From positions 186,001 to 250,000 of the forward strand of contig JAHIQM010000015.1 in assembly GCA_018902545.1 (NCBI GenBank): a stretch of 64,000 bases of DNA, written 5' to 3'. The position numbers and the translations under genes were made by a program. The notes beneath the pieces are model-generated. The model did no database searches. It saw only the letters and a list, made by a program, of their open reading frames with translations, and was not told where the DNA came from. This stretch comes from Pseudomonadota bacterium. GTDB taxonomy: Bacteria; Desulfobacterota; Desulfovibrionia; Desulfovibrionales; Desulfomicrobiaceae. This document shows positions 1-64,000 of this stretch, one piece after another; within the stretch, counting starts at the first letter, position 1; each line of letters opens with the position of its first letter.

Positions 1-663
1 CGGCACGTTTGTCACGAGTCGTCCATCTTTTATTGTCATGAACTGCGTTGTTGTCTGCGCCAGAAAGTCCCAGTCGTGGGAGATGATGATGCGAGCCGTG
101 GGCAGGAGGTTCAGAATTTCGATGATGCGCTCCCTGGTCTGCGGGTCCAGGCCGTTGGTGGGCTCGTCCAGAAGCAGGACGCTGGGCTGCATGGACAGGA
201 TGGTGGCCAGTGAGACCAGCTTTTTTTCCCCTCCGGACAGGCGGTGGGTCAGGCGACCTTCAAAGCCGTCCAGGCCCAGCTCATGCAGGGTTCGCAGCGA
301 CCGCTCCCGCGCTTCATCCACGGACAGCCCCAGATTCAAGGGGCCAAAGGCCACATCATCAAGAACCGTGGGGTTGAAGAGCTGGTCTTCCGCGTTCTGG
401 AGCACCATGCCCACCTCGCGGCGCAGAGACCGGAACTCCTTTTCGCCGCGCACCGGTTCACCATGGAAGAGGACACGGCCATTTCGCGGGGCGAGGAGGC
501 CCATGATGATGTGGAAGAGGGTGGTCTTGCCGCTGCCGTTGGTGCCGTAAAGTCCGATCTGCTGCCCGGGGACAAAGGCGAAGCTCACATCGTGCAGGAC
601 TTCGCGACCCGACGGGTAGGAGAAGGAGACATTCTCCAGGGCGAAAATGGGAGATTCAGACAA
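1..663 (-). CDS. nikO: Nickel ECF transporter ATP-binding protein NikO/CbiO (partial)
   Basis: ATPase subunit that powers metal uptake through the NikMLQ membrane part. The reading frame runs off the left edge, so about 221 codons are present and the C-terminus is missing. Visible motifs are Walker A GTNGSGKT at residues 40-47, a Q-loop region (VLQNAEDQ), the ABC signature LSGGEKK, Walker B VLLLDEPT and the switch His in ISHDWD. No ATG precedes the conserved start; a TTG at 663 (protein begins MSESPIFALENVSFSY) overlaps the nikQ stop by 8 bases, matching the tight coupling seen between the other genes of the operon. Nickel rather than cobalt is inferred from the neighbouring nikK and nikL. 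Confidence 0.88.
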   Translation of the reverse strand, partial: MSESPIFALENVSFSYPSGREVLHDVSFAFVPGQQIGLYGTNGSGKTTLFHIIMGLLAPRNGRVLFHGEPVRGEKEFRSLRREVGMVLQNAEDQLFNPTVLDDVAFGPLNLGLSVDEARERSLRTLHELGLDGFEGRLTHRLSGGEKKLVSLATILSMQPSVLLLDEPTNGLDPQTRERIIEILNLLPTARIIISHDWDFLAQTTTQFMTIKDGRLVTNVP

Positions 664-1423
664 AAAAAGCCTCCGGGAAAAGATCCATGAGCACGAGGCC
701 TGCCGTGGCAATCAGCCACAGGGCGGCAAAAAGGGCGTCCTGCCGCCGCGCCTTGAAGCGGACCACGGAGGCGAAACGCCCCTGGAACCCGCGCAGAAGC
801 ATGGCCTGATAGACCCGGCCCGAGCGGTCGAAACTGTTGACCAAAACCATGGCCAGCAGATTTCCGATGGTGCGGTAGGTATGCATGCCGGTGCGAAGTG
901 CGAAGCCGCGAAGCCGCGCAGCCGTGAGCAGGCGTTGCCATTCGTCGGCGATGACGTGCAGGTAGCGGTAGGTGAAAAGGAAGAGAAACACCAGCTTGGA
1001 TGGCGCGCCGAGGCGGTTCAGGGCGTGGCCCATGGTCGGGGAATCCATGGATGTGACCAGGGCCAGAAAGGTCAGGAGGATGGCGTTGGATTTGAGGGTC
1101 GCAAGCCAGACCAGCTCCACGCCTTCTCGGCTGGCCGTCAGGGGGCCCAGCGTCAGAACTGGCGCACCGGGCATGGTCAGGGGCACGGTCAGCCACAGGA
1201 AGACGATGAAGACGTTGACCAGAGCCACGCGCTTGCACAACTGTTTCATGGGCGGGGCGCTGAGGGCCAGGATCACCACCGCCAGCAGCAGGGCCGCACC
1301 GGCAGCCGCGGGTTCCCTGAGCATGGCCACGCAGACGGAGAAAATTCCCGCCATGGCCAGGCGCACCCTGGGGTCGAGTCCGTGCACCGGGGAACTGCCA
1401 TGGGCAAAGGGTTCGTCAAACAC
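656..1423 (-). CDS. nikQ: ECF transporter transmembrane (T) component NikQ/CbiQ
   Basis: 255-residue CbiQ-family membrane protein that couples the ATPase NikO to the substrate-binding NikM. Several hydrophobic helices are visible (residues about 24-75, 105-130 and 230-250), plus an Ala-Arg-Gly coupling motif (AARLRGF, about residues 168-174) and a second such motif (MLLRGFQGR), both typical T-component cytoplasmic motifs. Its start overlaps the nikL stop by 8 bases and its stop overlaps the nikO start, so the genes are translationally coupled. Confidence 0.9.
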   Translation of the reverse strand: MFDEPFAHGSSPVHGLDPRVRLAMAGIFSVCVAMLREPAAAGAALLLAVVILALSAPPMKQLCKRVALVNVFIVFLWLTVPLTMPGAPVLTLGPLTASREGVELVWLATLKSNAILLTFLALVTSMDSPTMGHALNRLGAPSKLVFLFLFTYRYLHVIADEWQRLLTAARLRGFALRTGMHTYRTIGNLLAMVLVNSFDRSGRVYQAMLLRGFQGRFASVVRFKARRQDALFAALWLIATAGLVLMDLFPEAFFV

Positions 1424-2033
1424 GCGGGCGGCTCTTGAAATAGGCGGCCACGCCGATCAGTCCGAAAATCCAGCCGATGCCCCCCACGATTTCCTGCACC
1501 CCCGGCCCCTTTAAACCCTGCTCACGCAGTTCGCGCTGAATGGGCGCGAGCTTGGCGTCAAGGGCGGCGGCCACCACCTCCTCCACGTCGGACCGGGTCA
1601 GGCCTGGAACGTGCGACGCCGCCACGTTTCCGCCGGAAACGGAGCCCGCCGCCGTATCGGACTGCGGCGCTGAGGGCGCGGGGGCTGCGGTAATGGGCGC
1701 ACCCAGGAATTCCGCCGCGTCCACAATCCACTCGTTCTGATGCCCTTCCCCGGCCTGCAGCAGGATGCGCAGGCCCGAGCCGGATGTCCGCGCCTGTTCG
1801 GGAACCGGGAAGCGGAAGAGCCCTTCCGCGTCGGTCGTCCCTTGCAGCAGCGTCTCGCCACTCACCGCGTCCCGAACTTCAATATGGCCATGCCTGACCC
1901 TTTTGGATTTGCTGAAGCTGCACTCAACGACAACCTCGCCCCCTTCCACATAGGCGAATATATTGACCCGATGGGCCAGGGCCGGGGACGAGACGAGCAG
2001 TGCGAAAACAAGGATCATAAGTACACTACGCAT
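1416..2033 (-). CDS. nikL: Nickel ECF transporter accessory protein NikL
   Basis: Predicted periplasm-facing accessory subunit that replaces NikN in NikKMLQO-type nickel transporters. The protein starts MRSVLMILVFALLVSS and has a signal peptide ending ALA, so the mature chain would begin with His. A beta-rich region with the feel of a carboxypeptidase-regulatory fold follows (VECSFSKSKRVRHGHIEV), then a Pro/Ala-rich linker, and a C-terminal transmembrane helix (about IVGGIGWIFGLIGVAAYF) before a short basic tail. The chosen ATG at 2033 has GGAGG six bases upstream and overlaps the nikM stop (ATGCGTAG); a longer form from 2060 is possible but would put nine residues before the signal peptide. 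Confidence 0.8.
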   Translation of the reverse strand: MRSVLMILVFALLVSSPALAHRVNIFAYVEGGEVVVECSFSKSKRVRHGHIEVRDAVSGETLLQGTTDAEGLFRFPVPEQARTSGSGLRILLQAGEGHQNEWIVDAAEFLGAPITAAPAPSAPQSDTAAGSVSGGNVAASHVPGLTRSDVEEVVAAALDAKLAPIQRELREQGLKGPGVQEIVGGIGWIFGLIGVAAYFKSRPRV

Positions 2034-2652
2034 GGCGTCCTCCTTCGGGGCCTGCGGCAAAAAGCAAAAGCTCGGGCCGGACTTTGTACAGAAAGGACAC
2101 GGCCAGGACCGTCACGATGCCTTCCACGACCATGACCGGCACATGGGCCAAAAACAGGAGCCTTGCGGCCTGCAGGAAGCCTTGGTCTGTCCAGGCCAGG
2201 GATACGGCCGTGAGCAACGCGGCCCCGGCTACGGACAGCGCGCCGCAGCAAAAAGCTCCTGCCGTGCGCATGCGGCCTGGGCGGGACAGGAGTGGGCGCA
2301 GCAGCAGGAAGCAGAGCACGGCGGGGAAGGCCATGTTGAAGGCGTTGACGCCAATCACGGTGAAGCCCCCGTATTGAAAGAGCACGGATTGCAGCATCAG
2401 GGCGACGAGGATGGCCGGAAAGGCGGCCCAGCCAAGAATTGCGCCCAGGAGGCCGTTCAGGATGAGGTGGGCGCTGGCCGGGCCAATGGGGATGTGAATG
2501 AGAGAGCCCACAAAAAAGGCCGCGGCCAGGATGGCTACGGTCATGAGCCTGTCGTAGTCGAGACGGCGCAGGCCGATGGCTGTTCCACAGACGGTCAGCG
2601 CCGCACCCAGGCCCAGAATGGCCGCAGAAAGAACCCCTTCGGAAATGTGCAC
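2026..2652 (-). CDS. nikM: Nickel ECF transporter substrate-binding (S) component NikM/CbiM
   Basis: 208-residue integral membrane protein of the CbiM family that binds the metal ion. It begins MHISEG: in this family the processed N-terminus with His at position 2 is a metal ligand, as known for NikM/CbiM. Internal conserved segments include IPIGPASAHLILNGLLGAILG, a family hallmark with His, and VNAFNMAFPA. About six to seven hydrophobic segments are visible. Overlaps nikL by 8 bases. Metal choice (Ni over Co) is inferred from context. Confidence 0.9.
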   Translation of the reverse strand: MHISEGVLSAAILGLGAALTVCGTAIGLRRLDYDRLMTVAILAAAFFVGSLIHIPIGPASAHLILNGLLGAILGWAAFPAILVALMLQSVLFQYGGFTVIGVNAFNMAFPAVLCFLLLRPLLSRPGRMRTAGAFCCGALSVAGAALLTAVSLAWTDQGFLQAARLLFLAHVPVMVVEGIVTVLAVSFLYKVRPELLLFAAGPEGGRHA

Positions 2653-2755
2653 GAGTCAGCCCCCTTTTGCGTGGTTCGGGGAGGCATGACAAAAAGCCGG
2701 GCATGTGTCCATGCCCGGCCTCCCGCTGAGCCCCCGGGATCAGGCCTCGTGCCGT

Positions 2756-3526
2756 TTATTTACGCCCGGGATCGACGAACCGAGTCCACAGCACGGCTCC
2801 CAGTTCCACGTTCTTGGCCGTGCCTTCGTGATCCATCTTTTCATCCGCCGTGTTCAGGGCCGCGAAACCCCACCATCCGGCGAAAGGCACGCCGTAGGTG
2901 AACACGCCGCTGGCGTCGGCCTTGACCACCTGGGTGATCATGTAATCGTTTGGCGCTGCGTACGTGCCATCCTGGTTGTAGAACTCCACCTCGACTTCGG
3001 CGCCGGGGACGGGCTGGCCGTCAAGGAGCACCAGTCCCTGGAAGACGTTGCCCGCATAATTGCCGAAGGGCCGGGTCAGGGGGACAATTTCTGTCTTGAG
3101 ACCAAGGGGTGCGTCCCAGCCCTCTTCCTCGCCAAAGGCGGGGACTATGGTCTTGGTGTAATGGACGATGAAGCAGTCCTCGGCGGGCTCCCAATAGGGG
3201 GTGGGTTCCATGACGAACTGGTACACGCCGGGCTTTTTGATCTCATAACCAGCGGCCCAGGCCGGATGCTCCATGACCACGGCGGGCTTTAAAGTGTCTT
3301 TGAGTTCCTGCGCCTCGCCATCCAAAAAAACCTTGAACGAAGCAGGGGCGACCAGGGGCATGCCGACCATTTCCATGGGATGGGAAAAGGACAGGGTCAG
3401 CGTGACGGCGGCGGCCTTCTTGTCCATGACGACATCCGATGAGGGGATGACCATCCCGAAATGGGCCAACGCCGGACTTGAAAGACAGACAATCGCGGTC
3501 AGACTGAGCAGAAGGGTCTTGAGCAT
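2756..3526 (-). CDS. nikK: Periplasmic DUF4198 nickel transport accessory protein NikK
   Basis: 256-residue secreted protein of the DUF4198 family, the first gene of the nickel operon. It has a clear signal peptide ([21 protein letters not shown]) with cleavage leaving an N-terminal His (HFGM). Family-typical segments include LSFSHPMEM, the Tyr/Pro-rich [19 protein letters not shown] region and the C-terminal GWWGFAAL. Its role, known from comparative genomics of NikKMLQO systems, is to assist periplasmic Ni(II) capture. The ATG at 3526 has GGAGG nine bases upstream; the frame stays open to 3577 but the extra 17 residues would precede the signal peptide. Confidence 0.85.
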
Positions 3527-3600
3527 GGCAACGCGCCTCCGTTCCTGAACGATCCGCAGCAATACGGATCGCGCCAAGATCTGTGAGTTGAAGATAAGGA

Positions 3601-3648
3601 ATTTGAATCAGCGTCTCTGAAATAACACGGATTCAAATATGATAACAC
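3601..3648 (-). promoter_or_regulatory. Candidate metal-responsive operator upstream of nikK
   Basis: About 75 bases upstream of nikK there is an exact direct repeat ATAACAC at 3622-3628 and 3642-3648, one period being 20 bases (two helical turns), and an overlapping perfect inverted repeat ATTTGAATC (3601-3609) / GATTCAAAT (3630-3638). On the minus strand the repeats read GTGTTAT, close to the GTGTTAC half-site I recall for NikR in deltaproteobacteria, but here in direct orientation. A possible -10 TATCAT (3644-3639) overlaps the distal repeat. Regulator identity is inference; no nikR lies in the window. Confidence 0.4.
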
Positions 3649-3768
3649 CTAGGGCTGTCGCTACAGAAAAACGTCTGATTCTGTCAACAGTTGGGTTGTA
3701 TTGATGGCGTGGCGCGCAAGAATTCAGGCCGCGCAGTGCGCAGGCTGTGGGGGAAGGGGGAATGAGGT

Positions 3769-3794
3769 CCCCGGCGCGAGGGTTCGCGCCGGGG
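3769..3794 (-). terminator. Hairpin downstream of the DEAD-box helicase gene
   Basis: Perfect 11-bp inverted repeat (3769-3779 / 3784-3794, arm CCCCGGCGCGA) with a 4-base loop, 18 bases after the helicase stop. There is no T-run on the minus strand, so it is either a weak terminator or an mRNA 3'-end stabilising hairpin. Confidence 0.5.
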
Positions 3795-3812
3795 CGGAAG
3801 AACTTAAGGGGG

Positions 3813-5168
3813 CTAGCTGCGTTTGGTGCCAGGCGTCTGTCTGCGTGCGGGTTTGGCGGGCCTCGAGCCGGAAGGGGTTGGTCCGGATTTGCCTCGGGGC
3901 TGCTTCGCTGTGTCTGATGACGGGAGCTTGGCTGCTTCGGGCTCCTTTCGGTCGTCAATTCTGGGAGCGGCTTTTTTGCCGCCGCTCTTGCCGGGACCGA
4001 AGGGGCGCGGGGCCGGGCGGAGGTTTTGCGCGGTGTCGCCCGTTGCCGGGACCAGGGCCCCACGCACGAGGCACACCTGTTCCACGTGGATGTCCAATTC
4101 CTGGGCGTAGCGCTTGGCCAGACGGCTTTCGGCCTCGGTCATCAGCGACAGCACCAAGCCTTTTGCCCCGGCGCGTCCAGTGCGTCCGGCGCGGTGCAGG
4201 TAGTCCCGGCTCTGGCTCGGCACGTCGAGGTTGACCACCAGCGCCACTCCGGTGATATCGAGCCCCCGGGCCGCGATGTCCGAAGCAATGAGCGTCTGGG
4301 CCTTGCCCTTGCGGAAGTCATCCAGGGCGTCCTGGCGGGAGAACTTGTCGTGCGCGCCGTGCAGGTCGGCCACGGACAGCTGGTGGTGTTCCAGACGTTC
4401 GGCCATGCGTTCGGCGCTGGCCCCCCGGTGCACGAAGACCAGGGCGCGCTCGGGGGTGAGGCCGCGCAGCACCTTGCGCAGCCAGTCGATCTTGTCGCGT
4501 TCCTCGCAGACCAGATAGCAGTGCCGGATCTGGGGGCTGATGCTGTCTTGCGCACGGACAAATTCGAGATTGGGGGCCAGGCCGCGCGCGATGCGGGTCG
4601 TTGCCGGGCCTTCGGTGGCGGAGACGAAGACGAAACGCGTGTCGGGGCCGAGCTGGCCCGTGATCTTGCGGATATGTTCCAGCGCCTCCTCGATCAGCAT
4701 GCGGTCGGCCTCGTCGAGGACCAGCCAGCGGGTCTCTTTGAGCTTGAGCTTCCCGAGCTCCATCAGGTGCGTCATGCGTCCGGCCGACCCGACCACCAGG
4801 TGGGGCTTTTTCTTGAGCCCTTCGATCTGGCGTCCGGCCGCGGCCCCGCCGATAAGGGATTGCACGCGCACGCCAAGTCCGGCCTCACGGGACAGGTCCG
4901 TGGCTACGCGGGCGATCTGCATGGCCAGTTCATGGGTCGGGGCCAGAACCATGGCCTGCACATGCGGGCTGCCGGGGTCGATGCCCGCCAGGATCGGCAG
5001 CAGGTACGCGAGCGTTTTGCCCGAGCCGGTCCTGGAGACCAGCATGGCCGATTTTCCGGCCATCAGCACGGGCACGGCCGCCGTCTGTATGGGCAGGGGC
5101 GCGTCCAGATCATGCGCGTTCAAGGCCTGGACCAGGGCGGGTGGGAGTCCGAAAGAGTCGAAAGTCAT
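3813..5168 (-). CDS. DEAD-box ATP-dependent RNA helicase (RhlE-like)
   Basis: 451-residue helicase for RNA remodelling. Motifs in order: Q-motif FGLPPALV...PLPIQ (residues 6-28), motif I SRTGSGKT (45-52), Ia PTHELAMQ, II DEAD in VLDEADRM (about 150), III SAT, IV/V VFVHRG and ASDIAARGLDI, VI HRAGRTGRAG. The last about 80 residues are a basic, Pro/Lys-rich low-complexity tail, common for RNA-binding extensions. Start ATG has AGGA six bases upstream. It lies 75 bases downstream of the GGDEF gene on the same strand and could share its transcript. Confidence 0.92.
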   Translation of the reverse strand: MTFDSFGLPPALVQALNAHDLDAPLPIQTAAVPVLMAGKSAMLVSRTGSGKTLAYLLPILAGIDPGSPHVQAMVLAPTHELAMQIARVATDLSREAGLGVRVQSLIGGAAAGRQIEGLKKKPHLVVGSAGRMTHLMELGKLKLKETRWLVLDEADRMLIEEALEHIRKITGQLGPDTRFVFVSATEGPATTRIARGLAPNLEFVRAQDSISPQIRHCYLVCEERDKIDWLRKVLRGLTPERALVFVHRGASAERMAERLEHHQLSVADLHGAHDKFSRQDALDDFRKGKAQTLIASDIAARGLDITGVALVVNLDVPSQSRDYLHRAGRTGRAGAKGLVLSLMTEAESRLAKRYAQELDIHVEQVCLVRGALVPATGDTAQNLRPAPRPFGPGKSGGKKAAPRIDDRKEPEAAKLPSSDTAKQPRGKSGPTPSGSRPAKPARRQTPGTKRS

Positions 5169-5243
5169 ATATGTCCTGCTCGTTGCAAGGCCGAGGTGGT
5201 CAGATGTTGTGACCGCACCGGAAAATCCGGCACGGCGGGACCG

Positions 5244-6872
5244 TCATGGGATGGATGGGTCCGGCTGGTCGCCGCTCCAGACCACGACCCGGTCGCGGCC
5301 CAAGCGCTTGGCTTGGTACATGGCAAGGTCCGCCCTGCGCAGCAGTTCGGCCATGCCCCCGTCCCCGTCTTCCGGTTGCGGGATAATGGACGCCACGCCA
5401 AAGCTCATGGTCACAAAGGATGCGGCTTCGGACAGACCGTGTTCCAGATGCAGCTCCAAAACCGATTGGCGCAGCGACTCGGCCACATGCCTGGCCCCTT
5501 CAGCGTCGGTGTCGGCCAGGATGACGGCGAACTCCTCGCCACCGAAGCGCGCCACCAAATCCGCCGGGCGCTGCATCTGCTGTTGCAGCACCGCAGCCAC
5601 GGCGATGAGGCACTGATCGCCCTGCAGATGCCCGTGGGCGTCATTGTAATTCTTGAAAAAGTCAACATCGCCCAGGATGATCGAGATGGCCGTTTTATCC
5701 CGCATGGCCCGGCGCCACTCCTGTTTCAGGCGGTCATCAAACATGCGTCGGTTGGAAATTCCCGTCAGGCCGTCGCGCATGGACAAAAGCGTCAGTTGTT
5801 CGTTGGCCCGCTTGAGTTCTTCCGAGCGTTCACGGATGGTCTGCACCATGTTGTCAAAGCTGTCGGCCAGCGCCCCGACCTCGTCATCCCGGCGCAGATC
5901 CAGACGCTGCGTATAGTCTTCCTCGTGACGCAGCCTGGCGGCATGGGTGGTCAGTTGTTGCAGGGGTCGAAGGATCACGGCCTGCAGGAGAACGTTCAAC
6001 ATGATCAGCACGATCAGTCCGGACGAGATCACCAGGACCATGGCGTAACGGATGCTGGCGATGCCTTTTTGCGTGATCTCCCGGGGGAAGAGGTACTGGA
6101 TGCCGAAAATGGGCGTTCCCGAAGGGTCAAGATACGCGCTGCATACTTTGACGAATTTCCCGTCATCCACAGTGAAGTAACGCAGATTGTCGATGCTTGC
6201 GGCTGTGACCCCGGACTTGCCGCAGATCATATTTTCATCAACGTAAGGGTAAACGATATCGAATGCGATGCGTGTCTGTTCGGCAAGGGTTTCGACCATC
6301 GCCGGGCTCACAATCCGGCCAACGATGAGGAAACCGTTTGCCGGACCGGTTCCGTCCGAACGCAGAATACGCCTGGTGGCGAAAAGCAGGGGGCCGTGCT
6401 CGGTGTTGATGACTCCCACCGTGCCATTTTCCTCCGCAGGCAGGTTTATGAGCGGATGGTCCAGGGGGATGCTTCCGGATTGCAGAAGTTCGAGGTTTAT
6501 CCCGGTTTCCTGAACCGTGTCGCGGGCGTTGCTCCAGAAGATGCTCCCATCCTGGGCGCAAAAGATCATGACGTTGACCGCGATGCTGTCCAGCGCCTCG
6601 TCGTAGAGGTTGCTCTTTTTGTAGACTTCCGACCCGGTGGTCATGAAATCGTGGGTGTCGTCCCAGGTCGCCCAATCGCGGCCGATACGCTCCAGGTGAT
6701 AGTTTTCCCGGTCGATGGCGTGAAAAATGCGTTGCAGGTTCTGACCCGCTTCATGATTTTCGAGTTCAAGAAAACTTGGATAGACGACAAAACGCTGCAC
6801 AAAAAAATCCGCCACGCCCAGTGAGGCGAACAGGATGAAAATGATAGTGAACACTTTGGCGCGGATGGACAT
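5244..6872 (-). CDS. Membrane diguanylate cyclase with CHASE4, HAMP and GGDEF domains
   Basis: 542-residue sensor enzyme predicted to make c-di-GMP. An N-terminal membrane helix (about 6-26) is followed by a periplasmic region of about 230 residues with CHASE4 features (RIGRDWATWDDTHDF, then VNVMIFCAQDGSIFWS), a second helix (about 268-290), a HAMP segment (RPLQQLTTHAARLRHEEDY), a short coiled coil (RERSEELKRANEQL) and a GGDEF domain. The active-site loop is GGEEF (about 443-447), and an inhibitory I-site RxxD (RPAD) lies five residues before it, so product feedback inhibition is expected. No EAL domain. Confidence 0.9.
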   Translation of the reverse strand: MSIRAKVFTIIFILFASLGVADFFVQRFVVYPSFLELENHEAGQNLQRIFHAIDRENYHLERIGRDWATWDDTHDFMTTGSEVYKKSNLYDEALDSIAVNVMIFCAQDGSIFWSNARDTVQETGINLELLQSGSIPLDHPLINLPAEENGTVGVINTEHGPLLFATRRILRSDGTGPANGFLIVGRIVSPAMVETLAEQTRIAFDIVYPYVDENMICGKSGVTAASIDNLRYFTVDDGKFVKVCSAYLDPSGTPIFGIQYLFPREITQKGIASIRYAMVLVISSGLIVLIMLNVLLQAVILRPLQQLTTHAARLRHEEDYTQRLDLRRDDEVGALADSFDNMVQTIRERSEELKRANEQLTLLSMRDGLTGISNRRMFDDRLKQEWRRAMRDKTAISIILGDVDFFKNYNDAHGHLQGDQCLIAVAAVLQQQMQRPADLVARFGGEEFAVILADTDAEGARHVAESLRQSVLELHLEHGLSEAASFVTMSFGVASIIPQPEDGDGGMAELLRRADLAMYQAKRLGRDRVVVWSGDQPDPSIP

Positions 6873-7035
6873 GAAAACTCCTTAAACCGGAGGTGCAATC
6901 AATAACGATAAAGATTACCCGAGTTCTTTGACAGGTACAAGCCGCAAGAACCCCGGACTTGCGCTCCGCATGGGCCAGGGCGTAAGGACCTGACGTTCGC
7001 CCGCACCGAAGGCCGGGTCATTTCAGGGGAGAGGC

Positions 7036-7653
7036 ATGCTTGAACTTTTCACCGTCGCGACCATCACCATCCTGGCTGTCATCAGTCCGGGCGCGGATTT
7101 CGCCATGGTCAGTCGCAACAGCATGATGATGTCGCGACGGGCCGGAATTCTGACCGCCATCGGCATCAGCCTTGGCGTGCTGGTGCACGTAACCTACAGT
7201 CTGCTCGGGGTGGGGCTGGTTATCTCCCGTTCGGTTCTGCTCTTCAACCTGATCAAGTATCTGGGCGCAGCGTACCTGATTTATCTTGGAGTATCCATGA
7301 TCCGAACCGAAGCCGCGCCTTCCGGCATTGCGCCGAGGCCGGTGCTGTCGGACGCTGGGGCGCTTCGAATCGGCTTTCTGACCAACGCCAGCAACCCCAA
7401 GACCACCCTCTTTGTGGTCAGCCTTTTCACGCAGGTCATAAACCCGGGCACGCCCCTTGCGGTCCAGCTCGGCTACGGGGCTTTCATGTCCCTGGCGCAC
7501 CTCGTTTGGTTCGCACTGGTGGCCTGCGCCTTTTCCTCGGCCCCGGCCCAGCGCGCCGTGGGCTCCGTGCGACGCCATGTCGAGCGGGGCATCGGCTGCG
7601 TGCTGGTCGCCCTGGGATTGACCCTGGCCCTGGCCTCGCTCAACCAGGCTTGA
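7036..7653 (+). CDS. LysE/RhtB-family amino-acid exporter
   Basis: 205-residue inner-membrane protein. The N-terminal hallmark ISPGADFAMVSRNSM (residues 16-30), with the SPG(P/A)DF pattern, identifies the LysE/RhtB translocator family, which exports amino acids such as lysine, threonine or homoserine lactones. Six hydrophobic segments are visible, including GILTAIGISLGVLVHVTYSLLG and YLGAAYLIYLGVSMI. GGGGAG-type ribosome site just upstream of the ATG. The substrate cannot be told from sequence. Confidence 0.88.
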   Translation: MLELFTVATITILAVISPGADFAMVSRNSMMMSRRAGILTAIGISLGVLVHVTYSLLGVGLVISRSVLLFNLIKYLGAAYLIYLGVSMIRTEAAPSGIAPRPVLSDAGALRIGFLTNASNPKTTLFVVSLFTQVINPGTPLAVQLGYGAFMSLAHLVWFALVACAFSSAPAQRAVGSVRRHVERGIGCVLVALGLTLALASLNQA

Positions 7654-7691
7654 TCCGTTGATCCGCCCCCCATCATTCAAGGAGAATTCTT

Positions 7692-8051
7692 GTGGCCTCG
7701 GAACTCAAATCGATTGTGGACTTTGAAGAATCCCTGGGAATTCTGGACATCCGCGTGGGACGTGTCGTTTCCGCCGAACCCTGCGCCGCGACGCCAAAGC
7801 CCACGTACAAGATGGTCATCGATTTTGGAAAATACGGCCGTCGTACAAGCTACGGACGCTTCACGGGGCATCCGGTGGACGAGGTGACCGGGCGACTGGT
7901 CCTGGCGGTGCTCAATTTCCCGCCGCGTCCCATGGGCGACGTCGTCTCGGAAGTGCTGGTCCTTGGCGTGCAGTACCCTGGCAGGGACAGCGGCGAGGCG
8001 ACCTTCGTTTCCCCTGCGGTCAACGCCAAAATAGGCAGCAAGCTCTTTTGA
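7692..8051 (+). CDS. csaA: CsaA-like tRNA-binding-fold protein
   Basis: 119-residue stand-alone OB-fold protein of the CsaA type, related to the C-terminal domain of MetG and to EMAP II. The core reads DIRVGRVVSAEPCAATPKPTYKMVIDFG, then a loop RRTSYGRFTG and LVLAVLNFPPRPMG. CsaA proteins bind tRNA and have chaperone-like secretion effects in Bacillus; the role here is inferred only from family. Start GTG with AAGGAG about nine bases upstream. Its stop overlaps the next gene start (TGATG). Confidence 0.85.
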   Translation: MASELKSIVDFEESLGILDIRVGRVVSAEPCAATPKPTYKMVIDFGKYGRRTSYGRFTGHPVDEVTGRLVLAVLNFPPRPMGDVVSEVLVLGVQYPGRDSGEATFVSPAVNAKIGSKLF

Positions 8052-8902
8052 TGCCCATGAAACCCTATCTCTATGCACTGGGCGCGGTGCTGTGCTGGGC
8101 CAGCCTTCCAGCGGCCACGGGCAGCGGCCTGGATGGGCTGAGCGTCACGGAGCTGCTGTTCTTCAGCTTTGTCCCGGCCGCGCTCTATCTCACCGCGCAG
8201 GAAATGATCCTTTCCCGGCAGATGTCCATTCCCTGGCCGGATCTGAAGCTCACGATGCTGGGGCTGGCCGGGATTTTCGGGTACCACGCCCTCTACTATC
8301 TGGCCCTTGATCACGCGCCCTTGGTGGAAGGGGCCATCCTGACCACGACCTGGTCGTTCTGGATCGTGGTCTTTTCCTCCATCCTGGCCGCAAAGAGCTT
8401 GTCCCTGCCCGTCCTGGCCGTGGCCCTGGTCGGATTGATGGGGGCGGGGCTGGTCGTATCCGGCGGCGAGGGTCTGCAGTTCGAGGCCCGGTATCTGTCC
8501 GGCTATCTCATGGCGCTGGGCTGCGGACTGGTCTGGAGCAGCTTCTCCGTGGCCCTGTCGCGGCTGAAGCCCAAACGCGATTACATGCCCGCCTTCACGG
8601 TCCTGGCCGCCCTTTTCTCCGCCGTGGTCTACGCCGCAAGCGGACCTCAGACCCTGCCTCCGGCCAAGGCCCTGTTCTCGGCCCTGTATCTGGGCCTGGT
8701 GCCGCTGGGATTGTCCTTCACCCTCTGGAACAAGGCCGTGACCACGGGTAACATGACGCTGATCGGCTACCTCTCCTATCTCACCCCGCCCCTGGCCGTA
8801 CTGCTGGCCGCCCTGACCCGTGGCGCTGCCGTGACCCCGCATGCGGTGGTCGGGATGATCGTCATTCTCGCGGCGGCCTTTGTGGGCAGAAGAATGGGGT
8901 GA
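8051..8902 (+). CDS. EamA/DMT-family transporter
   Basis: About 283-residue inner-membrane protein with two EamA repeats and roughly ten helices. Typical features are WASLPAAT near the N-terminus, IFGYHALYYLALDHAPLVEGAI in the first repeat and LYLGLVPLGLSFTLWNKAVTTGNMTLIGYLSYLTPPLAVLLA in the second. Substrate unknown; relatives export metabolites or amino acids. Two candidate ATGs (8051, overlapping the previous stop, and 8057) cannot be separated; the first gives translational coupling with csaA. Confidence 0.85.
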   Translation: MPMKPYLYALGAVLCWASLPAATGSGLDGLSVTELLFFSFVPAALYLTAQEMILSRQMSIPWPDLKLTMLGLAGIFGYHALYYLALDHAPLVEGAILTTTWSFWIVVFSSILAAKSLSLPVLAVALVGLMGAGLVVSGGEGLQFEARYLSGYLMALGCGLVWSSFSVALSRLKPKRDYMPAFTVLAALFSAVVYAASGPQTLPPAKALFSALYLGLVPLGLSFTLWNKAVTTGNMTLIGYLSYLTPPLAVLLAALTRGAAVTPHAVVGMIVILAAAFVGRRMG

Positions 8903-8992
8903 GCCCGGATGTGTGGCATACCTCTGCCGTGAAGGTATCTTGCGGTGGAATTTGCAGGGGGCGCGGAACTGACCGTTTCGCGAGAAAAAGAA

Positions 8993-9023
8993 AAAGGCTT
9001 AAGAGTTTTGCTCTTAAGCCTTT
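8993..9023 (-). terminator. Intrinsic terminator of the initiator tRNA gene
   Basis: 13-bp perfect stem (8993-9005 / 9011-9023) with a 5-base loop, followed on the minus strand by CTTTTTCTTTTTC. It lies 9 bases past the tRNA 3' CCA. Confidence 0.9.
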
Positions 9024-9031
9024 GATTTCTT

Positions 9032-9108
9032 TGGTAGCGGGGGCAGGATTTGAACCTACGGCCTTCGGGTTATGAGCCCGACGAGCTACCATGCTGCTCC
9101 ACCCCGCG
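9032..9108 (-). tRNA. Initiator tRNA-fMet (CAU anticodon)
   Basis: 77-base gene beginning CGCGGGGTGGAGCAG and ending with encoded CCA. The anticodon loop CTCATAA carries CAT, flanked by the three G-C pairs (GGG/CCC) diagnostic of the bacterial initiator, and position 1 C opposite A72 gives the initiator-type unpaired end. TTCAAAT T-loop is normal. Confidence 0.97.
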
Positions 9109-9123
9109 CCATGTGAGAAGAGC

Positions 9124-9152
9124 TTTCTATGTAGGTTTACAATGCTTGTCAA
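9124..9152 (-). promoter_or_regulatory. Sigma-70 promoter of tRNA-fMet
   Basis: On the minus strand TTGACA (9152-9147), 17-base spacer, TAGAAA (9129-9124), placing the start about 10 bases before the mature tRNA. Confidence 0.75.
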
Positions 9153-9174
9153 ATCCTATATTCACTTTTTTCTT

Positions 9175-9906
9175 ATGAAAAACACAATTAATAAAATTTC
9201 TCTAATTATTCCGGTGTATAACGAAGAAGAAAATCTTCAGGATCTCTACTCGGAGATAGCCCGTTGCTTTTCCGGGCTGAGCTGTGCATGGGAGCTTCTG
9301 CTTGTCGATGACGGCAGCACGGACTCCAGTCTGGCCGTTATCCGCGCTTTGGCCGGAGCGGACGAACGGGTCCGCTTTTTGTCCTTTGCCGCGAACTGCG
9401 GGCAGTCCGCGGCCTTTGCCGCCGGGTTTCGCTACGCAGGCGGCGACGTGGTCGTGACCCTGGACGCCGACCTGCAGAACGATCCTGCCGATATTCCGGC
9501 CATGCTCGACGTCTATGTCCAGGGCGTGGACATGGTCATCGGCTGGAGGGCCAAGCGTCAGGACAGCGTGATCAAGCGTTACGCCTCGCGGTTCGCCAAC
9601 TGGGTGCGCAACGTGATCAGCCGCGAAACTGTCCGTGACACGGGTTGCTCTCTTAAAGTAATGCGTGCGGAGATGGTCAAGCGGATCCCCATGTTCACGG
9701 GCATGCACCGCTTTCTGCCCACCCTGATGAAGCTCGAAGGGGCTCTGGTGGCGGAGGTGCGGGTCAACCACCGCCCGCGCAGCAAGGGCGTGTCCAAGTA
9801 CGGCATCTGGGACCGGGCCTGGGCCTCGGCCTACGACCTGCTCGCGGTGCGCTGGATGCAAAAGCGCCATATCGCGTACAAGGTCGCCGATACGAACGTG
9901 AAATGA
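9175..9906 (+). CDS. Family 2 glycosyltransferase (dolichol-phosphate-mannose-synthase-like)
   Basis: 243-residue GT-A enzyme. It starts MKNTINKISLIIPVYNEEENL, then LLVDDGSTDSS, a DXD-type TLDADLQNDP and VIGWRAKRQDS, all typical of DPM1/ArnC-like polyprenyl-phosphate sugar transferases. The usual C-terminal pair of membrane helices is absent; the protein ends shortly after VRWMQKRH, so it resembles soluble DPM1 forms. The next gene encodes a small lipid-A-synthase N-domain membrane protein, which fits a joint role in lipid-linked sugar or lipid A decoration (inference). Upstream in-frame Met codons exist but overlap the tRNA promoter. Confidence 0.85.
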   Translation: MKNTINKISLIIPVYNEEENLQDLYSEIARCFSGLSCAWELLLVDDGSTDSSLAVIRALAGADERVRFLSFAANCGQSAAFAAGFRYAGGDVVVTLDADLQNDPADIPAMLDVYVQGVDMVIGWRAKRQDSVIKRYASRFANWVRNVISRETVRDTGCSLKVMRAEMVKRIPMFTGMHRFLPTLMKLEGALVAEVRVNHRPRSKGVSKYGIWDRAWASAYDLLAVRWMQKRHIAYKVADTNVK

Positions 9907-10015
9907 AATTCGGGATCCTATTCCGCGCCAATGCGGACGCGCCTGGTGATGCGGGCGGCGCGGCGGAGCCGGGAAAAAATTCCTTTATGTGGCGCGGATG
10001 CGCCTTGGGCGGAAC

Positions 10016-10303
10016 ATGGAATTATCGACGCAGTGGTGGCTCTTGGCCATCGGATTTACGGGCCAGGGTTTTTTCTTCATGCGCTTTTTCTGGCAGTGGA
10101 TCGTTTCGGAGCGGGAAAAAAAAAGTATCATTCCTATAAGTTTCTGGTATTTCAGCCTTCTTGGCAGCATTTTTCTGCTGACCTACGCCATCCTGCGCCG
10201 CGACATCGTGTTCATTGTCGGCCAGTCCACGGGCTCCATCATTTATATACGCAACCTTTACCTGATCCACCGCGAACGCAGTCGGCCCAAGACCGCGGGA
10301 TAG
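10016..10303 (+). CDS. Lipid-A-disaccharide synthase N-terminal-domain (LABN) membrane protein
   Basis: 95-residue three-helix membrane protein. The pattern WWLLAIGFTGQGFFFMRFFWQW followed by SEREKKSIIPISFWYFSLLGS and GQSTGSIIYIRNLYLI is diagnostic of the LABN family, found fused to LpxB in some species and often next to a GT2 enzyme. It may act as a membrane partner for the upstream transferase. ATG 10016 matches the usual family start; GTG 9989 and ATG 9998 are alternatives. The 3' end overlaps the convergent PAP2 gene by 46 bases. Confidence 0.85.
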   Translation: MELSTQWWLLAIGFTGQGFFFMRFFWQWIVSEREKKSIIPISFWYFSLLGSIFLLTYAILRRDIVFIVGQSTGSIIYIRNLYLIHRERSRPKTAG

Positions 10304-10845
10304 ATCGGCAGCAGTACGGCGGTCACGGCCAGGCCCGTAGCCCAGCCAGCCAGAATGTCCACGGGAAAGTGTTTTCCCAGGTAGATGCGTGAATAGCCGA
10401 TCACCAAAGGAAGAGCCCAGATAGCCTTCCTGCGGTAGGCGGCGAAAAGGACGAGGGCGGCGGCAGCGGAGTTTGCGGCGTGCGCGGAAGGGAATGACGA
10501 ACCTCGCAGCTTGGTGGCCGTGAAATCCTCGGGCAGGGTGACCCATGCCCCGGATTGCTGGAAGCGCGTCTCGCCGACGCTCTGGTGCGGGCGCACCCGG
10601 CCCACGTTCTCCTTGATCAGAGAGCAGGTCAGGTCGGAAGCCCCGATGCTTATGGCCAGCCCCAGAACGACGGTCATGGGCGCACGGCCCAGCTTGAGGC
10701 CGATGGCGGCCAGGACGATAGCCAGTGTCCAGAGCACGGTATGGCTCGAAAAAACGGGCATGAGGATATCGAAAAGCGGATTCTGCCAGGTCTGGTTGAT
10801 CCACTTAAAAAGGGTCATTTCCCAGTCGGGGGTGTGGAAAAACAT
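10258..10845 (-). CDS. PAP2-family phosphatase
   Basis: 195-residue membrane phosphatase. The three PAP2 signatures are present: KENVGRVRP, SSFPSAHAANS (the usual PSGH is PSAH) and SRIYLGKHFPVD with the catalytic His. Likely dephosphorylates undecaprenyl pyrophosphate or lipid A; its position opposite GT2 and LABN genes favours an envelope lipid. ATG 10845 has AAGGAGGA seven bases upstream; the frame continues to 11028 but the extra residues would reach into the rpmH leader. Confidence 0.85.
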   Translation of the reverse strand: MFFHTPDWEMTLFKWINQTWQNPLFDILMPVFSSHTVLWTLAIVLAAIGLKLGRAPMTVVLGLAISIGASDLTCSLIKENVGRVRPHQSVGETRFQQSGAWVTLPEDFTATKLRGSSFPSAHAANSAAAALVLFAAYRRKAIWALPLVIGYSRIYLGKHFPVDILAGWATGLAVTAVLLPIYPAVLGRLRSRWIR

Positions 10846-10917
10846 CTCTTCCTCCTTGATCGGGGCAGTGTGGTGGAAGCGGGTGGAATTGTCCAGCGGA
10901 CAAGAGCGCATGACGTC

Positions 10918-10946
10918 TTGACGCATTGAGTATTTGCGGCTAGTTT
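10918..10946 (+). promoter_or_regulatory. Possible promoter of the rpmH-rnpA cluster
   Basis: TTGACG (10918-10923), 17-base spacer, TAGTTT (10941-10946), 32 bases before rpmH. The -10 is a weak match. Confidence 0.4.
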
Positions 10947-10977
10947 CCCAGTTTACTTTTTTTGAAGGAGAAATGAA

Positions 10978-11115
10978 ATGAGCAAGAGAACATATCAGCC
11001 GAGCACCACCAAACGCAAAAGAAGCCACGGATTTCTGGTCCGCTCCCGGACCAAGAACGGCCAGGCTGTGCTGCGTCGCAGAAGAGCCAAGGGAAGAAAA
11101 AGATTAGCCGTCTAA
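10978..11115 (+). CDS. rpmH: Ribosomal protein bL34
   Basis: 45-residue basic protein ([19 protein letters not shown]..., ending GRKRLAV) matching bL34 end to end. AAGGAG lies about eight bases before the ATG. First gene of the conserved rpmH-rnpA-yidD-yidC-khpB-mnmE cluster. A second reading frame belonging to rnpA stays open through this whole gene. Confidence 0.97.
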
Positions 11116-11474
11116 CCTGCCCTCCCTCGTATCGACTGAAGAGACGGCCCCAGTTTTGCAACTGTTATGACCGGGGCCGTCGTTTTTTTTCAAAGAGTTT
11201 CACTCTCTTTGTGCTCGAGCGGGAAGATGCCGGGGAATCCTGGCGTCTTGGACTGACGGTGAGCAGAAAAATTGGCAAGTCCGTGCGGCGCAATCGGGTC
11301 AAGCGTTTGGTCCGGGAGTTTTTTCGGCTTCATCAGCGTGATTTCAAGCTGCGCTCGGACATTGTTGTGGTGCCCAAGCGGGGCGTTTGCGTGGATTCCA
11401 TGGACCTTGCGCAGGTGTCCTCGGAGCTTGGCCCGCTGATGACCAAAATCGTGTCCCGGGTTGGAGCGGCCTAG
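11103..11474 (+). CDS. rnpA: Ribonuclease P protein component, non-canonical start
   Basis: Protein subunit of RNase P, which matures tRNA 5' ends. From 11127 the frame encodes the conserved N-terminal part [20 protein letters not shown], then the family core and the RNA-binding signature [15 protein letters not shown]. The only ordinary start codon in frame is GTG 11211, but that would delete the first beta strand and the GRR region. The frame is open back to a stop at 10974-10976 with no ATG, GTG or TTG. ATT at 11103, eight bases after AAGGGA, is the best start I can propose (124 residues, normal family length); CTG 11136 is another. The ATT start would overlap rpmH by 13 bases. Confidence 0.8.
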
Positions 11475-11492
11475 GTCTTTTTCGGAGTTTTT

Positions 11493-11726
11493 ATGCGCCA
11501 CGCCTTTGTACGTATCCTTTCCCTGTATCAGTATCTGATATCCCCGCTCTATTCTCCCTGTTGCCGTTTCATTCCTTCGTGTTCCGAATATGCCCGGCAG
11601 GCCGTTTTGTCTCATGGAGTTTTTCGGGGGATGGGCCTGACCCTGTGGCGGTTGTTACGATGTCATCCCCTGTGTGCCGGTGGTTACGATCCGGTTCCCT
11701 CCCCTAACTTGTCAAAGAGAGATTGA
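11493..11726 (+). CDS. yidD: Membrane protein insertion efficiency factor YidD
   Basis: 77-residue protein with the family pattern LSLYQYLISPLYSPCCRFIPSCSEYARQAV and GVFRGMGLTLWRLLRCHPLCAGGYDPVP. An amphipathic N-terminal helix is expected to bind the inner membrane and assist YidC. Sits between rnpA and yidC as in most bacteria. Confidence 0.95.
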   Translation: MRHAFVRILSLYQYLISPLYSPCCRFIPSCSEYARQAVLSHGVFRGMGLTLWRLLRCHPLCAGGYDPVPSPNLSKRD

Positions 11727-11731
11727 AATCA

Positions 11732-13336
11732 ATGGATAGCAATAAGCGCGTCATTCTCGCTGTTTCCTTGTCCCTGCTGGTGCTTCTGGGCTGGAATTTC
11801 CTTTTTCCGCCGGTTCCTCCCGTGGAGACGGCGCCCCAGAATCAATCCGCGCCGACCCAGAGCGCTGACCAGGCTTCTTCGTCCATGGCGCAGGCGGTTC
11901 CCGCCGCTCCGACAGTGCAGTTCACGCCCGCTGCCGGTGAAAAGCTCACCATAGACACTCCTCTGTATCGCGCCGTGATCAACACCGCGGGCGGCGTGCT
12001 GGAGAATTTCGAGCTCAAACGCTACCAGGAAACCATCGAGCCGGGTTCCCGCAACATTGATCTGGTCACTCCGCAATCGGTGACCAAGGCCCCCATGGGC
12101 CTGATCTGGAATTCCATGCCGACCTGGGCCCAGGGCGAATGGTCCGTGCAGGGTGGCGATCTCAATCTGGCCGATGGCCAGAGCGGCTCCATCCAGCTCA
12201 GCGCGGTGGTCGGCGGCGTACAGATCGACCGCGTGCTGACCTTTACCGCCGGAACCTACGAGGTGAAGGAAGAGGTCAAGGTCACCAACGTCACCGCGGC
12301 CCAGGTGCAAGGCCATCTGGCCTTTTCGGTTTCCAGCGTCCCGCTCACAGCTGAGGGCGACAGCTACAACCACACCAAGATCGCCTACATGACGGCAGGC
12401 AGCCTGACGGAGGAAAGCAACCAGAAGGATCTGCAGCTCGGCCTGGAATCCCAAGTCCCGGCCCAGTGGGGCGGAATCGAGAGCAATTATTTCCTGCTGG
12501 CTATCGTGCCCACCTCTTCGGACATGTTAGCCCGCGCCAAGCTTGAGGATAACGTCTACCGCATGACCGTGGCGGACCAGGTGCTGCTCGATCCGGGCAT
12601 CACGCAGCTGCGCACCGTGTCCTACTATTTCGGACCCAAGACCGAAAAAGACCTGACCCACATGCCCAAGGACCTGCAGGGCAGCATGCATTACGGCTTT
12701 TTCCACATTATCGCCAAGCCGCTCAATCAGTTCCTGAATTTCCTGTACGAGTACGTGGGCAACTACGGCATCGCCATCGTGATCCTGACCATCATCATCA
12801 AGATCCTGTTCTGGCCCCTGTCGCACAAGAGCTACAAGTCCATGGAGCAGATGAAGAAGCTGCAGCCCATGATGGCCAAAATCCGCGAGAAGCACGCCGA
12901 TGATCGCGAAAAGATGAACACCGAAATCATGCAGCTCTACAAGACCTACAAGGTCAACCCGGCGGGCGGTTGCGTGCCCATGCTGTTGCAGATTCCCGTG
13001 TTCTTCGCCCTGTACCAGGCCCTGCTCGGGGCCATCGAACTGCGCCACGCGGCCTTCATCCCGACCCTGCCCTTCACCGATCTGGTCTGGCTGGCCGACC
13101 TCTCGGCCAAGGACCCTTACTACATCACGCCGCTGATCATGGGAGCGACCATGTTCCTGCAGCAGCGACTGGCCCCGCCCATGGGCGATCCCATGCAGGC
13201 CAAGATCATGATGTTCATGCCCGTGATTTTCACCTTCCTTTTCCTGAACTTCCCTTCCGGTCTGGTCGTGTACTGGTTGATCAACAACGTGCTGTCCATC
13301 GCGCAGCAGTGGTACATGATCAAACAGTCGAAATAG
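11732..13336 (+). CDS. yidC: Membrane protein insertase YidC
   Basis: 534-residue Gram-negative-type YidC: N-terminal helix (MDSNKRVILAVSLSLLVLLGWNFLF), a large periplasmic domain (about 60-340), then the insertase core with NYGIAIVILTIIIKILFWPLSHKSYKSM, the cytoplasmic hairpin KLQPMMAKIREKHADDREKMN and NPAGGCVPMLLQIPVFFALYQ. The conserved Arg of the groove lies in the core. TTG 11723 is in frame and overlaps the yidD stop, but the family start is MDSNKR. Confidence 0.97.
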   Translation: MDSNKRVILAVSLSLLVLLGWNFLFPPVPPVETAPQNQSAPTQSADQASSSMAQAVPAAPTVQFTPAAGEKLTIDTPLYRAVINTAGGVLENFELKRYQETIEPGSRNIDLVTPQSVTKAPMGLIWNSMPTWAQGEWSVQGGDLNLADGQSGSIQLSAVVGGVQIDRVLTFTAGTYEVKEEVKVTNVTAAQVQGHLAFSVSSVPLTAEGDSYNHTKIAYMTAGSLTEESNQKDLQLGLESQVPAQWGGIESNYFLLAIVPTSSDMLARAKLEDNVYRMTVADQVLLDPGITQLRTVSYYFGPKTEKDLTHMPKDLQGSMHYGFFHIIAKPLNQFLNFLYEYVGNYGIAIVILTIIIKILFWPLSHKSYKSMEQMKKLQPMMAKIREKHADDREKMNTEIMQLYKTYKVNPAGGCVPMLLQIPVFFALYQALLGAIELRHAAFIPTLPFTDLVWLADLSAKDPYYITPLIMGATMFLQQRLAPPMGDPMQAKIMMFMPVIFTFLFLNFPSGLVVYWLINNVLSIAQQWYMIKQSK

Positions 13337-13423
13337 CATCGTTTCATGGTGTGCGGCGTCCTTCTTGGGGCGCCGACCCATGGCCGTTGCCTTAGATCTT
13401 CCAGGAAAGTGAAGGAGAGCTGG

Positions 13424-14332
13424 ATGAATACGTACAAGGATTTTCAGGCCAAGACAGTTGATCAGGCCATCGAAGACGCGTGCCGCTTTTTCGACGTTGA
13501 GCGCGACGTGTTGGAGATTGACATTGTCAGTGGCGGGTCGTCGGGAATATTCGGCCTGGGCGCCAAGAAAGCGTCCATCCGGGCCAGGAAGCGTCGCCTG
13601 GCCGCCGCGGGCGTCGAAGAGCCCGCGCTTGTCGTGGCCGAGCCCGTGGCTGCCGAGCCCAAAAGGGTGCAGGTGCTTGAGGTTGCAGTTCAAGACGAGG
13701 CTGATGCCGAGGCCGAGGTGGAAGTCGAGGTGGAAGTCGAGGTGGAAGTCGACGCGGCTGCGGATTTCGAAGATGAGGACGAGCCCCATCAGGTTGCCTC
13801 GCTCACTGCCGAGGAAATGGTCCGCTTGGAAGCCGACATTCGCAACATCATGGTCGCCTTGCTCAAACCCATCGCGGCCAACGTGACCCTGGCCATCGAC
13901 ACGTCGGCCAGCCCGGTCACGGTGCATATCGACGACCAGGACAATTCCGGGCTCATCATCGGCCGCGACGGACAGACCATCACCGCTCTGCAATACCTGG
14001 CCAACCGCATCATTTCCAAGAGCTGGCCGCAGAGCCCGCGCATCCAACTCGACGCCGGTGACTACCGCCAGAAACAGGAAGAGCAGTTGCAGGGCATCGC
14101 CCTCTTCTTGTCGGAAAAAGCCAAGAAATCCGGACGGGTGCAGAGCACTCGCCCTCTCTCCTCTTTTCACCGCCGGGTCGTGCACATGGCCCTGCAGGAT
14201 GATCGTGGCGTGCAGACCCGCAGCAAGGGCGAAGGCCACATGAAGCGGGTGCTCATTTTGCCGGTCAAACGCGGCAAGCCTGCCGGACGGCCCCCCAGAC
14301 GTCAGGAAACCGCCCAGGCGCGTCAATCCTAA
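13424..14332 (+). CDS. khpB: KhpB/Jag-type RNA-binding protein (Jag-N, KH, R3H)
   Basis: 302-residue RNA-binding protein. Jag-N domain (KDFQAKTVDQAIEDACRFF, residues about 4-55, with GGSSGIFGLGAKKA), an acidic linker containing a VEVEVEVEVEV run encoded by three identical 12-base units (13715-13750), a KH domain with GRDGQTITALQYLANRI, and a C-terminal R3H domain (PLSSFHRRVVHMALQ, ending in basic KRGKPAGRPPRR). GAAGGAG precedes the ATG. The family influences cell division and sRNA metabolism in Gram-positives; the role in deltaproteobacteria is open. Confidence 0.9.
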   Translation: MNTYKDFQAKTVDQAIEDACRFFDVERDVLEIDIVSGGSSGIFGLGAKKASIRARKRRLAAAGVEEPALVVAEPVAAEPKRVQVLEVAVQDEADAEAEVEVEVEVEVEVDAAADFEDEDEPHQVASLTAEEMVRLEADIRNIMVALLKPIAANVTLAIDTSASPVTVHIDDQDNSGLIIGRDGQTITALQYLANRIISKSWPQSPRIQLDAGDYRQKQEEQLQGIALFLSEKAKKSGRVQSTRPLSSFHRRVVHMALQDDRGVQTRSKGEGHMKRVLILPVKRGKPAGRPPRRQETAQARQS

Positions 14333-14344
14333 ATCAGCGGCCTC

Positions 14345-14472
14345 ACAGGCCGCCCCAAAACGGCGATCCGCTGCGTCAGCGAAAAAAGCCAGACCGCTTA
14401 TGTATGCGCAAATACACTGCGCGCCCTGGCTTTTTCCGCTTCCTTGCATCTCACCATTTTTGAACGGCCTGT
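14345..14472 (+). repeat. Structured intergenic repeat, copy A
   Basis: 128-base element bounded by ACAGGC and GCCTGT, with an inner inverted repeat (AAAAAGCCAG / CTGGCTTTTT). It aligns along its length to the inverse of copy B at 15924-16065; 25 bases (14440-14464) are identical to the complement of 15932-15956. It lies between khpB and mnmE and may also act as a terminator. Confidence 0.8.
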
Positions 14473-14517
14473 GACTTTAGAGTTTTTCAGTCAGTTAAGA
14501 GCCCGTTTTTTTTCATC

Positions 14518-15891
14518 ATGAAGACACACACCGACACCATCGTGGCCATCGCCACCCCTCCCGGCCAGGGCGCCATCGGCATCGTGCGCCTGAGCGGGCC
14601 TGCGGCCAGGGAAATTGCGCAGGGCCTTTTTTATTCCTCACGTTCCGGATTTGCGGGTTTTAAACCCTACCGTCTGCATCACGGACAGTTGCGCGACGGC
14701 AGCGGCGGTTTTCTGGATGAAGCGCTGGCGGCTTTCATGCCCGGTCCGGGATCGTTCACCGGGGAAGATGTTGTTGAGCTGCACTGTCACGGCGGCGGGG
14801 CCATCCTGCGGCGGGTGGTGGAGGAGTGTCTGCGGTGCGGAGCCCGTCTGGCCGCGCCCGGAGAGTTTTCCAAGCGCGCCTTTTTAAGTGGCCGCATGGA
14901 CCTGACCCAGGCCGAGGCCATCATGGAGCTGGTGGGCGCGCCGGGCGCAGTGGCAGTCGGGCTTGCCGGGAGCAAGCTTGAAGGGATGCTGGCGCGCCGT
15001 GTCGGCGAGCTGCGCGCGGGCCTTGAGGCCTTGCGCGTACAGCTCTGCGTGGCCGTGGATTTTCCGGAGGACGAGGTGGAGTGCCTTGCCCCGGACGCTT
15101 TGGCCGGGGCCACAGGCGAGGTGCGCGCAGCCATTGACGAACTGGCCGCCAATTACGATCGTGGCCGCTGCTGGCGCGAGGGAGCGTTGGTGGTCCTGGC
15201 GGGGCAGGTCAATGCGGGCAAGTCGAGCCTGATGAACGCGATTCTGGGCGTCAACCGAGCCATTGTAACCGACATTCCGGGCACCACGCGGGACTATCTG
15301 GAAGAGTCCGTGCAGATCGACGGCCTGCCCGTGCGTCTGGTGGACACGGCGGGTTTGCGGGCCGCGCTCGATAGCGTGGAGCTGATGGGCATCGAGCGCA
15401 GCCGCGAGCTTCTGGCCCGGGCTGACCTGGTGCTGCTGGTCATCGACTCCGAGCTTGGCCCGGGGGCGGAGGATCTGGACCTGACGGCCGGGACGGACAA
15501 GCTGCTGGTCGTGGCCAACAAGACGGATCTGCTCACCGGGGAGCCCGCATGGCTTGACGAGAGTCCCTGGCGGGAGAAAGAGGTTTGCCGCCTTTCCGCC
15601 AAACATGGCCAGGGAGTATCAGCGCTCATGACCGCGATCCGCCGCATGGTGACCGACACGGGCGCTCCCGAAGAAGGTGCGCTGGTCCCCAACCTGCGTC
15701 AGCACACGGCCCTGACCCGCGCGGCCGCCGAACTGGACTTCATGCTGGAAGAACTGGCCGCCAGCCTGCCCTACGACATCCTCTCCGTACGCCTGGACAC
15801 GGCCTGCGCCATCCTGGCCGAAATCACAGGCGAGATCACCTCCGAAGAGGTGCTGAACTCCGTGTTTGATGGATTTTGCATCGGGAAGTGA
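14518..15891 (+). CDS. mnmE: tRNA modification GTPase MnmE (TrmE)
   Basis: 457-residue GTPase that with MnmG makes cmnm5U34 in tRNAs. N-terminal tetrahydrofolate-binding domain (TPPGQGAIGIVRLSG, ...LHCHGGGAIL), helical domain, and an inserted G domain with G1 GQVNAGKSS, DIPGTTRD, DTAGLR and NKTD. The C-terminus ends FDGFCIGK with the conserved Cys of the C(I/L)GK motif. No mnmG neighbour is present. Confidence 0.96.
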   Translation: MKTHTDTIVAIATPPGQGAIGIVRLSGPAAREIAQGLFYSSRSGFAGFKPYRLHHGQLRDGSGGFLDEALAAFMPGPGSFTGEDVVELHCHGGGAILRRVVEECLRCGARLAAPGEFSKRAFLSGRMDLTQAEAIMELVGAPGAVAVGLAGSKLEGMLARRVGELRAGLEALRVQLCVAVDFPEDEVECLAPDALAGATGEVRAAIDELAANYDRGRCWREGALVVLAGQVNAGKSSLMNAILGVNRAIVTDIPGTTRDYLEESVQIDGLPVRLVDTAGLRAALDSVELMGIERSRELLARADLVLLVIDSELGPGAEDLDLTAGTDKLLVVANKTDLLTGEPAWLDESPWREKEVCRLSAKHGQGVSALMTAIRRMVTDTGAPEEGALVPNLRQHTALTRAAAELDFMLEELAASLPYDILSVRLDTACAILAEITGEITSEEVLNSVFDGFCIGK

Positions 15892-15923
15892 CGGGTTTGA
15901 TTGCCAAAAAAAAACGCCTGCGT

Positions 15924-16065
15924 ACAGGCTTTTCAAAAATGGTGAGATGCAAGGAACAAAGAAAATCCAGGCCGAAGCGCACGTGTGCCCGCAAGGGTAT
16001 TGTGCATACGAGAGGCCTGGATTTTCTGCAGTGACGCCGCAGATTGCCCTTTTTGAAAAGCCTGT
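15924..16065 (-). repeat. Structured intergenic repeat, copy B (inverted relative to copy A)
   Basis: 142-base element bounded by ACAGGC/GCCTGT, with nested arms AGGCTTTTCAAAAA / TTTTTGAAAAGCCT and TCCAGGCC / GGCCTGGA. Fills the space between the convergent mnmE and rnr genes and touches the rnr stop codon. Confidence 0.8.
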
Positions 16066-18167
16066 TACGGCAGCGTGAAGTTGATCTCCACCCGCTCCAG
16101 GCTCACGGCTTCAAGCACCACGTCCAGGGTCTGGCCCATGGCGAAGGTTTTGCCGGTGCGCTGGCCCAGGAGATCCTGGCGCTCGGGGTCGAAGACGTAG
16201 AAGTCGTCCAGGGTCGCAAGCCGGACCAATCCGTCCACGGGCATGTCGATAAGTTCCACCCAAAATCCGAAATCGGCCACTCCTGAAACCACCCCGCGCA
16301 TGGTCTCCCCGATCCTGTCTTCCAGGGCCAGGATGGCCGAGCGTTTCTGAATCTCCCGTTCCGCTTCCATGGCTTTTCTTTCCAGGGAGTTCAAACCCGT
16401 GCAGATGCCCTGCACATCTTCCACGCTCAGTTTTTCCGCTTCTCCCGCGATCAGCCTTTTCAGAGACCTGTGCACCAAGAGGTCCGCGTAGCGGCGGATG
16501 GGCGAGGTGAAGTGGCAATATGCCTCCGACGCGAGCCCGTAATGGCCGTCGTTGTCCGGGGAGTACTGGGCCTGCATCATGGTGCGCAGGATCAGGCGGT
16601 TGACCAGGTATTCGATGTCCATGCCCTTGGCCGCGTGAGAGACCTGCTGCAAACCCATCTGGTCCAGAGTCCTGGGCAGGCGGTCCACCAGACTGGTGTG
16701 CGAGAGCATGCGCAGGAGGGTTTCGAGCTTCTTCTCGTCGGGCTGGGGATGGATGCGGTACGGGAAGACACGCTTACGCGCGCCCATGTACTCGGCCACC
16801 CGTTCGTTGGCCGCGATCATGAACTCCTCGATGAGGCGGTGGCTGAAGAGGCGGATCCCGGCGTGGACGCTGATGATGTCCTCCACTACGCGGACCTGGG
16901 CCTCGGGGATGTCGAAGTCCAGGCATCCCCGATCAATGCGGCGCTGCATGAAGATTTTGGCCAGCTCCTCGGCGTCGCGCAGCATGGGCACAAGGGGCGC
17001 GGTTTCCTGGTCCGGTTCGCCGTCAAGGGCCGCCTGCACCTGGTTGTAGGTCAGCCGGGCCTGGCTGGTGATCACGGCGTTGTAAAGGCGCGGCGTGCCG
17101 GGCACGCCGTCAAGCGAATAGGGCGTGTCCACGACCATGGCCAGTCGCGCCACGTGCGGGCGCAGGCTGCACAGTCCGTTGGACAGGGCCTCGGGGAACA
17201 TGGGTTCGACGGACAGGGGAAAATAATAGGAGTTGCCGCGTGTCAGGGCCTCCACGTCCAGGGGTGAGCCTTCGGGCACGTAATGGGCCACGTCGGCAAT
17301 GGCCACGATCAAACGGTAGCCGTTCTCCTGCCGTTCCACATAGACCGCGTCGTCAAAATCCTTGGCTGTCTCGCCGTCGATGGTCACCAGGGCGACTTTG
17401 CGCAGATCGCTGCGGCCCTCCCAGTCCTGTGGCGACGGCTCACCTGGCAGGGCTTCGGCCTGGCGCAGGACGTCGGCCGGGAAAATCTCGGGGATGGAGT
17501 AGCTGGTCTTGACCAGCAGTTCCTGGGTGGCCAGGTCGCGCTCCTCGCCCAAGCGGCGCAGGGCCGTGCAGCGCCATATACCCTTTTCCTGCTCCTCGAT
17601 CGGGGTCACACTCAGGATATCCCCCTTCTCCGGGTCCGGGATGGAGCTGGTGTCGACCACGGTGTAGAAGGGCATGCGCGAATCCGTGGGGTGGCAGAAA
17701 TAGCTATCCTGATGAACGCGGCGGGTGACCCGCACCAGCAGTTCGCGTGTGGCGCGGTCCAGAATCTCGACGATGCGGCCTTCCGGGGAGTCCTTCTTGC
17801 GCGCGGTGTCGATGGCGGCGACGACCCTGTCGCCGGGCCACGCACCGCCGAAATTGCTGGGATGGATGAAGAGATCCTTCTGCTTTTTGTCATCGGGCAG
17901 AAGGTAGCCCACGCCGGAGCGGCGCACATCAAGGGTGCCGGTCATGCGTGGCAGGTTGTCCATCAGGCCGTAACTCTTGCCCATCTGCACGATCTCGCCG
18001 CTCTCGACCATCTGGGCCAGGGTGGATTTGATGACTTTTTTCAGGGAAGCGTCGGCGTCGAAGCGGTCGTAAATGTTCTTGCTGCGCAGGGGCGCACCGG
18101 ACTGGCGCAAGGCGTCGAGCAGGCTTTTCTTGGAAAATTTGGTTTTAGTCTGTTTTTTCGGGGGCAT
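16065..18167 (-). CDS. rnr: Ribonuclease R
   Basis: 700-residue 3'-5' exoribonuclease of the RNB family. N-terminal winged-helix region (about 10-65), cold-shock domains (GTLDVRRSGVGYLLPD...), then the RNB catalytic core with VTIDGETAKDFDDAVYVE holding the metal-binding Asp residues, YFPLSVEPMFPEALSNGLCSL and HFTSPIRRYADLLVHR, and a C-terminal S1 domain (GVADFGFWVELIDMPVDGLV). Start overlaps the upstream lpxK stop by 23 bases, so the two are probably co-translated. Confidence 0.95.
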   Translation of the reverse strand: MPPKKQTKTKFSKKSLLDALRQSGAPLRSKNIYDRFDADASLKKVIKSTLAQMVESGEIVQMGKSYGLMDNLPRMTGTLDVRRSGVGYLLPDDKKQKDLFIHPSNFGGAWPGDRVVAAIDTARKKDSPEGRIVEILDRATRELLVRVTRRVHQDSYFCHPTDSRMPFYTVVDTSSIPDPEKGDILSVTPIEEQEKGIWRCTALRRLGEERDLATQELLVKTSYSIPEIFPADVLRQAEALPGEPSPQDWEGRSDLRKVALVTIDGETAKDFDDAVYVERQENGYRLIVAIADVAHYVPEGSPLDVEALTRGNSYYFPLSVEPMFPEALSNGLCSLRPHVARLAMVVDTPYSLDGVPGTPRLYNAVITSQARLTYNQVQAALDGEPDQETAPLVPMLRDAEELAKIFMQRRIDRGCLDFDIPEAQVRVVEDIISVHAGIRLFSHRLIEEFMIAANERVAEYMGARKRVFPYRIHPQPDEKKLETLLRMLSHTSLVDRLPRTLDQMGLQQVSHAAKGMDIEYLVNRLILRTMMQAQYSPDNDGHYGLASEAYCHFTSPIRRYADLLVHRSLKRLIAGEAEKLSVEDVQGICTGLNSLERKAMEAEREIQKRSAILALEDRIGETMRGVVSGVADFGFWVELIDMPVDGLVRLATLDDFYVFDPERQDLLGQRTGKTFAMGQTLDVVLEAVSLERVEINFTLP

Positions 18168-19233
18168 GTAAGGTCCAGGGTAAGTTGTGAAAAAAATTGC
18201 CCAGCCAGTCGCGGAAAGAGACGGACCCGGCAGCTGAAAACGAGGTCGTCAGCTGCGGCGTCCACAGGCGGTCGTCGGCAAAGGGAGCCAGTTTGACGGC
18301 GTCTTTGGGCGTACAGACAATGTGCGAGCAGTCGTTGCGCTCGGCGGCCGCGACAATGGCCTGCCAGTCGGCCAGGCTGAACGGGTGGTGATCGGGATAA
18401 ATCAGGTGACGGACCGGCTTATCGCCGAGGTCGGTCTTGCAGGTCTGGCAGACCTTGTCCGGGTTGGCGATGGCCGTGACGAGCAGGAAGCGCTGATTCT
18501 TGAGCGTATCGAGCGTCTCGCCGGTCAGGGCGTTGGCCACGCCGCGCGCCGTGACCCGGAAAAAAAAGATGGGCTTGCCGAGGATCGCCAGCTTGATGTG
18601 CGCGATGGTCTCAAGGCACCCGTCGTCGTCGAACATGGTGTTGATCAAAAACGCATCCGCCCTGGTCAGGGCGGAAGTGTCTTCACGCCACGATCCGGCG
18701 GGGATGACCCGGTTCCATTCCTCGTCCAGGTCCCGGGGGCACAGGAGACACAGGTTCAGGTCGCGCTCTATGCGCAGGTGCTGATACCCGTCGTCGAGGA
18801 TGAAAAGATCAGCGGATTTTCGGGCCGCCGTTTTACCGGCGCGCACCCGGTTGGGATCGACCAGGATCTGGGCCTGAGGGTGGGTGCGCTTGAGTAAGAG
18901 CGGCTCATCCCCGGCCTCGCGCGGCGGGCTCAGCAGCTGCACCGTGTAGGGCAGATGGGGCGGCTTGCCGCCGTAGCCGCGGGTCAGCACCGTGGGGCGC
19001 AGTCCCTCGTCGCGGGCCCAGTCCAGCAGCCAGGACACCACCGGGGTCTTGCCTGTGCCGCCCCACGAGATGTTGCCGACGCTGACGCACGGGGCCGGAG
19101 GCCGCCAGGAGACCAGTTTGCCCGACACGTAGAGCCTGGCGCGCAGGCGCATGAGCCTAGCGTAAGCCTTGCTCAAAGGGCCCAGCACGTGCGGCATTTG
19201 GCTTTGCAGTCGGGAGATGCGTTCAGGAGTCAT
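18145..19233 (-). CDS. lpxK: Tetraacyldisaccharide 4'-kinase LpxK
   Basis: 362-residue inner-membrane lipid A kinase. The family motif VSVGNISWGGTGKTP (P-loop) is followed by LTRGYGGK, and DLFILDDGYQHLRIERDLNL is a second hallmark. The C-terminal domain has the HPFS and CTPKDAVKL patterns. A GTG at 19266 would give 11 more residues but lies inside the hairpin that terminates the upstream gene, so ATG 19233 is preferred even though no good ribosome site is visible. Confidence 0.92.
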   Translation of the reverse strand: MTPERISRLQSQMPHVLGPLSKAYARLMRLRARLYVSGKLVSWRPPAPCVSVGNISWGGTGKTPVVSWLLDWARDEGLRPTVLTRGYGGKPPHLPYTVQLLSPPREAGDEPLLLKRTHPQAQILVDPNRVRAGKTAARKSADLFILDDGYQHLRIERDLNLCLLCPRDLDEEWNRVIPAGSWREDTSALTRADAFLINTMFDDDGCLETIAHIKLAILGKPIFFFRVTARGVANALTGETLDTLKNQRFLLVTAIANPDKVCQTCKTDLGDKPVRHLIYPDHHPFSLADWQAIVAAAERNDCSHIVCTPKDAVKLAPFADDRLWTPQLTTSFSAAGSVSFRDWLGNFFHNLPWTLHAPEKTD

Positions 19234-19240
19234 GTTTGGC

Positions 19241-19273
19241 GCCGAAAAAGGAAAAGGGCGGCTCACGCCGCCC
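19241..19273 (-). terminator. Intrinsic terminator after the Bax-inhibitor-1 gene
   Basis: GGGCGGC (19267-19273 on the minus strand) - GTGA - GCCGCCC, then TTTTCCTTTTT, five bases past the stop of the BI-1 gene. Confidence 0.85.
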
Positions 19274-19278
19274 CGGGA

Positions 19279-19983
19279 TTAATTTCGGGAAGTTCCCAAG
19301 AATCGCAGCAGAAAGAGAAACAGGTTGATAAAATCCAGGTACAGGGTCAGCGCGCCGAGGATGGTGCCGCGGCGAACGGCCAGGGCGTCGTCCATGGGCG
19401 CGGATTCGCCCATCACTTTGAGCTTCTGCGTGTCGTAGGCGGTGAGGCCAGTGAAGATGAGCACGCCGATGCCGCTGATGACAAAATCAAGGGCGGAGCT
19501 GGCCATGAAGATGTTGACGATGGAGGCAATGATGATGCCGATCAGCCCCATGAACAAAAAGCTGCCCCAGCCGGTCAGGTCCTTCTTGGTGGTTGCTCCG
19601 TAAACGCTCATGGCCGCGAACATGCCAGTGCAGACAATGAAGGCCTTGAAGATGGACCCCGGTGTGTAGACCATGAGGATGGACGACAGCGTGGCACCGG
19701 TCAAGGCGCTGTAGAGGAGAAAAAGCCCGGTAGCGGTAACGGCGGACATGCGCTGCACGCCCCCGGATATGGCCAGAACCAGGCCGAACTGGGCGATGAT
19801 CAGGCCCCAGAAAATGATGGGATTGGCAAAGATGACCTGGGCGATGGCGGGCGTGCTCGCCACGGTATAGGCAACCACAGCGGTCAGGCCCAATCCCAGG
19901 GTCATCCAGTTGTAGACCCCGCGCAGAAAATAGTTGGTCGCCTGCACATCGGTGCGGGTCCGAGACACGGTCTGAAAGTTCAT
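19279..19983 (-). CDS. Bax inhibitor-1/YccA-family membrane protein
   Basis: 234-residue protein with seven hydrophobic segments. Typical BI-1 elements are NYFLRGVYNWMTLGLGLTAVVAY near the N-terminus, the middle VYGATTKKDLTGWGSFLFMGLIG and the C-terminal FTGLTAYDTQKLK with conserved Asp, then LYLDFINLFLFLLRFLG. Family members (YbhL, YccA) act in membrane protein quality control or ion leak. AGGAGG before the ATG. Confidence 0.92.
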   Translation of the reverse strand: MNFQTVSRTRTDVQATNYFLRGVYNWMTLGLGLTAVVAYTVASTPAIAQVIFANPIIFWGLIIAQFGLVLAISGGVQRMSAVTATGLFLLYSALTGATLSSILMVYTPGSIFKAFIVCTGMFAAMSVYGATTKKDLTGWGSFLFMGLIGIIIASIVNIFMASSALDFVISGIGVLIFTGLTAYDTQKLKVMGESAPMDDALAVRRGTILGALTLYLDFINLFLFLLRFLGTSRN

Positions 19984-20028
19984 TGAGTTCCTCCTATGAG
20001 TGTTTTTTTCTTGTGTTCAAAGTTAAGC

Positions 20029-20697
20029 TCAGGGCAGCCGTTTCGAAAGGAGCGCGACGCTCGGAAGTTCGCGAACCAGACTTGCGGCTTGGACCAGAGT
20101 GCTTTTCTCATCCCTGCTCAATTCTTGCAAGTCGCCGTCTTCGAAAAAGACCAGGGCCCGCAGGCTTTCGCTGGGCTGAAAATTCGGACCGTAAAAAAGC
20201 CGCGCCGACGCCAGCCCCTTGGCCAGACTGACGCCCGATCCGATCATCGCTGCGATATCGTGATAATCCTTGGCTTCGGCGCGTTGCAGAATCACCTTGA
20301 GTTTCGTGGCCATCAGGTCGTCCAGGGACGCAAGGCACAGCATCTCGTCTTCGGTCAGATCCGGGACACCGACGCGGCCGAAGCCGATAGCGCCGAAAAA
20401 TGAAAGCTTGATATGGTCTGACGAAGTATCGGGCACGAGGAAGGTCAGGGCATTTCGTTCATCCTGGATGACTGTCGATCGGGACAGGACAGGAATGCTT
20501 TCGGTCAGCTGTGTCCGGTTCAGAGGACAGTCAGAAAAGAAATCGAAATCAACGGAAGATCTGTGTCCGAGGCGTAAGGCGATGGCCGTGCCACCATAGA
20601 GGACAAATCCGAGATCTGTCGCCGGGCGCAGCTTTGACCAGAGCCGTTGTTGTGGTTCTGGCAGCACATCCATCCGGCATCGTAAAGCCTTGGTCAC
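20029..20697 (-). CDS. AbiEii/AbiGii-type nucleotidyltransferase (putative toxin)
   Basis: 222-residue protein. The nucleotidyltransferase motif is clear: FVLYGGTAIALRLGHRSSVDFDFFS (GG...D-x-D, around residues 30-55), followed by family-typical LASLDDLMATKLKVILQRAEAKDYHDIAAM. In AbiE systems this kind of protein is the toxin that modifies tRNA. The proposed GTG at 20697 overlaps the stop of the upstream partner as GTGA and has GGAG nine bases upstream; a later ATG (20673) is the alternative. Confidence 0.8.
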   Translation of the reverse strand: MTKALRCRMDVLPEPQQRLWSKLRPATDLGFVLYGGTAIALRLGHRSSVDFDFFSDCPLNRTQLTESIPVLSRSTVIQDERNALTFLVPDTSSDHIKLSFFGAIGFGRVGVPDLTEDEMLCLASLDDLMATKLKVILQRAEAKDYHDIAAMIGSGVSLAKGLASARLFYGPNFQPSESLRALVFFEDGDLQELSRDEKSTLVQAASLVRELPSVALLSKRLP

Positions 20698-20990
20698 GAG
20701 AATCTTCTCCGAGGCATTTTTGGTAACCGTTCCAGCTCGGCCAGGCCCAGACGGTAATGCCAATACGCCCAGGACCGGGGACGGAACTGACCTGATTCTG
20801 CGCTAACAATGGCGTTTTTCAGAGCCTTTTCCCCGACAATCTGCACGAGGCGTTCAATGTCTTCATGATCGCCAATGTCCATTATCTGCGCGATGACCCG
20901 CTGCGGAAATCTGAGTGCTTCTTCGGGGGCCTTCCACCAGACATACTTTCTGGCCAAGGGGATGAGCGGGTTGTCTTGGGCATGAATCAC
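20694..20990 (-). CDS. Small partner (putative antitoxin) of the nucleotidyltransferase
   Basis: About 98 residues with a well-conserved-looking core: ARKYVWWKAPEEALRFPQRVIAQIMDIGDHEDIERLVQIVG and QFRPRSWAYWHYRLGL. I recall such short proteins directly upstream of AbiEii-type nucleotidyltransferases, where they are treated as antitoxins, but the family name is uncertain. The GTG at 20990 is a guess; ATG 21047 gives a 117-residue form with an odd HHCHC start. Overlap of four bases with the next gene supports a two-gene unit. Confidence 0.65.
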   Translation of the reverse strand: MIHAQDNPLIPLARKYVWWKAPEEALRFPQRVIAQIMDIGDHEDIERLVQIVGEKALKNAIVSAESGQFRPRSWAYWHYRLGLAELERLPKMPRRRFS

Positions 20991-21047
20991 GGGGGTATTT
21001 CGATTTATCCAGTAACAGATTTCGTGATTGCAATGACAATGATGCAT

Positions 21048-21493
21048 CGGCTTCAGACCTTATAATTTAGGTCATCTGGGGCGCAAGTCAAGGATGGGCC
21101 GCAGGCGGCTCACTGGATTGGTGACAAACTGGCCCAAAAAATGGATCCGAACTGACAAATTTTGTCAGCCTCGGCCTGACTCCCCAGCAATCCGCCCGCC
21201 CCGACCACCACGAACACACACAAATATCCCTCCGCATAAAAAAAGCCCCCCCTGCGCCACACCACGGTCATCCCCGCGAAGGCGGGGATCCATGCCTTTC
21301 CCAACCACCTAAAAGAACAGTATTTTGCGCCATTGCCTGACATGGCCCGTCTTCGCGGAATGACTTTGCGCGATCCGCCGAGCTATCCTAACGCCCGCCC
21401 AGCCAAGACAAAACAAATGACAACTTGGCACGGATAGTGATAGTTGCCCAACACAAGCATGGATACCCCAACCCAACTTTATTGGAGGATTGT
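21048..21493. other. Intergenic region between TA pair and pilin gene
   Basis: About 450 bases without a credible gene. It holds one palindromic ATCCCCGC-GAAG-GCGGGGAT element (21270-21289) followed by CCATGCCTTTC, the same repeat family as at 45869-45953. The pilin ribosome site (TTGGAGGA) is at the right end. No clear promoter seen. Confidence 0.6.
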
Positions 21494-21874
21494 ATGAACC
21501 GGTTCAGAAAGAATGAAAAAGGCTTTACCCTGGTCGAACTTTTGATCGTTGTGGCAATCATCGGCATCTTGGCAGCGATCGCGATTCCGCAGTTTACGAA
21601 GTATAAGAGGAATGCGGCAGTGAGTGCATGTAATTCTGATTTAAAAAATTGTATGAATGAGGCTTCCGCTCAGTGGGCATTAAATAATACCCTTGGTATA
21701 ACGTGTGATAATGCTACTGGCCTGATAGGTAATAAAATTCCCGCAGATGTAAATGCGTCAGCCGACGGATCTGTGTCGATGGATCCTGCAACAATTGCGT
21801 CTACGTTGATTTACAGTGCTATTGATATGAGTATTCAAATTTCTGATGGAGCAGCAAACTGCTCGCTCAACTAA
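21494..21874 (+). CDS. Type IV pilin-like protein
   Basis: 126-residue prepilin. A 10-residue basic leader ([10 protein letters not shown]) is followed by [24 protein letters not shown] with Glu5 of the mature protein, the class III signal cut by PilD. The C-terminal domain has four Cys (C..DLKNC, ITCDN, NCSLN) that could form two disulfides. No pilus assembly genes are nearby, so it depends on machinery elsewhere. Codons are visibly more AT-rich than in neighbouring housekeeping genes, suggesting transfer or relaxed selection. Confidence 0.85.
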
Positions 21875-21897
21875 TTTACGCGCGAGAACACTCTTAA

Positions 21898-21931
21898 GAT
21901 CCCCGTCGACAACTTATTCTCGACGGGGATC
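21898..21931 (+). terminator. Hairpin after the pilin gene
   Basis: Perfect 12-bp stem GATCCCCGTCGA / TCGACGGGGATC (21898-21909 / 21920-21931) with a 10-base loop, 24 bases past the pilin stop. No T-run follows. Confidence 0.5.
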
Positions 21932-22052
21932 CAACAATCCGGGGAAAAGCGGGAAAAGGGGTCACCCATCAAAAGGACCGAGGTCAAGAGAAAGTACTCC
22001 CTCGGGCCAGAAAATCAGGTTTTCTCGCCTCGGACAAAATTTGGAAAAGGGG

Positions 22053-22117
22053 TCAAGTCTTCTTTTGACTTTTGTCAAGCTCTTTGATGATCTTCTCGAT
22101 TCTCCCATCAACCTCGT
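22053..22117 (-). pseudogene. RAYT transposase 3' remnant 1
   Basis: On the minus strand this encodes about 18 residues ending RIEKIIKELDKSQKKT and a stop, homologous to the C-terminus of the intact transposase at 23375-24358 (IENIVKEIDKGKRTV). The terminal 21 bases (22049-22069) recur at 22479 and 22604, and with one change at 24390. Confidence 0.6.
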
Positions 22118-22227
22118 TGGTGTCGAGTGTGAGACTCTGCGCAGGCGTTACTGCCAACTGATATGGAAAATTTCCTGCCAGAAGCGCTTGACGAGGTGGC
22201 GCTCGGGTTACATAAGATCCTTATTGG

Positions 22228-22248
22228 TTTGTGTGCAATGTGTACAAA
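22228..22248. promoter_or_regulatory. Candidate operator before antitoxin copy 1
   Basis: TTTGT-N11-ACAAA imperfect palindrome 19 bases before the ATG, kept in both copies of the duplication (second at 22791-22811). Position fits antitoxin autorepression; inference. Confidence 0.35.
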
Positions 22249-22266
22249 TCACTAAGGAGGGCAATT

Positions 22267-22623
22267 ATGAGCACAGTCACCGCTCGCTTGTCAGAGGAAA
22301 CAGCTTTTAAACTGAGCCAACTAGCCCAAACAACAAACCGAAGTAAATCCTTCATTGTGGCCCAGGCATTGGAACATTTTCTTGATGAACAGGCCTGGCA
22401 AGTCGCACAGATTCAAGAAAGCCTTGCCCAGGCCGAGGAGGGAAAGTTTGCTTCCTCCATCGAAGTCCAGACCGAAAAGGGGTCAAGTCTTCTTTTGACT
22501 TTTGTCAATCTCTTTGACGATCTTCTCAATTCTCTCGGCAATCCTCTGATCCTTTTGGATTTTCGTCTTTACCCGGGCGATGGCGCTGGCGACAGGAGGA
22601 AAAGGGGTCAAGTCTTCTTTTGA
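22267..22623 (+). pseudogene. ParD/RHH antitoxin copy 1, 3' end replaced by transposase remnant
   Basis: The first 68 residues (MSTVTARLSEETAFKLSQLA..., ...KFASSIEVQ) differ at only three positions from the intact antitoxin at 22830. After SSIEVQ, from about 22473, the frame runs into an antisense transposase remnant and ends with unrelated residues, so the toxin-binding tail is lost and no toxin gene follows. The RHH DNA-binding part could still fold and bind the shared operator. Good ribosome site AAGGAGG. Confidence 0.7.
22483..22593 (-). pseudogene. RAYT transposase 3' remnant 2
   Basis: Encodes 36 residues, VASAIARVKTKIQ...RIEKIVKEIDKSQKKT, then stop, clearly homologous to the last 36 residues of the intact transposase, starting at the same point as VASAIARVKTKIQNDQ. 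It interrupts antitoxin copy 1. Confidence 0.75.
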
Positions 22624-22680
22624 CTTTTGTCAATCTCTTCCTTGATGATCTTCTTCTCAATTCACCCATCAACCTATCCG
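22608..22680 (-). pseudogene. RAYT transposase 3' remnant 3 (degenerate)
   Basis: Minus-strand frame ends KKIIKEEIDKSQKKT then stop, with an in-frame stop just upstream. Small insertions relative to remnant 1. It is the equivalent of remnant 1 in the second unit of a 563-base duplication. Confidence 0.6.
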
Positions 22681-22790
22681 TTGGTGTCGAGTGTGAGACT
22701 CTGCGCAGGCGTTACTGCCAGTTCATATTGAAATATTCCGTCCGAAGCGCTTGACTAGGTTGCGGTCGAGTAAGATAAGATCCTTATTGG

Positions 22791-22811
22791 TTTGTGTGCA
22801 ATGTGTACAAA
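22791..22811. promoter_or_regulatory. Candidate operator before antitoxin copy 2
   Basis: Same TTTGT-N11-ACAAA palindrome as at 22228-22248, 18 bases before the ATG. Confidence 0.35.
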
Positions 22812-22829
22812 ATCACTAAGGGGGCAATT

Positions 22830-23075
22830 ATGAGCACAGTCACCGCTCGCTTGTCAGAGGAAACAGCTCTCAAACTGAGCCAGTTAGCCCAAACAACAAA
22901 TCGAAGTAAATCCTTCATTGTGGCCCAGGCATTGGAACATTTTCTTGAAGAACAGGCTTGGCAAGTCGCACAGATTCAAGAAAGCCTTGCCCAGGCCGAT
23001 GAGGGAAAGTTTGCTTCCTCCATCGAAGTCCAAGGGGCATTCGGCAAATGGGGGTTGACCGTTGAGTCTGACTAA
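22830..23075 (+). CDS. ParD-like ribbon-helix-helix antitoxin
   Basis: 81-residue protein. The N-terminal ribbon-helix-helix (STVTARLSEETALKLSQLAQTTNRSKSFIVAQALEHFL) binds DNA as a dimer; the C-terminal part (EEQAWQVAQIQESLAQADEGKFASSIEVQGAFGKWG) is the toxin-neutralising segment seen in ParD/RelB-type proteins. It overlaps the toxin gene start by 14 bases, the usual antitoxin-toxin coupling. Confidence 0.9.
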   Translation: MSTVTARLSEETALKLSQLAQTTNRSKSFIVAQALEHFLEEQAWQVAQIQESLAQADEGKFASSIEVQGAFGKWGLTVESD

Positions 23076-23340
23076 AGTTCGCTGGACCCGAAATGCCATC
23101 AAAGATTTGGAAAGGATTCGACTCTTCCTGGAAGAAACAGCAGATTCGGAAGTGATGCTTTCCGAGGCTAAAAGAATTTGGGACAGTTGTCAGCGGTTGA
23201 GGCAATTTCCAGAAAGCGGACGACCAGGACGGATAGCATTCACCCGCGAGGTTATTGTTTCACCGTATGTGATTCCGTATCGTGTCAAAAAAAGCGTCGT
23301 TGAAGTACTGAATATTTTCCACTCTGCTCAGAAGCGTTAA
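23062..23340 (+). CDS. ParE/RelE-family toxin
   Basis: 92-residue toxin with the family pattern KVRWTRNAIKDLERIRLFLEE, a central PESGRPGR segment, and a C-terminal strand VIPYRVKKSVVEVLNIFHSAQ. The ParE branch (gyrase poison) is suggested by the RHH antitoxin, but RelE-like mRNA cleavage cannot be excluded. Intact frame. A short CCGCC-AAAA-GGCGG hairpin follows at about 23361-23374. Confidence 0.88.
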   Translation: MSLTKVRWTRNAIKDLERIRLFLEETADSEVMLSEAKRIWDSCQRLRQFPESGRPGRIAFTREVIVSPYVIPYRVKKSVVEVLNIFHSAQKR

Positions 23341-23374
23341 GGTCTCTGAACCACCACCTTCCGCCAAAAGGCGG

Positions 23375-24358
23375 TCAAACTGTCCTTTTACCTTTATCAA
23401 TCTCCTTGACGATATTCTCAATTATCTCAGCAACCCTCTGATCATTTTGGATTTTCGTCTTTACCCGGGCGATGGCGCTGGCGACGGTGCTGTACTTTTC
23501 GATTTCGAAATATTCCCCGATGTGCTTCAGGCTGTCTCCCCTGAGGGCTCGGGCGAGATAGATGGAGATGTCCCGAGGGGTGTTGGTCACTCCGCGCGCG
23601 GACGCGGCCAAGGCGTCTTCGGTGATTCCATAAGCTCGGCAGATGGTTTCCTTGATCGACTCCATCGTGACCGGCGTGAGTTGCTTTGATTCAGGAATTT
23701 CCGTGCTGAGTTTTGAGGCAAAGAAACGGTCTTTGATTTTCTGGACGAATTCTGCAGTGCCGAGGATTGCAGGCAGTTTCTTGTGGGAGAAAATCTTTTC
23801 GATCACTTCATTGTCATCTTGGGCCATGAAACGGCGGTATTCGGTTCGCGCTTTGACGGGGTCATCGGAAAATTCCGAAAGCAACGGCCTGACGTGCAGC
23901 CATTTCCAGGCGTCCCCGCGCTGCAGATAGCCGTGGTGGCTGCTCCAAGGATAATCCTCCAAGGTCTTGACCAGTCCGGCCTTCAGTGGGTTGTGGTGAA
24001 TGTACCGTACCATTCCTTGGAAATATTCATCTTCGCCAACCAGAATGGCCTTGTATCTGCCTTTAAAAAGTTGCCCGTCCAGGCTGTGACGCCGGTTGAA
24101 CCACTGCGTGTAGACACCTCCGAGATGCCGCATCGCGCGAGCCAAATTGCCCTCCGACGTCTGCAGCAGCAAGTGATAGTGGTTGGACATCAGGCAGTAA
24201 GCTGCGACGCCCACGCGGAACATCTCCGACGTGCTTTTGAGCAGGTCGATGAACGCCTTGTAATCTTGAGCGTCGCGGAAAATGTTCTCCCGCTGCCGCC
24301 CGCGGTTCATGACATGATGCCATGCGCCATTGAATTCGATTCGGAGTGGTCGTGCCAT
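23375..24358 (-). CDS. REP-associated tyrosine (IS200-like) transposase, DnaA-like C-terminus
   Basis: 327-residue intact RAYT. MARPLRIEFNGAWHHVMNRGRQRENIF starts the Y1 domain; the HUH motif is SNHYHLLLQT; a candidate catalytic Tyr is in GGVYTQWFNRRH. After about residue 240 a helical region (ESIKETICRAYGITEDAL, RDISIYLARALRGDSLKHIGEYF, STVASAIARVKTKI) resembles DnaA domain IV, a DNA-binding fold found in a subgroup of RAYTs. Such enzymes mobilise short palindromic repeats; cognate-looking repeats lie on both sides (22049, 22479, 22604, 24390). Confidence 0.88.
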   Translation of the reverse strand: MARPLRIEFNGAWHHVMNRGRQRENIFRDAQDYKAFIDLLKSTSEMFRVGVAAYCLMSNHYHLLLQTSEGNLARAMRHLGGVYTQWFNRRHSLDGQLFKGRYKAILVGEDEYFQGMVRYIHHNPLKAGLVKTLEDYPWSSHHGYLQRGDAWKWLHVRPLLSEFSDDPVKARTEYRRFMAQDDNEVIEKIFSHKKLPAILGTAEFVQKIKDRFFASKLSTEIPESKQLTPVTMESIKETICRAYGITEDALAASARGVTNTPRDISIYLARALRGDSLKHIGEYFEIEKYSTVASAIARVKTKIQNDQRVAEIIENIVKEIDKGKRTV

Positions 24359-24389
24359 GAGGGAGACGATATCAGCGCGGGTTAGTTTA

Positions 24390-24410
24390 GTCAAAAGAAG
24401 ATTTGACCCC
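24390..24410 (-). repeat. RAYT-associated 21-base repeat at the gene's 5' side
   Basis: Minus strand GGGTCAAATCTTCTTTTGAC differs at one base from the three copies at 22049, 22479 and 22604. It contains the small palindrome GTCAA/TTGAC, and marks the junction with the truncated acetyltransferase gene. Confidence 0.7.
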
Positions 24411-24600
24411 TTCTGTTTTCCGCAAGGATGCCTTGCTGCGGACGTTACAGGCTGCGGATATCGCGGGGATCAGGGCGATTCTTGTGCATGCTAAGGACGA
24501 GGAGGCCCGGGCATGGTACGCTTCCTGGGATTTTGAACCAAGCGTGACGGACCCGTATCATCTTTTTTTGCTTCTGAAGGATCTTAAAGTCCACTCTTGA
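24411..24600 (+). pseudogene. TacT-like GNAT acetyltransferase, 3' fragment
   Basis: About 60 residues: RKDALLRTLQAADIAGIRAILVHAKDEEARAWYASWDFEPSV followed by TDPYHLFLLLKDLK. This is the typical end of TacT/AtaT-type toxin acetyltransferases that pair with DUF1778 antitoxins. The acetyl-CoA-binding part and the antitoxin are missing; the break lies exactly at the RAYT-associated repeat. Confidence 0.75.
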
Positions 24601-24655
24601 TCGATAATCCTGCTCCGTGCATGATGCGCCGCATCATTCTCTTCAAGGAGCGTTC

Positions 24656-27055
24656 GTGAATTCATCCGATTATATCGATTTTGCGGCCATCACGGCCCTG
24701 TTTCAGCACGCCTGCGACGAATCCCGGAATTTTCTCTACGAATACGAAGTGTACGCCCTGCTCGCTGCGTCCGGGGCCGAGACTCCTCCGCAGGCCAATC
24801 TGCTCCTGCGCGGGGCGCGGCCTTCCGATGCGGAGCTATTGGCCATTCCCGGTGAGCGGGCCGTGCTCAAGATTGTTTCCCCGACCATCGTGCACAAGAC
24901 CGAAGTCGGCGGGGTGCGCATTGTGGCCAAGACGCCCCAGAGCGTGCGTTCGGCCCAGCGGCGCATGCTCTACGAGGTGCCGGAGAGCTACGCGGCCTGG
25001 ATCGAGCGCAACCCTGACGCTGCGCCGCCCTCCTATCGGAATCTTGGCGGACAGGCGTTGGTGGCCGCCATCAGCCGGGACGTGAAGGGGGTGCTGCAGG
25101 TACAGTTCATGCCGCCGGACTCCGACACCTTCGGCCACGAACTCATCGTCGGCCTGCGGCGCACCCGCGAGTTCGGCATGATTTTAAGCGCCGGCCTCGG
25201 CGGCACGGACACGGAGCTTTACGCCCAGCGTTTCCGCAAAGGGCAGGCCATTGTGGCTGCGTCCACGGCCATGACCGACGGCCAGACTTTTTTCGAACTT
25301 TTTCGCCAGACCATCTCCTATAAAAAGCTGGCCGGACTGACCCGGGGGCAGCGCCGCATTGTCACTGACGAGCAGCTCATCGAGTGCTTCGAAAGTTTCG
25401 TGGCCATGGCCAATCATTATTCGCCGGACAATCCGGGCGCGCCATTCATCATCGAGGAACTGGAGGTCAATCCTTTCGCCTTCACCGATTACCTGATGGT
25501 GCCCCTCGACGGTATGTGCCGCTTTTCCCCGCCCGAAGATCGCCCCGTGGCGCGCCCGGTGGGCAAGATCCACAACCTGTTGCACCCGGAGCGCATCGGC
25601 ATCATCGGGGTTTCGTCCACGCGCAGGAATTTTGGGCGCATCATCCTGGAAAACATCCTGGCCCAGGGCTTTGACCCGCACAGCGTTTTGATCCTGCGCG
25701 AGGGCGGCACGGATCAATGCGGGGTGCGATGCGCGCCCGATCTGGCCGGACTGCCGCACAAGCTCGACCTGCTGGTGGTGGCTGTGGGCGCGGCTCAGGT
25801 GCCCGATCTGGTGGAGGATATCATCAGCCGGGATGCGGCCCACGCGGTCATGCTCATCCCCGGCGGCATGGGCGAGACCGAGGACAGCCGCGAACGCGCC
25901 GTCCAGGTAGTGGCGCAGATCAACGCGGCCCACGGCAAGGGTGATGGCGGCCCGGTCTTTCTGGGCGCCAACTGCATGGGCGTGGTTTCGCGGCCCGGCG
26001 GTTACGACACCTGGTTCATCCCCGAGGAAAAGCTGCCCCGCGACCGGGGCAAACCTTACCGCCGCGCGGCCCTGGTCAGCCAGAGCGGGGCCTTCATGCT
26101 GCACCGTAGCAGCCAGTGCCCGGAGCTGGCCCCGGCGTACATGATCTCCATGGGCAACCAGACGGACCTGACCCTTGGCGATATGGTCAGCTATTTCAAG
26201 GATTCGGATCGGGTCGATGTGATCGCGGTCTATGCTGAGGGTTTCAGCGATCTTGACGGGCTGGCCTTTTGCCGCGCCGTGCGCGAGGCGGTCATGGCGG
26301 GCAAGGAGGTGGTCTTCTACAAGGCGGGCCGCACGCCGGAAGGCAAGTCCGCCACCAGCGGACACACGGCGTCACTGGCCGGGGATTTCATGGTCTGCGA
26401 GAGCTGCGTGCGTCAGGCCGGGGCCATCGTGGCCCAGAATTTCAACCAGTTCCAGGATCTCTTTCTGCTGGCCGAAACCCTGCACGGCAAGAAGATACGC
26501 GGCAACCGACTGGCGGCGGTGAGCGGCGCTGGGTTCGAAGCCGTGGGCATGGCCGATTCCATCCAGAGCGACGACTATGCCATGCAGCTTGCGCCCTTCG
26601 CGCAGGAGAGCGTGGAAAAGATTGCCGGAGTGCTGCGCGAAAAACGCCTGGACGCACTGGTTAGCATCGTCAATCCCCTGGACATCAACCCGGCGGCCGA
26701 TGATGACGCCCACGCCCGCATCGCCGCCATCCTGGCCGCCGACCCCGGCGTGGACGCGGTGGTCCTGGGCCTGGACCCCCTTTCCCCGGCCATGCACACC
26801 CTGGCCGAAACGGATGTTCCGGCCTTTGACCTTTACGCCGAAGGGGGCATTGCACGCTTGCTGCCGGAAGTGGCCAGAGGGATCGACAAGCCCATCATCG
26901 GCGTCATTGACGGCGGCCGCCTCTATGACCCATTGCGCGACGTGCTCATGGCCGAGGGCGTGCCGGTCTTTCCCGTCTGCGACCGAGCCGTGGCGGCCCT
27001 GGCGCAGTATATTCAGGCCAGATTGTATGCTGATGTGCTGCGGGGTGGTTCCTAG
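24656..27055 (+). CDS. ADP-forming acyl-CoA synthetase-like protein (ATP-grasp plus CoA-ligase domains)
   Basis: 799 residues. The N-terminal ATP-grasp part (about 1-290; [34 protein letters not shown]) precedes a CoA-binding domain ([21 protein letters not shown]) and succinyl-CoA-ligase-like domains with SQSGAF and [11 protein letters not shown], whose His matches the phospho-His of acetate-CoA ligases (ADP-forming). These enzymes interconvert acyl-CoA + ADP + Pi and acid + ATP + CoA. The order beta before alpha is a known fused arrangement. GTG 24656 has AAGGAG five bases upstream. A perfect ATGATGCG/CGCATCAT palindrome at 24621-24637 precedes it. Substrate could be acetate or an aryl/branched acid. 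Confidence 0.82.
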
Positions 27056-28965
27056 TCTTCCACGACGGCGTTCAGATCGACCTGCACTCCTGCCTCGCGG
27101 GCCTTGAGGACCCGGCGCGCGATCTTGCCGCTGCGGGTGCGGGGCAGGGCCTCCACGAACTCCACGGAGCGGATCACGGCCACGGGCCCCACTTCCTTGC
27201 GGATGTGGGTCTTGAGCATGCGGATGATTTCGTTGTGGTCGTCGAGAGCCGCGAATTCCGACTGCAGCACGACGAGGGCCTTGGCTACCTCGCCCTTGAT
27301 CTTGTCCGGGATGCCGATGACGGCGGCGTCGGCCACGGCCTTGTGGGCCAGGAAGGCGTTTTCCAGTTCGACGTTGCCGATGCGGTGTCCGGCGATGTTC
27401 ATGACGTCGTCGGAACGGCCGTGGATCCAGACCAGACCGTCTTCGTCGCGGGTGGCGATGTCTCCGGCCCAGTATTTGCCGGGGCCGAGCGGCCAGTAGG
27501 TGGCGTCGTGCAGTTCGGGCTTGCCGAAAATGTCGAGCATCATGGACGGCCAGGGTTTGGTCACCACGAGGTTGCCGGCGACCCCGTCCTCCACGCGGTT
27601 GCCCTCTTCATCGACGATGTCCACTTCGATGCCGGGCATGGGTCGGTGCACGGAGCCGGGTTTTAACACCGAGACCGGGAAGGGGGTGATCATGCACCCG
27701 CCGGTTTCGGTCTGCCACCAGGTGTCGAGGATGGGGCATTGGGAGTGGCCGATGTACTTGTAGAACCACAGCCAGGTGTCCGGCGAGATGGGCTCGCCCA
27801 CGCTGGCTAGAAGGCGCAGGGTCGAGAGATCGTGCATGCGCGGGTACTGGTTGCCGTAGCGCATGAGCATGCGGATGACCGTGGGCGCGGTGTAGAGGAT
27901 GGTCACCCCGTAGCGGGCCACGATGTCCCACATGCGGTCGGCCTGGGGATAGAGGGGGTGCCCCTCGTACATGACCGTGGTCGTGCCGGCGATGAGCGGG
28001 CCGTAGACCACGTAGCTGTGACCGGTGATCCAGCCCATGTCGCCGGTGCACCAGAAGATGTCCGTGGGCTTGATGTCGAAGACCCAGTCCAGGGAGCGGT
28101 GCAGCCCGACCATGTATCCGGCGTGACCGTGCACGATGCCCTTGGGCTCGCCGGTGGTCCCGGAGGTGTGCAGGATGAAGAGCGGGTCGTCTGAGTTCAT
28201 GATTTCCGTGGCCGCGTCGGAGCGCTCCTGGCGAACCAGGGCGTCGTACCAGATGTCGCGGGCCTCGCCCATGTCCACGTCCAGTTTGGCGCGGTTGACC
28301 ACGACCACGGTCTCAACGCAGTCGCATCCGCTGACCAGGGCCTCGTCCACAGTGGCTTTCAAATTGATGATGCGCCCGTTGCGGTAGAACCCGTCGGCGG
28401 TGACCACCAGCTTGGCTTCGACCTCGGTGATGCGCTGGCGCAGGGCCTTGGCCGAGAATCCGGCAAAGACCGCGCAGTGCACGGCCCCGATCTTGGCGCA
28501 GGCCAGCATGGCCATCATGGTCTGGGGGATGAGCGGCATGTACAGGATCACGCGGTCGCCCTTGCCAAGACCCAGGGAACGCATGGCGTTGGCCAGCTTG
28601 TTCACCTCGCGATAGAGTTCGTAGTAGGTGTATTTCTTCGTGTCACCGGCCTCGCCTTCCCAGATCAGCGCCAATTTGTTCTTGTTGGCCGTGGCGATGT
28701 GGCGGTCGAGGGCGTTGTAGACGATGTTGCACTGGGCGCCCTTGAACCAGCGGTAGCGTGGCGCTTCGGAGTCATCAAGCACCGTGTCCCATTTGTGGAA
28801 CCAGTCCAGCTCCTGGGCCGCGTCTTCCCAATACCCCAGACCGTCGGCCTTGGCCGAAGCCTGGGCCGTGGCGAATTCCTGAGGGTTGACATTGGCCTCG
28901 ATGACCAGTTGGGGCAGTGGGCGGAAGACGAGTTCTTCGCTATAGGCCATGTCGGATTCTTTCAT
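27052..28965 (-). CDS. acs: Acetyl-CoA synthetase (AMP-forming)
   Basis: 637-residue acetate-CoA ligase. Motifs: P-loop [18 protein letters not shown], acetate-pocket Trp in [23 protein letters not shown] and the C-terminal [10 protein letters not shown] whose Lys is the acetylation-control site in Acs. ATG 28965 has AAGGAG six bases upstream. Its stop codon shares a CTAG with the stop of the convergent ADP-forming enzyme (27052-27055). A LytTR regulator gene lies 123 bases upstream on the same strand. Confidence 0.96.
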
Positions 28966-29088
28966 GGCGTTCTCCTTGTGCTGCAGGCCGCGTTTCATGC
29001 CGGTGCGTCGTTCCATATGGTGTACTCGTTTTGGTGTTCGGGAAAAGCCCATTCTCGGCTAAAGGCCAATTCAGGCAGGTAAGCGACG

Positions 29089-29946
29089 TTAGAGCTGCAA
29101 AATTTTCTTCAATTCGCCGATGCGTCGCCTGCTGACCGGAAGCTCGATCTTCTTGCGTCCGGCCGTGCGCAGCATGAAATTGCCGCCGGGCATGGACGCG
29201 ATCTCCGTGACCATGTCCAGATTGACCAGATATTTGCGGTGTACGCGGCAGAAGCGGTGGGGCCGCAGCCGCGCTTCCAGGTTCTTGAGGCGGTAGGAGG
29301 TCAGGAAGCGGTCCTGGGCGGTGTGCACGAAGCTGTAGTCCTCGTAGGCCTCCACGTACACGATCTGCGTGTACGGGATGAGGATGTGGCGGCCTTCCTG
29401 GTTGACCGGGAGTTTCTCGATTTCGGGCGACCGCTCCCGGCTCATGTCCCAGGCCTGGCGCAGGGCGTTGACGAAGATCTCCTCTTCGTCGTCGCCCATG
29501 GGCAGGTGTACGGTCTCTTCGCTGATGTGCTGCCGGGATTGCAGGGGCTGGGTCGGCGGCGCGGCCTTCTTGCGCGGCAGCAAGGGGCGCAGCCGTTCGA
29601 TGGCGCGCGCGAAGCGGTTCGCGTTCGCGGGCCAGAGCAGATAGTCGGCCGCGCCGAGCTCGAAGGCGGTGAAGGCCTGATCCTCTTCCGTAGCCAGGAA
29701 AATGAGCGCAGGCGGGTCGTCGCCTTGGGCCAGGTGCGCAGCCAGCTCCATGCCGCTGACCCCGTGGGGCAGCTCCGTGCCCATGAAGAAGACATCATAG
29801 GGAATAAACGCCAGCATTTCCAGGGCTTCGAACGAGGACACGGCTTCCCCAAGCACGGCAATCTCCTTGACAGGAGAGAGCATGTCTCGCAATTGGGACC
29901 GCACTTCGGGGTCCGGGTGAAGAAGCAACGCTTTGAGTTTGGACAT
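29089..29946 (-). CDS. LytTR-type DNA-binding regulator with degenerate receiver domain
   Basis: 285 residues. N-terminal receiver-like domain (LKALLLHPDPEVRSQLRDML..., ...GAADYLLWPANANRFARAIERL) lacks the phospho-acceptor: the position normally LD in FLD reads FFMGTELP, and the conserved Lys before Pro is Trp (LLWP). A linker leads to a LytTR domain (ILIPYTQIVYVEAYEDYSFVHT, RFCRVHRKYLVNLDMV, ELPVSRRRIGELKKIL). It probably works without phosphorylation or senses another signal. ATG 29946 matches the domain start; ATG 29985 adds 13 residues. Likely control of acs is inference from position. Confidence 0.88.
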   Translation of the reverse strand: MSKLKALLLHPDPEVRSQLRDMLSPVKEIAVLGEAVSSFEALEMLAFIPYDVFFMGTELPHGVSGMELAAHLAQGDDPPALIFLATEEDQAFTAFELGAADYLLWPANANRFARAIERLRPLLPRKKAAPPTQPLQSRQHISEETVHLPMGDDEEEIFVNALRQAWDMSRERSPEIEKLPVNQEGRHILIPYTQIVYVEAYEDYSFVHTAQDRFLTSYRLKNLEARLRPHRFCRVHRKYLVNLDMVTEIASMPGGNFMLRTAGRKKIELPVSRRRIGELKKILQL

Positions 29947-30217
29947 GGCGCCAGCCTGGTCGCGGGTAATGGGATAAACGATCATATATCCCTGATTTCC
30001 AAAGTCCTCAAGTTCTGTTCACGTACGCTTTTCAGGCCTTTCGACCGGGGTCTTCCGGCACGTGCGATTCTGCTGTAAAAAAGCAAATCCACTTGATATC
30101 TTTAGATTTTTATGAAATTTGCGCCCCCGCGCATGCATTGGACATCGCAGGGGAAATAAAATATCAAGATGCGTTTAAACCGTAATGTACGCGATTACCC
30201 TTCCCCACACAGGAATT

Positions 30218-32020
30218 ATGGCAACACAAGAACATATCAGAAATTTCAGTATCATAGCCCACATCGATCACGGCAAGTCCACTTTGGCCGACCGGATCAT
30301 GGAAAAGACGGGGCTCATCTCCGATCGCCAGAAAAAGGACCAGTACCTTGACCGCATGGAACTGGAACAGGAGCGCGGAATCACCATCAAGGCCCAGAGT
30401 GTGCGCATTCCGTACAAGGCCAAGGATGGCCGCAATTACATCCTGAACCTCATCGACACGCCCGGACACGTGGACTTCTCCTATGAGGTCTCGCGCAGCC
30501 TGGCCGCGTGCGACGGGGCGATCCTGGTGGTGGACGCCACCCAGGGCGTGGAAGCCCAGACGCTGGCAAATGTCTATATGGCCCTGGACAATGATCTGGA
30601 AGTGTTGCCGGTCCTGAACAAGATCGATCTGCCCAGCGCCGAACCGGACCGGGTGGCGGAGGAGATCGAGGAAGTCATCGGCATTGATTGTACCGACATC
30701 ATCAGGGTCTCGGCCAAGTCGGGTCTGGGCGTGGAAGACCTCCTCGAACGACTGGTCGAGAGAGTGCCCCCGCCCAAGGGCGACACCGACGCGTCGTTAA
30801 AGGCCCTGATCTTTGACTCCTGGTACGATACGTATCAGGGCGTGGTCGTGCTCTTCAGGGTGCTGGAGGGGCGGATCAAGAACGGCCAGCGCGTGCAGAT
30901 GTGTGCCACGGGCAAGAAGTTCGAGGTGACCAAGCTTGGCGTGTTTTCCCCTGAGCCCATGGACATCAAGGAGCTTGCCGCAGGCGAGGTCGGCTTTATG
31001 TGCGCGGCCATGAAGGAACTCAAAGATGCCCAGGTCGGCGACACCATCACCGACCCCGACAATCCCACGGATTCCCCTTTCCCCGGGTTCAAGACCATCA
31101 AACCCATGGTCTTCTGCGGCCTCTACCCCGTGGAACCGGCCGAATACGACACCTTGAAGTCTTCCCTCGAAAAGCTGCAGCTCAACGACGCCGCCCTGTA
31201 CTACGAGCCCGAAACCTCCCAGGCCCTCGGTTTCGGCTTTCGCTGCGGCTTCCTGGGGCTTCTGCACATGGAAGTCATCCAGGAACGCCTGGAGCGCGAG
31301 TTCCAGGCCCGGCTCATCGCCACGGCTCCTTCGGTCATCTACCGAGTTACCCGTATTGACGGCGCGACCTTTGACATTGACAATCCGAGTAACCTGCCTC
31401 CGCAGGAGAAGATCCAGTCCATCGCCGAGCCCTTCGTGCGCATGGAGATACACGTCCCGAACGATTATGTCGGCAACGTGCTGGGGCTTTGCGAGGAGAA
31501 GCGCGGCATCCAGAAGGACATGCGCTACCTGACGTCCACCCGCGTGGTCATCAGCTACGAGCTGCCCTTCTCGGAGATCGTCTATGACTTCTTCGATCGC
31601 CTCAAATCCGTGACCAAGGGCTTCGCCTCTCTGGATTACGAGGTCATGGACTACCGCGTGGCCGATCTGGTCAAGCTCGACGTGCTCATCAACTCCGAGC
31701 CCGTGGACGCCATGGCCGTCATCGTGCACCGCTCCAACGCGGCGTACCGGGGCCGGGCCCTGGCGCTGAAGCTCAAGCGGGTCATCCATCGCCAGCTGTT
31801 CGAGATCATCATCCAGGCGGCGGTGGGCAGCAAGATCATCGCGCGTGAGCGGGTCTCGCCCATGCGCAAGAACGTTACCGCCAAATGTTACGGCGGTGAC
31901 ATCTCCAGAAAGCGTAAGCTTCTGGAAAAACAGAAAGAAGGCAAGAAACGCATGAAGCGCATGGGCAGCGTGGAGATTCCACAGGAAGCGTTCCTGGCCG
32001 CCCTTCAGTCGGACGAATAG
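30218..32020 (+). CDS. lepA: Elongation factor 4 (LepA)
   Basis: 600-residue translational GTPase that back-translocates stalled ribosomes. G1 [10 protein letters not shown]2 region [12 protein letters not shown]3 DTPGHVDF, G4 NKIDLP; the LepA-specific C-terminal domain with [35 protein letters not shown] is present. ATG 30218 is the family start ([13 protein letters not shown]); upstream in-frame starts add 11 residues. Followed by lepB 53 bases on, a classic pair. Confidence 0.97.
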
Positions 32021-32073
32021 ATTCCTTTCGATAACAACTGCATCAGCAGATTACGTACCAGGCAGGTATAGAC

Positions 32074-32676
32074 ATGAACCCTCGTTGGCAGACAATGCTC
32101 AAAGAATACGCCGAAGCCCTCATCGTGGCGCTCATACTGGCGTTTATCATTCGTTCCTTTGTGGTCCAGGCCTTCAAGATTCCGTCCGGATCCATGCTCC
32201 AGACCCTGCAGATCGGTGACCATCTGCTGGTCACCAAATTTGCCTACGGCGTGAAGATTCCTTTCACCAATTCCATGATCATTGAGCGCGAAGGCCCGGA
32301 GCGCGGCGACGTCATCGTCTTCGATTTCCCCGAGGACCCCTCCAAAGATTTCATCAAACGCGTCATCGGCGTGCCGGGCGATGTGGTCGAGATCCGGGAA
32401 AAGAAGCTTTTCCTGAACGGGGAGGAACAGCAGGAATCCTATATCCAGCATGTGGACACCTCCACGTCCGTGCCACGGCGGGACAATTTCGGGCCGGTCA
32501 TGGTGCCCGAGAACAAATACTTCGTCATGGGCGACAACCGCGACGAATCCTACGACTCCCGCTTCTGGGGGTTAGTGGAGCGCAACACCATCGCGGGCAA
32601 GGCGCTGATTTTGTACTGGTCCTGGGAAAGCCTGACCAATATCCGCTGGGAACGCATCGGGCAGATGGTGGAATAG
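32074..32676 (+). CDS. lepB: Signal peptidase I
   Basis: 200-residue inner-membrane protease. One N-terminal helix (EALIVALILAFIIRSFVV), catalytic Ser in KIPSGSMLQTL, catalytic Lys in DFIKRVIGVPGD, box E GDNRDESYDSRFWG. Lies one base before comM, so likely co-transcribed with lepA and comM. Confidence 0.95.
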   Translation: MNPRWQTMLKEYAEALIVALILAFIIRSFVVQAFKIPSGSMLQTLQIGDHLLVTKFAYGVKIPFTNSMIIEREGPERGDVIVFDFPEDPSKDFIKRVIGVPGDVVEIREKKLFLNGEEQQESYIQHVDTSTSVPRRDNFGPVMVPENKYFVMGDNRDESYDSRFWGLVERNTIAGKALILYWSWESLTNIRWERIGQMVE

Positions 32677-32677
32677 C

Positions 32678-34213
32678 ATGATCGCCAAGGTCTCCACCGC
32701 CGCGCTTCTGGGAATCGATGGATTCTCCATTGAGCTTGAGGTGGACCTGGCACGTTCGGGCATGCCGGCCTTCATCATGGTCGGTCTGGCCGAGGGGGCG
32801 GTGCGCGAAGCCAAGGAGCGGGTGTTTTCGGCGCTCAAGAATTCGGGCTTCAAGTTGCCGCCCAGCCGCATTACCGTGAACATTGCTCCGGCCGACATCC
32901 GCAAGGAGGGTTCGGCCTACGATCTGCCCCTGGCCCTTGGCCTTCTGGCCGGGGCTGAAGTCATCGGTCAGCAAAAGCTCTCCGGCCTGTATCTGGCCGG
33001 GGAGCTTTCTCTTTCCGGGGAGCTCAAGCCTGTGCCGGGAGTCTTGCCCCTGGCCCTGCGGGCGCGCGCGGCGGGCGCACGGGGCCTCATCGTACCCGAG
33101 GCCAATGGTCGGGAGGCCGCTGTGGTACAGGGCCTGCCGGTTTACGCCTGCAAAAGTCTGGCCCAGGTCGTGCGCGTCGTGCTTGGCGAAGAAGAACTCA
33201 GTCCTCTGGTCTGCGATGTGGAGAGTCTGTGGGGCGAGCGGGAGCATTTCCGGTGCGATTTCTCCGAGGTCAAGGGGCAGGAGCGGGCCAAGCGGGCCAT
33301 TGAGATCGCCTGCGCGGGCTCGCACAACATGCTTTTCATCGGTCCGCCCGGCAGCGGCAAGACCATGCTCTCCAGCCGCATCCCCACTGTGTTGCCGCCT
33401 TTGAGCTTTGACGAGGCCCTGGAGGTGACCAAGGTCTATTCTGTGGCCGGCAAGTTGCCCCCGGACCAGCCTCTGATGGTTTCCCGCCCCTTCAGGTCGC
33501 CCCATCACACCATTTCCGACGCCGGGCTCATCGGCGGCGGCCATTATCCCCGGCCGGGAGAACTCTCCCTGGCCCACCGGGGCGTGCTTTTCCTGGACGA
33601 GCTTCCCGAGTTCAAGAAGCATGTGCTAGAGGTCCTGCGCCAGCCCCTGGAAGAGGGTCGCGTGACCATCTCGCGGGCCGCCGTGTCTCTTGAATATCCT
33701 GGCGACGTCATGCTCGTGGCGGCCATGAACCCTTGTCCGTGCGGCTATCTGGGCGACGAGAAGCATCACTGCTCGTGCACGCCCATTCAGATCCAGCGCT
33801 ATCGCTCCCGTCTCTCGGGGCCGCTGTTGGACCGCATCGACCTGCACGTGGAGGTTCCCGCCGTGCCCTACCGGGAGCTGAGGCAGGAGCAGGGCAGCAT
33901 CAGCTCCGCCGTCATGCAGGAGCGCATCAACACTGCCCGCCGCGTGCAGCGGGAGCGCTACGCGGGACTGCATTTTTCCTCCAATTCCGAGCTTTCGGGC
34001 AAGTGGCTGGAACGCTTCTGCCGTCTGACCGCGAGCGAGCACGGCTTTCTGGAGGACGCGGTGCAACGTCTGGGCATGTCGGCCCGGGCCTTTGTGCGCG
34101 TGCTGCGCATCTCCCGCACCATCGCCGACCTGGCCGGGGACGCCGCTCTTACGACCACGCATCTGGCTGAGGCCATCAACTACCGGGGTCTTGACCGTCA
34201 GAGCCGTGAGTGA
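32678..34213 (+). CDS. comM: YifB/ComM-family Mg-chelatase-like AAA+ ATPase
   Basis: 511-residue ATPase. N-terminal Lon-like ChlI domain (FSIELEVDLARSGMPAFIMVGLAEGAVREAKERV), central AAA+ core with Walker A GPPGSGKTM and Walker B GVLFLDELPEF, a Cys/His-rich insert NPCPCGYLGDEKHHCSC that may bind zinc, and sensor-2 region. ComM is a bidirectional helicase acting in natural transformation in competent species; role here is inferred from family. Confidence 0.93.
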   Translation: MIAKVSTAALLGIDGFSIELEVDLARSGMPAFIMVGLAEGAVREAKERVFSALKNSGFKLPPSRITVNIAPADIRKEGSAYDLPLALGLLAGAEVIGQQKLSGLYLAGELSLSGELKPVPGVLPLALRARAAGARGLIVPEANGREAAVVQGLPVYACKSLAQVVRVVLGEEELSPLVCDVESLWGEREHFRCDFSEVKGQERAKRAIEIACAGSHNMLFIGPPGSGKTMLSSRIPTVLPPLSFDEALEVTKVYSVAGKLPPDQPLMVSRPFRSPHHTISDAGLIGGGHYPRPGELSLAHRGVLFLDELPEFKKHVLEVLRQPLEEGRVTISRAAVSLEYPGDVMLVAAMNPCPCGYLGDEKHHCSCTPIQIQRYRSRLSGPLLDRIDLHVEVPAVPYRELRQEQGSISSAVMQERINTARRVQRERYAGLHFSSNSELSGKWLERFCRLTASEHGFLEDAVQRLGMSARAFVRVLRISRTIADLAGDAALTTTHLAEAINYRGLDRQSRE

Positions 34214-34285
34214 TGCTTTGGCGGTTGTCAGTTTGAGGGCCATTGGTGTAGGCTTGACCCATGAATATAACCGGAGGAGCCGAAC

Positions 34286-35623
34286 ATGACCTCAATATTT
34301 GATGATCGCGCCTACAAAGGCACCCTGACCCGCCGGGATTTCATCAGGCTTTCCGCCCTGGCCGCCGTGTCTACGGCCGTGGCCGGTTGCGCGGCCAACC
34401 CCGTGACCGGACAGAGCCAGCTCATGCTCATGGGCGAGAGTCAGGAAGTCCAGATCGACAGGGTCAACACCCCGCATCAGTATTCCGTCGATTACGGCGT
34501 GACCCAGGACGCGGCCTTAAGCGCCTATGTCAGCGGCGTGGGTGCGCGTCTGGCCCGGGTCACTCACCGCACGCACATGCCGTACAGATTCAACGTGGTG
34601 AACGCGACCTACGTCAACGCCTATGCCTTTCCCGGAGGCAGCATCGCCATCACCCGCGGCATCCTGGCCGAAATGGACAACGAGGCGGAACTGGCCGGGC
34701 TCCTCGGTCATGAACTCGGACACGTCAATGCCCGGCATACGGCGGCGCGCATGTCCAAGAGTCAGGTTCTGGGCGCGCTGGTGGGCGGGGCTTCGCTCCT
34801 CGCCGGCACGGCCAGCGAGAGCCTGGGCAATCTGGCGGGATCCGTGGGCGGACTTGGCGCGAGCCTCTATCTGGCTCAGTACAGCAGGGAGGACGAACGC
34901 CAGGCCGACGAGCTGGGCATGGAATACATGGTCGGAGGCGGCTATTCGCCCCAGGGCATGGTCGGGCTCATGGACGTGCTGCGCGCCATGGGTAGGCGTC
35001 AGCCCAGCGCCATCGAGGCCATGTTCTCCTCGCACCCCATGAGCGCAGAGCGCTACGAGACGGCCGTGGCCCGTTCGCGCACCCGCTTCGGGGGTAGCCA
35101 GGATCTTCCCGTTTACCAGGAACGCTACATGGATTCAACGGCCGGGCTGCGCAGGCTCGCGCCCATGTTCAAGCTCTTTCAGGAGGGGGACAAGGCCATG
35201 GGTGCCAGGGAGTACGCAGTGGCTCAGGGCCGGTACGCCGAAGGGCTCAAGCTCTCTCCCAATGATTATGCGGGGCTGGTCATGATGTCCAAATGCATGG
35301 TCGCCCAGAAGAACGGGTCGGCCGCTGCGGACTATGCGGCCAGGGCGCGTCGGGTCTACCCCACCGAAGCGCAGGCCCACCATATGCATGGCGTGGCGTC
35401 CATTCTGAGAAAGGATTATTCCACGGCCCTGGCTGATTTTTCGGCCTACGAACGAATTTTGCCTGGTAACCCAACGACGGTGTTCTTTAAGGGTTTTTCC
35501 TACGAAGGCATGAAGAACAAGCAGAACGCGGCTCAGGAATACCAGCGCTACCTGAGGGTCGTGACCCAGGGCGAAATGGCCAAGCACGCCTATTCCAGGC
35601 TCAAGACATGGGGATATCTGTAA
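34286..35623 (+). CDS. Tat-exported lipoprotein M48 metallopeptidase with TPR repeats (BepA-like)
   Basis: 445 residues. The N-terminus has a twin-arginine motif (TRRDFIRLSALAAVST) ending in a lipobox AVAGC, so export by Tat and lipidation is predicted. The M48 zinc site is HELGHVNARHT with the third ligand in EDERQADELG. After about residue 300 TPR-like helices follow (EYAVAQGRYAEGLKLSPNDYAGL, DYSTALADFSAYERILPGN). The domain order matches BepA/YfgC outer-membrane protein quality-control proteases. GGAGG-type ribosome site upstream. Confidence 0.92.
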   Translation: MTSIFDDRAYKGTLTRRDFIRLSALAAVSTAVAGCAANPVTGQSQLMLMGESQEVQIDRVNTPHQYSVDYGVTQDAALSAYVSGVGARLARVTHRTHMPYRFNVVNATYVNAYAFPGGSIAITRGILAEMDNEAELAGLLGHELGHVNARHTAARMSKSQVLGALVGGASLLAGTASESLGNLAGSVGGLGASLYLAQYSREDERQADELGMEYMVGGGYSPQGMVGLMDVLRAMGRRQPSAIEAMFSSHPMSAERYETAVARSRTRFGGSQDLPVYQERYMDSTAGLRRLAPMFKLFQEGDKAMGAREYAVAQGRYAEGLKLSPNDYAGLVMMSKCMVAQKNGSAAADYAARARRVYPTEAQAHHMHGVASILRKDYSTALADFSAYERILPGNPTTVFFKGFSYEGMKNKQNAAQEYQRYLRVVTQGEMAKHAYSRLKTWGYL

Positions 35624-35687
35624 ACCTGACGGCACACAGCACGAAGAGGCCATTCGGGAACGGGTGGCCTCTTTGTTTGAGGGACGA

Positions 35688-38042
35688 ATGAACGCCAAGA
35701 TTCTGATTTTGACCATTATGGCCGCCAGCCTTTTCTTTTTCGGCAGCCTTGGCCAAGCCCAAGAGGCCAGACCTGCCTCTGAGAGCATGACGGTGCTCTC
35801 CACCTTTTTCCAGAGCAAGACCAAGGAAGTGGCTGATCTGGAACGGGAAGCTGATGTTTTGCATGAGCAGCTGGAAAGGCAGGAGCCGGGATTCAAGGCC
35901 GCCATGGACGCGGCCCACAATCGCCTGCAGACCCTTGAAGTCATGGCTCGCATGGTCAAGACCAATCCCTACGACATGCGCGTGGCCCTGGCTGAGGCCA
36001 ACTACCTGCAACTGACCCTGGCCAAGGACTCCGAACCCCTGAATATTCTTGTTCGAGAGGTCGGGGCCAAGGCAGTGACCCTCGATTCTCTGCAGGAGGA
36101 CTTGGAGCGCAAGTGGGCCACCGGCCAGGACAAAACCGTGCGTGAGGATTTGCTGGCCATTCGCAAGAATGTCGCGTCCGTAGCCCAGAAAGTGAAAGAG
36201 CTGCAGGGCCGGATGGAAAAGCTGCAGGCCCGGTCGGTGGAAATCCAGGCCCGTACCGCCGAGTGGATCTCTACTTTTCAGGCCCAGCTCCCGCTGATCT
36301 GGAAGGCTGAGTTTCTGGATGCCAAGGAGTTCCGGCTACTGCCTGCCAGCGGGACCGATATCCGCAAGGACCTGCTCGACTGGTTCATAAACCTGAAGAC
36401 TTTTTTTGCCGGACAGTACTCATCCGTCACCCAGGAGCGTGGGGACTGGGTCGGGATGCTTGTCCTGTTCTGGCTGCCTTTCGTGTTCATCGGCTTTGCC
36501 TCCTACCGCTTTCTGGAGGGGGTCTTTGAAGACGCCCGCGCGGGCGGACGGGTGACCTCGGCTTTGGGCATCCTCTGCCTGTCCCTGGCTTTGTCCCTGC
36601 TCGCCGCTTTCCTGGCAGGCAAGGTCAAGCAGACCTCCCTGCTGTTGGTTGCCACGCATGTGTTCATGCTGCTGGGAGTGCAGGCCCTGGCCTGGGTTTT
36701 CCGTAACGTGCGCGGAGTGTTGCAGAAAAAAAGCCTGCAACCTTTGCTTCCGCTGGTTTTTTTGTCCATGAGCGTGTCCGTTCTGGACCTCCTGCGCCTG
36801 CCCCAATGGCTGGAACATGTTTCATGGGTTGGCCTTGTGGTGCTGAGCAGCCTTTTCTTCGGGATGATTCAGCCCGAGCTGCGCTACGAGCGTCTCATCC
36901 GTCGGCTGCACCCTTATGTCATGGCGATCCTGGTGGCCGTGGCCGTGCTTGGCTGGGGCAATCTGGCCGTGCTGACCAGCACCCTGTGGGGCGTTCTGGC
37001 CCTTGCCCTGCAACTGGGGATCGGGGCATCGAGCGTGGTGCGGGTGGTGTTTGAAAAACTCGACAAGACCGGCTTCAAGGCTTTGATGGCGGATCTGGCC
37101 GTGACCTTCCTGACACTTCTGGTCTGGCTGGTCGTGGTGCTCGGTGTCATGGCCTGGATCTCGATCAACCTCGGCACCAACGTGGTTTATGAAAAGCTGT
37201 CGACACTGGAACTGAACTGGGGTGATTTTTCCTTCAATTTCCTGCGGCTGGGCATGGTCTTATTGCTGTTTCAGGTCGCGCGCTCCCTGGCCATGGCCTG
37301 GAAAACGGTTCTGGACAGCGAGACTCTGCGCTGGAAAAATATCGACCACGGAGCGGCGGCTTCATTGCAGCGCATCGGCATCTACTGCTTGTGGCTGCTT
37401 TTCGGACTGTTCAGCGTGAACCTGCTGGGGATCAGCCTGACCAACTTCGCGGTCATCGCCGGTGGCCTTTCCGTGGGTATCGGCTTTGGCATGCAGGCCA
37501 TCATCAGCAATTTCGTCAGCGGGCTCATCCTTCTCTTTGACCGCGCCATTCAGCCCGGTGACGTCATCGAGGTGAACGGAGTCTGGGCCAAGGTCATGAG
37601 CGTCAACATCCGCAACACTGAAGTCCAGACCTTCGACAACGCCAAGATATTTTTGCCCAATTCGACCCTCATCGCCAACCAGGTCACCAACTGGACGCAC
37701 CGCAACGATGTGCGCATCCGTCGCGACGTGGCCGTGGGCGTGGCCTATGGATCGGACGTGCAACTGGTCAAGAAGCTTTTGTTGGAAGCGGCCGTTGATC
37801 ATACGGCCGTGATGAGCAGCCCCGAGCCTTTGGTTCTCTTCAGCAACTTCGGTTCCAGTTCTCTGGATTTCACCCTGCGCTTCTGGGTGCGGCATGTGGA
37901 CTTTGGACTGTCCTCGTGTTCCGATATCCGTGAAACCATCGAAGCCAAGTTTCGCGAACACGGTGTGGAAATTCCCTTTCCGCAAATGGACATGCACGTG
38001 CGCTCCGGAGACGGGTTTCTGCGGGTCAAGAACGAAGAGTAA
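35688..38042 (+). CDS. Large MscS-family mechanosensitive channel
   Basis: 784 residues. Signal peptide (MNAKILILTIMAASLFFFGSLGQAQA-like), a helical periplasmic region with heptads (DLEREADVLHEQLERQEPG; KVKELQGRMEKLQARSVE), about ten membrane helices from residue 250, then the MscS core: pore helix GLSVGIGFGMQAIISNFVSGLILL, beta domain DRAIQPGDVIEVNGVWAKVMSVNIRNTEV and C-terminal alpha/beta region. Architecture resembles MscK/YbdG-type long channels. GAGGG before the ATG. Confidence 0.92.
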   Translation: MNAKILILTIMAASLFFFGSLGQAQEARPASESMTVLSTFFQSKTKEVADLEREADVLHEQLERQEPGFKAAMDAAHNRLQTLEVMARMVKTNPYDMRVALAEANYLQLTLAKDSEPLNILVREVGAKAVTLDSLQEDLERKWATGQDKTVREDLLAIRKNVASVAQKVKELQGRMEKLQARSVEIQARTAEWISTFQAQLPLIWKAEFLDAKEFRLLPASGTDIRKDLLDWFINLKTFFAGQYSSVTQERGDWVGMLVLFWLPFVFIGFASYRFLEGVFEDARAGGRVTSALGILCLSLALSLLAAFLAGKVKQTSLLLVATHVFMLLGVQALAWVFRNVRGVLQKKSLQPLLPLVFLSMSVSVLDLLRLPQWLEHVSWVGLVVLSSLFFGMIQPELRYERLIRRLHPYVMAILVAVAVLGWGNLAVLTSTLWGVLALALQLGIGASSVVRVVFEKLDKTGFKALMADLAVTFLTLLVWLVVVLGVMAWISINLGTNVVYEKLSTLELNWGDFSFNFLRLGMVLLLFQVARSLAMAWKTVLDSETLRWKNIDHGAAASLQRIGIYCLWLLFGLFSVNLLGISLTNFAVIAGGLSVGIGFGMQAIISNFVSGLILLFDRAIQPGDVIEVNGVWAKVMSVNIRNTEVQTFDNAKIFLPNSTLIANQVTNWTHRNDVRIRRDVAVGVAYGSDVQLVKKLLLEAAVDHTAVMSSPEPLVLFSNFGSSSLDFTLRFWVRHVDFGLSSCSDIRETIEAKFREHGVEIPFPQMDMHVRSGDGFLRVKNEE

Positions 38043-38061
38043 GCTTTTTGCGGACCATGCG

Positions 38062-38100
38062 AAAAGGGCCATCCTCCTGCCGGGGGGTGGCCCTTTTTTT
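38062..38100 (+). terminator. Intrinsic terminator after mscS-like gene
   Basis: AAAAGGGCCATCC / GGGTGGCCCTTTT stem (38062-38074 / 38085-38097) with one G-T wobble, followed by more T. Stop codon is 20 bases upstream. Confidence 0.9.
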
Positions 38101-38109
38101 CATGGATTG

Positions 38110-38320
38110 TCCTTGCCGGAAACTCCACCACATACATGAAGCCCGCAGCCAGCAACACTGCCGGGTTGGCCAGCATTTCAAGCCCTGGCGGCAGGGTCAC
38201 GCCCCCGGTCATGCCCATGAAACCGAGCATGAGCACAGCCGCGTAAAGGTTGATACCGCTGGCCCAGGCCGTGCCCATGGTCAGGGCGATGATGGCGACG
38301 ACGCTCGTGAGCTGGTCCAT
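38110..38320 (-). pseudogene. DUF4126-family membrane protein, N-terminal fragment
   Basis: From ATG 38320 about 70 residues match the start of DUF4126 proteins: MDQLTSVVAIIALTMGTAWASGINLYAAVLMLGFMGMTGG and LPPGLEMLANPAVLLAAGFMYVVEF. The family continues for a further 100 or so residues, but here the frame enters the antisense of the mscS terminator and coding end (FPARTIHEKKGH...). The gene looks cut by a rearrangement close to 38110-38120. The long open frame to 37799 is antisense read-through. Confidence 0.7.
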
Positions 38321-38863
38321 ACACACTCCGGTTTTTTCTGGTTGCTCCGTTTTTGCCCTGTTCATCAATCCCGTCGCATAGTTTGGAGCAGCTTTCGTAC
38401 AAGATCAGAACAGGTTTTGAACACGAAACGAACAGGCTTGTTTGAACTTGGCGACATCCATACACTTTGATGTTTGTATGTTCAAAAACAATTTAATATC
38501 GTGGAATAAAAAAGAATATTACGAATAGGTAGTGTTCTTCTCAACGATGCCGGGCAGAAACAAGGCGTTGCGCACAGCAGCTCTTCACGGTGACGAAGTT
38601 TTCTTTGTACTGCGAGTTAGGAACACGGAAAGAACAGTGTCGGGATCTGGACTGTTCCGATTTCTCCGCCGCGCGGACGGGGTTGTTTCTGATGTTGATA
38701 AGTTTGTTAATAAGTTGATTTAAAAGGATATTTTTTGAACAATTGAGATTTTGTCGCGGCAAGAAAGTCGAATCACCGGGAGGCGGACTTCGCGGCGGAT
38801 TGCGCGAACAGGAAGACGTCGTTTTGTTCGTTTCTTGTTTAATTATATGAAATATTGCAGGAA
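38321..38863. other. AT-richer intergenic region dense in GAACA/TGTTC motifs
   Basis: No convincing gene; a 63-codon frame at 38532-38723 has no recognisable features. GAACA occurs at 38408, 38419, 38430, 38621, 38632, 38737 and 38806, and its complement TGTTC at 38359, 38479, 38533, 38653 and 38825; more occur just inside the next gene. Three consecutive copies are exactly 11 bases apart, as are 38621/38632, and GAACAGT (38632) faces ACTGTTC (38651). Confidence 0.6.
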
Positions 38864-39337
38864 TTATTGTTCTTCAGGGTGTTCGTTCCAGTTGAACGTG
38901 AACAGGCATTGCGATGCGCCCTGCATGATGGTGTCGGAGCGTCGCATGGATAGGCAGGGGCTGTAGCCCTGGGCAAAGGGTTCGTCCCGGGAGCAGGACA
39001 GGATGTAGCCAAGTTCCGGGCCCAGGCCCATGTCCGCATAGGCGCGGGCGTAGGCGCAAGCTGTGACGGAGAAGGAAAGGGACGAGTCCGTCAGGTTCAC
39101 GTTTTCCACGACCAGGGCGTCATCTTCCTGCCAGCGCGCAAGGACCGTGGCGAAGTGCCGCAGGTCAGGCGTGTCCGGTGCCAGAAGGGCGAAGGCCTCT
39201 CCCGCCGCCCTGGCATCGGCTGTGATGGCCTCGGTCAGAATTTTACCTGCCGGCCCTGGGCCGAATTCCTCTTTCAAGGCCTTCCAGATTCGGGCGACAA
39301 GCCCGGCCTGGGCCGTGCGGACGGCGATCATGCTCAT
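38864..39337 (-). CDS. L-2-amino-thiazoline-4-carboxylate hydrolase-family protein
   Basis: 157 residues resembling the ATC hydrolase family (pfam ATC_hydrolase): VTACAYARAYADMGLGPELGYILSCSRDEPFAQGYSPCLSMRRSDTIMQGASQC. The conserved Cys of CAYA and of ILSCSRD are present. The founding enzyme acts in L-cysteine synthesis from ATC in Pseudomonas; most relatives have unknown substrates. No signal peptide. Divergent from the CULT gene, starts 45 bases apart. Confidence 0.75.
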   Translation of the reverse strand: MSMIAVRTAQAGLVARIWKALKEEFGPGPAGKILTEAITADARAAGEAFALLAPDTPDLRHFATVLARWQEDDALVVENVNLTDSSLSFSVTACAYARAYADMGLGPELGYILSCSRDEPFAQGYSPCLSMRRSDTIMQGASQCLFTFNWNEHPEEQ

Positions 39338-39381
39338 GGCGCCTCTTTGCTTTCGGTGTATACTGGGGTACTAGGCGGGGC

Positions 39382-39789
39382 ATGCTTGCAATGCATTTTT
39401 CCCTGCTTTTCAGGGACAGCGACTTACCCGCCCAGGGACCGGCCCTGGCGGACCGGGACCACGCCGAGCTGGACGAATCCGGCCGCAGGGCCCTTTTTTG
39501 CCGGACCTGCGGCCAGCCCGTGGCCCGCATGCGGGACCGCATCAGCGTTGGCGGTAAACATATCCACTGCGTGTTCAACCCCACGGGAATCCTTTTCGAG
39601 GTCGGCTGCTTTGCCCAGGCCCCGGGATGCCGTTTCGAGGGTGAATTCACTCAGGACTTCACCTGGTTTGCGGGCTATGCGTGGCGTTTTGCCATGTGTC
39701 GCCGGTGCGCCGCCCATCTGGGCTGGGAATATCGCGTCGCGGAGGACGGGTTCGCAGGACTCATCATGGCCGAATTGCGCGAGTCATGA
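39382..39789 (+). CDS. CULT (cereblon-like thalidomide-binding) domain protein
   Basis: 135 residues. Features of the CULT fold: a first Cys pair FCRTCGQPV, then HIHCVFNPTGILFEVGCFAQAPGC, and the Trp-cage stretch FTWFAGYAWRFAMCRRCAAHLGWEY, containing the second Cys pair (CRRC) for zinc and three Trp (W in TWF, YAW, LGW) that line the ligand pocket in cereblon. Bacterial single-domain CULT proteins are known but of unknown function. ATG 39382 is preceded by a weak GGGG site; ATG 39391 is the alternative. Confidence 0.82.
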   Translation: MLAMHFSLLFRDSDLPAQGPALADRDHAELDESGRRALFCRTCGQPVARMRDRISVGGKHIHCVFNPTGILFEVGCFAQAPGCRFEGEFTQDFTWFAGYAWRFAMCRRCAAHLGWEYRVAEDGFAGLIMAELRES

Positions 39790-39843
39790 TCATGACTTAT
39801 CTTTATCTTTGGGCTGCAGACCGCAGCTCTTCGATGCCGGGCC

Positions 39844-39933
39844 TCAGCCCTTAATGCCCATTTTGGGGAACACGACCTTGACCACCACCAGCCAGATGCC
39901 GACTATAAGCAACAGATACAGTAAGCTTTCCAT
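39844..39933 (-). CDS. 29-residue single-helix membrane protein
   Basis: MESLLYLLLIVGIWLVVVKVVFPKMGIKG: one hydrophobic helix with a basic tail. GGAGG lies six bases before the ATG, which makes translation likely. I do not recognise a family. It sits between the CULT gene (convergent) and tatD (divergent). Confidence 0.55.
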   Translation of the reverse strand: MESLLYLLLIVGIWLVVVKVVFPKMGIKG

Positions 39934-40017
39934 TGAATCCTCCATGAGTTTTCGTGACGAACTCTTTTCATGTGCACGCCGAGGGCCTGCGTCAACATGC
40001 GCGGGTATAATCACGCC

Positions 40018-40839
40018 ATGAATACGATGGATTCCTTGTCCGAATCTGGCTTTGCGGACCTTGTCGACGCGCACTGTCACCTGCAGGACGGTTTTCTGCG
40101 CCACAGTCTGGAGCCCGCCCTGATAAGGGCGCGGGCGGCCGGGGTGCGCATGATGTGCTGCAACGGGACCCATGAGGGGGATTGGCGGTATGTGCTGGGG
40201 CTGGGCCGTCAGCATGGGGACGTCTGCGTGTCGCTGGGACTGCACCCCTGGTACGTCGGGGAGCGGGGGGCCGATTGGCTGGCGCGCCTTGAGGCGCTGG
40301 TGGCGGGCAACCCCGTCGGGATAGGCGAGATCGGGCTCGACAATGCCCTGGAAGCGCGCAACGACGCCGAGCAGGAAGAGGTTTTTCTGGCCCAGATGGA
40401 GCTGGCCGTGCGCTATGAGCGGGCTGTGACGGTTCATTGCCGTAAGGCCTTCGGGCGGCTGGCGGACTTGGTCGGGGTGATGCGTAAGCGGCCGCCTTTC
40501 ATGATGCTGCACGCCTACGCCGGGTCCCACGAGATGGTCCCGGTGTTCGAGAAGTTGGGCTTTCACATCTCCATCTGCGCCTCCATTACCAGGACCGCGA
40601 ATCGCAAGGCGCGCACGGCCTGCGTAAGGGTTTCGCCCGAAAGGCTGCTGGTAGAGTCCGACAGCCCGGCCATCGCGCCGGTCGGTGTGGATTTTGAGCG
40701 CAACGAGCCAGGGTATCTGCCCATGGTGGTAGAGGTGCTGGCAGAGTTGCGGGGCGAGGAGCCGGAGGTGGTGGCGGCGCGGACGGCGGCTAATGCGCGG
40801 GATTTTTTTCGATGTTGCGGGGGTGGGGAAGCGAAGTGA
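40018..40839 (+). CDS. TatD-family metal-dependent hydrolase
   Basis: 273 residues. Metal-binding motifs in order: DAHCHLQDG, GLHPWY, GEIGLDN, VHCRKAFGRL, MLHAYAG, and the final VESDSPA with Asp. TatD proteins are DNases/hydrolases. Two close ATGs (40018, 40027) are possible. The preceding upstream in-frame Met at 39970 lacks family support. Confidence 0.88.
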   Translation: MNTMDSLSESGFADLVDAHCHLQDGFLRHSLEPALIRARAAGVRMMCCNGTHEGDWRYVLGLGRQHGDVCVSLGLHPWYVGERGADWLARLEALVAGNPVGIGEIGLDNALEARNDAEQEEVFLAQMELAVRYERAVTVHCRKAFGRLADLVGVMRKRPPFMMLHAYAGSHEMVPVFEKLGFHISICASITRTANRKARTACVRVSPERLLVESDSPAIAPVGVDFERNEPGYLPMVVEVLAELRGEEPEVVAARTAANARDFFRCCGGGEAK

Positions 40840-40908
40840 CTGTGGCAAACGGCAGTCCTTGAGTCGGAATCGGGATTTGAATTTCGTAGAAAGAGAGTGT
40901 GGCGCGTC

Positions 40909-41084
40909 GGCCCGGCGGTTCGCTTCATCCGCGACGTATCGAAACTCCTTCACCGGCCTCGTAAGTGCCAATCGTCGCTCCTCGAACATCGGTTTGCGCT
41001 TCGGGCGGCCAGCGACGATTGACCCAACGATGCCTGGCTCAGTCAGACAGTCGATCCGCCGCGGATGAAGCGAACCGCCAGGCC
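40909..41084. repeat. 176-base palindromic (MITE-like) element
   Basis: Terminal arms GGCGGTTCGCTTCATCCGCG (40914-40933) and its exact complement (41060-41079), extended by GGCC outside, and with further pairing inside (ATCGA/TCGAT). A second nested perfect repeat CAATCGTCGCT (40969-40979) / AGCGACGATTG (41011-41021) sits in the middle. No coding capacity. Occupies most of the tatD-tcdA gap. Confidence 0.75.
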
Positions 41085-41178
41085 TCGGACCGAGACATCA
41101 ATAAAGATATCGCTGCAAAAAGCAGCCAAGACCTGGCACGGAAGCAATGGCTTTAAAATATATACGAAGGAAAAGATT

Positions 41179-41952
41179 ATGATGCGATTCGCCCGGACCA
41201 TGCAATTGATCGGAGAGGACGGGCTGGCACGTCTGCAGGGCGCTACTGTGGCCGTGTTTGGCCTCGGGGCAGTGGGTTCTTACGTGGTCGAGGCCCTGGC
41301 CCGGGCCGGGGTGGGGAATCTTGTGCTTTTTGACCATGATACGGTGAGCCTCTCCAACATCAACCGCCAGTTGTTTGCCCTGCAGTCCACCGTCGGGCGG
41401 CACAAGGCGGAGGTCGCCAGGGCGCGGGTGTTGGACATCAATCCGGATTGCGTTGTCGCGGCGCGGGTCCAGTTTGTGGATGGGGACAACGTGGCGGGCT
41501 TGTTGGAGCCGCGTTTCGATGTGGTCGTGGACGCTATCGACGGGGTCAATTCCAAGGTCAATCTCATCGTTGCGGCCCGGGAGAAGGGGCTTGCCGTGGT
41601 GGCGAGCATGGGCGCGGCGGCCAAGCTTGATCCGTCGAAGATCAAGGCCGCAGACATCTCCAAATCTTTCATGTGCCCCCTGGCCCAGATCATCCGCAAA
41701 CGCCTGCGTCGCCGGGGTGTGACAAGCGGCGTGCGTTGCGTTTTCTCCACGGAATGCGCTCAGAACAAGAACGAACCCGTCATCGAGGAAGCACCGGAGC
41801 AGGGTGTCAGCGGCAGGCCGCGTGCACCCATCGGGTCCATCTCGTACCTGACGGGCATGTTCGGCCTGTATGTAGCCAGCGAGGTCGTGCGCGAGCTGCT
41901 CGGTGGGTTCGAGCCGGACAAAGGGGTTGAAAAAAAGGTGGAGGAAGCATGA
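41179..41952 (+). CDS. tcdA: tRNA threonylcarbamoyladenosine dehydratase (TcdA/YgdL), ThiF-like
   Basis: 257-residue E1-like adenylating enzyme. Nucleotide-binding VFGLGAVGSYVVEALARAG, then LFDHDTVSLSNINRQLFAL with the conserved Arg, VVDAIDGVNSKVNLI, and a TcdA-type second half (MGAAAKLDPSKI, CVFSTE, GSISYLTGMFGLYVASEVV). TcdA converts t6A37 to cyclic ct6A in tRNAs. AAGGA precedes ATG 41179; ATG 41182 is equivalent. Overlaps the next gene by four bases. Confidence 0.9.
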   Translation: MMRFARTMQLIGEDGLARLQGATVAVFGLGAVGSYVVEALARAGVGNLVLFDHDTVSLSNINRQLFALQSTVGRHKAEVARARVLDINPDCVVAARVQFVDGDNVAGLLEPRFDVVVDAIDGVNSKVNLIVAAREKGLAVVASMGAAAKLDPSKIKAADISKSFMCPLAQIIRKRLRRRGVTSGVRCVFSTECAQNKNEPVIEEAPEQGVSGRPRAPIGSISYLTGMFGLYVASEVVRELLGGFEPDKGVEKKVEEA

Positions 41953-42485
41953 GGATGCGTGTGCTTATGCTGTGCGTCGCGGTTTTGCTGGCCGCCTGCT
42001 CCCAAAATCAGGACTGGCGCACGGCCAGTAGGGAGTCAGCGGGAATTGCTCCGGACCCGGCCGTGACCCCGGAAGCCGTGTTGCATGTCTACGGGGCCGA
42101 TGCCTGGGGGTGGCGCGGCTGGTTCGCCATTCATACCTGGATCGCGGCCAAGGGGACCGGGGAATCCGCCTACACGGTGTACGAGGTGATCGGCTGGCGC
42201 GCGTCACGGGGCTTGTCCGTGGTGCGCATCGAACAGGATTATGCGGATCGGTTCTGGTTCGGGGCCACTCCACGGCTGCTCAAGGAACACCGGGGACCCG
42301 CAGCACAAAAATTGATCGAAGCCGTGGACCGGGCCGCGAAAGACTACCCCTGGCCAAGGGAATACAAGGCCTTTCCCGGCCCGAACAGCAACACCTTTAT
42401 CGCCTGGATCGGTCAGCGGGTGCCGGAGCTGGGCTTAAAGTTGCCCTTCTCGGCCATCGGCAGGGGTTATTCCGGGTCGAACTGA
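41949..42485 (+). CDS. DUF3750 lipoprotein
   Basis: 178 residues. Lipoprotein signal MRMRVLMLCVAVLLAAC with the lipobox LLAAC. The body has the DUF3750 pattern: VYGADAWGWRGWFAIHTWIAAK, YTVYEVIGWRASRG and FPGPNSNTFIAWI. Function unknown. The conserved His, Cys-free core and PGPNSNTF suggest a papain-like or peptidase-type fold but no activity can be stated. Start ATGA overlaps tcdA stop. Confidence 0.82.
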   Translation: MRMRVLMLCVAVLLAACSQNQDWRTASRESAGIAPDPAVTPEAVLHVYGADAWGWRGWFAIHTWIAAKGTGESAYTVYEVIGWRASRGLSVVRIEQDYADRFWFGATPRLLKEHRGPAAQKLIEAVDRAAKDYPWPREYKAFPGPNSNTFIAWIGQRVPELGLKLPFSAIGRGYSGSN

Positions 42486-42544
42486 GCACCGTTCGGATCG
42501 CGGCTGGCATTTCGCCGCACGCCGCGCCGGTCAGCAGGCAAAAC

Positions 42545-42578
42545 AAAACCCCGCAATCCAGGGACGTGCGGGGTTTTT
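42545..42578. terminator. Bidirectional terminator between DUF3750 and wrbA genes
   Basis: AAAACCCCGCA / TGCGGGGTTTT (42545-42555 / 42567-42577) with T-run on the plus strand and A-run mirrored for the minus strand. Confidence 0.9.
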
Positions 42579-42581
42579 GTC

Positions 42582-43196
42582 TTAGTTCAGCTTGAGCTTC
42601 AGCGCGATTTTAGCCAGGTGCCTGGCCTGGAAGCGCATGCCTTCAAGGTCGTTTTCCGATGGCTGGCGCGAACCGTCGCCGCCAGCGATGGTGCTGGCCC
42701 CGTAGGGTGAGCCTCCGGTGATCTCATCCATGCGCATCTGGCCCTGGAAGGCGTAAGGCAGGCCCACTACGACCATGCCCTGGTGCAGAAGGTAGGTGTG
42801 GAAGGACAGGATGGTCGATTCCTGGCCACCATGCTGGGTCGCGGAGGATGTGAACACACCGCCCGGCTTGCCGACCAGGGCACCCTTCATCCACAGCCCG
42901 CCGGTGGCGTCGAGGAACTGCCGCATCTGGCCGGTCATGTTGCCGAAGCGGGTGGGCGTGCCGAACAGGATGGCGTCGGCCTCGGCCAACTCGTCCACCG
43001 TGGCCACGGGCACTTCGGCCTGGGCCTTGGCCGCGTCCAAGGCGCCCATCATGGTCAGGATGTCATCGCCCAACGTCTCGGGCACGCGGCGCAGGATTAC
43101 CTCCACACCGGGGACTTCAAGGGCAGCCGCAGCCGCCGCTTCTGCCATGGTACGGATATGTCCGTAGGTGGAATAATAAACTATGAGCATTTTCAT
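42582..43196 (-). CDS. wrbA: NAD(P)H:quinone oxidoreductase WrbA
   Basis: 204-residue flavodoxin-like protein. [19 protein letters not shown] binds the FMN phosphate; [18 protein letters not shown] and [19 protein letters not shown] are WrbA hallmarks; ending [11 protein letters not shown]. Two-electron quinone reduction for oxidative protection is the known role. Stop codon is five bases from the shared terminator. Confidence 0.95.
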
Positions 43197-43522
43197 AGGC
43201 GCTCTCCATGTTTTGGGTTCAAGTACTGAGTATCAGACAAACTTGGTAAGCATTACTATTGATGATCTGGCAGGCTGAGTCAAGGGGGGCTGGAATAATC
43301 AGGTGTCACTGCAAAAAGATGTCATCCCCATGAATAAGGGAGGGATGGTTTTCAATATTGTGAAATAGCAGGGTTTTCGATTGCGTGGGAATGGCTTTTA
43401 CGGTGTTCGCCGGGTTTTGCAGGGCACTTTAAGCAGACAGGTGGGCGCAATAGCCGCCTGGTCGGGCCCAGGGGAAAGGGTCCGGCTGTAAGGAAGGGGC
43501 GGCTGTGATGGCGAGTAAGCGG
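43197..43522. other. 326-base intergenic region
   Basis: No gene seen. It includes the wrbA leader and an imperfect hairpin CAGGTGG...CCGCCTG near 43438-43462. I tested it by eye for known riboswitch cores (cobalamin, TPP, FMN, SAM) and saw none. Confidence 0.4.
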
Positions 43523-44584
43523 TCAGCCCCCGGCCAGATCCCTTTCCCAGACCTTTTGCTGCGCCCTGGTCTGGGGCCAGGTCAAGGTGTCTCCGAAGCC
43601 GTGGGGCATGTCGGGACGGACCGCAATGATCTGCTCTTCTGCGTGCCGGATCACGGACACCTCCACGGCGCCGTCATGGTTCCTGGCCTTGGGGGAAAAG
43701 GACGCCAGGCAGGCGGCGGCTTCGGTCAGGACCTCCGGGCTCCAGTCCTGGCCTGGTGCCGGGATTCCCACGGCGTCGGGCCCGGGAAAGCTTTTGAGCT
43801 CGAAGACGTAGTACTCGGGGGCGATCAGGCGCAGGAGCTTCTGATTGTCCTTGTGGTCGCGGCCCATGACCATCCACTGTTCCCCTTCCCCGCGCCAGAG
43901 CTGGCGGCCGACGTTGGCTAGGTCGAAATACGGGGCCAGTGGCCGGGAGAAGGCGCGCAGGATGGGCCAGTAGCGCCGGGCGGATTCCCTCTCGCCAAGG
44001 CGGCACCCTCCGGCTTGGGTCGGGATTATGGTCACGCCCAGCTCTCTGGCCAGGGCGTACTGGCCCTTGCGGCCCCGTCCGCACAGCGAGGGCAGGCGGG
44101 AGCGGTCCACCAGCCCCGATTCTTCCATGGGCGTGAGCGGCAGGAGCCCGGCGCTCAAAGGGCGCAGCAACACGTCGCGGACATCGGCATCGTTGCGGAT
44201 GATGTTTAACGTGTCGGCGCGCTGGGACATGGGACGCTGCCCGAGGACCTCACCGGAGATGAGGAACGACGCACCGTAAACCGGCAAAAGGTTTTTGGCC
44301 CGGCGCAGCATGAGGATCTTGCAGTCCACGCAGGGGTTAAGGACCTTGCCGAAGCCGTACGGCGGGAAGCCCGCCATGAGGTCCACGAACTCCTGGCCCA
44401 CGTCGATGACCTGTACGGGAATGCCGTATTCGCGTTCCCAGAACGCTACCTTGTCCGGCTTGCCGAAAAAAGGGCTGACGAAATGCAGACCCAGGACCTT
44501 GTGTCCGTGGCTTTGCATCAGCTTGCTGGCCAGGATGCTGTCCAGGCCTCCTGAAAAAAGGGAGAGGGCGTCGAAAGTGTCCAT
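43523..44584 (-). CDS. PP-loop tRNA thiouridylase-like protein
   Basis: 353 residues. The ATP PP-loop is SLFSGGLDSILASKLMQ at the N-terminus, followed by LGLHFVSPFFG and a CVDCK Cys pair (PCVDCKILMLRRA) like the zinc or sulfur site of MnmA/ThiI-type enzymes. GEVLGQRPMSQ is another shared segment. Usually annotated as tRNA (5-methylaminomethyl-2-thiouridylate) methyltransferase-like, but true substrate unknown. ATG 44584 starts right at the PP-loop; the frame extends to 44758 into the recA promoter. Confidence 0.78.
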   Translation of the reverse strand: MDTFDALSLFSGGLDSILASKLMQSHGHKVLGLHFVSPFFGKPDKVAFWEREYGIPVQVIDVGQEFVDLMAGFPPYGFGKVLNPCVDCKILMLRRAKNLLPVYGASFLISGEVLGQRPMSQRADTLNIIRNDADVRDVLLRPLSAGLLPLTPMEESGLVDRSRLPSLCGRGRKGQYALARELGVTIIPTQAGGCRLGERESARRYWPILRAFSRPLAPYFDLANVGRQLWRGEGEQWMVMGRDHKDNQKLLRLIAPEYYVFELKSFPGPDAVGIPAPGQDWSPEVLTEAAACLASFSPKARNHDGAVEVSVIRHAEEQIIAVRPDMPHGFGDTLTWPQTRAQQKVWERDLAGG

Positions 44585-44698
44585 GCCCCGTGCTGCTAGC
44601 CAAAGCCCGAGAGTGGCGCAAGGACCAAAAATACGGACTAAGTCCCCATTTTCACGCACCCTGCGGGAATTGTACGAATTTCCAGGCCTGCTGAAGAA

Positions 44699-44727
44699 TT
44701 GTCTTCCAAAACCATATTTGCTATAAA
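44699..44727 (+). promoter_or_regulatory. recA promoter
   Basis: TTGTCT (44699-44704), 17-base spacer, TATAAA (44722-44727). An imperfect palindrome GGGAATT-N5-AATTTCC (44665-44683) just upstream could be a LexA-type operator, but I do not recognise its consensus. Confidence 0.6.
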
Positions 44728-44775
44728 TCTCTGCTTGTCCGTTTTTCGGAAACCCCAACTTTCATGGAGCTGCTC

Positions 44776-45837
44776 ATGGCCCGACCAAAAACCGTTTCTC
44801 CCGAAGATGCCCGCCGCGAAGCGCTGGAAACCGCGCTGGCCACTATCGAGCGCCGCTATGGCCTGGGCTCGGTCATGCGTCTTTCCGATACTTCCCATCA
44901 AGTGGTCCCGGTCATCCCCACCGGCTCCATCGGCCTCGACCTGGCCCTTGGCGTGGGCGGTATCCCGCGCGGACGGGTCACTGAAATCTTCGGCCCGGAA
45001 TCTTCGGGCAAGACCACTCAGGCCCTGCACATCATCGCCGAGGCCCAGAAGCGTGGCGGTATCGCGGCCTTCATTGACGCCGAGCACGCCCTGGATATCA
45101 ACTACGCCCGCCGGCTCGGGGTCAAGACCGAAGACCTGCTCATCTCGCAGCCCGATTACGGCGAGCAGGCCCTGGAGATCGCGGACATGCTGGTCCGCTC
45201 CAGCGCCGTGGACGTGGTCGTGGTCGACTCCGTGGCCGCGCTCATCCCCCAGGCCGAACTTGAAGGGAGCATGGGCGAGACCCAGGTCGGCGGGCAGGCC
45301 CGGCTCATGTCCCACGCCATGCGCAAGCTGACCGGCACCATCCACAAGTCGCGCACGTCCATCGTCTTCATCAACCAGCTGCGCATGAAGATCGGCATGA
45401 CCGGCTACGGCAGCCCGGAGACCACTACCGGCGGCAACGCACTCAAGTTCTACGCCTCCGTGCGTCTGGACCTGCGCCGTATCCAGACATTGAAAGACAA
45501 GGAAGAGTCCTACGGTAACCGCGTGCGGGTCAAGGTCGTCAAGAACAAGATGGCTCCGCCCTTCCGTGAGGCCGAGTACGACGTGCTCTTCGGCACGGGC
45601 ATCTCCCGCGTGGGCGAACTGATCGATCTTGGCGTAGAGCACGGCGTCGTCGACAAGAGCGGTGCCTGGTACGCCTTCGGCTCCGAGCGCCTGGGCCAGG
45701 GTAAGGAAAATGTGCGCGCCTTCCTGCAGGACAACGATGACCTGCGCACGCAGATCGAACGTGCCCTGCTCGAACAGCTGGGCATTCCGGTTGCGGTAGA
45801 AGCGGCCGCCGCAGCCGTGACGGAAGTTGTCGAGTAG
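44776..45837 (+). CDS. recA: Recombinase RecA
   Basis: 353 residues. Walker [10 protein letters not shown], Walker [11 protein letters not shown], loop L1/L2 regions ([45 protein letters not shown]) and the C-terminal [22 protein letters not shown] all match. ATG 44776 has GGAG six bases upstream; ATG 44764 would give four more residues. Divergent from the thiouridylase gene; alaS follows. Confidence 0.97.
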
Positions 45838-45868
45838 CAGTCTCTGCCATTTTTTTCATAACATCAGA

Positions 45869-45953
45869 GGCATGGATTCCCGCCTGCGCGGGAATGACGC
45901 AATTCCGGGGCGCTCCTGTGATGTCATTCCCGCGAAGGCGGGAATCCATGCCT
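45869..45953. repeat. Inverted pair of CATTCCCGC palindromic repeats
   Basis: AGGCATGGATTCCCGCC...GCGGGAATGAC (45869-45898) and its inverse GTCATTCCCGCGAAGGCGGG...(45923-45953) form an 85-base palindrome between recA and alaS. Single copies or parts recur at 21267-21300 and 52625-52637. Confidence 0.85.
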
Positions 45954-46002
45954 TTCACCATATCATGCCCTGACGAGAACGGGGATCAACGAGGTAGACA
46001 AC

Positions 46003-48642
46003 GTGATCAGCGCCGGTGAAATTCGTAAACGGTTTTTGGAATATTTTCAGCAGCACGGCCACAGTGTACAGCCCAGCTCTTCCCTGGTGCCCCAGGACGA
46101 TCCGACCCTGCTGTTCACCAACGCGGGCATGGTCCAGTTCAAGAAGATCTTCCTGGGCCAGGAAAAGCGCGACTACACCATGGCCGCCACGTCCCAGAAA
46201 TGCCTGCGCGTGGGCGGCAAGCACAACGATCTGGAAAACGTGGGCCGCACGGCGCGCCACCACACCTTTTTCGAGATGCTCGGCAACTTTTCCTTTGGTG
46301 ACTACTTCAAGGAAGAGGCCATCCGCCTGGCCTGGAATTTCGTGACCGTAGAGGTCGGCCTCGACAAGGAAAAGCTGTTTGTCTCCATTTTCCGCGACGA
46401 TGACGAGGCCGGTGAGCTCTGGCAGAAAGTGGCCGGGGTGCCTGTGGAGCGCATCTTCCGCCTGGGCGAGAAGGACAATTTCTGGGCCATGGGCGACACC
46501 GGCCCCTGCGGCCCGTGCTCCGAGATTTACGTGGACCAGGGCGCGGACATGGCCTGCGGTCCGGACTGCGGCATCGGCAAGTGCGACTGCGATCGGTACC
46601 TGGAAATCTGGAACCTGGTCTTCATGCAGTTCAACCGCTCCGAGGACGGAACCCTGACTCCCCTGCCCAAGCCGAGCATCGACACGGGCATGGGTCTTGA
46701 GCGCATCACCGCCGTGTGCCAGGGCAAGCGCTCCAACTTCGACACTGACCTTTTCCAGGGCCTGATCCAGGCCATGGCCAAGAAGGCTGGCGTTGCCTAC
46801 CATCAGGGCGAGGACTCCGACACGGCGCTGCGCGTCATCGCCGACCATAGCCGCTCCATCGCCTTTCTCCTGGCCGACGGGATGCTGCCTTCCAACGAGG
46901 GCCGCGGCTATGTGCTGCGCCGCCTGATCCGCCGCGCCTACCGCTTCGGCAAGCTGCTCGGCTTTAACGAGCCCTTCCTGTTCGAGACCACGGCTCAGGT
47001 CGTGGCCGAGATGGGCGACACTTTCCCCGAGCTTGTCGCCAGTCGCGAGTTCATGGTCCGCGTGGTGCGCCAGGAAGAGGAGCGCTTCGGCGAGACCCTC
47101 GACAAGGGCCTGCGCATCCTCGAGGACGAGATGGCGGCCCTGGCCGCTGCCGGGACCAGAACCCTCGGCGGCGAGACGGCCTTCAAGCTTTACGACACCT
47201 TTGGATTTCCTCTCGATATCGTCAACGACATCGCCGAGAAGCAGGGTTTTGTCGTGGACGAGGACGGCTTTCGCGAGCACATGGCCGTGCAGAAGAAGAA
47301 ATCCAAGCAAGCCTGGGCGGGGTCCGGCGACAAAGGGCTTGCCGGGCAGTTTGCCGCCCTCATGGGCTCGGGCCTTGAATCCGAATTCATCGGCTATGAC
47401 TGCCTGGCCGCCGGGAGTCGTATCGTGGCGCTGCTCGACGCCGAAGGCCAGCCCGTGGATCGGCTTGCTTCCGGCACGGGTTTCATGGTCACTTTAAAGA
47501 CCCCGTTCTATGGCGAATCGGGCGGCCAGATGGGCGACACCGGCCGGGTGCAGGCTCCCACGGGCACGGCTCGCGTCATTGATACCTTGAAACCCGCGCA
47601 GGCGCTTGTCGTGCACAAGATCGAGGTGAACGGCGGCGAGATCCTGGCCGATCAGGAAGTGGAACTTTTTGTCGAGGAAGGAGAACGCATCGCCACGGCG
47701 CGCAACCATTCCACGACCCACCTGCTGCACGCGGTCCTGCGCCGGGTGCTGGGCGAGCACGTCAAGCAGGCCGGGTCCCTGGTCGGTCCCGCGCGGCTGC
47801 GGTTCGACTTCACGCATATCTCGGGCCTGTCCGATGAAGAGTTGCAGAAGGTCGAGGACGAGGTCAACCGGGCCATCCTGGCCGACGCGCCCATCCTCAC
47901 CCAGGTCATGAGCTACGACGCGGCGGTGAGCGAAAAGCAGGCCATGGCCCTCTTTGGGGAAAAATATGAGGCCGACGTGCGCGTGGTGGAGATGGCCGGG
48001 GAGTCCGTTGAACTGTGCGGTGGCACCCATCTGGAATCCACGGGTCAGGCCGGATCGTTCGCAGTCCTGTCCGAGGCGGGCATCGCCGCCGGGGTGCGGC
48101 GCATCGAAGCCCTGACCGGGTGGGACGCCCTGCGCTACTGGCAGGCCCAGCGCGAGGAAGTGCGCACCGCGGCCGCTCTGCTTAAGGCCGCCCCGAGTGA
48201 AGTCTCGAAGAAGATAGCCGCCCTGCAGGATCAGGGCAGAGCCCTGTCCAAGGAGCTGCAGGCCCTGCAGGCCCGGGCCATGTCCGAGAGCGGCAAGGAT
48301 CTGGCATCCGAGGCCAAGGACATTGGCGGCATGAAGGTGCTGGCCAGGAAGGTGGACGCCCCGGACATGAACGCGCTCAGGAATCTCATGGACGACCTGC
48401 GCTCCAAGATCGCCAGCGGCATCATCGCCCTGGCCGCCGAGATCGACGGCAAGGCCATGCTCGTGCTCGCGGTCAGCAAGGATCTGCACGGGCGGTACAC
48501 GGCCCCGGCACTGATCAAGGAGGTTTCGGGCGAGATCAAGGGCGGAGGCGGCGGACGCCCCGATCTGGCCCAGGCCGGAGGCTCCGAGCCGGCAGGCATC
48601 GACCGGGCCTTGGCAAGGCTTGAGGAATATCTGGCCGGATGA
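46003..48642 (+). CDS. alaS: Alanyl-tRNA synthetase
   Basis: 879 residues, full length. It begins with [20 protein letters not shown] (GTG start), class II motifs ([39 protein letters not shown]), editing-domain zinc ligands in [14 protein letters not shown] and [11 protein letters not shown], and a C-terminal oligomerisation/C-Ala domain ending [14 protein letters not shown]. Placement after recA is common in deltaproteobacteria and others. Confidence 0.97.
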
Positions 48643-48646
48643 CAAA

Positions 48647-48677
48647 AAAATGGGCCGCCTAAGGGGCGGCCCATTTT
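48647..48677. terminator. Bidirectional terminator after alaS
   Basis: AAAATGGGCCGCC / GGCGGCCCATTTT (48647-48659 / 48665-48677), five bases past the alaS stop and 42 bases past the stop of the convergent hypothetical gene. Confidence 0.88.
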
Positions 48678-48718
48678 ACGTCGGCACAAAAGAAGATTTT
48701 TCGGCGCGCGGTAAGCGC

Positions 48719-49081
48719 CTAGACCACGACGCTGATCATCTGGGATGGGTTGCGCATGGAGGCTTGTTGGCTGTAGGCCGTGGCGCCGAGCCTCTGGGTG
48801 GTGGCGTTTGGCGCATAGGCTCCGGCGGGCCGGTAGGGCGAAATGTGCTGGGTCAGATACTGGAGTTCCAGTTCCTGGGCGAAATCCTTGAGGATTTTTG
48901 GAGCGGGTTCGTCAAGGGAGATGTTTTGCGTGCTCAGGCTAACGCCGAGCTTGCCGAGCTGTAGGCCGATGGTGCGCGTGGAGACGCGGGCGGAAAGCAT
49001 ATCCCGCATCGATCCACCATTCCCGTTCGCATCAAAGCCGAGGCTTTGGCGCGAATATGAACTGATGTGATCGATGGTCAT
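48719..49081 (-). CDS. Hypothetical protein, 120 residues
   Basis: MTIDHISSYSRQSLGFDANGNGGSMRDMLSARVSTRTIGLQL and so on; no domain recognised. Soluble, rich in Ser/Gln/Leu, no Cys, with a central helical segment (DEPAPKILKDFAQELELQYLTQHI). The start has GGAAGGA nine bases upstream and the gene ends before a strong shared terminator, so it is probably real. It is a single-gene unit facing away from the ricT-like gene. Confidence 0.65.
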   Translation of the reverse strand: MTIDHISSYSRQSLGFDANGNGGSMRDMLSARVSTRTIGLQLGKLGVSLSTQNISLDEPAPKILKDFAQELELQYLTQHISPYRPAGAYAPNATTQRLGATAYSQQASMRNPSQMISVVV

Positions 49082-49387
49082 GGGGTAATCCTTCCAATAG
49101 AGTTTGCTATTTCATACGATTGTCGACGCATTTTGACAAGCATGATAAAAAACCAGTTTTTCCGATTGGTTGTGTAAATTTTTGTCCAGGCCGGTTATGG
49201 ATTGGCGTACCGGACGCGCAATGGGCATGAGGGACGTGCGGCCTTCTCCGGCTTGTCACTTTCGGATTCTCCCGGTACACAACCGGTTCCGGGCATCGGC
49301 CCGAACCCGGAATATTCGCGCTTCTGCGCAGCACAAGTCCGTTACCGTTTTGCCGTTGCCTGCAACGGGTAAATTTCAGGATATCTT
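49082..49387. other. Divergent promoter region
   Basis: 306 bases between two divergent genes. A TTGACA occurs at 49133-49138 on the plus strand without a good -10 behind it. GC-rich imperfect repeats (CCGGTTCCGGG...CCCGAACCCGG) near 49272-49304. No RNA gene recognised. Confidence 0.4.
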
Positions 49388-50638
49388 ATGGCTCAATACG
49401 TTGGTGTTTCTTTCAGACGCCAGGGACAGATATATTTTTTTCTGGCCACGCCGTTCGTGCTTTCATTGCACGACAAGGTGCTGGTCAAGACCGAGGAGGG
49501 GATCGGCTTCGGGGAGATAGTGGCTTTGCGCGATACCCTGCCCGAAGGTATTGACCCTGACGCGATCAAGCCCATCTACCGTCCGGCCACGGCCGAGGAT
49601 GTGGAGATCGGCCGTGAAAACGACGAACTGGCCAGGGACGCCCGCAAATACTGCCAGAAGTCCATGGCGCGCATGAATCTGGACATGAAGCTCGTTGATG
49701 TCGAAATCTATTTCGACAAGAGCAAGATGATCTTCTATTTCACGGCCCCCGGCCGGGTGGATTTTCGGGAGCTGGTCAAAGACCTGGTGCGCAACTACCG
49801 CACCCGCATCGAACTGCGCCAGATCGGCGTACGTCACGAAACCCAGATGATCGGGGCGCTTGGCAATTGCGGCCAGATGTGTTGCTGCCGCCGCTATCTG
49901 CGCCGCTTCGAGCCGGTGACCATCAAGATGGCCAAGGATCAGAATCTGTTCCTGAATCCAGCTAAAATTTCAGGTGTTTGCGGACGCCTGCTGTGCTGTC
50001 TGGCCTACGAGAAAGAGAATTACGCCGATTTTCAGCGCCGGGCTCCCAAACTGGGTCGACGCTACATGACCACCCAAGGGCCCATGAAAACGCTCCGGGC
50101 CAACATGTTCCGGGATTCGGTCAGCGTCCTGAACGAGGTTGGGGACGAGCTTGACTTTTCTCTGGAGGATTGGGCGGTCATGGTTTTGCCGGATCAGCCG
50201 CGCATGGCCGCGCGCGACGACGCGCCCGAGGATGTGCCCGCTGAACTGGCCGCGCTGATGGACCCGGAAGTCCGGGGCAAGACCTCCCGTCCGGATCGAC
50301 GCACCAATCCTCCTCGCAGGGAGCAGCGCCCACAAGGCCCCCGCTCGGACCGCCCTGATCGTTCCGAGCGCCCCGACCGGGCGGGCGTTGATCGTCCCCC
50401 CCGCCCTGATCGCGGCCCTTCCCGTACCAAAGGCGATGACGTCCCGGCTGCGGGCCCTGATCGACCTGAGAGTCGACCCGAGAGTCGGCCCGAGAGTCGA
50501 CCCGAGAGTCGACCCGAGAGCAAGACCGAGGGCACTGCTGTGCAGCGGGATCGCAAGGAGCATCGACCCCGGGACAAGCGGCGCAAGCCCGGCTCCGGGC
50601 GCAAGGACCATTCATCAAAGCCGCCTGAGCAGCACTAA
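49388..50638 (+). CDS. PSP1-domain protein (RicT/YaaT-like) with long repeat-rich tail
   Basis: 416 residues. The PSP1 core (about 1-270) has KVLVKTEEGIGFGEIVAL, DKSKMIFYFTAPGRVDFRELVKDL and Cys-rich GALGNCGQMCCCRRYLRRF plus GVCGRLLCCLAYE, matching the Fe-S-ligand Cys of RicT, which in Bacillus works with RicA/RicF and RNase Y. The last about 130 residues are Arg/Pro/Asp/Ser low-complexity with five tandem RPES units encoded by 12-base repeats at 50462-50521. Directly followed by metG, a common pairing. Confidence 0.88.
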   Translation: MAQYVGVSFRRQGQIYFFLATPFVLSLHDKVLVKTEEGIGFGEIVALRDTLPEGIDPDAIKPIYRPATAEDVEIGRENDELARDARKYCQKSMARMNLDMKLVDVEIYFDKSKMIFYFTAPGRVDFRELVKDLVRNYRTRIELRQIGVRHETQMIGALGNCGQMCCCRRYLRRFEPVTIKMAKDQNLFLNPAKISGVCGRLLCCLAYEKENYADFQRRAPKLGRRYMTTQGPMKTLRANMFRDSVSVLNEVGDELDFSLEDWAVMVLPDQPRMAARDDAPEDVPAELAALMDPEVRGKTSRPDRRTNPPRREQRPQGPRSDRPDRSERPDRAGVDRPPRPDRGPSRTKGDDVPAAGPDRPESRPESRPESRPESRPESKTEGTAVQRDRKEHRPRDKRRKPGSGRKDHSSKPPEQH

Positions 50639-50663
50639 TTTCCGGTAGACAAGGAGAACCGTT

Positions 50664-52610
50664 TTGAAGCCGTTTTTTATATCCACACCCATATATTATG
50701 TGAACGCCCGTCCCCATCTGGGGCACGGATATACGACCATCGTCGCTGACAGCGTGAACCGCTTTCATCGCCTCAAAGGCGATGCGACATTTTTCCTGAC
50801 CGGCACCGACGAACACGGCGACAAGATCGTGCAGGCCGCCGAAGCCAACGGTCAGGACCCCAAGACCTATTCCGACGCCATCAGCCAGCTGTTCAAGGAT
50901 CTTTGGCCGGTGCTCGAAGTGAGCAACGACCAGTTCATCCGGACCACGGACTTGCGGCACAAGGCCTGCGTGCGCCACGTGTTGCAGACCGTGTTCGACA
51001 AGGGCGACATTTATTTCGACGAGTACGGCGGGCATTATTGCTTCGGGTGCGAGCGGTTCTATACCGACAAGGAACTGGTCGAGGGCAAGTGTCCGGACCA
51101 CCAGACCGTGCCGACCTTCATCAAGGAGAAGAACTATTTCTTTCGCATGAGTAAGTATCTGGAGCCGTTGCGCCAGCATATCGAGGCCAATCCGGAATTC
51201 ATTCAGCCGGAGCGCTATCGCAACGAGGTCCTGTCCATGCTCAAGGAAGACCTGGGCGACCTGTGCATTTCCCGGCCCAAGACGCGCCTGACCTGGGGCA
51301 TCGAGCTGCCCTTTGATTCTGATTTCGTGACCTACGTGTGGTTCGACGCGCTCATCAACTACATCTCGGCGCTCGGTTTCCCCGATGGTGAGGACTATCG
51401 AAAATACTGGTCCGGAGCCTATCACCTGGTGGCCAAGGACATCTTAAAGCCCCACGCCGTGTTCTGGCCGACCATGCTCATGGCCGCGGGCATCCCGCTC
51501 TACAAGGGGCTGCGGGTGCACGGCTACTGGACCGTGAACGAGACCAAAATGTCGAAGAGCCTGGGCAACGTGGTCGCGCCGCTCGACATGGCCCAGAAAT
51601 ACGGCCTGAGCGCCTTTCGCTATTTCCTGCTGGCGGAGATGAGCTTTGGGCAGGACTCATCCTTCAGCGAGGACGCCCTGGTGGGTCGCTTCAACGCCGA
51701 CTTGGCCAATGACCTCGGCAACCTCTTTTCGCGCAGCCTGTCCATGACCCACAAATATTTCGGGGGCGTGGTGCCCGAGTGCGGTGAACTTGAGGATCTG
51801 GACCGGGAAGTGCTTGAGATCGGGCAGAACGCCATGGCCAATTTTCAGAGCCAGTTCGAGCATTTTCAGTTTTCCCGGGCGCTCAAGTCGCTGTGGGAAC
51901 TGGTCCGTCACCTGAACAAGTACATCGACTCCTCCGCGCCCTGGACCCTGTACAAGAATAAAGATCTGAACAGGCTGGGGACGGTCATCTACGTCATTCT
52001 CGAAGGCATGCGCAAGGTGGCCGTGCATCTGTGGCCGGTCATGCCGTCCACCAGCGAGACCATGATGACCCAGCTCGGCATGAAATTCGATGTGGGCAGC
52101 GTGGACCTGGAGGCGGAGACCTCCTCCTGGTTCGGCTTGGCCCCAGGCACCCCTGTGGCCGAGCGGTCCAACCTCTTCCCCCGTCAGGATCTGGAACCCA
52201 GAGAGGAGAGGCCCGCTGAACCGAAGAAACTCAAGGCGCTAAAAGAGCCCAAGCCCGCTCCTAAGATAGAGATGGCGTGTCCGGAGTGCATCGAATTCGA
52301 GGATTTCGCCAAGGTCGATCTGCGCGTGGGCACGGTGCTCGAAGTAACGCCGCATCCCGAAGCGGATCGCCTGCTCGTCCTTAAAATCGACGCTGGCGAG
52401 GAGAGTCCGAGGCAGGTCGTGGCCGGGATCGCCGAGTTCTGGAAACCCGAGGCTCTGGTCGGCAGGCAGGTGGTCGTGGTTGCCAACCTGAAGCCGCGCA
52501 AGCTGCGCGGCCTTGTTTCCCAGGGCATGGTGCTGGCGGTGAAGAAAGAAGGCGGCCTGGCCCTGCTTGGCCCAAGTTCCGACGTGGCCAACGGGGGCAA
52601 GGTGTCCTGA
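50664..52610 (+). CDS. metG: Methionyl-tRNA synthetase
   Basis: 648 residues. HIGH-type ARPHLGHGY, zinc knuckle CFGC...CPDH (last ligand His rather than Cys), KMSKS in ETKMSKSLGN, and a C-terminal tRNA-binding domain after a Lys/Pro/Ala linker (FAKVDLRVGTVLEVTPHPEADRLL). Start is TTG 50664, with AAGGAG eight bases upstream; no ATG is near. Confidence 0.97.
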   Translation: MKPFFISTPIYYVNARPHLGHGYTTIVADSVNRFHRLKGDATFFLTGTDEHGDKIVQAAEANGQDPKTYSDAISQLFKDLWPVLEVSNDQFIRTTDLRHKACVRHVLQTVFDKGDIYFDEYGGHYCFGCERFYTDKELVEGKCPDHQTVPTFIKEKNYFFRMSKYLEPLRQHIEANPEFIQPERYRNEVLSMLKEDLGDLCISRPKTRLTWGIELPFDSDFVTYVWFDALINYISALGFPDGEDYRKYWSGAYHLVAKDILKPHAVFWPTMLMAAGIPLYKGLRVHGYWTVNETKMSKSLGNVVAPLDMAQKYGLSAFRYFLLAEMSFGQDSSFSEDALVGRFNADLANDLGNLFSRSLSMTHKYFGGVVPECGELEDLDREVLEIGQNAMANFQSQFEHFQFSRALKSLWELVRHLNKYIDSSAPWTLYKNKDLNRLGTVIYVILEGMRKVAVHLWPVMPSTSETMMTQLGMKFDVGSVDLEAETSSWFGLAPGTPVAERSNLFPRQDLEPREERPAEPKKLKALKEPKPAPKIEMACPECIEFEDFAKVDLRVGTVLEVTPHPEADRLLVLKIDAGEESPRQVVAGIAEFWKPEALVGRQVVVVANLKPRKLRGLVSQGMVLAVKKEGGLALLGPSSDVANGGKVS

Positions 52611-52648
52611 TTGGGGGCTGGTAGGCGGGAATCCATCTTTGATCCGAC

Positions 52649-52684
52649 GAGCCCTCGCTATCATTTGGCGCGGGCTCTTTTTTT
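52649..52684 (+). terminator. metG terminator
   Basis: GAGCCCTCGC / GCGCGGGCTC stem (one mismatch) followed by seven T. A partial GGCGGGAATCCAT repeat lies just before it (52625-52637). Confidence 0.85.
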
Positions 52685-52693
52685 GCTCGCGGC

Positions 52694-54376
52694 CTAGAAC
52701 AGCCCGCTGATCACGCCCTTTTCGTCAATGTCGATCTTTTCCGCAGAGGGCACTTCAGGCAGGCCGGGCATGCGCATCATGTTCCCGGTGATGGGCACCA
52801 GAAAACCCGCTCCGGAGGCGATCTCGATCTCGCGCACGGTGGCCACGAAATCGCGCGGGCGGCCGCGCAGGCCTGGCTGATCCGAGAGGGAGCTTTGGGT
52901 CTTGGCGATGCACACGGGCAGCCCTTCAAGGCCCAGTTGTTTGACTTTTTCCAGATCCTTGAGCGCGCCAGGGGCGTATTCCACCGCGGACGCCCCGTAG
53001 ACCCGGGTGGCAATGATCTCGATCTTCTCGCGTACGCTCTGCTTCCAGTCGTAAAGCGGCCTGTAGTGCGCGGTGCAGCGGTCCGCCGTTGCCGCGACCA
53101 GCTCGGCCAGCTCCTCGGCCCCTTCCCCGCCCTTTTCCCAACTTTCCATGATCGCGGCCTGCACGCCCATGAACTGGCAGTGATCAAGGATGACCTGATG
53201 CTCCTCGTCCGTGTCCGTGGTAAAGCGGTTGATGGCCACGATGGGCGTGAGGTGGAAAAGGCCCACGTTCTCGATCTGCTTGGTAAGGTTCTCAAGGCCC
53301 CTGGCCAGAGCTTTGACGTTGGGCACGGACAGGTGCGCAAGCTCCACCCCTCCGTGATATTTCAGCGCCCGTACCGTTGCCACCAGAACCACGGCGCAGG
53401 GGTCGAAGCCCGCGGATTGGCACTTGATGTCCAGAAATTTCTCTCCGCCCAGATCAAATCCGAAGCCTGCCTCGGTGACTACGTAGTCGGCGAGGCAGAG
53501 GCCAGTGCGAGTGGCGATGACCGTGTTGGTGCCTTGGGCGATGTTGGCGAAGGGGCCACCGTGCATGATGGCCGGGTTGCCTTCCAGGGACTGGATCAGG
53601 TTGGGCTTGACGGCGTCCTTGAGCAGGGCGGCCATGGCTCCCTGGGCGCTTAAGTCGCGGGCGTGTATGGGTTCGCGGCTAAAAGTGAAGCCAAGGAAAA
53701 TATCGCCCAGGCGGCGTTTGAGGTCCGGCAGATCGTCGGCCAGACAGAGGATGGCCATGATCTCCGAGGCCGCGGTGATATCGAAGCCCGTCTCGCGCGG
53801 GACGCCGTGCATGAGACCGCCCAGGCCACAGATCATGCGCCGGAGCGAGCGGTCGTTCATGTCCATGACCCGCTTCCAGGCCACGGTGCGGCCGTCGAGA
53901 TTGAGCGAGCGGTTTTTGCTCTGCAGGTTGTTGTCGATGAGGGCGGCCAGGAGGTTGTTGGCCTTCTCGATGGCCGCGAAATCGCCGGTGAAGTGGAGGT
54001 TGATGTCCTCCATGGGCAACAGCTGCGAATATCCGCCGCCTGTGGCGCCGCCCTTGATGCCGAAGACCGGGCCGAGTGACGGCTCGCGCAGCACGACCAT
54101 GGACTTCTTGCCGATGCGGTTCAGGCCGTCATTGAGGCCGATGGAGACCGTGGTCTTGCCCTCGCCGGCCGGAGTGGGAGTGATGGCGGAGACGAGGATG
54201 AGCTTGCCGTATTTGCACTGATCCTTTTCGGCCAGGTTCAGGGGCAGCTTGGCCTTGTGCTTGCCGTAAGGTTCAAGCTGGTCGTAGCTGAGACCCAGTT
54301 TGGCCGCGATGTCGCGGATGTGGTGCATCTTGGCTTGCTGGGCGATGGCGATGTCGGATTGCACGGCCTTGGGCAT
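52694..54376 (-). CDS. fhs: Formate-tetrahydrofolate ligase
   Basis: 560 residues. P-loop-like TPTPAGEGKTTVSIGL, FGIKGGATGGGYSQLLPMEDINLHFTGD and EAGFGFDLGGEKFLDIKC are FTHFS hallmarks. Makes 10-formyl-THF from formate and ATP, either for one-carbon supply or the methyl branch of the Wood-Ljungdahl pathway. ATG 54376 has AGGAG six bases upstream; the upstream frame (Asn/Ser-rich) overlaps the murB end and is not coding. Confidence 0.97.
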   Translation of the reverse strand: MPKAVQSDIAIAQQAKMHHIRDIAAKLGLSYDQLEPYGKHKAKLPLNLAEKDQCKYGKLILVSAITPTPAGEGKTTVSIGLNDGLNRIGKKSMVVLREPSLGPVFGIKGGATGGGYSQLLPMEDINLHFTGDFAAIEKANNLLAALIDNNLQSKNRSLNLDGRTVAWKRVMDMNDRSLRRMICGLGGLMHGVPRETGFDITAASEIMAILCLADDLPDLKRRLGDIFLGFTFSREPIHARDLSAQGAMAALLKDAVKPNLIQSLEGNPAIMHGGPFANIAQGTNTVIATRTGLCLADYVVTEAGFGFDLGGEKFLDIKCQSAGFDPCAVVLVATVRALKYHGGVELAHLSVPNVKALARGLENLTKQIENVGLFHLTPIVAINRFTTDTDEEHQVILDHCQFMGVQAAIMESWEKGGEGAEELAELVAATADRCTAHYRPLYDWKQSVREKIEIIATRVYGASAVEYAPGALKDLEKVKQLGLEGLPVCIAKTQSSLSDQPGLRGRPRDFVATVREIEIASGAGFLVPITGNMMRMPGLPEVPSAEKIDIDEKGVISGLF

Positions 54377-54389
54377 GGGGCTCTCCTGG

Positions 54390-55262
54390 CTATTTGTGGT
54401 CAGGGTAGAAGGGGCAGAGGCACTGTTCGAGTTCGAGTTCGTGGCCAAAGCGCTCGCGCACGGTTCGGCGGCAGATTTCCACCAGTTCGAGCACGTCCCG
54501 GCATGTGGCGTTGTCTACGTTGACGATGAATCCGGCGTGTTTTTCCGATACCTGCGCCCCGCCTACGCGCAAACCCTTCAGGCCTGCCTGATCGATGAGC
54601 TGAGAGGCGTACGCGCCCGGAGGGCGTTTGAACACGCTGCCGGCGGAGGGAAATTCGAGGGGCTGCTTTTCTCTGCGCTTGGCCAGGATTTCCCTGCGCT
54701 TGGCGAGCAGCGGACCAGGGTCGGACTGCGGTAGGCTCCACGCTGCGCCCAGGATGACCGCATCGCGCAGGGCCACGGCCTGCCGGTAGCCGAATCCGCA
54801 TTCCTCTTTGGGCAGGTCGATGACGCGTCCGTCCAGAGTGAGGATCGTGACGCTGACCAGATGGTCCGAGATTTCGTGGCCATAGGCCCCGGCGTTCATG
54901 AACAACGCGCCGCCCAGGGTGCCGGGGATGCCTGAAAGGCATTCGATCCCTCCCAGCCCTTCGCGCAGGCATTCCAGGACCCACACGTCCATGTTTTTGC
55001 CAGCCTCGGCGCGCACGGTGCCGCCGTCACGGATGCAGGCCGTCATCTCGCTGGTGGAGATGACGGGCAGCAGGATTTCGCCGTCGGGGAACAGGGTGTT
55101 GGCGCCACCGCCGTGAATCCAGAACGCAGTGTTTTCGGCGCGGTGCCGGAGCACCAGTTCGGCCAGTTCCTGCGCGTTTTCGGGGAAAAAGATGTCTCGC
55201 GCCACGCCGCCGATGCGGAAGGTGCAGTAGTTTTTGAGGGCTACGTTTTGAAGGTGCTTCAT
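54390..55262 (-). CDS. murB: UDP-N-acetylenolpyruvoylglucosamine reductase MurB
   Basis: 290 residues. FAD-binding core NYCTFRIGGVARDIFFPEN, IHGGGANTLFPD, SGIPGTLGGALFMNAGAYG; catalytic FPSAGSVFKRPPGAYASQLIDQAGLKG with Ser, and final Glu region. It has the shorter type II architecture. ATG 55262 follows ACAGGA. 13 bases separate it from fhs, so they may form one transcript. Confidence 0.93.
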   Translation of the reverse strand: MKHLQNVALKNYCTFRIGGVARDIFFPENAQELAELVLRHRAENTAFWIHGGGANTLFPDGEILLPVISTSEMTACIRDGGTVRAEAGKNMDVWVLECLREGLGGIECLSGIPGTLGGALFMNAGAYGHEISDHLVSVTILTLDGRVIDLPKEECGFGYRQAVALRDAVILGAAWSLPQSDPGPLLAKRREILAKRREKQPLEFPSAGSVFKRPPGAYASQLIDQAGLKGLRVGGAQVSEKHAGFIVNVDNATCRDVLELVEICRRTVRERFGHELELEQCLCPFYPDHK

Positions 55263-55412
55263 GATTCCTGTCTCACTACTCCCGCTGCGGGGAGGGTGCA
55301 ATATTGCGGTGTGCCCTGCGACCATGTAGGGAGCACAAAAGGCTACTGGTCGGATCGGAATGCGCAACGAATTGTGAAGGGCTGAATCCGCGCATTTTCG
55401 GTGCAACCCGGA

Positions 55413-55440
55413 TTGCGGACGATTCGAATAAAATTATAAT
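55413..55440 (+). promoter_or_regulatory. Promoter of the Rrf2 regulator gene
   Basis: TTGCGG (55413-55418), 16-base spacer, consensus TATAAT (55435-55440), 14 bases before the ATG. ATTCGAATAA and TCATTCGAGAC around the -10 give a partly palindromic AT-rich site, a plausible autoregulatory operator. Confidence 0.6.
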
Positions 55441-55454
55441 CATTCGAGACAATT

Positions 55455-55916
55455 ATGAAGCTTTCCGCGAAGTCCAGATATGCGTCCCGGATTCTGCTCG
55501 ACTTGGCCCTGCACAACGAAGGCGCGCCCCATCGCGTCAATGACATCTCCGAACGCACAGGCATCACCGTGCCGTTCATCGAGCAAATCATCAAGCCCCT
55601 CAAGCATGCCGGGATGGTGGCCAGCAAGCGTGGGGCTGCGGGCGGACACCAGTTGAACCGTCCGGCGGACAAGATCACTCTGGGGGACATCGTGCGCATC
55701 GTGGAGGGGTCTGTGGATCTTGCGGTCTGCCTAAGCGCGCCGGAGTCGTGCACAAGAGTGGATGTGTGCCTGACTCGCGCGGCGTGGCAGCGGGCCACGG
55801 ACGCCTTGCTGCGCGAGCTGGACTCCATCACCCTGGCCGACCTCGCCAAGGGCGCGCCCAATTGCTGCCAGTTGGCCGACGACTATTTCGAGCGCGAGCG
55901 CCCGCTCCCTGTTTGA
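55455..55916 (+). CDS. Rrf2-family transcriptional regulator
   Basis: 153 residues. Winged HTH: MKLSAKSRYASRILLDLALH, VNDISERTGITVPFIEQIIKPLKHAGMVASKRGAAGGHQL. The Fe-S loop has Cys at CLSAPESC...VDVC (C-x6-C-x5-C), so [Fe-S] sensing is likely. Two more Cys near the C-terminus (NCCQL). Target genes unknown; no isc/suf genes in the window. Confidence 0.9.
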   Translation: MKLSAKSRYASRILLDLALHNEGAPHRVNDISERTGITVPFIEQIIKPLKHAGMVASKRGAAGGHQLNRPADKITLGDIVRIVEGSVDLAVCLSAPESCTRVDVCLTRAAWQRATDALLRELDSITLADLAKGAPNCCQLADDYFERERPLPV

Positions 55917-55988
55917 CAAAGAATTTTTCCCCTGTCAGGAATTTTGGTCCCGTTTGTCCAGACGGAGCCAGTCTTTTTCGGAGAAGCC

Positions 55989-57164
55989 ATGACCACTCCT
56001 TCCGGTTTTCAGTTTTCCACCGCCCAGTGCGGGTTCAAACGCCCGGGCCGTTCGGATCTCGGGCTGGTGATCAGCTCGGTTCCGGCCGTCGCCGCCGGGG
56101 TTTTCACCACCAATCGCTTCCAGGCCGCACCCGTGCTGGTGGCCAGGGATGTTCTGGATAAGGGTGCTGCGGGCATCCGCGCCATCGTGGTCAATTCCGG
56201 CCAGGCCAACGCCTGCACCGGTCAGGAGGGCATTGCGAACTGCCGGTCCACTCTGGAAATGCTGTCCGTGCTCGGTCTTGAGCCGTCCGCTATCCTGCCC
56301 GCCTCCACCGGCGTCATCGGCGACCAGCTCAAAATGGATCTGTGGGAGAAAGGGGTGTTGGCCCTGCGCGAAAACCTGGGCCGGGTGGGCCTGGTGGACA
56401 TGGCCCGGGCCATCATGACTACAGACACCTTTCCCAAGCTGGCCGCGCGCGAGGTAAAGCTCTCCACCGGCACGGTCCGGCTGGCCGGATTTTGCAAGGG
56501 CGCGGGCATGATCTGTCCGAACATGGCGACCATGCTCGGCTTCATCCTCTGCGATGCGGGCGTTGAGCCGCAGTGGTGGCAGGAGGCCCTGACCCGCTGC
56601 GCGGACAAGAGTTTTAACGCCATCACTGTTGACGGGGACACGAGCACCAACGACTGCGTCCTGGCCTTGGCCAACGGCGCCGCTGCCGAGGCGAAGGGCG
56701 CGGATCTGGCCCTGCTGGAGGAGGCGCTGCTCGATATCTGTCAGGACCTGGCCTTCATGATTGTGCAGGACGCCGAAGGCGGCACCAAGGTCATGCGCAT
56801 CAACGTGCACGGCGCGGCCAGTATGGCCGACGCCCAGCTGGCCGCGCGGGCCGTCGGCAACTCGCCCCTGGTCAAGACCGCCCTGTATGGCCGCGATCCC
56901 AACTGGGGCCGCATCGTGGCCGCGCTGGGGCGCAGCGGTGCGGAGTTTGTGCCTGAGGATGTGATCGTGCGCATCGCGGGCATGACCATCTTTCGTCAGG
57001 GCACCCCGGTCAAGGCGGACTGGGACAGCCTCCTGGCCTCGGCCCTGCGCCGCGACATCGTGGACATCGACCTGGACCTTTGCGCCGGAGAGGCCGAACT
57101 GACGCTCCTGGCTTCCGATTTCACCGAGGAGTACATCAAGATCAATGCTGAATACCGAACCTGA
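55989..57164 (+). CDS. argJ: Bifunctional glutamate N-acetyltransferase/ornithine acetyltransferase
   Basis: 391 residues. ArgJ self-cleaves before the conserved Thr in MICPNMATMLGF, present here. Other signatures: VVNSGQANACTGQEG, FNAITVDGDTSTND, GRDPNWGRIVAALGRSG. Acts in the cyclic arginine pathway. ATG 55989 has GGAGA five bases upstream. Overlaps the following HD-hydrolase gene if that starts at 57145. Confidence 0.96.
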   Translation: MTTPSGFQFSTAQCGFKRPGRSDLGLVISSVPAVAAGVFTTNRFQAAPVLVARDVLDKGAAGIRAIVVNSGQANACTGQEGIANCRSTLEMLSVLGLEPSAILPASTGVIGDQLKMDLWEKGVLALRENLGRVGLVDMARAIMTTDTFPKLAAREVKLSTGTVRLAGFCKGAGMICPNMATMLGFILCDAGVEPQWWQEALTRCADKSFNAITVDGDTSTNDCVLALANGAAAEAKGADLALLEEALLDICQDLAFMIVQDAEGGTKVMRINVHGAASMADAQLAARAVGNSPLVKTALYGRDPNWGRIVAALGRSGAEFVPEDVIVRIAGMTIFRQGTPVKADWDSLLASALRRDIVDIDLDLCAGEAELTLLASDFTEEYIKINAEYRT

Positions 57165-57774
57165 AACCGAGGCCATGGCGGATCAGACGTGGAAACGCCT
57201 GGCCGATTTTGTTTTCGAGCTGGGCATGCTGCGCAAGACGCCGCGCACAGGATACCAGTTTCTGGGCTCCGGCGCGGAGAACGTTGCCGAGCACTCCTTC
57301 CGTACCGCCATGATCGGCTACATGCTGGCCCGCAAGGCCGGTGCGGACGTGGCCCGGACCGTCTTCCTGTGCCTCTTCCATGACGTGCACGAAGCCCGCA
57401 TCGGCGATTTTAATTACGTCAATCGCATTTACAACACGAGCAACCCGGTCCTGGCCTTCACCCACGCCCTGGAAGGCACAGGCTTGCGGGCCGAGGTTCT
57501 TGAGCTCTGGCACGAGCTGGAGGCCGGAGAGACCCTGGAGGCGAGACTGGCCCAGGATGCGGATCAGCTCGATTTCATCGCCAATCTTAAGGAAGAGCGG
57601 GATCTGGGAAATCCCTATGCAGCAAAGTGGCTTGACCACGCAGTGTTGCGCATCAAAACGGACCCTGCCCTGGAGCTCGCCCGCGCCATACAGACCACGG
57701 ATCAGTCCGACTGGTGGTTTGTGCGGCCGGACGAGTCCTGGTGGCGCAAGGGGAACGGCAAACCCCGCCCCTAG
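57145..57774 (+). CDS. HD-domain hydrolase (YfbR/HDDC2-like 5'-nucleotidase)
   Basis: 209 residues. Metal-binding HD residues: H in VAEHSFRTAMIGYML, HD in CLFHDVHEARIGDFNYVN, and D in AQDADQLDF. The pattern matches the YfbR/HDDC2 deoxynucleoside-monophosphatase group. ATG 57145 overlaps argJ by 20 bases; ATG 57175 is the alternative. Confidence 0.82.
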   Translation: MLNTEPETEAMADQTWKRLADFVFELGMLRKTPRTGYQFLGSGAENVAEHSFRTAMIGYMLARKAGADVARTVFLCLFHDVHEARIGDFNYVNRIYNTSNPVLAFTHALEGTGLRAEVLELWHELEAGETLEARLAQDADQLDFIANLKEERDLGNPYAAKWLDHAVLRIKTDPALELARAIQTTDQSDWWFVRPDESWWRKGNGKPRP

Positions 57775-57780
57775 CGGATC

Positions 57781-58362
57781 ATGGCAGAGCCAGAAGCAGA
57801 CAGGCCCCGGCTCGGGAGGGCGGCGATCAGTTTTTTCCTGGCTCTGTGTCTGCATGCGATTCCTGTCTGCTACGCCTTCTTTGGTCCCATGTACGGCCTT
57901 CCCAGCGTTCTTGAACTCAATCTCGACAGCATCAACATGTATCGCGAACGCATCCTTCGTCAGCGCGAAGCCGTCACCCCGTCACCCCCCAGCTCCGTGC
58001 CACTGCACATCTCGGTGGATGTGCAGGCCCGCCCGGACAGCCGTACGCGAGTCTCCAGGCCCCGCAGCGAAGAGGACCTGACGCGCGCTCGGGCCGTGCA
58101 ACGCGCTATCCGTGGCCTGTGGGAGAATACGTCCCCGGACAGCACCGGGTATGCGCTGGTCAGCCTGAGCATCCTGGAGGACGGCAGGATTGGTGAGTTC
58201 GTGGTCAATCGCGTGTCGGGCGATGAGGAATTCCAGGCCTTCCTGCTCTCCTTTCTGTCCACGCTCAGGTCCTCCTACGGCAATTCCGCCGGACCCGGCG
58301 AAGCGCTGTGGATCGAATGCGAGTTTGTCATCCAACCTCTGGCGCGCAAGGGAGCCTCATGA
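57781..58362 (+). CDS. TonB-like single-span periplasmic protein
   Basis: 193 residues. One N-terminal membrane helix (AAISFFLALCLHAIPVCYAFF), a Ser/Pro/Arg-rich linker and a C-terminal domain (RAIRGLWENTSPDSTGYALVSLSILEDGRIGEFVVNRVSGDEEFQAFLLSFLSTL) resembling the TonB C-terminal/TolA-like energy-transducer fold. No exbB/exbD nearby, so the partner is elsewhere. Moderate certainty of family. Overlaps the next gene as ATGA. Confidence 0.6.
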   Translation: MAEPEADRPRLGRAAISFFLALCLHAIPVCYAFFGPMYGLPSVLELNLDSINMYRERILRQREAVTPSPPSSVPLHISVDVQARPDSRTRVSRPRSEEDLTRARAVQRAIRGLWENTSPDSTGYALVSLSILEDGRIGEFVVNRVSGDEEFQAFLLSFLSTLRSSYGNSAGPGEALWIECEFVIQPLARKGAS

Positions 58363-58844
58363 TCGTCGCGGTAATGTCCGATACCCATCTTGACCAGCCG
58401 GACTCACTGCTGGCCGCAATTTTCAACCGATATTGTCGTGACGCCGACGTGCTCCTGCATTGCGGGGACTGCGTGGGCGAGGAGACGTGGTCCTTTCTCA
58501 ATTCCCACCCGCATTTCTACAGTGTGCAGGGCAACTGCGACCAGCCGCCGTTGAATGGCACGCTGCCCTTGCTGCGGGAACTGGAACTGGAGGGCTTCCG
58601 CGTGGGCATGGGTCATGGGTGGGGTCCGCGCTCCCAGGTCGGCGACGTTGTGGCCGGCCGTTTCGACGAGGTGGATATCGTCTGCTACGGGCATACGCAT
58701 ATTCGCGACTGGAGGCGTACTTCAGGTGGCACGTGGCTGCTCAACCCCGGCTCGCTTTTCTGGTCCAGGTCCGGGCCAGGCGGCATGGCCAGGCTGCGCC
58801 TGGAGCCCGGAAAGGACCCGGAACTGGAGTGGATCTCACTCTGA
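58359..58844 (+). CDS. YfcE/MJ0936-type metallophosphoesterase
   Basis: 161 residues. Calcineurin-like motifs: MSDTHLD, HCGDCVGEE, GNCDQP (GNCD), GHGWGP and GHTHIRDW, ending LNPGSLFWSRSG. Likely a phosphodiesterase of unknown physiological substrate. ATG 58359 overlaps the previous stop. Confidence 0.9.
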   Translation: MIVAVMSDTHLDQPDSLLAAIFNRYCRDADVLLHCGDCVGEETWSFLNSHPHFYSVQGNCDQPPLNGTLPLLRELELEGFRVGMGHGWGPRSQVGDVVAGRFDEVDIVCYGHTHIRDWRRTSGGTWLLNPGSLFWSRSGPGGMARLRLEPGKDPELEWISL

Positions 58845-58879
58845 AATCCGCACCTCGGCCCGCCCCTAAGTGACGAAAA

Positions 58880-58906
58880 AAGCCCGCCTCTTGATGAGAC
58901 GGGCTT
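58880..58906. terminator. Bidirectional terminator between phosphodiesterase gene and ppiD
   Basis: AAGCCCGCCTC / GAGACGGGCTT with one mismatch; T-rich tracts on both sides (TTTTTTCG on the minus strand). Confidence 0.85.
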
Positions 58907-58929
58907 ATTTTATGCTTTGATGCCTAACG

Positions 58930-60828
58930 CTAGTTGTCGAGCAGCGCGGGATTGGGAATGCTCACATCGGCCTTGGCGCGCATGTCCGCGATGAAGGCCT
59001 GCAGGGTCTGCTCCTGAGCCCTCTGGTTGAGGGAGGAGAGCCACAAATCCTTTTCAGCGGCCCATTCCTCATCGCTTGGGGGCGTGACCTTGACGGCCTG
59101 GGCCAGGACATAACCCTGAGGGAAGGCGTAGGATTCTGGCAGCCATGTCCCGAGCTCCGTTTCAAATGCCTTAACGGCCAGCATCTGGTTCATGCCGAGG
59201 CCACTGATGGTGCCCTGCCGCCCGAAGAACTCACTCTCCACGGGCGCGGCATCGGCGGGGGTTTCTCCCTTAAGCAGTAGTTCCAAGTCCTGGTCTGCGG
59301 CGGCCTTGGCCATCTTCAAGGCTTCCTCGCGGATAACTGCGGCAATGATCTCCGCCTTGACCTCTTCGAGGGGCCGTGTGCTTTCGGCGACCTGCACGCT
59401 TTTGGTGGCAAGCAGGTACCCGTCGGCAATGGGCAGCGGCGACTGCGTCGTCAGTTCCTGGGGCAGATCGAAGAGGATCTGGACATTTTCAGGGGAAAGT
59501 CCCGGCAATTCCACTGGGCCCTGAGTTCTGGTGAAGAAGTCGGACTCTCTTGCCGCAAGCCTGAGGCCAATGGTTTGGGCCACGGTTTCCAGGGATTCTC
59601 CGGCAAGGACCAATTCCAGAGCCTGATCGAGGCGGTCCTGCAGGGTGTCCGCTGCACGGTCCTGAGCGATGCGGCCCGCGATGTCCTGTTCCACGGACTG
59701 GAATTCTTCGTATCCTTCGGCCTTCACGTCCTCCACGCTGATCAGGTGGAAGCCGAACTGGGTGCGGACCGGTTCGCTGACCGCGCCCTTGGCCAGGCCA
59801 AAAGCCGCGTCCTCGAAGGGTTTGACCATCCTGCCCCGGCCGAACCAGCCGAGCTCACCGCCAGTCTGCGTTCCGGACGGGTCTTCAGTGTATTTTGCGG
59901 CCACCTCGGCAAAGGACTTGCCGGCTTTGAGATCGGCCTGTGCGGACTGGATGATCGCCATGGCCTTTTCGACTTCCGCGGCGTCTGCGTCCTCGTCAAC
60001 GCGCACCAGCAGATGACGGGCCATGACCTGTTCCTCGACCTTGAAACGCTCTTTGTTCTCGGCGTAGAAGGCTTCCCTTTCCTCGATCGAAACGGCCTGC
60101 GTATCGGCCAGGGTTTCGGGAGTCAGGAGCAGGTACTGGATTTTGGCCCTTGCGGGCAAGGCGTAATTCGCCTTGCGCGACTCGTAGTATTCGGCGACCC
60201 GCTCGTCCGTGGCGTTGACCTGGTCCTGATAGCGCTCCCACGGGTAAACGAGGTAGGAGATCACCGCCGTGCTGCGGCCGTAGGTATGGAAGTCGCGGGC
60301 CTGACCCTCTCCGAGGCGGCCAGGGAGGCCGACGTAGGTCTGCAGCTTGTCCATGACCATGCCGCGCATGTATTCGGATTCGAATTTGCCGGGGGTGAGG
60401 TTGTTGGCCCGCAGCACGTCCTGATAGGAGGCCGGATCAAATACGTTGCCCTCGCTCTGGAAGGCGGGGATGAGGTGGATCTCTTTGGCCAGTTCTTCCT
60501 TGGAGACGGTCAGGCCGAGTTTGGCGGCTTGTTGCAGCATCAGTTCCTCGACGATCATCTGTTCGAGGATCTGGCGTTTGAACCCCATCTGGGCCAGGAC
60601 TTCCGGCGTCAGACCGGGATTCTGGCTGCGGGCGAGTTCGAGGCTGCGCTGCAATCGCTCCTGAAAAGGCTGGAACTGAATGGGAGTATCATTGACCGTG
60701 GCGATGACCGTGGCGCGGTCGTTCTGCGCGGGGTCCATGCCAAAGGCCAAGACAAACACGGCGATGATGATGCCGAAGAGGATCTTTATTCCCCAACTTT
60801 GAGCGCCCTGGCGCAGGATATCGAGCAT
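58930..60828 (-). CDS. ppiD: PpiD-like periplasmic peptidyl-prolyl isomerase/chaperone
   Basis: 632 residues. One N-terminal membrane anchor (GIKILFGIIIAVFVLAFGM), SurA-N-like chaperone segment (about 40-170), then a PpiC-type parvulin domain (VMARHLLVRVDEDADAAEV..., ...GGELGWFGRGRMVKPFEDAAFGLAKG..., FGFHLISVED) and a second degenerate half. Assists folding of secreted proteins at the SecYEG exit. Confidence 0.92.
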   Translation of the reverse strand: MLDILRQGAQSWGIKILFGIIIAVFVLAFGMDPAQNDRATVIATVNDTPIQFQPFQERLQRSLELARSQNPGLTPEVLAQMGFKRQILEQMIVEELMLQQAAKLGLTVSKEELAKEIHLIPAFQSEGNVFDPASYQDVLRANNLTPGKFESEYMRGMVMDKLQTYVGLPGRLGEGQARDFHTYGRSTAVISYLVYPWERYQDQVNATDERVAEYYESRKANYALPARAKIQYLLLTPETLADTQAVSIEEREAFYAENKERFKVEEQVMARHLLVRVDEDADAAEVEKAMAIIQSAQADLKAGKSFAEVAAKYTEDPSGTQTGGELGWFGRGRMVKPFEDAAFGLAKGAVSEPVRTQFGFHLISVEDVKAEGYEEFQSVEQDIAGRIAQDRAADTLQDRLDQALELVLAGESLETVAQTIGLRLAARESDFFTRTQGPVELPGLSPENVQILFDLPQELTTQSPLPIADGYLLATKSVQVAESTRPLEEVKAEIIAAVIREEALKMAKAAADQDLELLLKGETPADAAPVESEFFGRQGTISGLGMNQMLAVKAFETELGTWLPESYAFPQGYVLAQAVKVTPPSDEEWAAEKDLWLSSLNQRAQEQTLQAFIADMRAKADVSIPNPALLDN

Positions 60829-60881
60829 GGAATCTCCGACAAATAATGTGAAGTTAAAAGAATGATGTCCCGGGGGGACTT

Positions 60882-62804
60882 TTACTGTTGCCTGTCGTTG
60901 ACGTAATTCAGCAAACCGCCCGCCTTGATAATGGCTATTTCGTTACCAGTCAAATCATGGGTCAGCATGATTCGCCTGTCGCCTGTAGTCGAAGCGTAAA
61001 GCGGCGCTCCGGCTGCGAGCGTTGCGAAGTCAAATCGCAGGATCTCGCCCTGGGACAGGGTGTCGTAGTCGGCAGGGTCGGCCAGGGTCAGGGGCAGGAT
61101 GCCGAAATTGATCAGGTTGGCCTTGTGGATGCGCGCAAAGGACTTGGTCAGTACCACGCGCACTCCCAGATGCCTTGGCGCCAGCGCCGCGTGCTCTCGG
61201 CTCGATCCCTGCCCGTAGTTGTCCCCGCCGAGGATGAGGCCCTGTCCGGCGGTTTCGGCGCGGGGCACGAAGTCCTTGTCCACGCGTTCAAACACGTGAC
61301 GGCTGATGGCCGGGATGTTGGAGCGCAGGGCCGTTATGGCCGCGCCTGCAGGCATGATGTGATCGGTGGTGATATTGTCGCCGACCTTGATCAGTACCGG
61401 AAGCTCCAGGGTTTTGGGCAGTCTGTCAAAGGGCGACAGGGCGACGATGTTGGGTCCGCGCAGGATTTCGACGCCGCTGCCGTCCTGGGGCGGAAAGGCG
61501 AAAAGGTGCCGGATGGACGGGGCCGTGGTCGGAAGCGACGGCTTGGAGACCGGTTTGATCCACGTTGACGGGTTGGTGAACTTGCCGTTCAGGGCGCAAA
61601 AGGCGGCGGTGATGGGGCTGACCAGGTAGACCTGCCCGTCCTGGGTGCCGCTGCGGCCCTCGAAGTTGCGGTTGAAGGTGCGCGCGCTGACGCCCCCGCT
61701 CGATGGCGAGCCGCCCATGCCGATGCACGGGCCGCAGGAGCATTCCATGAGCCGGCCGCCCGCGTCGAGGATGAGGTCGAGCAGGCCTTCGCTCATGAGC
61801 ATCTTGAGCACCTGCTTGGAGCCAGGGGACAGGAGCAGATCCGTGTTCGGGGCGATGTGCTCGCCATCGAGGATCTGGGCCACGCTCTGCAGGTCGGAGT
61901 AGGACGAGTTGGTGCAGGAGCCGATGGCCACCTGCTCCACGGTCAATCCGTCGAGTTCAGCCACGGGCACCACCAGGTCGGGCATGTGCGGCCGGGCGGC
62001 CAGGGGTTTGAGGCTGCTTAGGTCGATGACGATCTCCTTCTCGTATGTCGCCCCTTCGTCGGCGGCCAGAGGGGTGAAATCTGCTTCGCGGCCCATGAGC
62101 GCCAGAAAGGCCCTGGTCTGCTCGTCGCTGGGGAAGATGGAGGTCGTGGCACCCAGTTCCGCGCCCATGTTGGTGATGGTGGCGCGCTCGGGCACGCTCA
62201 GGCTGGCCACGCCGGGACCACGGTACTCCATGACCGCGCCCACGCCGCCCTTGACGGTCAGGATGCCGAGCAGGTGCAGGATGACGTCCTTGGCCGACGC
62301 GTACCCCTCAAGCTGGCCTTCGAGCCGGATGCTGAAGACCTTGGGCATATTTATGGAATAGGGCTCGCCGGCCATGGCCAGGGCCACGGAGAGACCGCCC
62401 GCGCCCATTGCCAGGCAGCCGATGCCGCCTGCGGTGGGCGTGTGCGAGTCCGATCCGATGAGGGTCTTGCCCGGTACCGCAAAATTCTCAAGATGCAGCT
62501 GATGGCAGATGCCCGTGCCGGGAGGGGAAAAGACGATGCCGTACTTGGCGGCCACGCTGCGGAGGTAGCGGTGGTCGTCGGGGTTGCGGAAGCCCATCTG
62601 CAGGGTGTTGTGGTCCACGTAGCTGACGGACAACTCCGTCTTGACCCGGGGCAGGCCGATGGCCTCCCACTGCAGGTAGGCCATGGTGCCGGTGGCGTCC
62701 TGGGTCAGAGTCTGGTCTATTCTTACGGCCACTTCGCTTCCTGGCGACATTTCGCCTTCGACGAGGTGCGCCGCGATGATTTTCTGGGTGAGGTTCTGGT
62801 TCAT
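60882..62804 (-). CDS. Aconitate hydratase
   Basis: 640 residues. Cys ligands of the [4Fe-4S] cluster are in VAIGSCTNSSYSDL and CSCGPCIGMGGSPSSGG; other signatures are GSDSHTPTAGGIGCLAMGAGG and the swivel-domain DNYGQGSSREHAALAP. Its length and first residues (MNQNLTQKIIAAHLVEGEM) match the shorter aconitase X-like/homoaconitase-type single-chain group common in anaerobes, not AcnA or AcnB. GAAGGAAG before the ATG. Confidence 0.92.
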   Translation of the reverse strand: MNQNLTQKIIAAHLVEGEMSPGSEVAVRIDQTLTQDATGTMAYLQWEAIGLPRVKTELSVSYVDHNTLQMGFRNPDDHRYLRSVAAKYGIVFSPPGTGICHQLHLENFAVPGKTLIGSDSHTPTAGGIGCLAMGAGGLSVALAMAGEPYSINMPKVFSIRLEGQLEGYASAKDVILHLLGILTVKGGVGAVMEYRGPGVASLSVPERATITNMGAELGATTSIFPSDEQTRAFLALMGREADFTPLAADEGATYEKEIVIDLSSLKPLAARPHMPDLVVPVAELDGLTVEQVAIGSCTNSSYSDLQSVAQILDGEHIAPNTDLLLSPGSKQVLKMLMSEGLLDLILDAGGRLMECSCGPCIGMGGSPSSGGVSARTFNRNFEGRSGTQDGQVYLVSPITAAFCALNGKFTNPSTWIKPVSKPSLPTTAPSIRHLFAFPPQDGSGVEILRGPNIVALSPFDRLPKTLELPVLIKVGDNITTDHIMPAGAAITALRSNIPAISRHVFERVDKDFVPRAETAGQGLILGGDNYGQGSSREHAALAPRHLGVRVVLTKSFARIHKANLINFGILPLTLADPADYDTLSQGEILRFDFATLAAGAPLYASTTGDRRIMLTHDLTGNEIAIIKAGGLLNYVNDRQQ

Positions 62805-62840
62805 GCGCGCTTCCTTCAATTTTGCCGTTGGATATCTTTG

Positions 62841-62876
62841 AAAAAAGGCTCCCAGCCGAAGCTGGGAGCCTTTTTT
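62841..62876 (-). terminator. Strong intrinsic terminator downstream of the coiled-coil gene
   Basis: Perfect 16-bp stem AAAAAAGGCTCCCAGC / GCTGGGAGCCTTTTTT with CGAA loop, four bases past the stop at 62881 and before the aconitase start. Confidence 0.92.
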
Positions 62877-62880
62877 GGGC

Positions 62881-63129
62881 CTACCACGTCGATGCAAGCC
62901 GCCGGAGTTTGACCTGCAGAAACTGGATTTCCGTGTCCAGGCGCAGCTTATCCTGCTGCAGCCGGAAAATTTCCTCGTGAAAGGTAATGCCGCGCGCGGG
63001 GTCCTCCTGCTGCAGCAAGTCCTTGACCTTGGCTATGGCCTCGGTCTGTTCGGCCCTGAATCTGCCGATTTCCTCTTCTATGGCCTCAATCTGTCGTGAT
63101 TCTGATTCGTTTTCGCTTTGGTTTGTCAT
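62881..63129 (-). CDS. Small coiled-coil protein, 82 residues
   Basis: MTNQSENESESRQIEAIEEEIGRFRAEQTEAIAKVKDLL...FRLQQDKLRLDTEIQFLQVKLRRLASTW. Almost wholly helical with heptads; no known domain. Overlaps the 3' end of the upstream gene by 44 bases and has no strong ribosome site, so coupling is likely. Confidence 0.7.
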   Translation of the reverse strand: MTNQSENESESRQIEAIEEEIGRFRAEQTEAIAKVKDLLQQEDPARGITFHEEIFRLQQDKLRLDTEIQFLQVKLRRLASTW

Positions 63130-64000
63130 CTTGAGTTTCGTCTACCTGTTCTTCGATCCGTGGGGAATTTATGAAGTTCTGAGGACTTGGCAGGTTCATG
63201 AAAATTTTCCAGAACCAGGGCCAGGCCGAGGAGATGTTGTCCGCATTGGTCATGCACAGCCCCGGATGCGTGAAGGAAATGAGTGATCCGGCCAGGGTCC
63301 AGTAGGGGCCCGGGCTCTGCCAAGCAGATTCATTGACTTTCTTGGCACCCGGCAGGCCGACCTGCAAGAGACCCGGTTCTATGGAGTATCCGGTTCCCAG
63401 ATTTTCCAGCAGGTCCTGGGCGCAATCGACGTCTTCGCGAGTGGTGTCCAGGGTGATGGCGCATTGTCCGCGCAGGCCCATGGACATGGCGAGCACCAGG
63501 GGCAGGTATTCCTGGCAGGACGTGATGTCTATGGAAAGCTGCTGGGGCCGTTTGCCCATGACGGACGTCATCCTGTTTCCGCCGACGCTGATTTTAAGAC
63601 CGAATTCATGCAGGATGTCCATGATGTCATGAAGATGAGGCACATACTCGGGCCATTTGCCATGCAGAACCACCTTGCCTTCGGTAAAAAACGGCAAGAC
63701 CAGCAGGTTCAGGCTCATGAGCGGGTCGACGGGGATGTCCACCGCCGTGAGGTCCAGGTTGATGGGGGCTGGCGGGAGGGTGATGCAGGGTCCTTCGAAC
63801 TGGATCTCCGGGATGTATTGCTGCAAAAAACCGATCCCCTTGCGCAGCAACTTGCTGTTGGCAAAAGACTCGTGCAGATTGATAGTGATGCCGGATTTGT
63901 AGGTCGTGGCCGCGACAACCAGGGCGAGCACGAATTTTTTCGAGACGCCTTTCGGGATGACGATGGTCTCAGGAAGCTGACCGCTGCTCTCCACCCGGAC
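63086..64000 (-). CDS. EPSP-synthase-like (enolpyruvate transferase fold) protein, C-terminal part
   Basis: About 304 codons; the frame is open to the right edge, so the N-terminus is outside. LPETIVIPKGVSKKFVLALVVAATTY resembles the start of an EPSPS repeat (IPGSKSISxR), and CQEYLPLVLAMSMGLRGQCAITLDTTREDVD and VHLHDIMDILHEFGLKISVGG fit the later repeats. Key Lys/Ser/Arg of true AroA are poorly kept (VSKK rather than KSxSxR), and a charged tail KPKRKRIRITTD is added. Could be a divergent AroA or a non-catalytic relative. Confidence 0.5.
   Translation of the reverse strand, partial: VRVESSGQLPETIVIPKGVSKKFVLALVVAATTYKSGITINLHESFANSKLLRKGIGFLQQYIPEIQFEGPCITLPPAPINLDLTAVDIPVDPLMSLNLLVLPFFTEGKVVLHGKWPEYVPHLHDIMDILHEFGLKISVGGNRMTSVMGKRPQQLSIDITSCQEYLPLVLAMSMGLRGQCAITLDTTREDVDCAQDLLENLGTGYSIEPGLLQVGLPGAKKVNESAWQSPGPYWTLAGSLISFTHPGLCMTNADNISSAWPWFWKIFMNLPSPQNFINSPRIEEQVDETQDDKPKRKRIRITTD

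Follow-up and report, generated by a model that had tools for sequence, protein, structure and literature searches.

The rpmH-rnpA locus in the stretch of DNA analysed here (64,000 nucleotides of the draft genome of a sulfate-reducing bacterium of the Desulfomicrobiaceae, hereafter the window) raises the question of how translation of the RNase P protein is started. The genes and the codon concerned are as follows.

10978..11115, plus strand: rpmH, ribosomal protein L34, 45 aa (PF00468 E=2.6e-21, TIGR01030, ORF list)
11103..11474, plus strand: rnpA, RNase P protein, 123 aa counted from the ATT (PF00825, matches to solved RnpA chains)
11103-11115, plus strand: overlap of rpmH and rnpA in different frames, corresponding to the final 13 nt of rpmH
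11211..11213, plus strand: GTG, first canonical in-frame start codon of rnpA, inside the fold (rejected as start)

The rnpA product was recognized in profile searches by PF00825 (E=8.4e-28, 97 bits, cut-off 22.3) and TIGR00188 (E=1.3e-22, 80.1 bits, cut-off 38.35). Its RNR motif was invariant in an alignment of nine sequences from the order Desulfovibrionales. In the window, the frame has a TGA at 10974-10976 and is then open from 10977 to 11474, beginning one base before rpmH and running through it, as a preliminary description of this DNA had stated. That rnpA has no canonical start upstream of the fold was borne out as well: between the stop at 10974-10976 and the GTG at 11211, the frame in the window contains no ATG, GTG or TTG. 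The GTG had also been called the only canonical codon in frame; it is the first, but ten more follow downstream (11259, 11283, 11307 and on).

The best start candidate put forward in the preliminary description was an ATT inside the end of rpmH.

11103..11105, plus strand: ATT, putative AUU initiation codon of rnpA (relatives, E. coli alignment, rpmH codon constraint)
11089..11094, plus strand: AAGGGA, Shine-Dalgarno (SD)-like, inside rpmH, 8 nt before the ATT (sequence)

This candidate gained strong support from relatives, from the codon constraint in rpmH and from the start position in E. coli, and ATT 11103 is very probably the start of rnpA. We have high confidence in the reading that rnpA would be translated from AUU 11103 within the last rpmH codons, with an SD-like AAGGG provided by Lys-Gly codons of L34. 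The spacing given earlier, eight bases between AAGGGA and the ATT, was confirmed in the sequence. The predicted duplex of the SD-like stretch with the 16S tail GAUCACCUCCUU was weak, at -4.6 kcal/mol versus -8.4 for rpmH and -9.8 for infC. The tail was taken from two genomes of the same genus; a pattern search for it in the window's own genome gave no match.

In E. coli K-12, rnpA starts with a GTG 16 nt after rpmH. A global alignment placed this GTG opposite ATT 11103, with zero gaps across the first 34 residues. Eleven solved RnpA chains matched the window protein, the best three aligning from residue 8 on and the remaining ones from residues 3 to 11 on. The residues ahead of GTG 11211 were conserved in the nine-sequence alignment of the order. 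A start at this GTG, which would remove the usual N-terminal 36 residues, has in its favor that the codon is the first canonical one in frame. However, it corresponds to residue 37 and would lose conserved sequence, because the solved chains and E. coli RnpA align earlier. Its place also shifts among the plus-strand loci of the genus: several have it at +108, L012 at +99 and L016 at +114, while L013 has an ATG at +114, and L008 and L009 have no such codon up to +150. We therefore regard initiation at 11211 as most improbable.

The same ATT was found in the same frame in 16 of the 16 genomes of the genus, the window's included, which makes a sequencing error very unlikely. The suggestion that a base missed near 11100-11130 might restore a normal start was thus abandoned.

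The start region was then compared across the order. A match to rnpA was present in 196 of 199 sampled genomes, and in 242 of the 247 drawn from a class-wide search, which overlapped the first sample and returned only the same order. We read 207 loci, one per genome, comprising the best matches and genera chosen to cover the rest, a broad but not random set. Two were excluded, one without rpmH and one a fragment, leaving 205 usable loci from 51 genera; being related and in part picked by genus, these represent neither independent events nor a random sample. The 13-nt overlap occurred exactly in 158 of the 205 loci, and in the other 47 the genes were arranged separately. Aligning the RnpA N-terminus and the codon upstream of it across Desulfovibrionales, as had been proposed, revealed ATT at the start column in 123 of the 158 overlap loci, from 32 genera. 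The other 35 had CCT (20), GCT (6), TCT (4), CTT (4) or TTT (1), and ATG, GTG, TTG, ATA and ATC were absent from this column in all 158. On the RnpA tree, ATT and not-ATT interchanged at least 11 times, a rough figure from a quick tree of 204 of the 205 rows with support values unused.

Because the ATT class is defined by its codon, an in-frame stop close upstream was used as a non-circular test. Such a stop lay within 30 nt upstream in 55 of the 158 overlap loci, so that the start in these must be near the column, and 53 of the 55 have ATT. In 28 of the 53, a single codon separates the stop from the ATT. The remaining two loci have TTG at +9 (L110) and CTG at +6 (L351).

Canonical codons were scarce around the ATT. 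From the upstream stop to codon 18, 69 of the 123 ATT loci have no ATG, GTG or TTG; the other 54 have at least one in frame, either upstream or in the first 18 codons, and ATT is therefore not forced in every genome. Within -30 to +24, a canonical in-frame start was present in 4 of the 123 ATT loci versus 46 of the 47 separate-gene loci, the lone exception being L079 with an ATG at -48. In 22 of the 47, the start lies exactly at the ATT column (17 ATG, 3 GTG, 2 TTG). As rnpA codon frequencies predict a near canonical start by chance in ~68% of such stretches, the 46 of 47 is weak evidence by itself; the low count of 4 in 123 is more telling, though this stretch is partly bound by rpmH.

The codons of rpmH suggest why ATT occupies the column.

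11101..11106, plus strand: rpmH codons AGA TTA (Arg-Leu near the L34 C-terminus), source of the ATT in the rnpA frame (codon counts)

The C-terminal Leu of L34 is invariant in both ATT and non-ATT overlap loci. In the ATT loci it is encoded by TTA (104 of 123) or TTG (19 of 123), while TTA makes up 1 of 172 other rpmH Leu codons in the same loci. The codon before it is AGA in 109, AAA in 7, CGA in 5 and CAA in 2 of the 123. In the 35 non-ATT overlap loci, the preceding codon is CGC (24), CGT (5), CGG (3), AGG (2) or AAG (1), and the Leu codon CTG (27), TTG (5), CTT (2) or CTA (1), with CGC CTG as the commonest pair (18 of 35). In terms of rpmH, the start column is made up of the third position of an Arg, Lys or Gln codon plus the first and second positions of the invariant Leu codon. 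It can thus read only NTT or NCT, so that ATG, GTG and TTG are impossible there as starts of rnpA. Of these codons, NCBI table 11 recognizes only ATT for initiation. The odd start codon is probably due to the overlap, which leaves canonical starts no room.

Codon use in rnpA of the ATT loci (Arg: AGA 7.9%, CGA 7.3%; Leu: TTA 6.1%, TTG 11.4%) predicts that an Arg codon ending in A would precede a Leu codon beginning with TT in ~3% of cases, compared with the observed 123 of 158 overlap loci; a chance origin of the ATT is thus very unlikely, bearing in mind that the loci are related and the sample not random. The L34 Gly codon within the SD-like stretch also differed between the classes, being GGG or GGA in 88 of the 123 ATT loci versus 2 of the 35 non-ATT overlap loci.

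This codon pattern also bears on two other ways of starting RnpA. One is initiation at a nearby non-canonical codon, namely CTA/CTG at +9 or CTG at +33. Some relatives do have TTG in place of the CTG at +33, and L351 combines the lack of ATT with its CTG at +6. However, the rare rpmH codons are tied to ATT alone, the codon varies among relatives both at +9 (CTA, CTG, TTA or TTG) and at +33 (CTG, TTG, CTC, CTT, ATC or ATA), and the window lacks an SD-like stretch ahead of +33. Initiation at these codons is thus highly improbable. The other is a -1 frameshift out of rpmH, yielding an L34-RnpA fusion that needs no start codon. The rnpA frame is indeed the -1 frame of rpmH and overlaps its end, but where a single codon separates stop and ATT (28 loci), slippage would be confined to the last few rpmH codons, and no slippery heptamer was seen by eye there in the listed loci. 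Since a fusion would also leave the rare ATT-making codons unexplained, we consider it extremely unlikely.

In L351, the stop lies one codon before the start column, which reads GCT, and there is no ATG, GTG or TTG up to +45. Its rnpA may start at CUG. A genus mate, L325, has ATT.

The preliminary description had also considered a start upstream of or within rpmH, as in Thermus. There, AUGGAUG precedes rpmH, and rpmH is fully nested in rnpA (reported by Feltens 2003, as described in PMC9841429); the latter calls this the only case described in bacteria, as of 2022. In the window, the frame open through rpmH would allow such nesting, but only a single base of it lies ahead of rpmH, and the first ATG, GTG or TTG comes at 11211, so that an upstream start does not fit. 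Within the genus, the rnpA frame is interrupted by a stop in 7 of 16 genomes (5 at -84, 2 at -12). In the order, the 28 ATT loci with a single codon between stop and ATT argue against it too, and of the 123 ATT loci only 56 have a frame that stays open beyond the beginning of rpmH. A long rnpA enclosing rpmH is therefore very unlikely for the window.

The non-ATT relatives differ in this respect, and a nested start resembling that of Thermus likely operates in them. Their frame is open past the rpmH start in 33 of the 35 overlap loci, and in 32 of the 35 this open frame holds a canonical codon no more than 30 nt ahead of rpmH, versus 23 of the 123 ATT loci (Fisher 2e-15, with related loci). 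The exceptions to the nested pattern are genus g3 (3 loci) and L351. In g3, a TTG is part of a TTGA overlap, and one of the three loci still has a canonical codon before rpmH. With g3 and L351 set aside, the 31 remaining loci (9 genera) have T at 0 of 325 stop-making sites, versus 139 of 1548 in the ATT loci. In 15 of the non-ATT loci, belonging to genera g17, g21 and g34, ATGCATG follows a GGAG at the rpmH start, and the rnpA frame continues through rpmH without a stop.

L089, L102, L115, L116, L118, L121, L127, L128, L146 and L299-L304: ATGCATG before rpmH

This geometry is that reported for the Thermus AUGGAUG, and the ATGCATG in these three genera is a probable independent Thermus-type nested start of rpmH and rnpA. 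In genus g7, seven loci instead carry an ATG located 22 nt ahead of rpmH. The window shares with Thermus the out-of-frame overlap of the same two genes, which suggests linked synthesis of L34 and RnpA. It differs in that its AUU lies at the end of rpmH and its RnpA is of ordinary length, whereas the Thermus AUGGAUG precedes rpmH. One locus, L306, combines ATGTATG ahead of rpmH with an ATT in the start column, and is a possible evolutionary intermediate.

AUU starts have been reported for few bacterial genes, among them E. coli infC and pcnB and S. aureus cvfC1. In E. coli, infC starts with AUU and is autoregulated by IF3, according to PMC9410913. The analogy to infC, drawn in the preliminary description, proved apt, as infC of the window's genome is also left with ATT alone. 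It reads TGA, GAT, ATT, and the next ATG, GTG or TTG follows 93 nt after the frame opening. With a TGA one codon before and the next ATG far inside, infC must start at ATT. Among the infC loci read (L294 and L354-L382, from this and other genera), an ATT that is the only nearby start and follows a stop at a distance of one codon was present in 15 of the 16 genus genomes; infC of L355, from the same genus, has ATA and canonical codons further upstream. In several other genera examined from the order, infC has ATA at that place while rnpA keeps ATT. At the rnpA column, ATA is impossible because the column overlies a Leu codon.

What rnpA has in common with E. coli infC is that a gene serving RNA or protein synthesis would begin with AUU. 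The two differ in that rnpA is not the IF3 gene, that its AUU would be forced by an overlapping gene, and that infC of this genome has the stronger SD match. The pcnB gene of E. coli likewise combines AUU with an RNA-modifying enzyme, though a different one. Its AUU start reportedly limits the amount of product (Binns and Masters, 2002), and we know of no overlap of pcnB with a ribosomal-protein gene. A rare start codon that passes IF3 control on to a non-infC gene is found in Streptomyces sigR, which starts with GTC and is repressed by IF3 according to PMC5472188. Codon, gene and phylum differ from the present case, and IF3 control is reported for sigR but only proposed for rnpA. Among titles, abstract openings and term counts of open-licence PMC papers, we found no report of an AUU start of rnpA or of Desulfovibrio rnpA starts. 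While AUU initiation is already known, what appears new is the gene, rnpA, and the structural reason for the codon.

From the reading frame, the conserved ATT and the bound rpmH codons, we infer the following mode of expression. AUU 11103 would initiate rnpA, aided by the SD-like sequence within rpmH, and ribosomes finishing rpmH would probably help this initiation. Published work describes IF3 as discriminating against AUU, and excess IF3 as inhibiting both non-canonical starts and SD-less re-initiation. A low, IF3-sensitive synthesis of RnpA relative to L34 would therefore be expected: weak, rpmH-coupled initiation may keep RnpA low, and the AUU may confer the sensitivity to IF3, by analogy with infC. 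RnpA would then be one more possible target of IF3 control. An AUU start appears to be kept for this RNA-processing enzyme in 32 of the 51 genera read, with a clear reason, in that the overlapping L34 Leu codon forbids every canonical start. Start-site callers restricted to ATG, GTG and TTG would be expected to mis-start RnpA. The natural variants, with AUU, double AUG, TTGA, separated genes or ATT plus ATGTATG, offer a direct way to test how start-site choice evolved.

A second element was found downstream of the ATT, inside rnpA.

11143..11190, plus strand: terminator-like hairpin inside rnpA (9-bp stem 11143-11151/11173-11181, then eight T at 11183-11190)

In the window, it has a GC-rich stem and a T-rich tail and spans codons 14-30. 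Such a hairpin was recovered in all 16 loci of the genus and in 37 of the 205 from the order, compared with 1 of 205 when a control stretch of rnpA was scanned and 14 of 1025 when codons were shuffled. The scan did not detect it in most genera, including all 25 loci of g22, and it is therefore not needed for an AUU start. A terminator scan with loops limited to 8 bases did not list it. Conserved residues (in the window protein, RRP and GRR) may partly account for the pairing, and the hairpin may be an attenuator. A wider reading, tentative and on balance unlikely, would join these elements. A ribosome starting at AUU would cover the hairpin, and transcription would continue into rnpA-yidD-yidC, while a failed start would lead to termination after rpmH; elsewhere in the order, the overlap would have been solved by the second, independent Thermus-type double start (AUGCAUG). 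If this were true, initiation capacity, through IF3 and the flow of L34 synthesis, would set both translation and transcription of the RNase P protein and the membrane insertase.

Outside the order, the scan covered 60 loci belonging to other families within the phylum; RnpA and L34 could be placed in 59 of them (L173 remained unplaced). The combination of the 13-nt overlap and ATT was absent from these loci, with L181, L183 and L202 aligned too poorly to judge. In four of these other-family loci (L157, L191, L201 and L210), rnpA has no nearby ATG, GTG or TTG. Near the expected rnpA start, L210 has ATT, located after the end of rpmH, and L191 has ATA.
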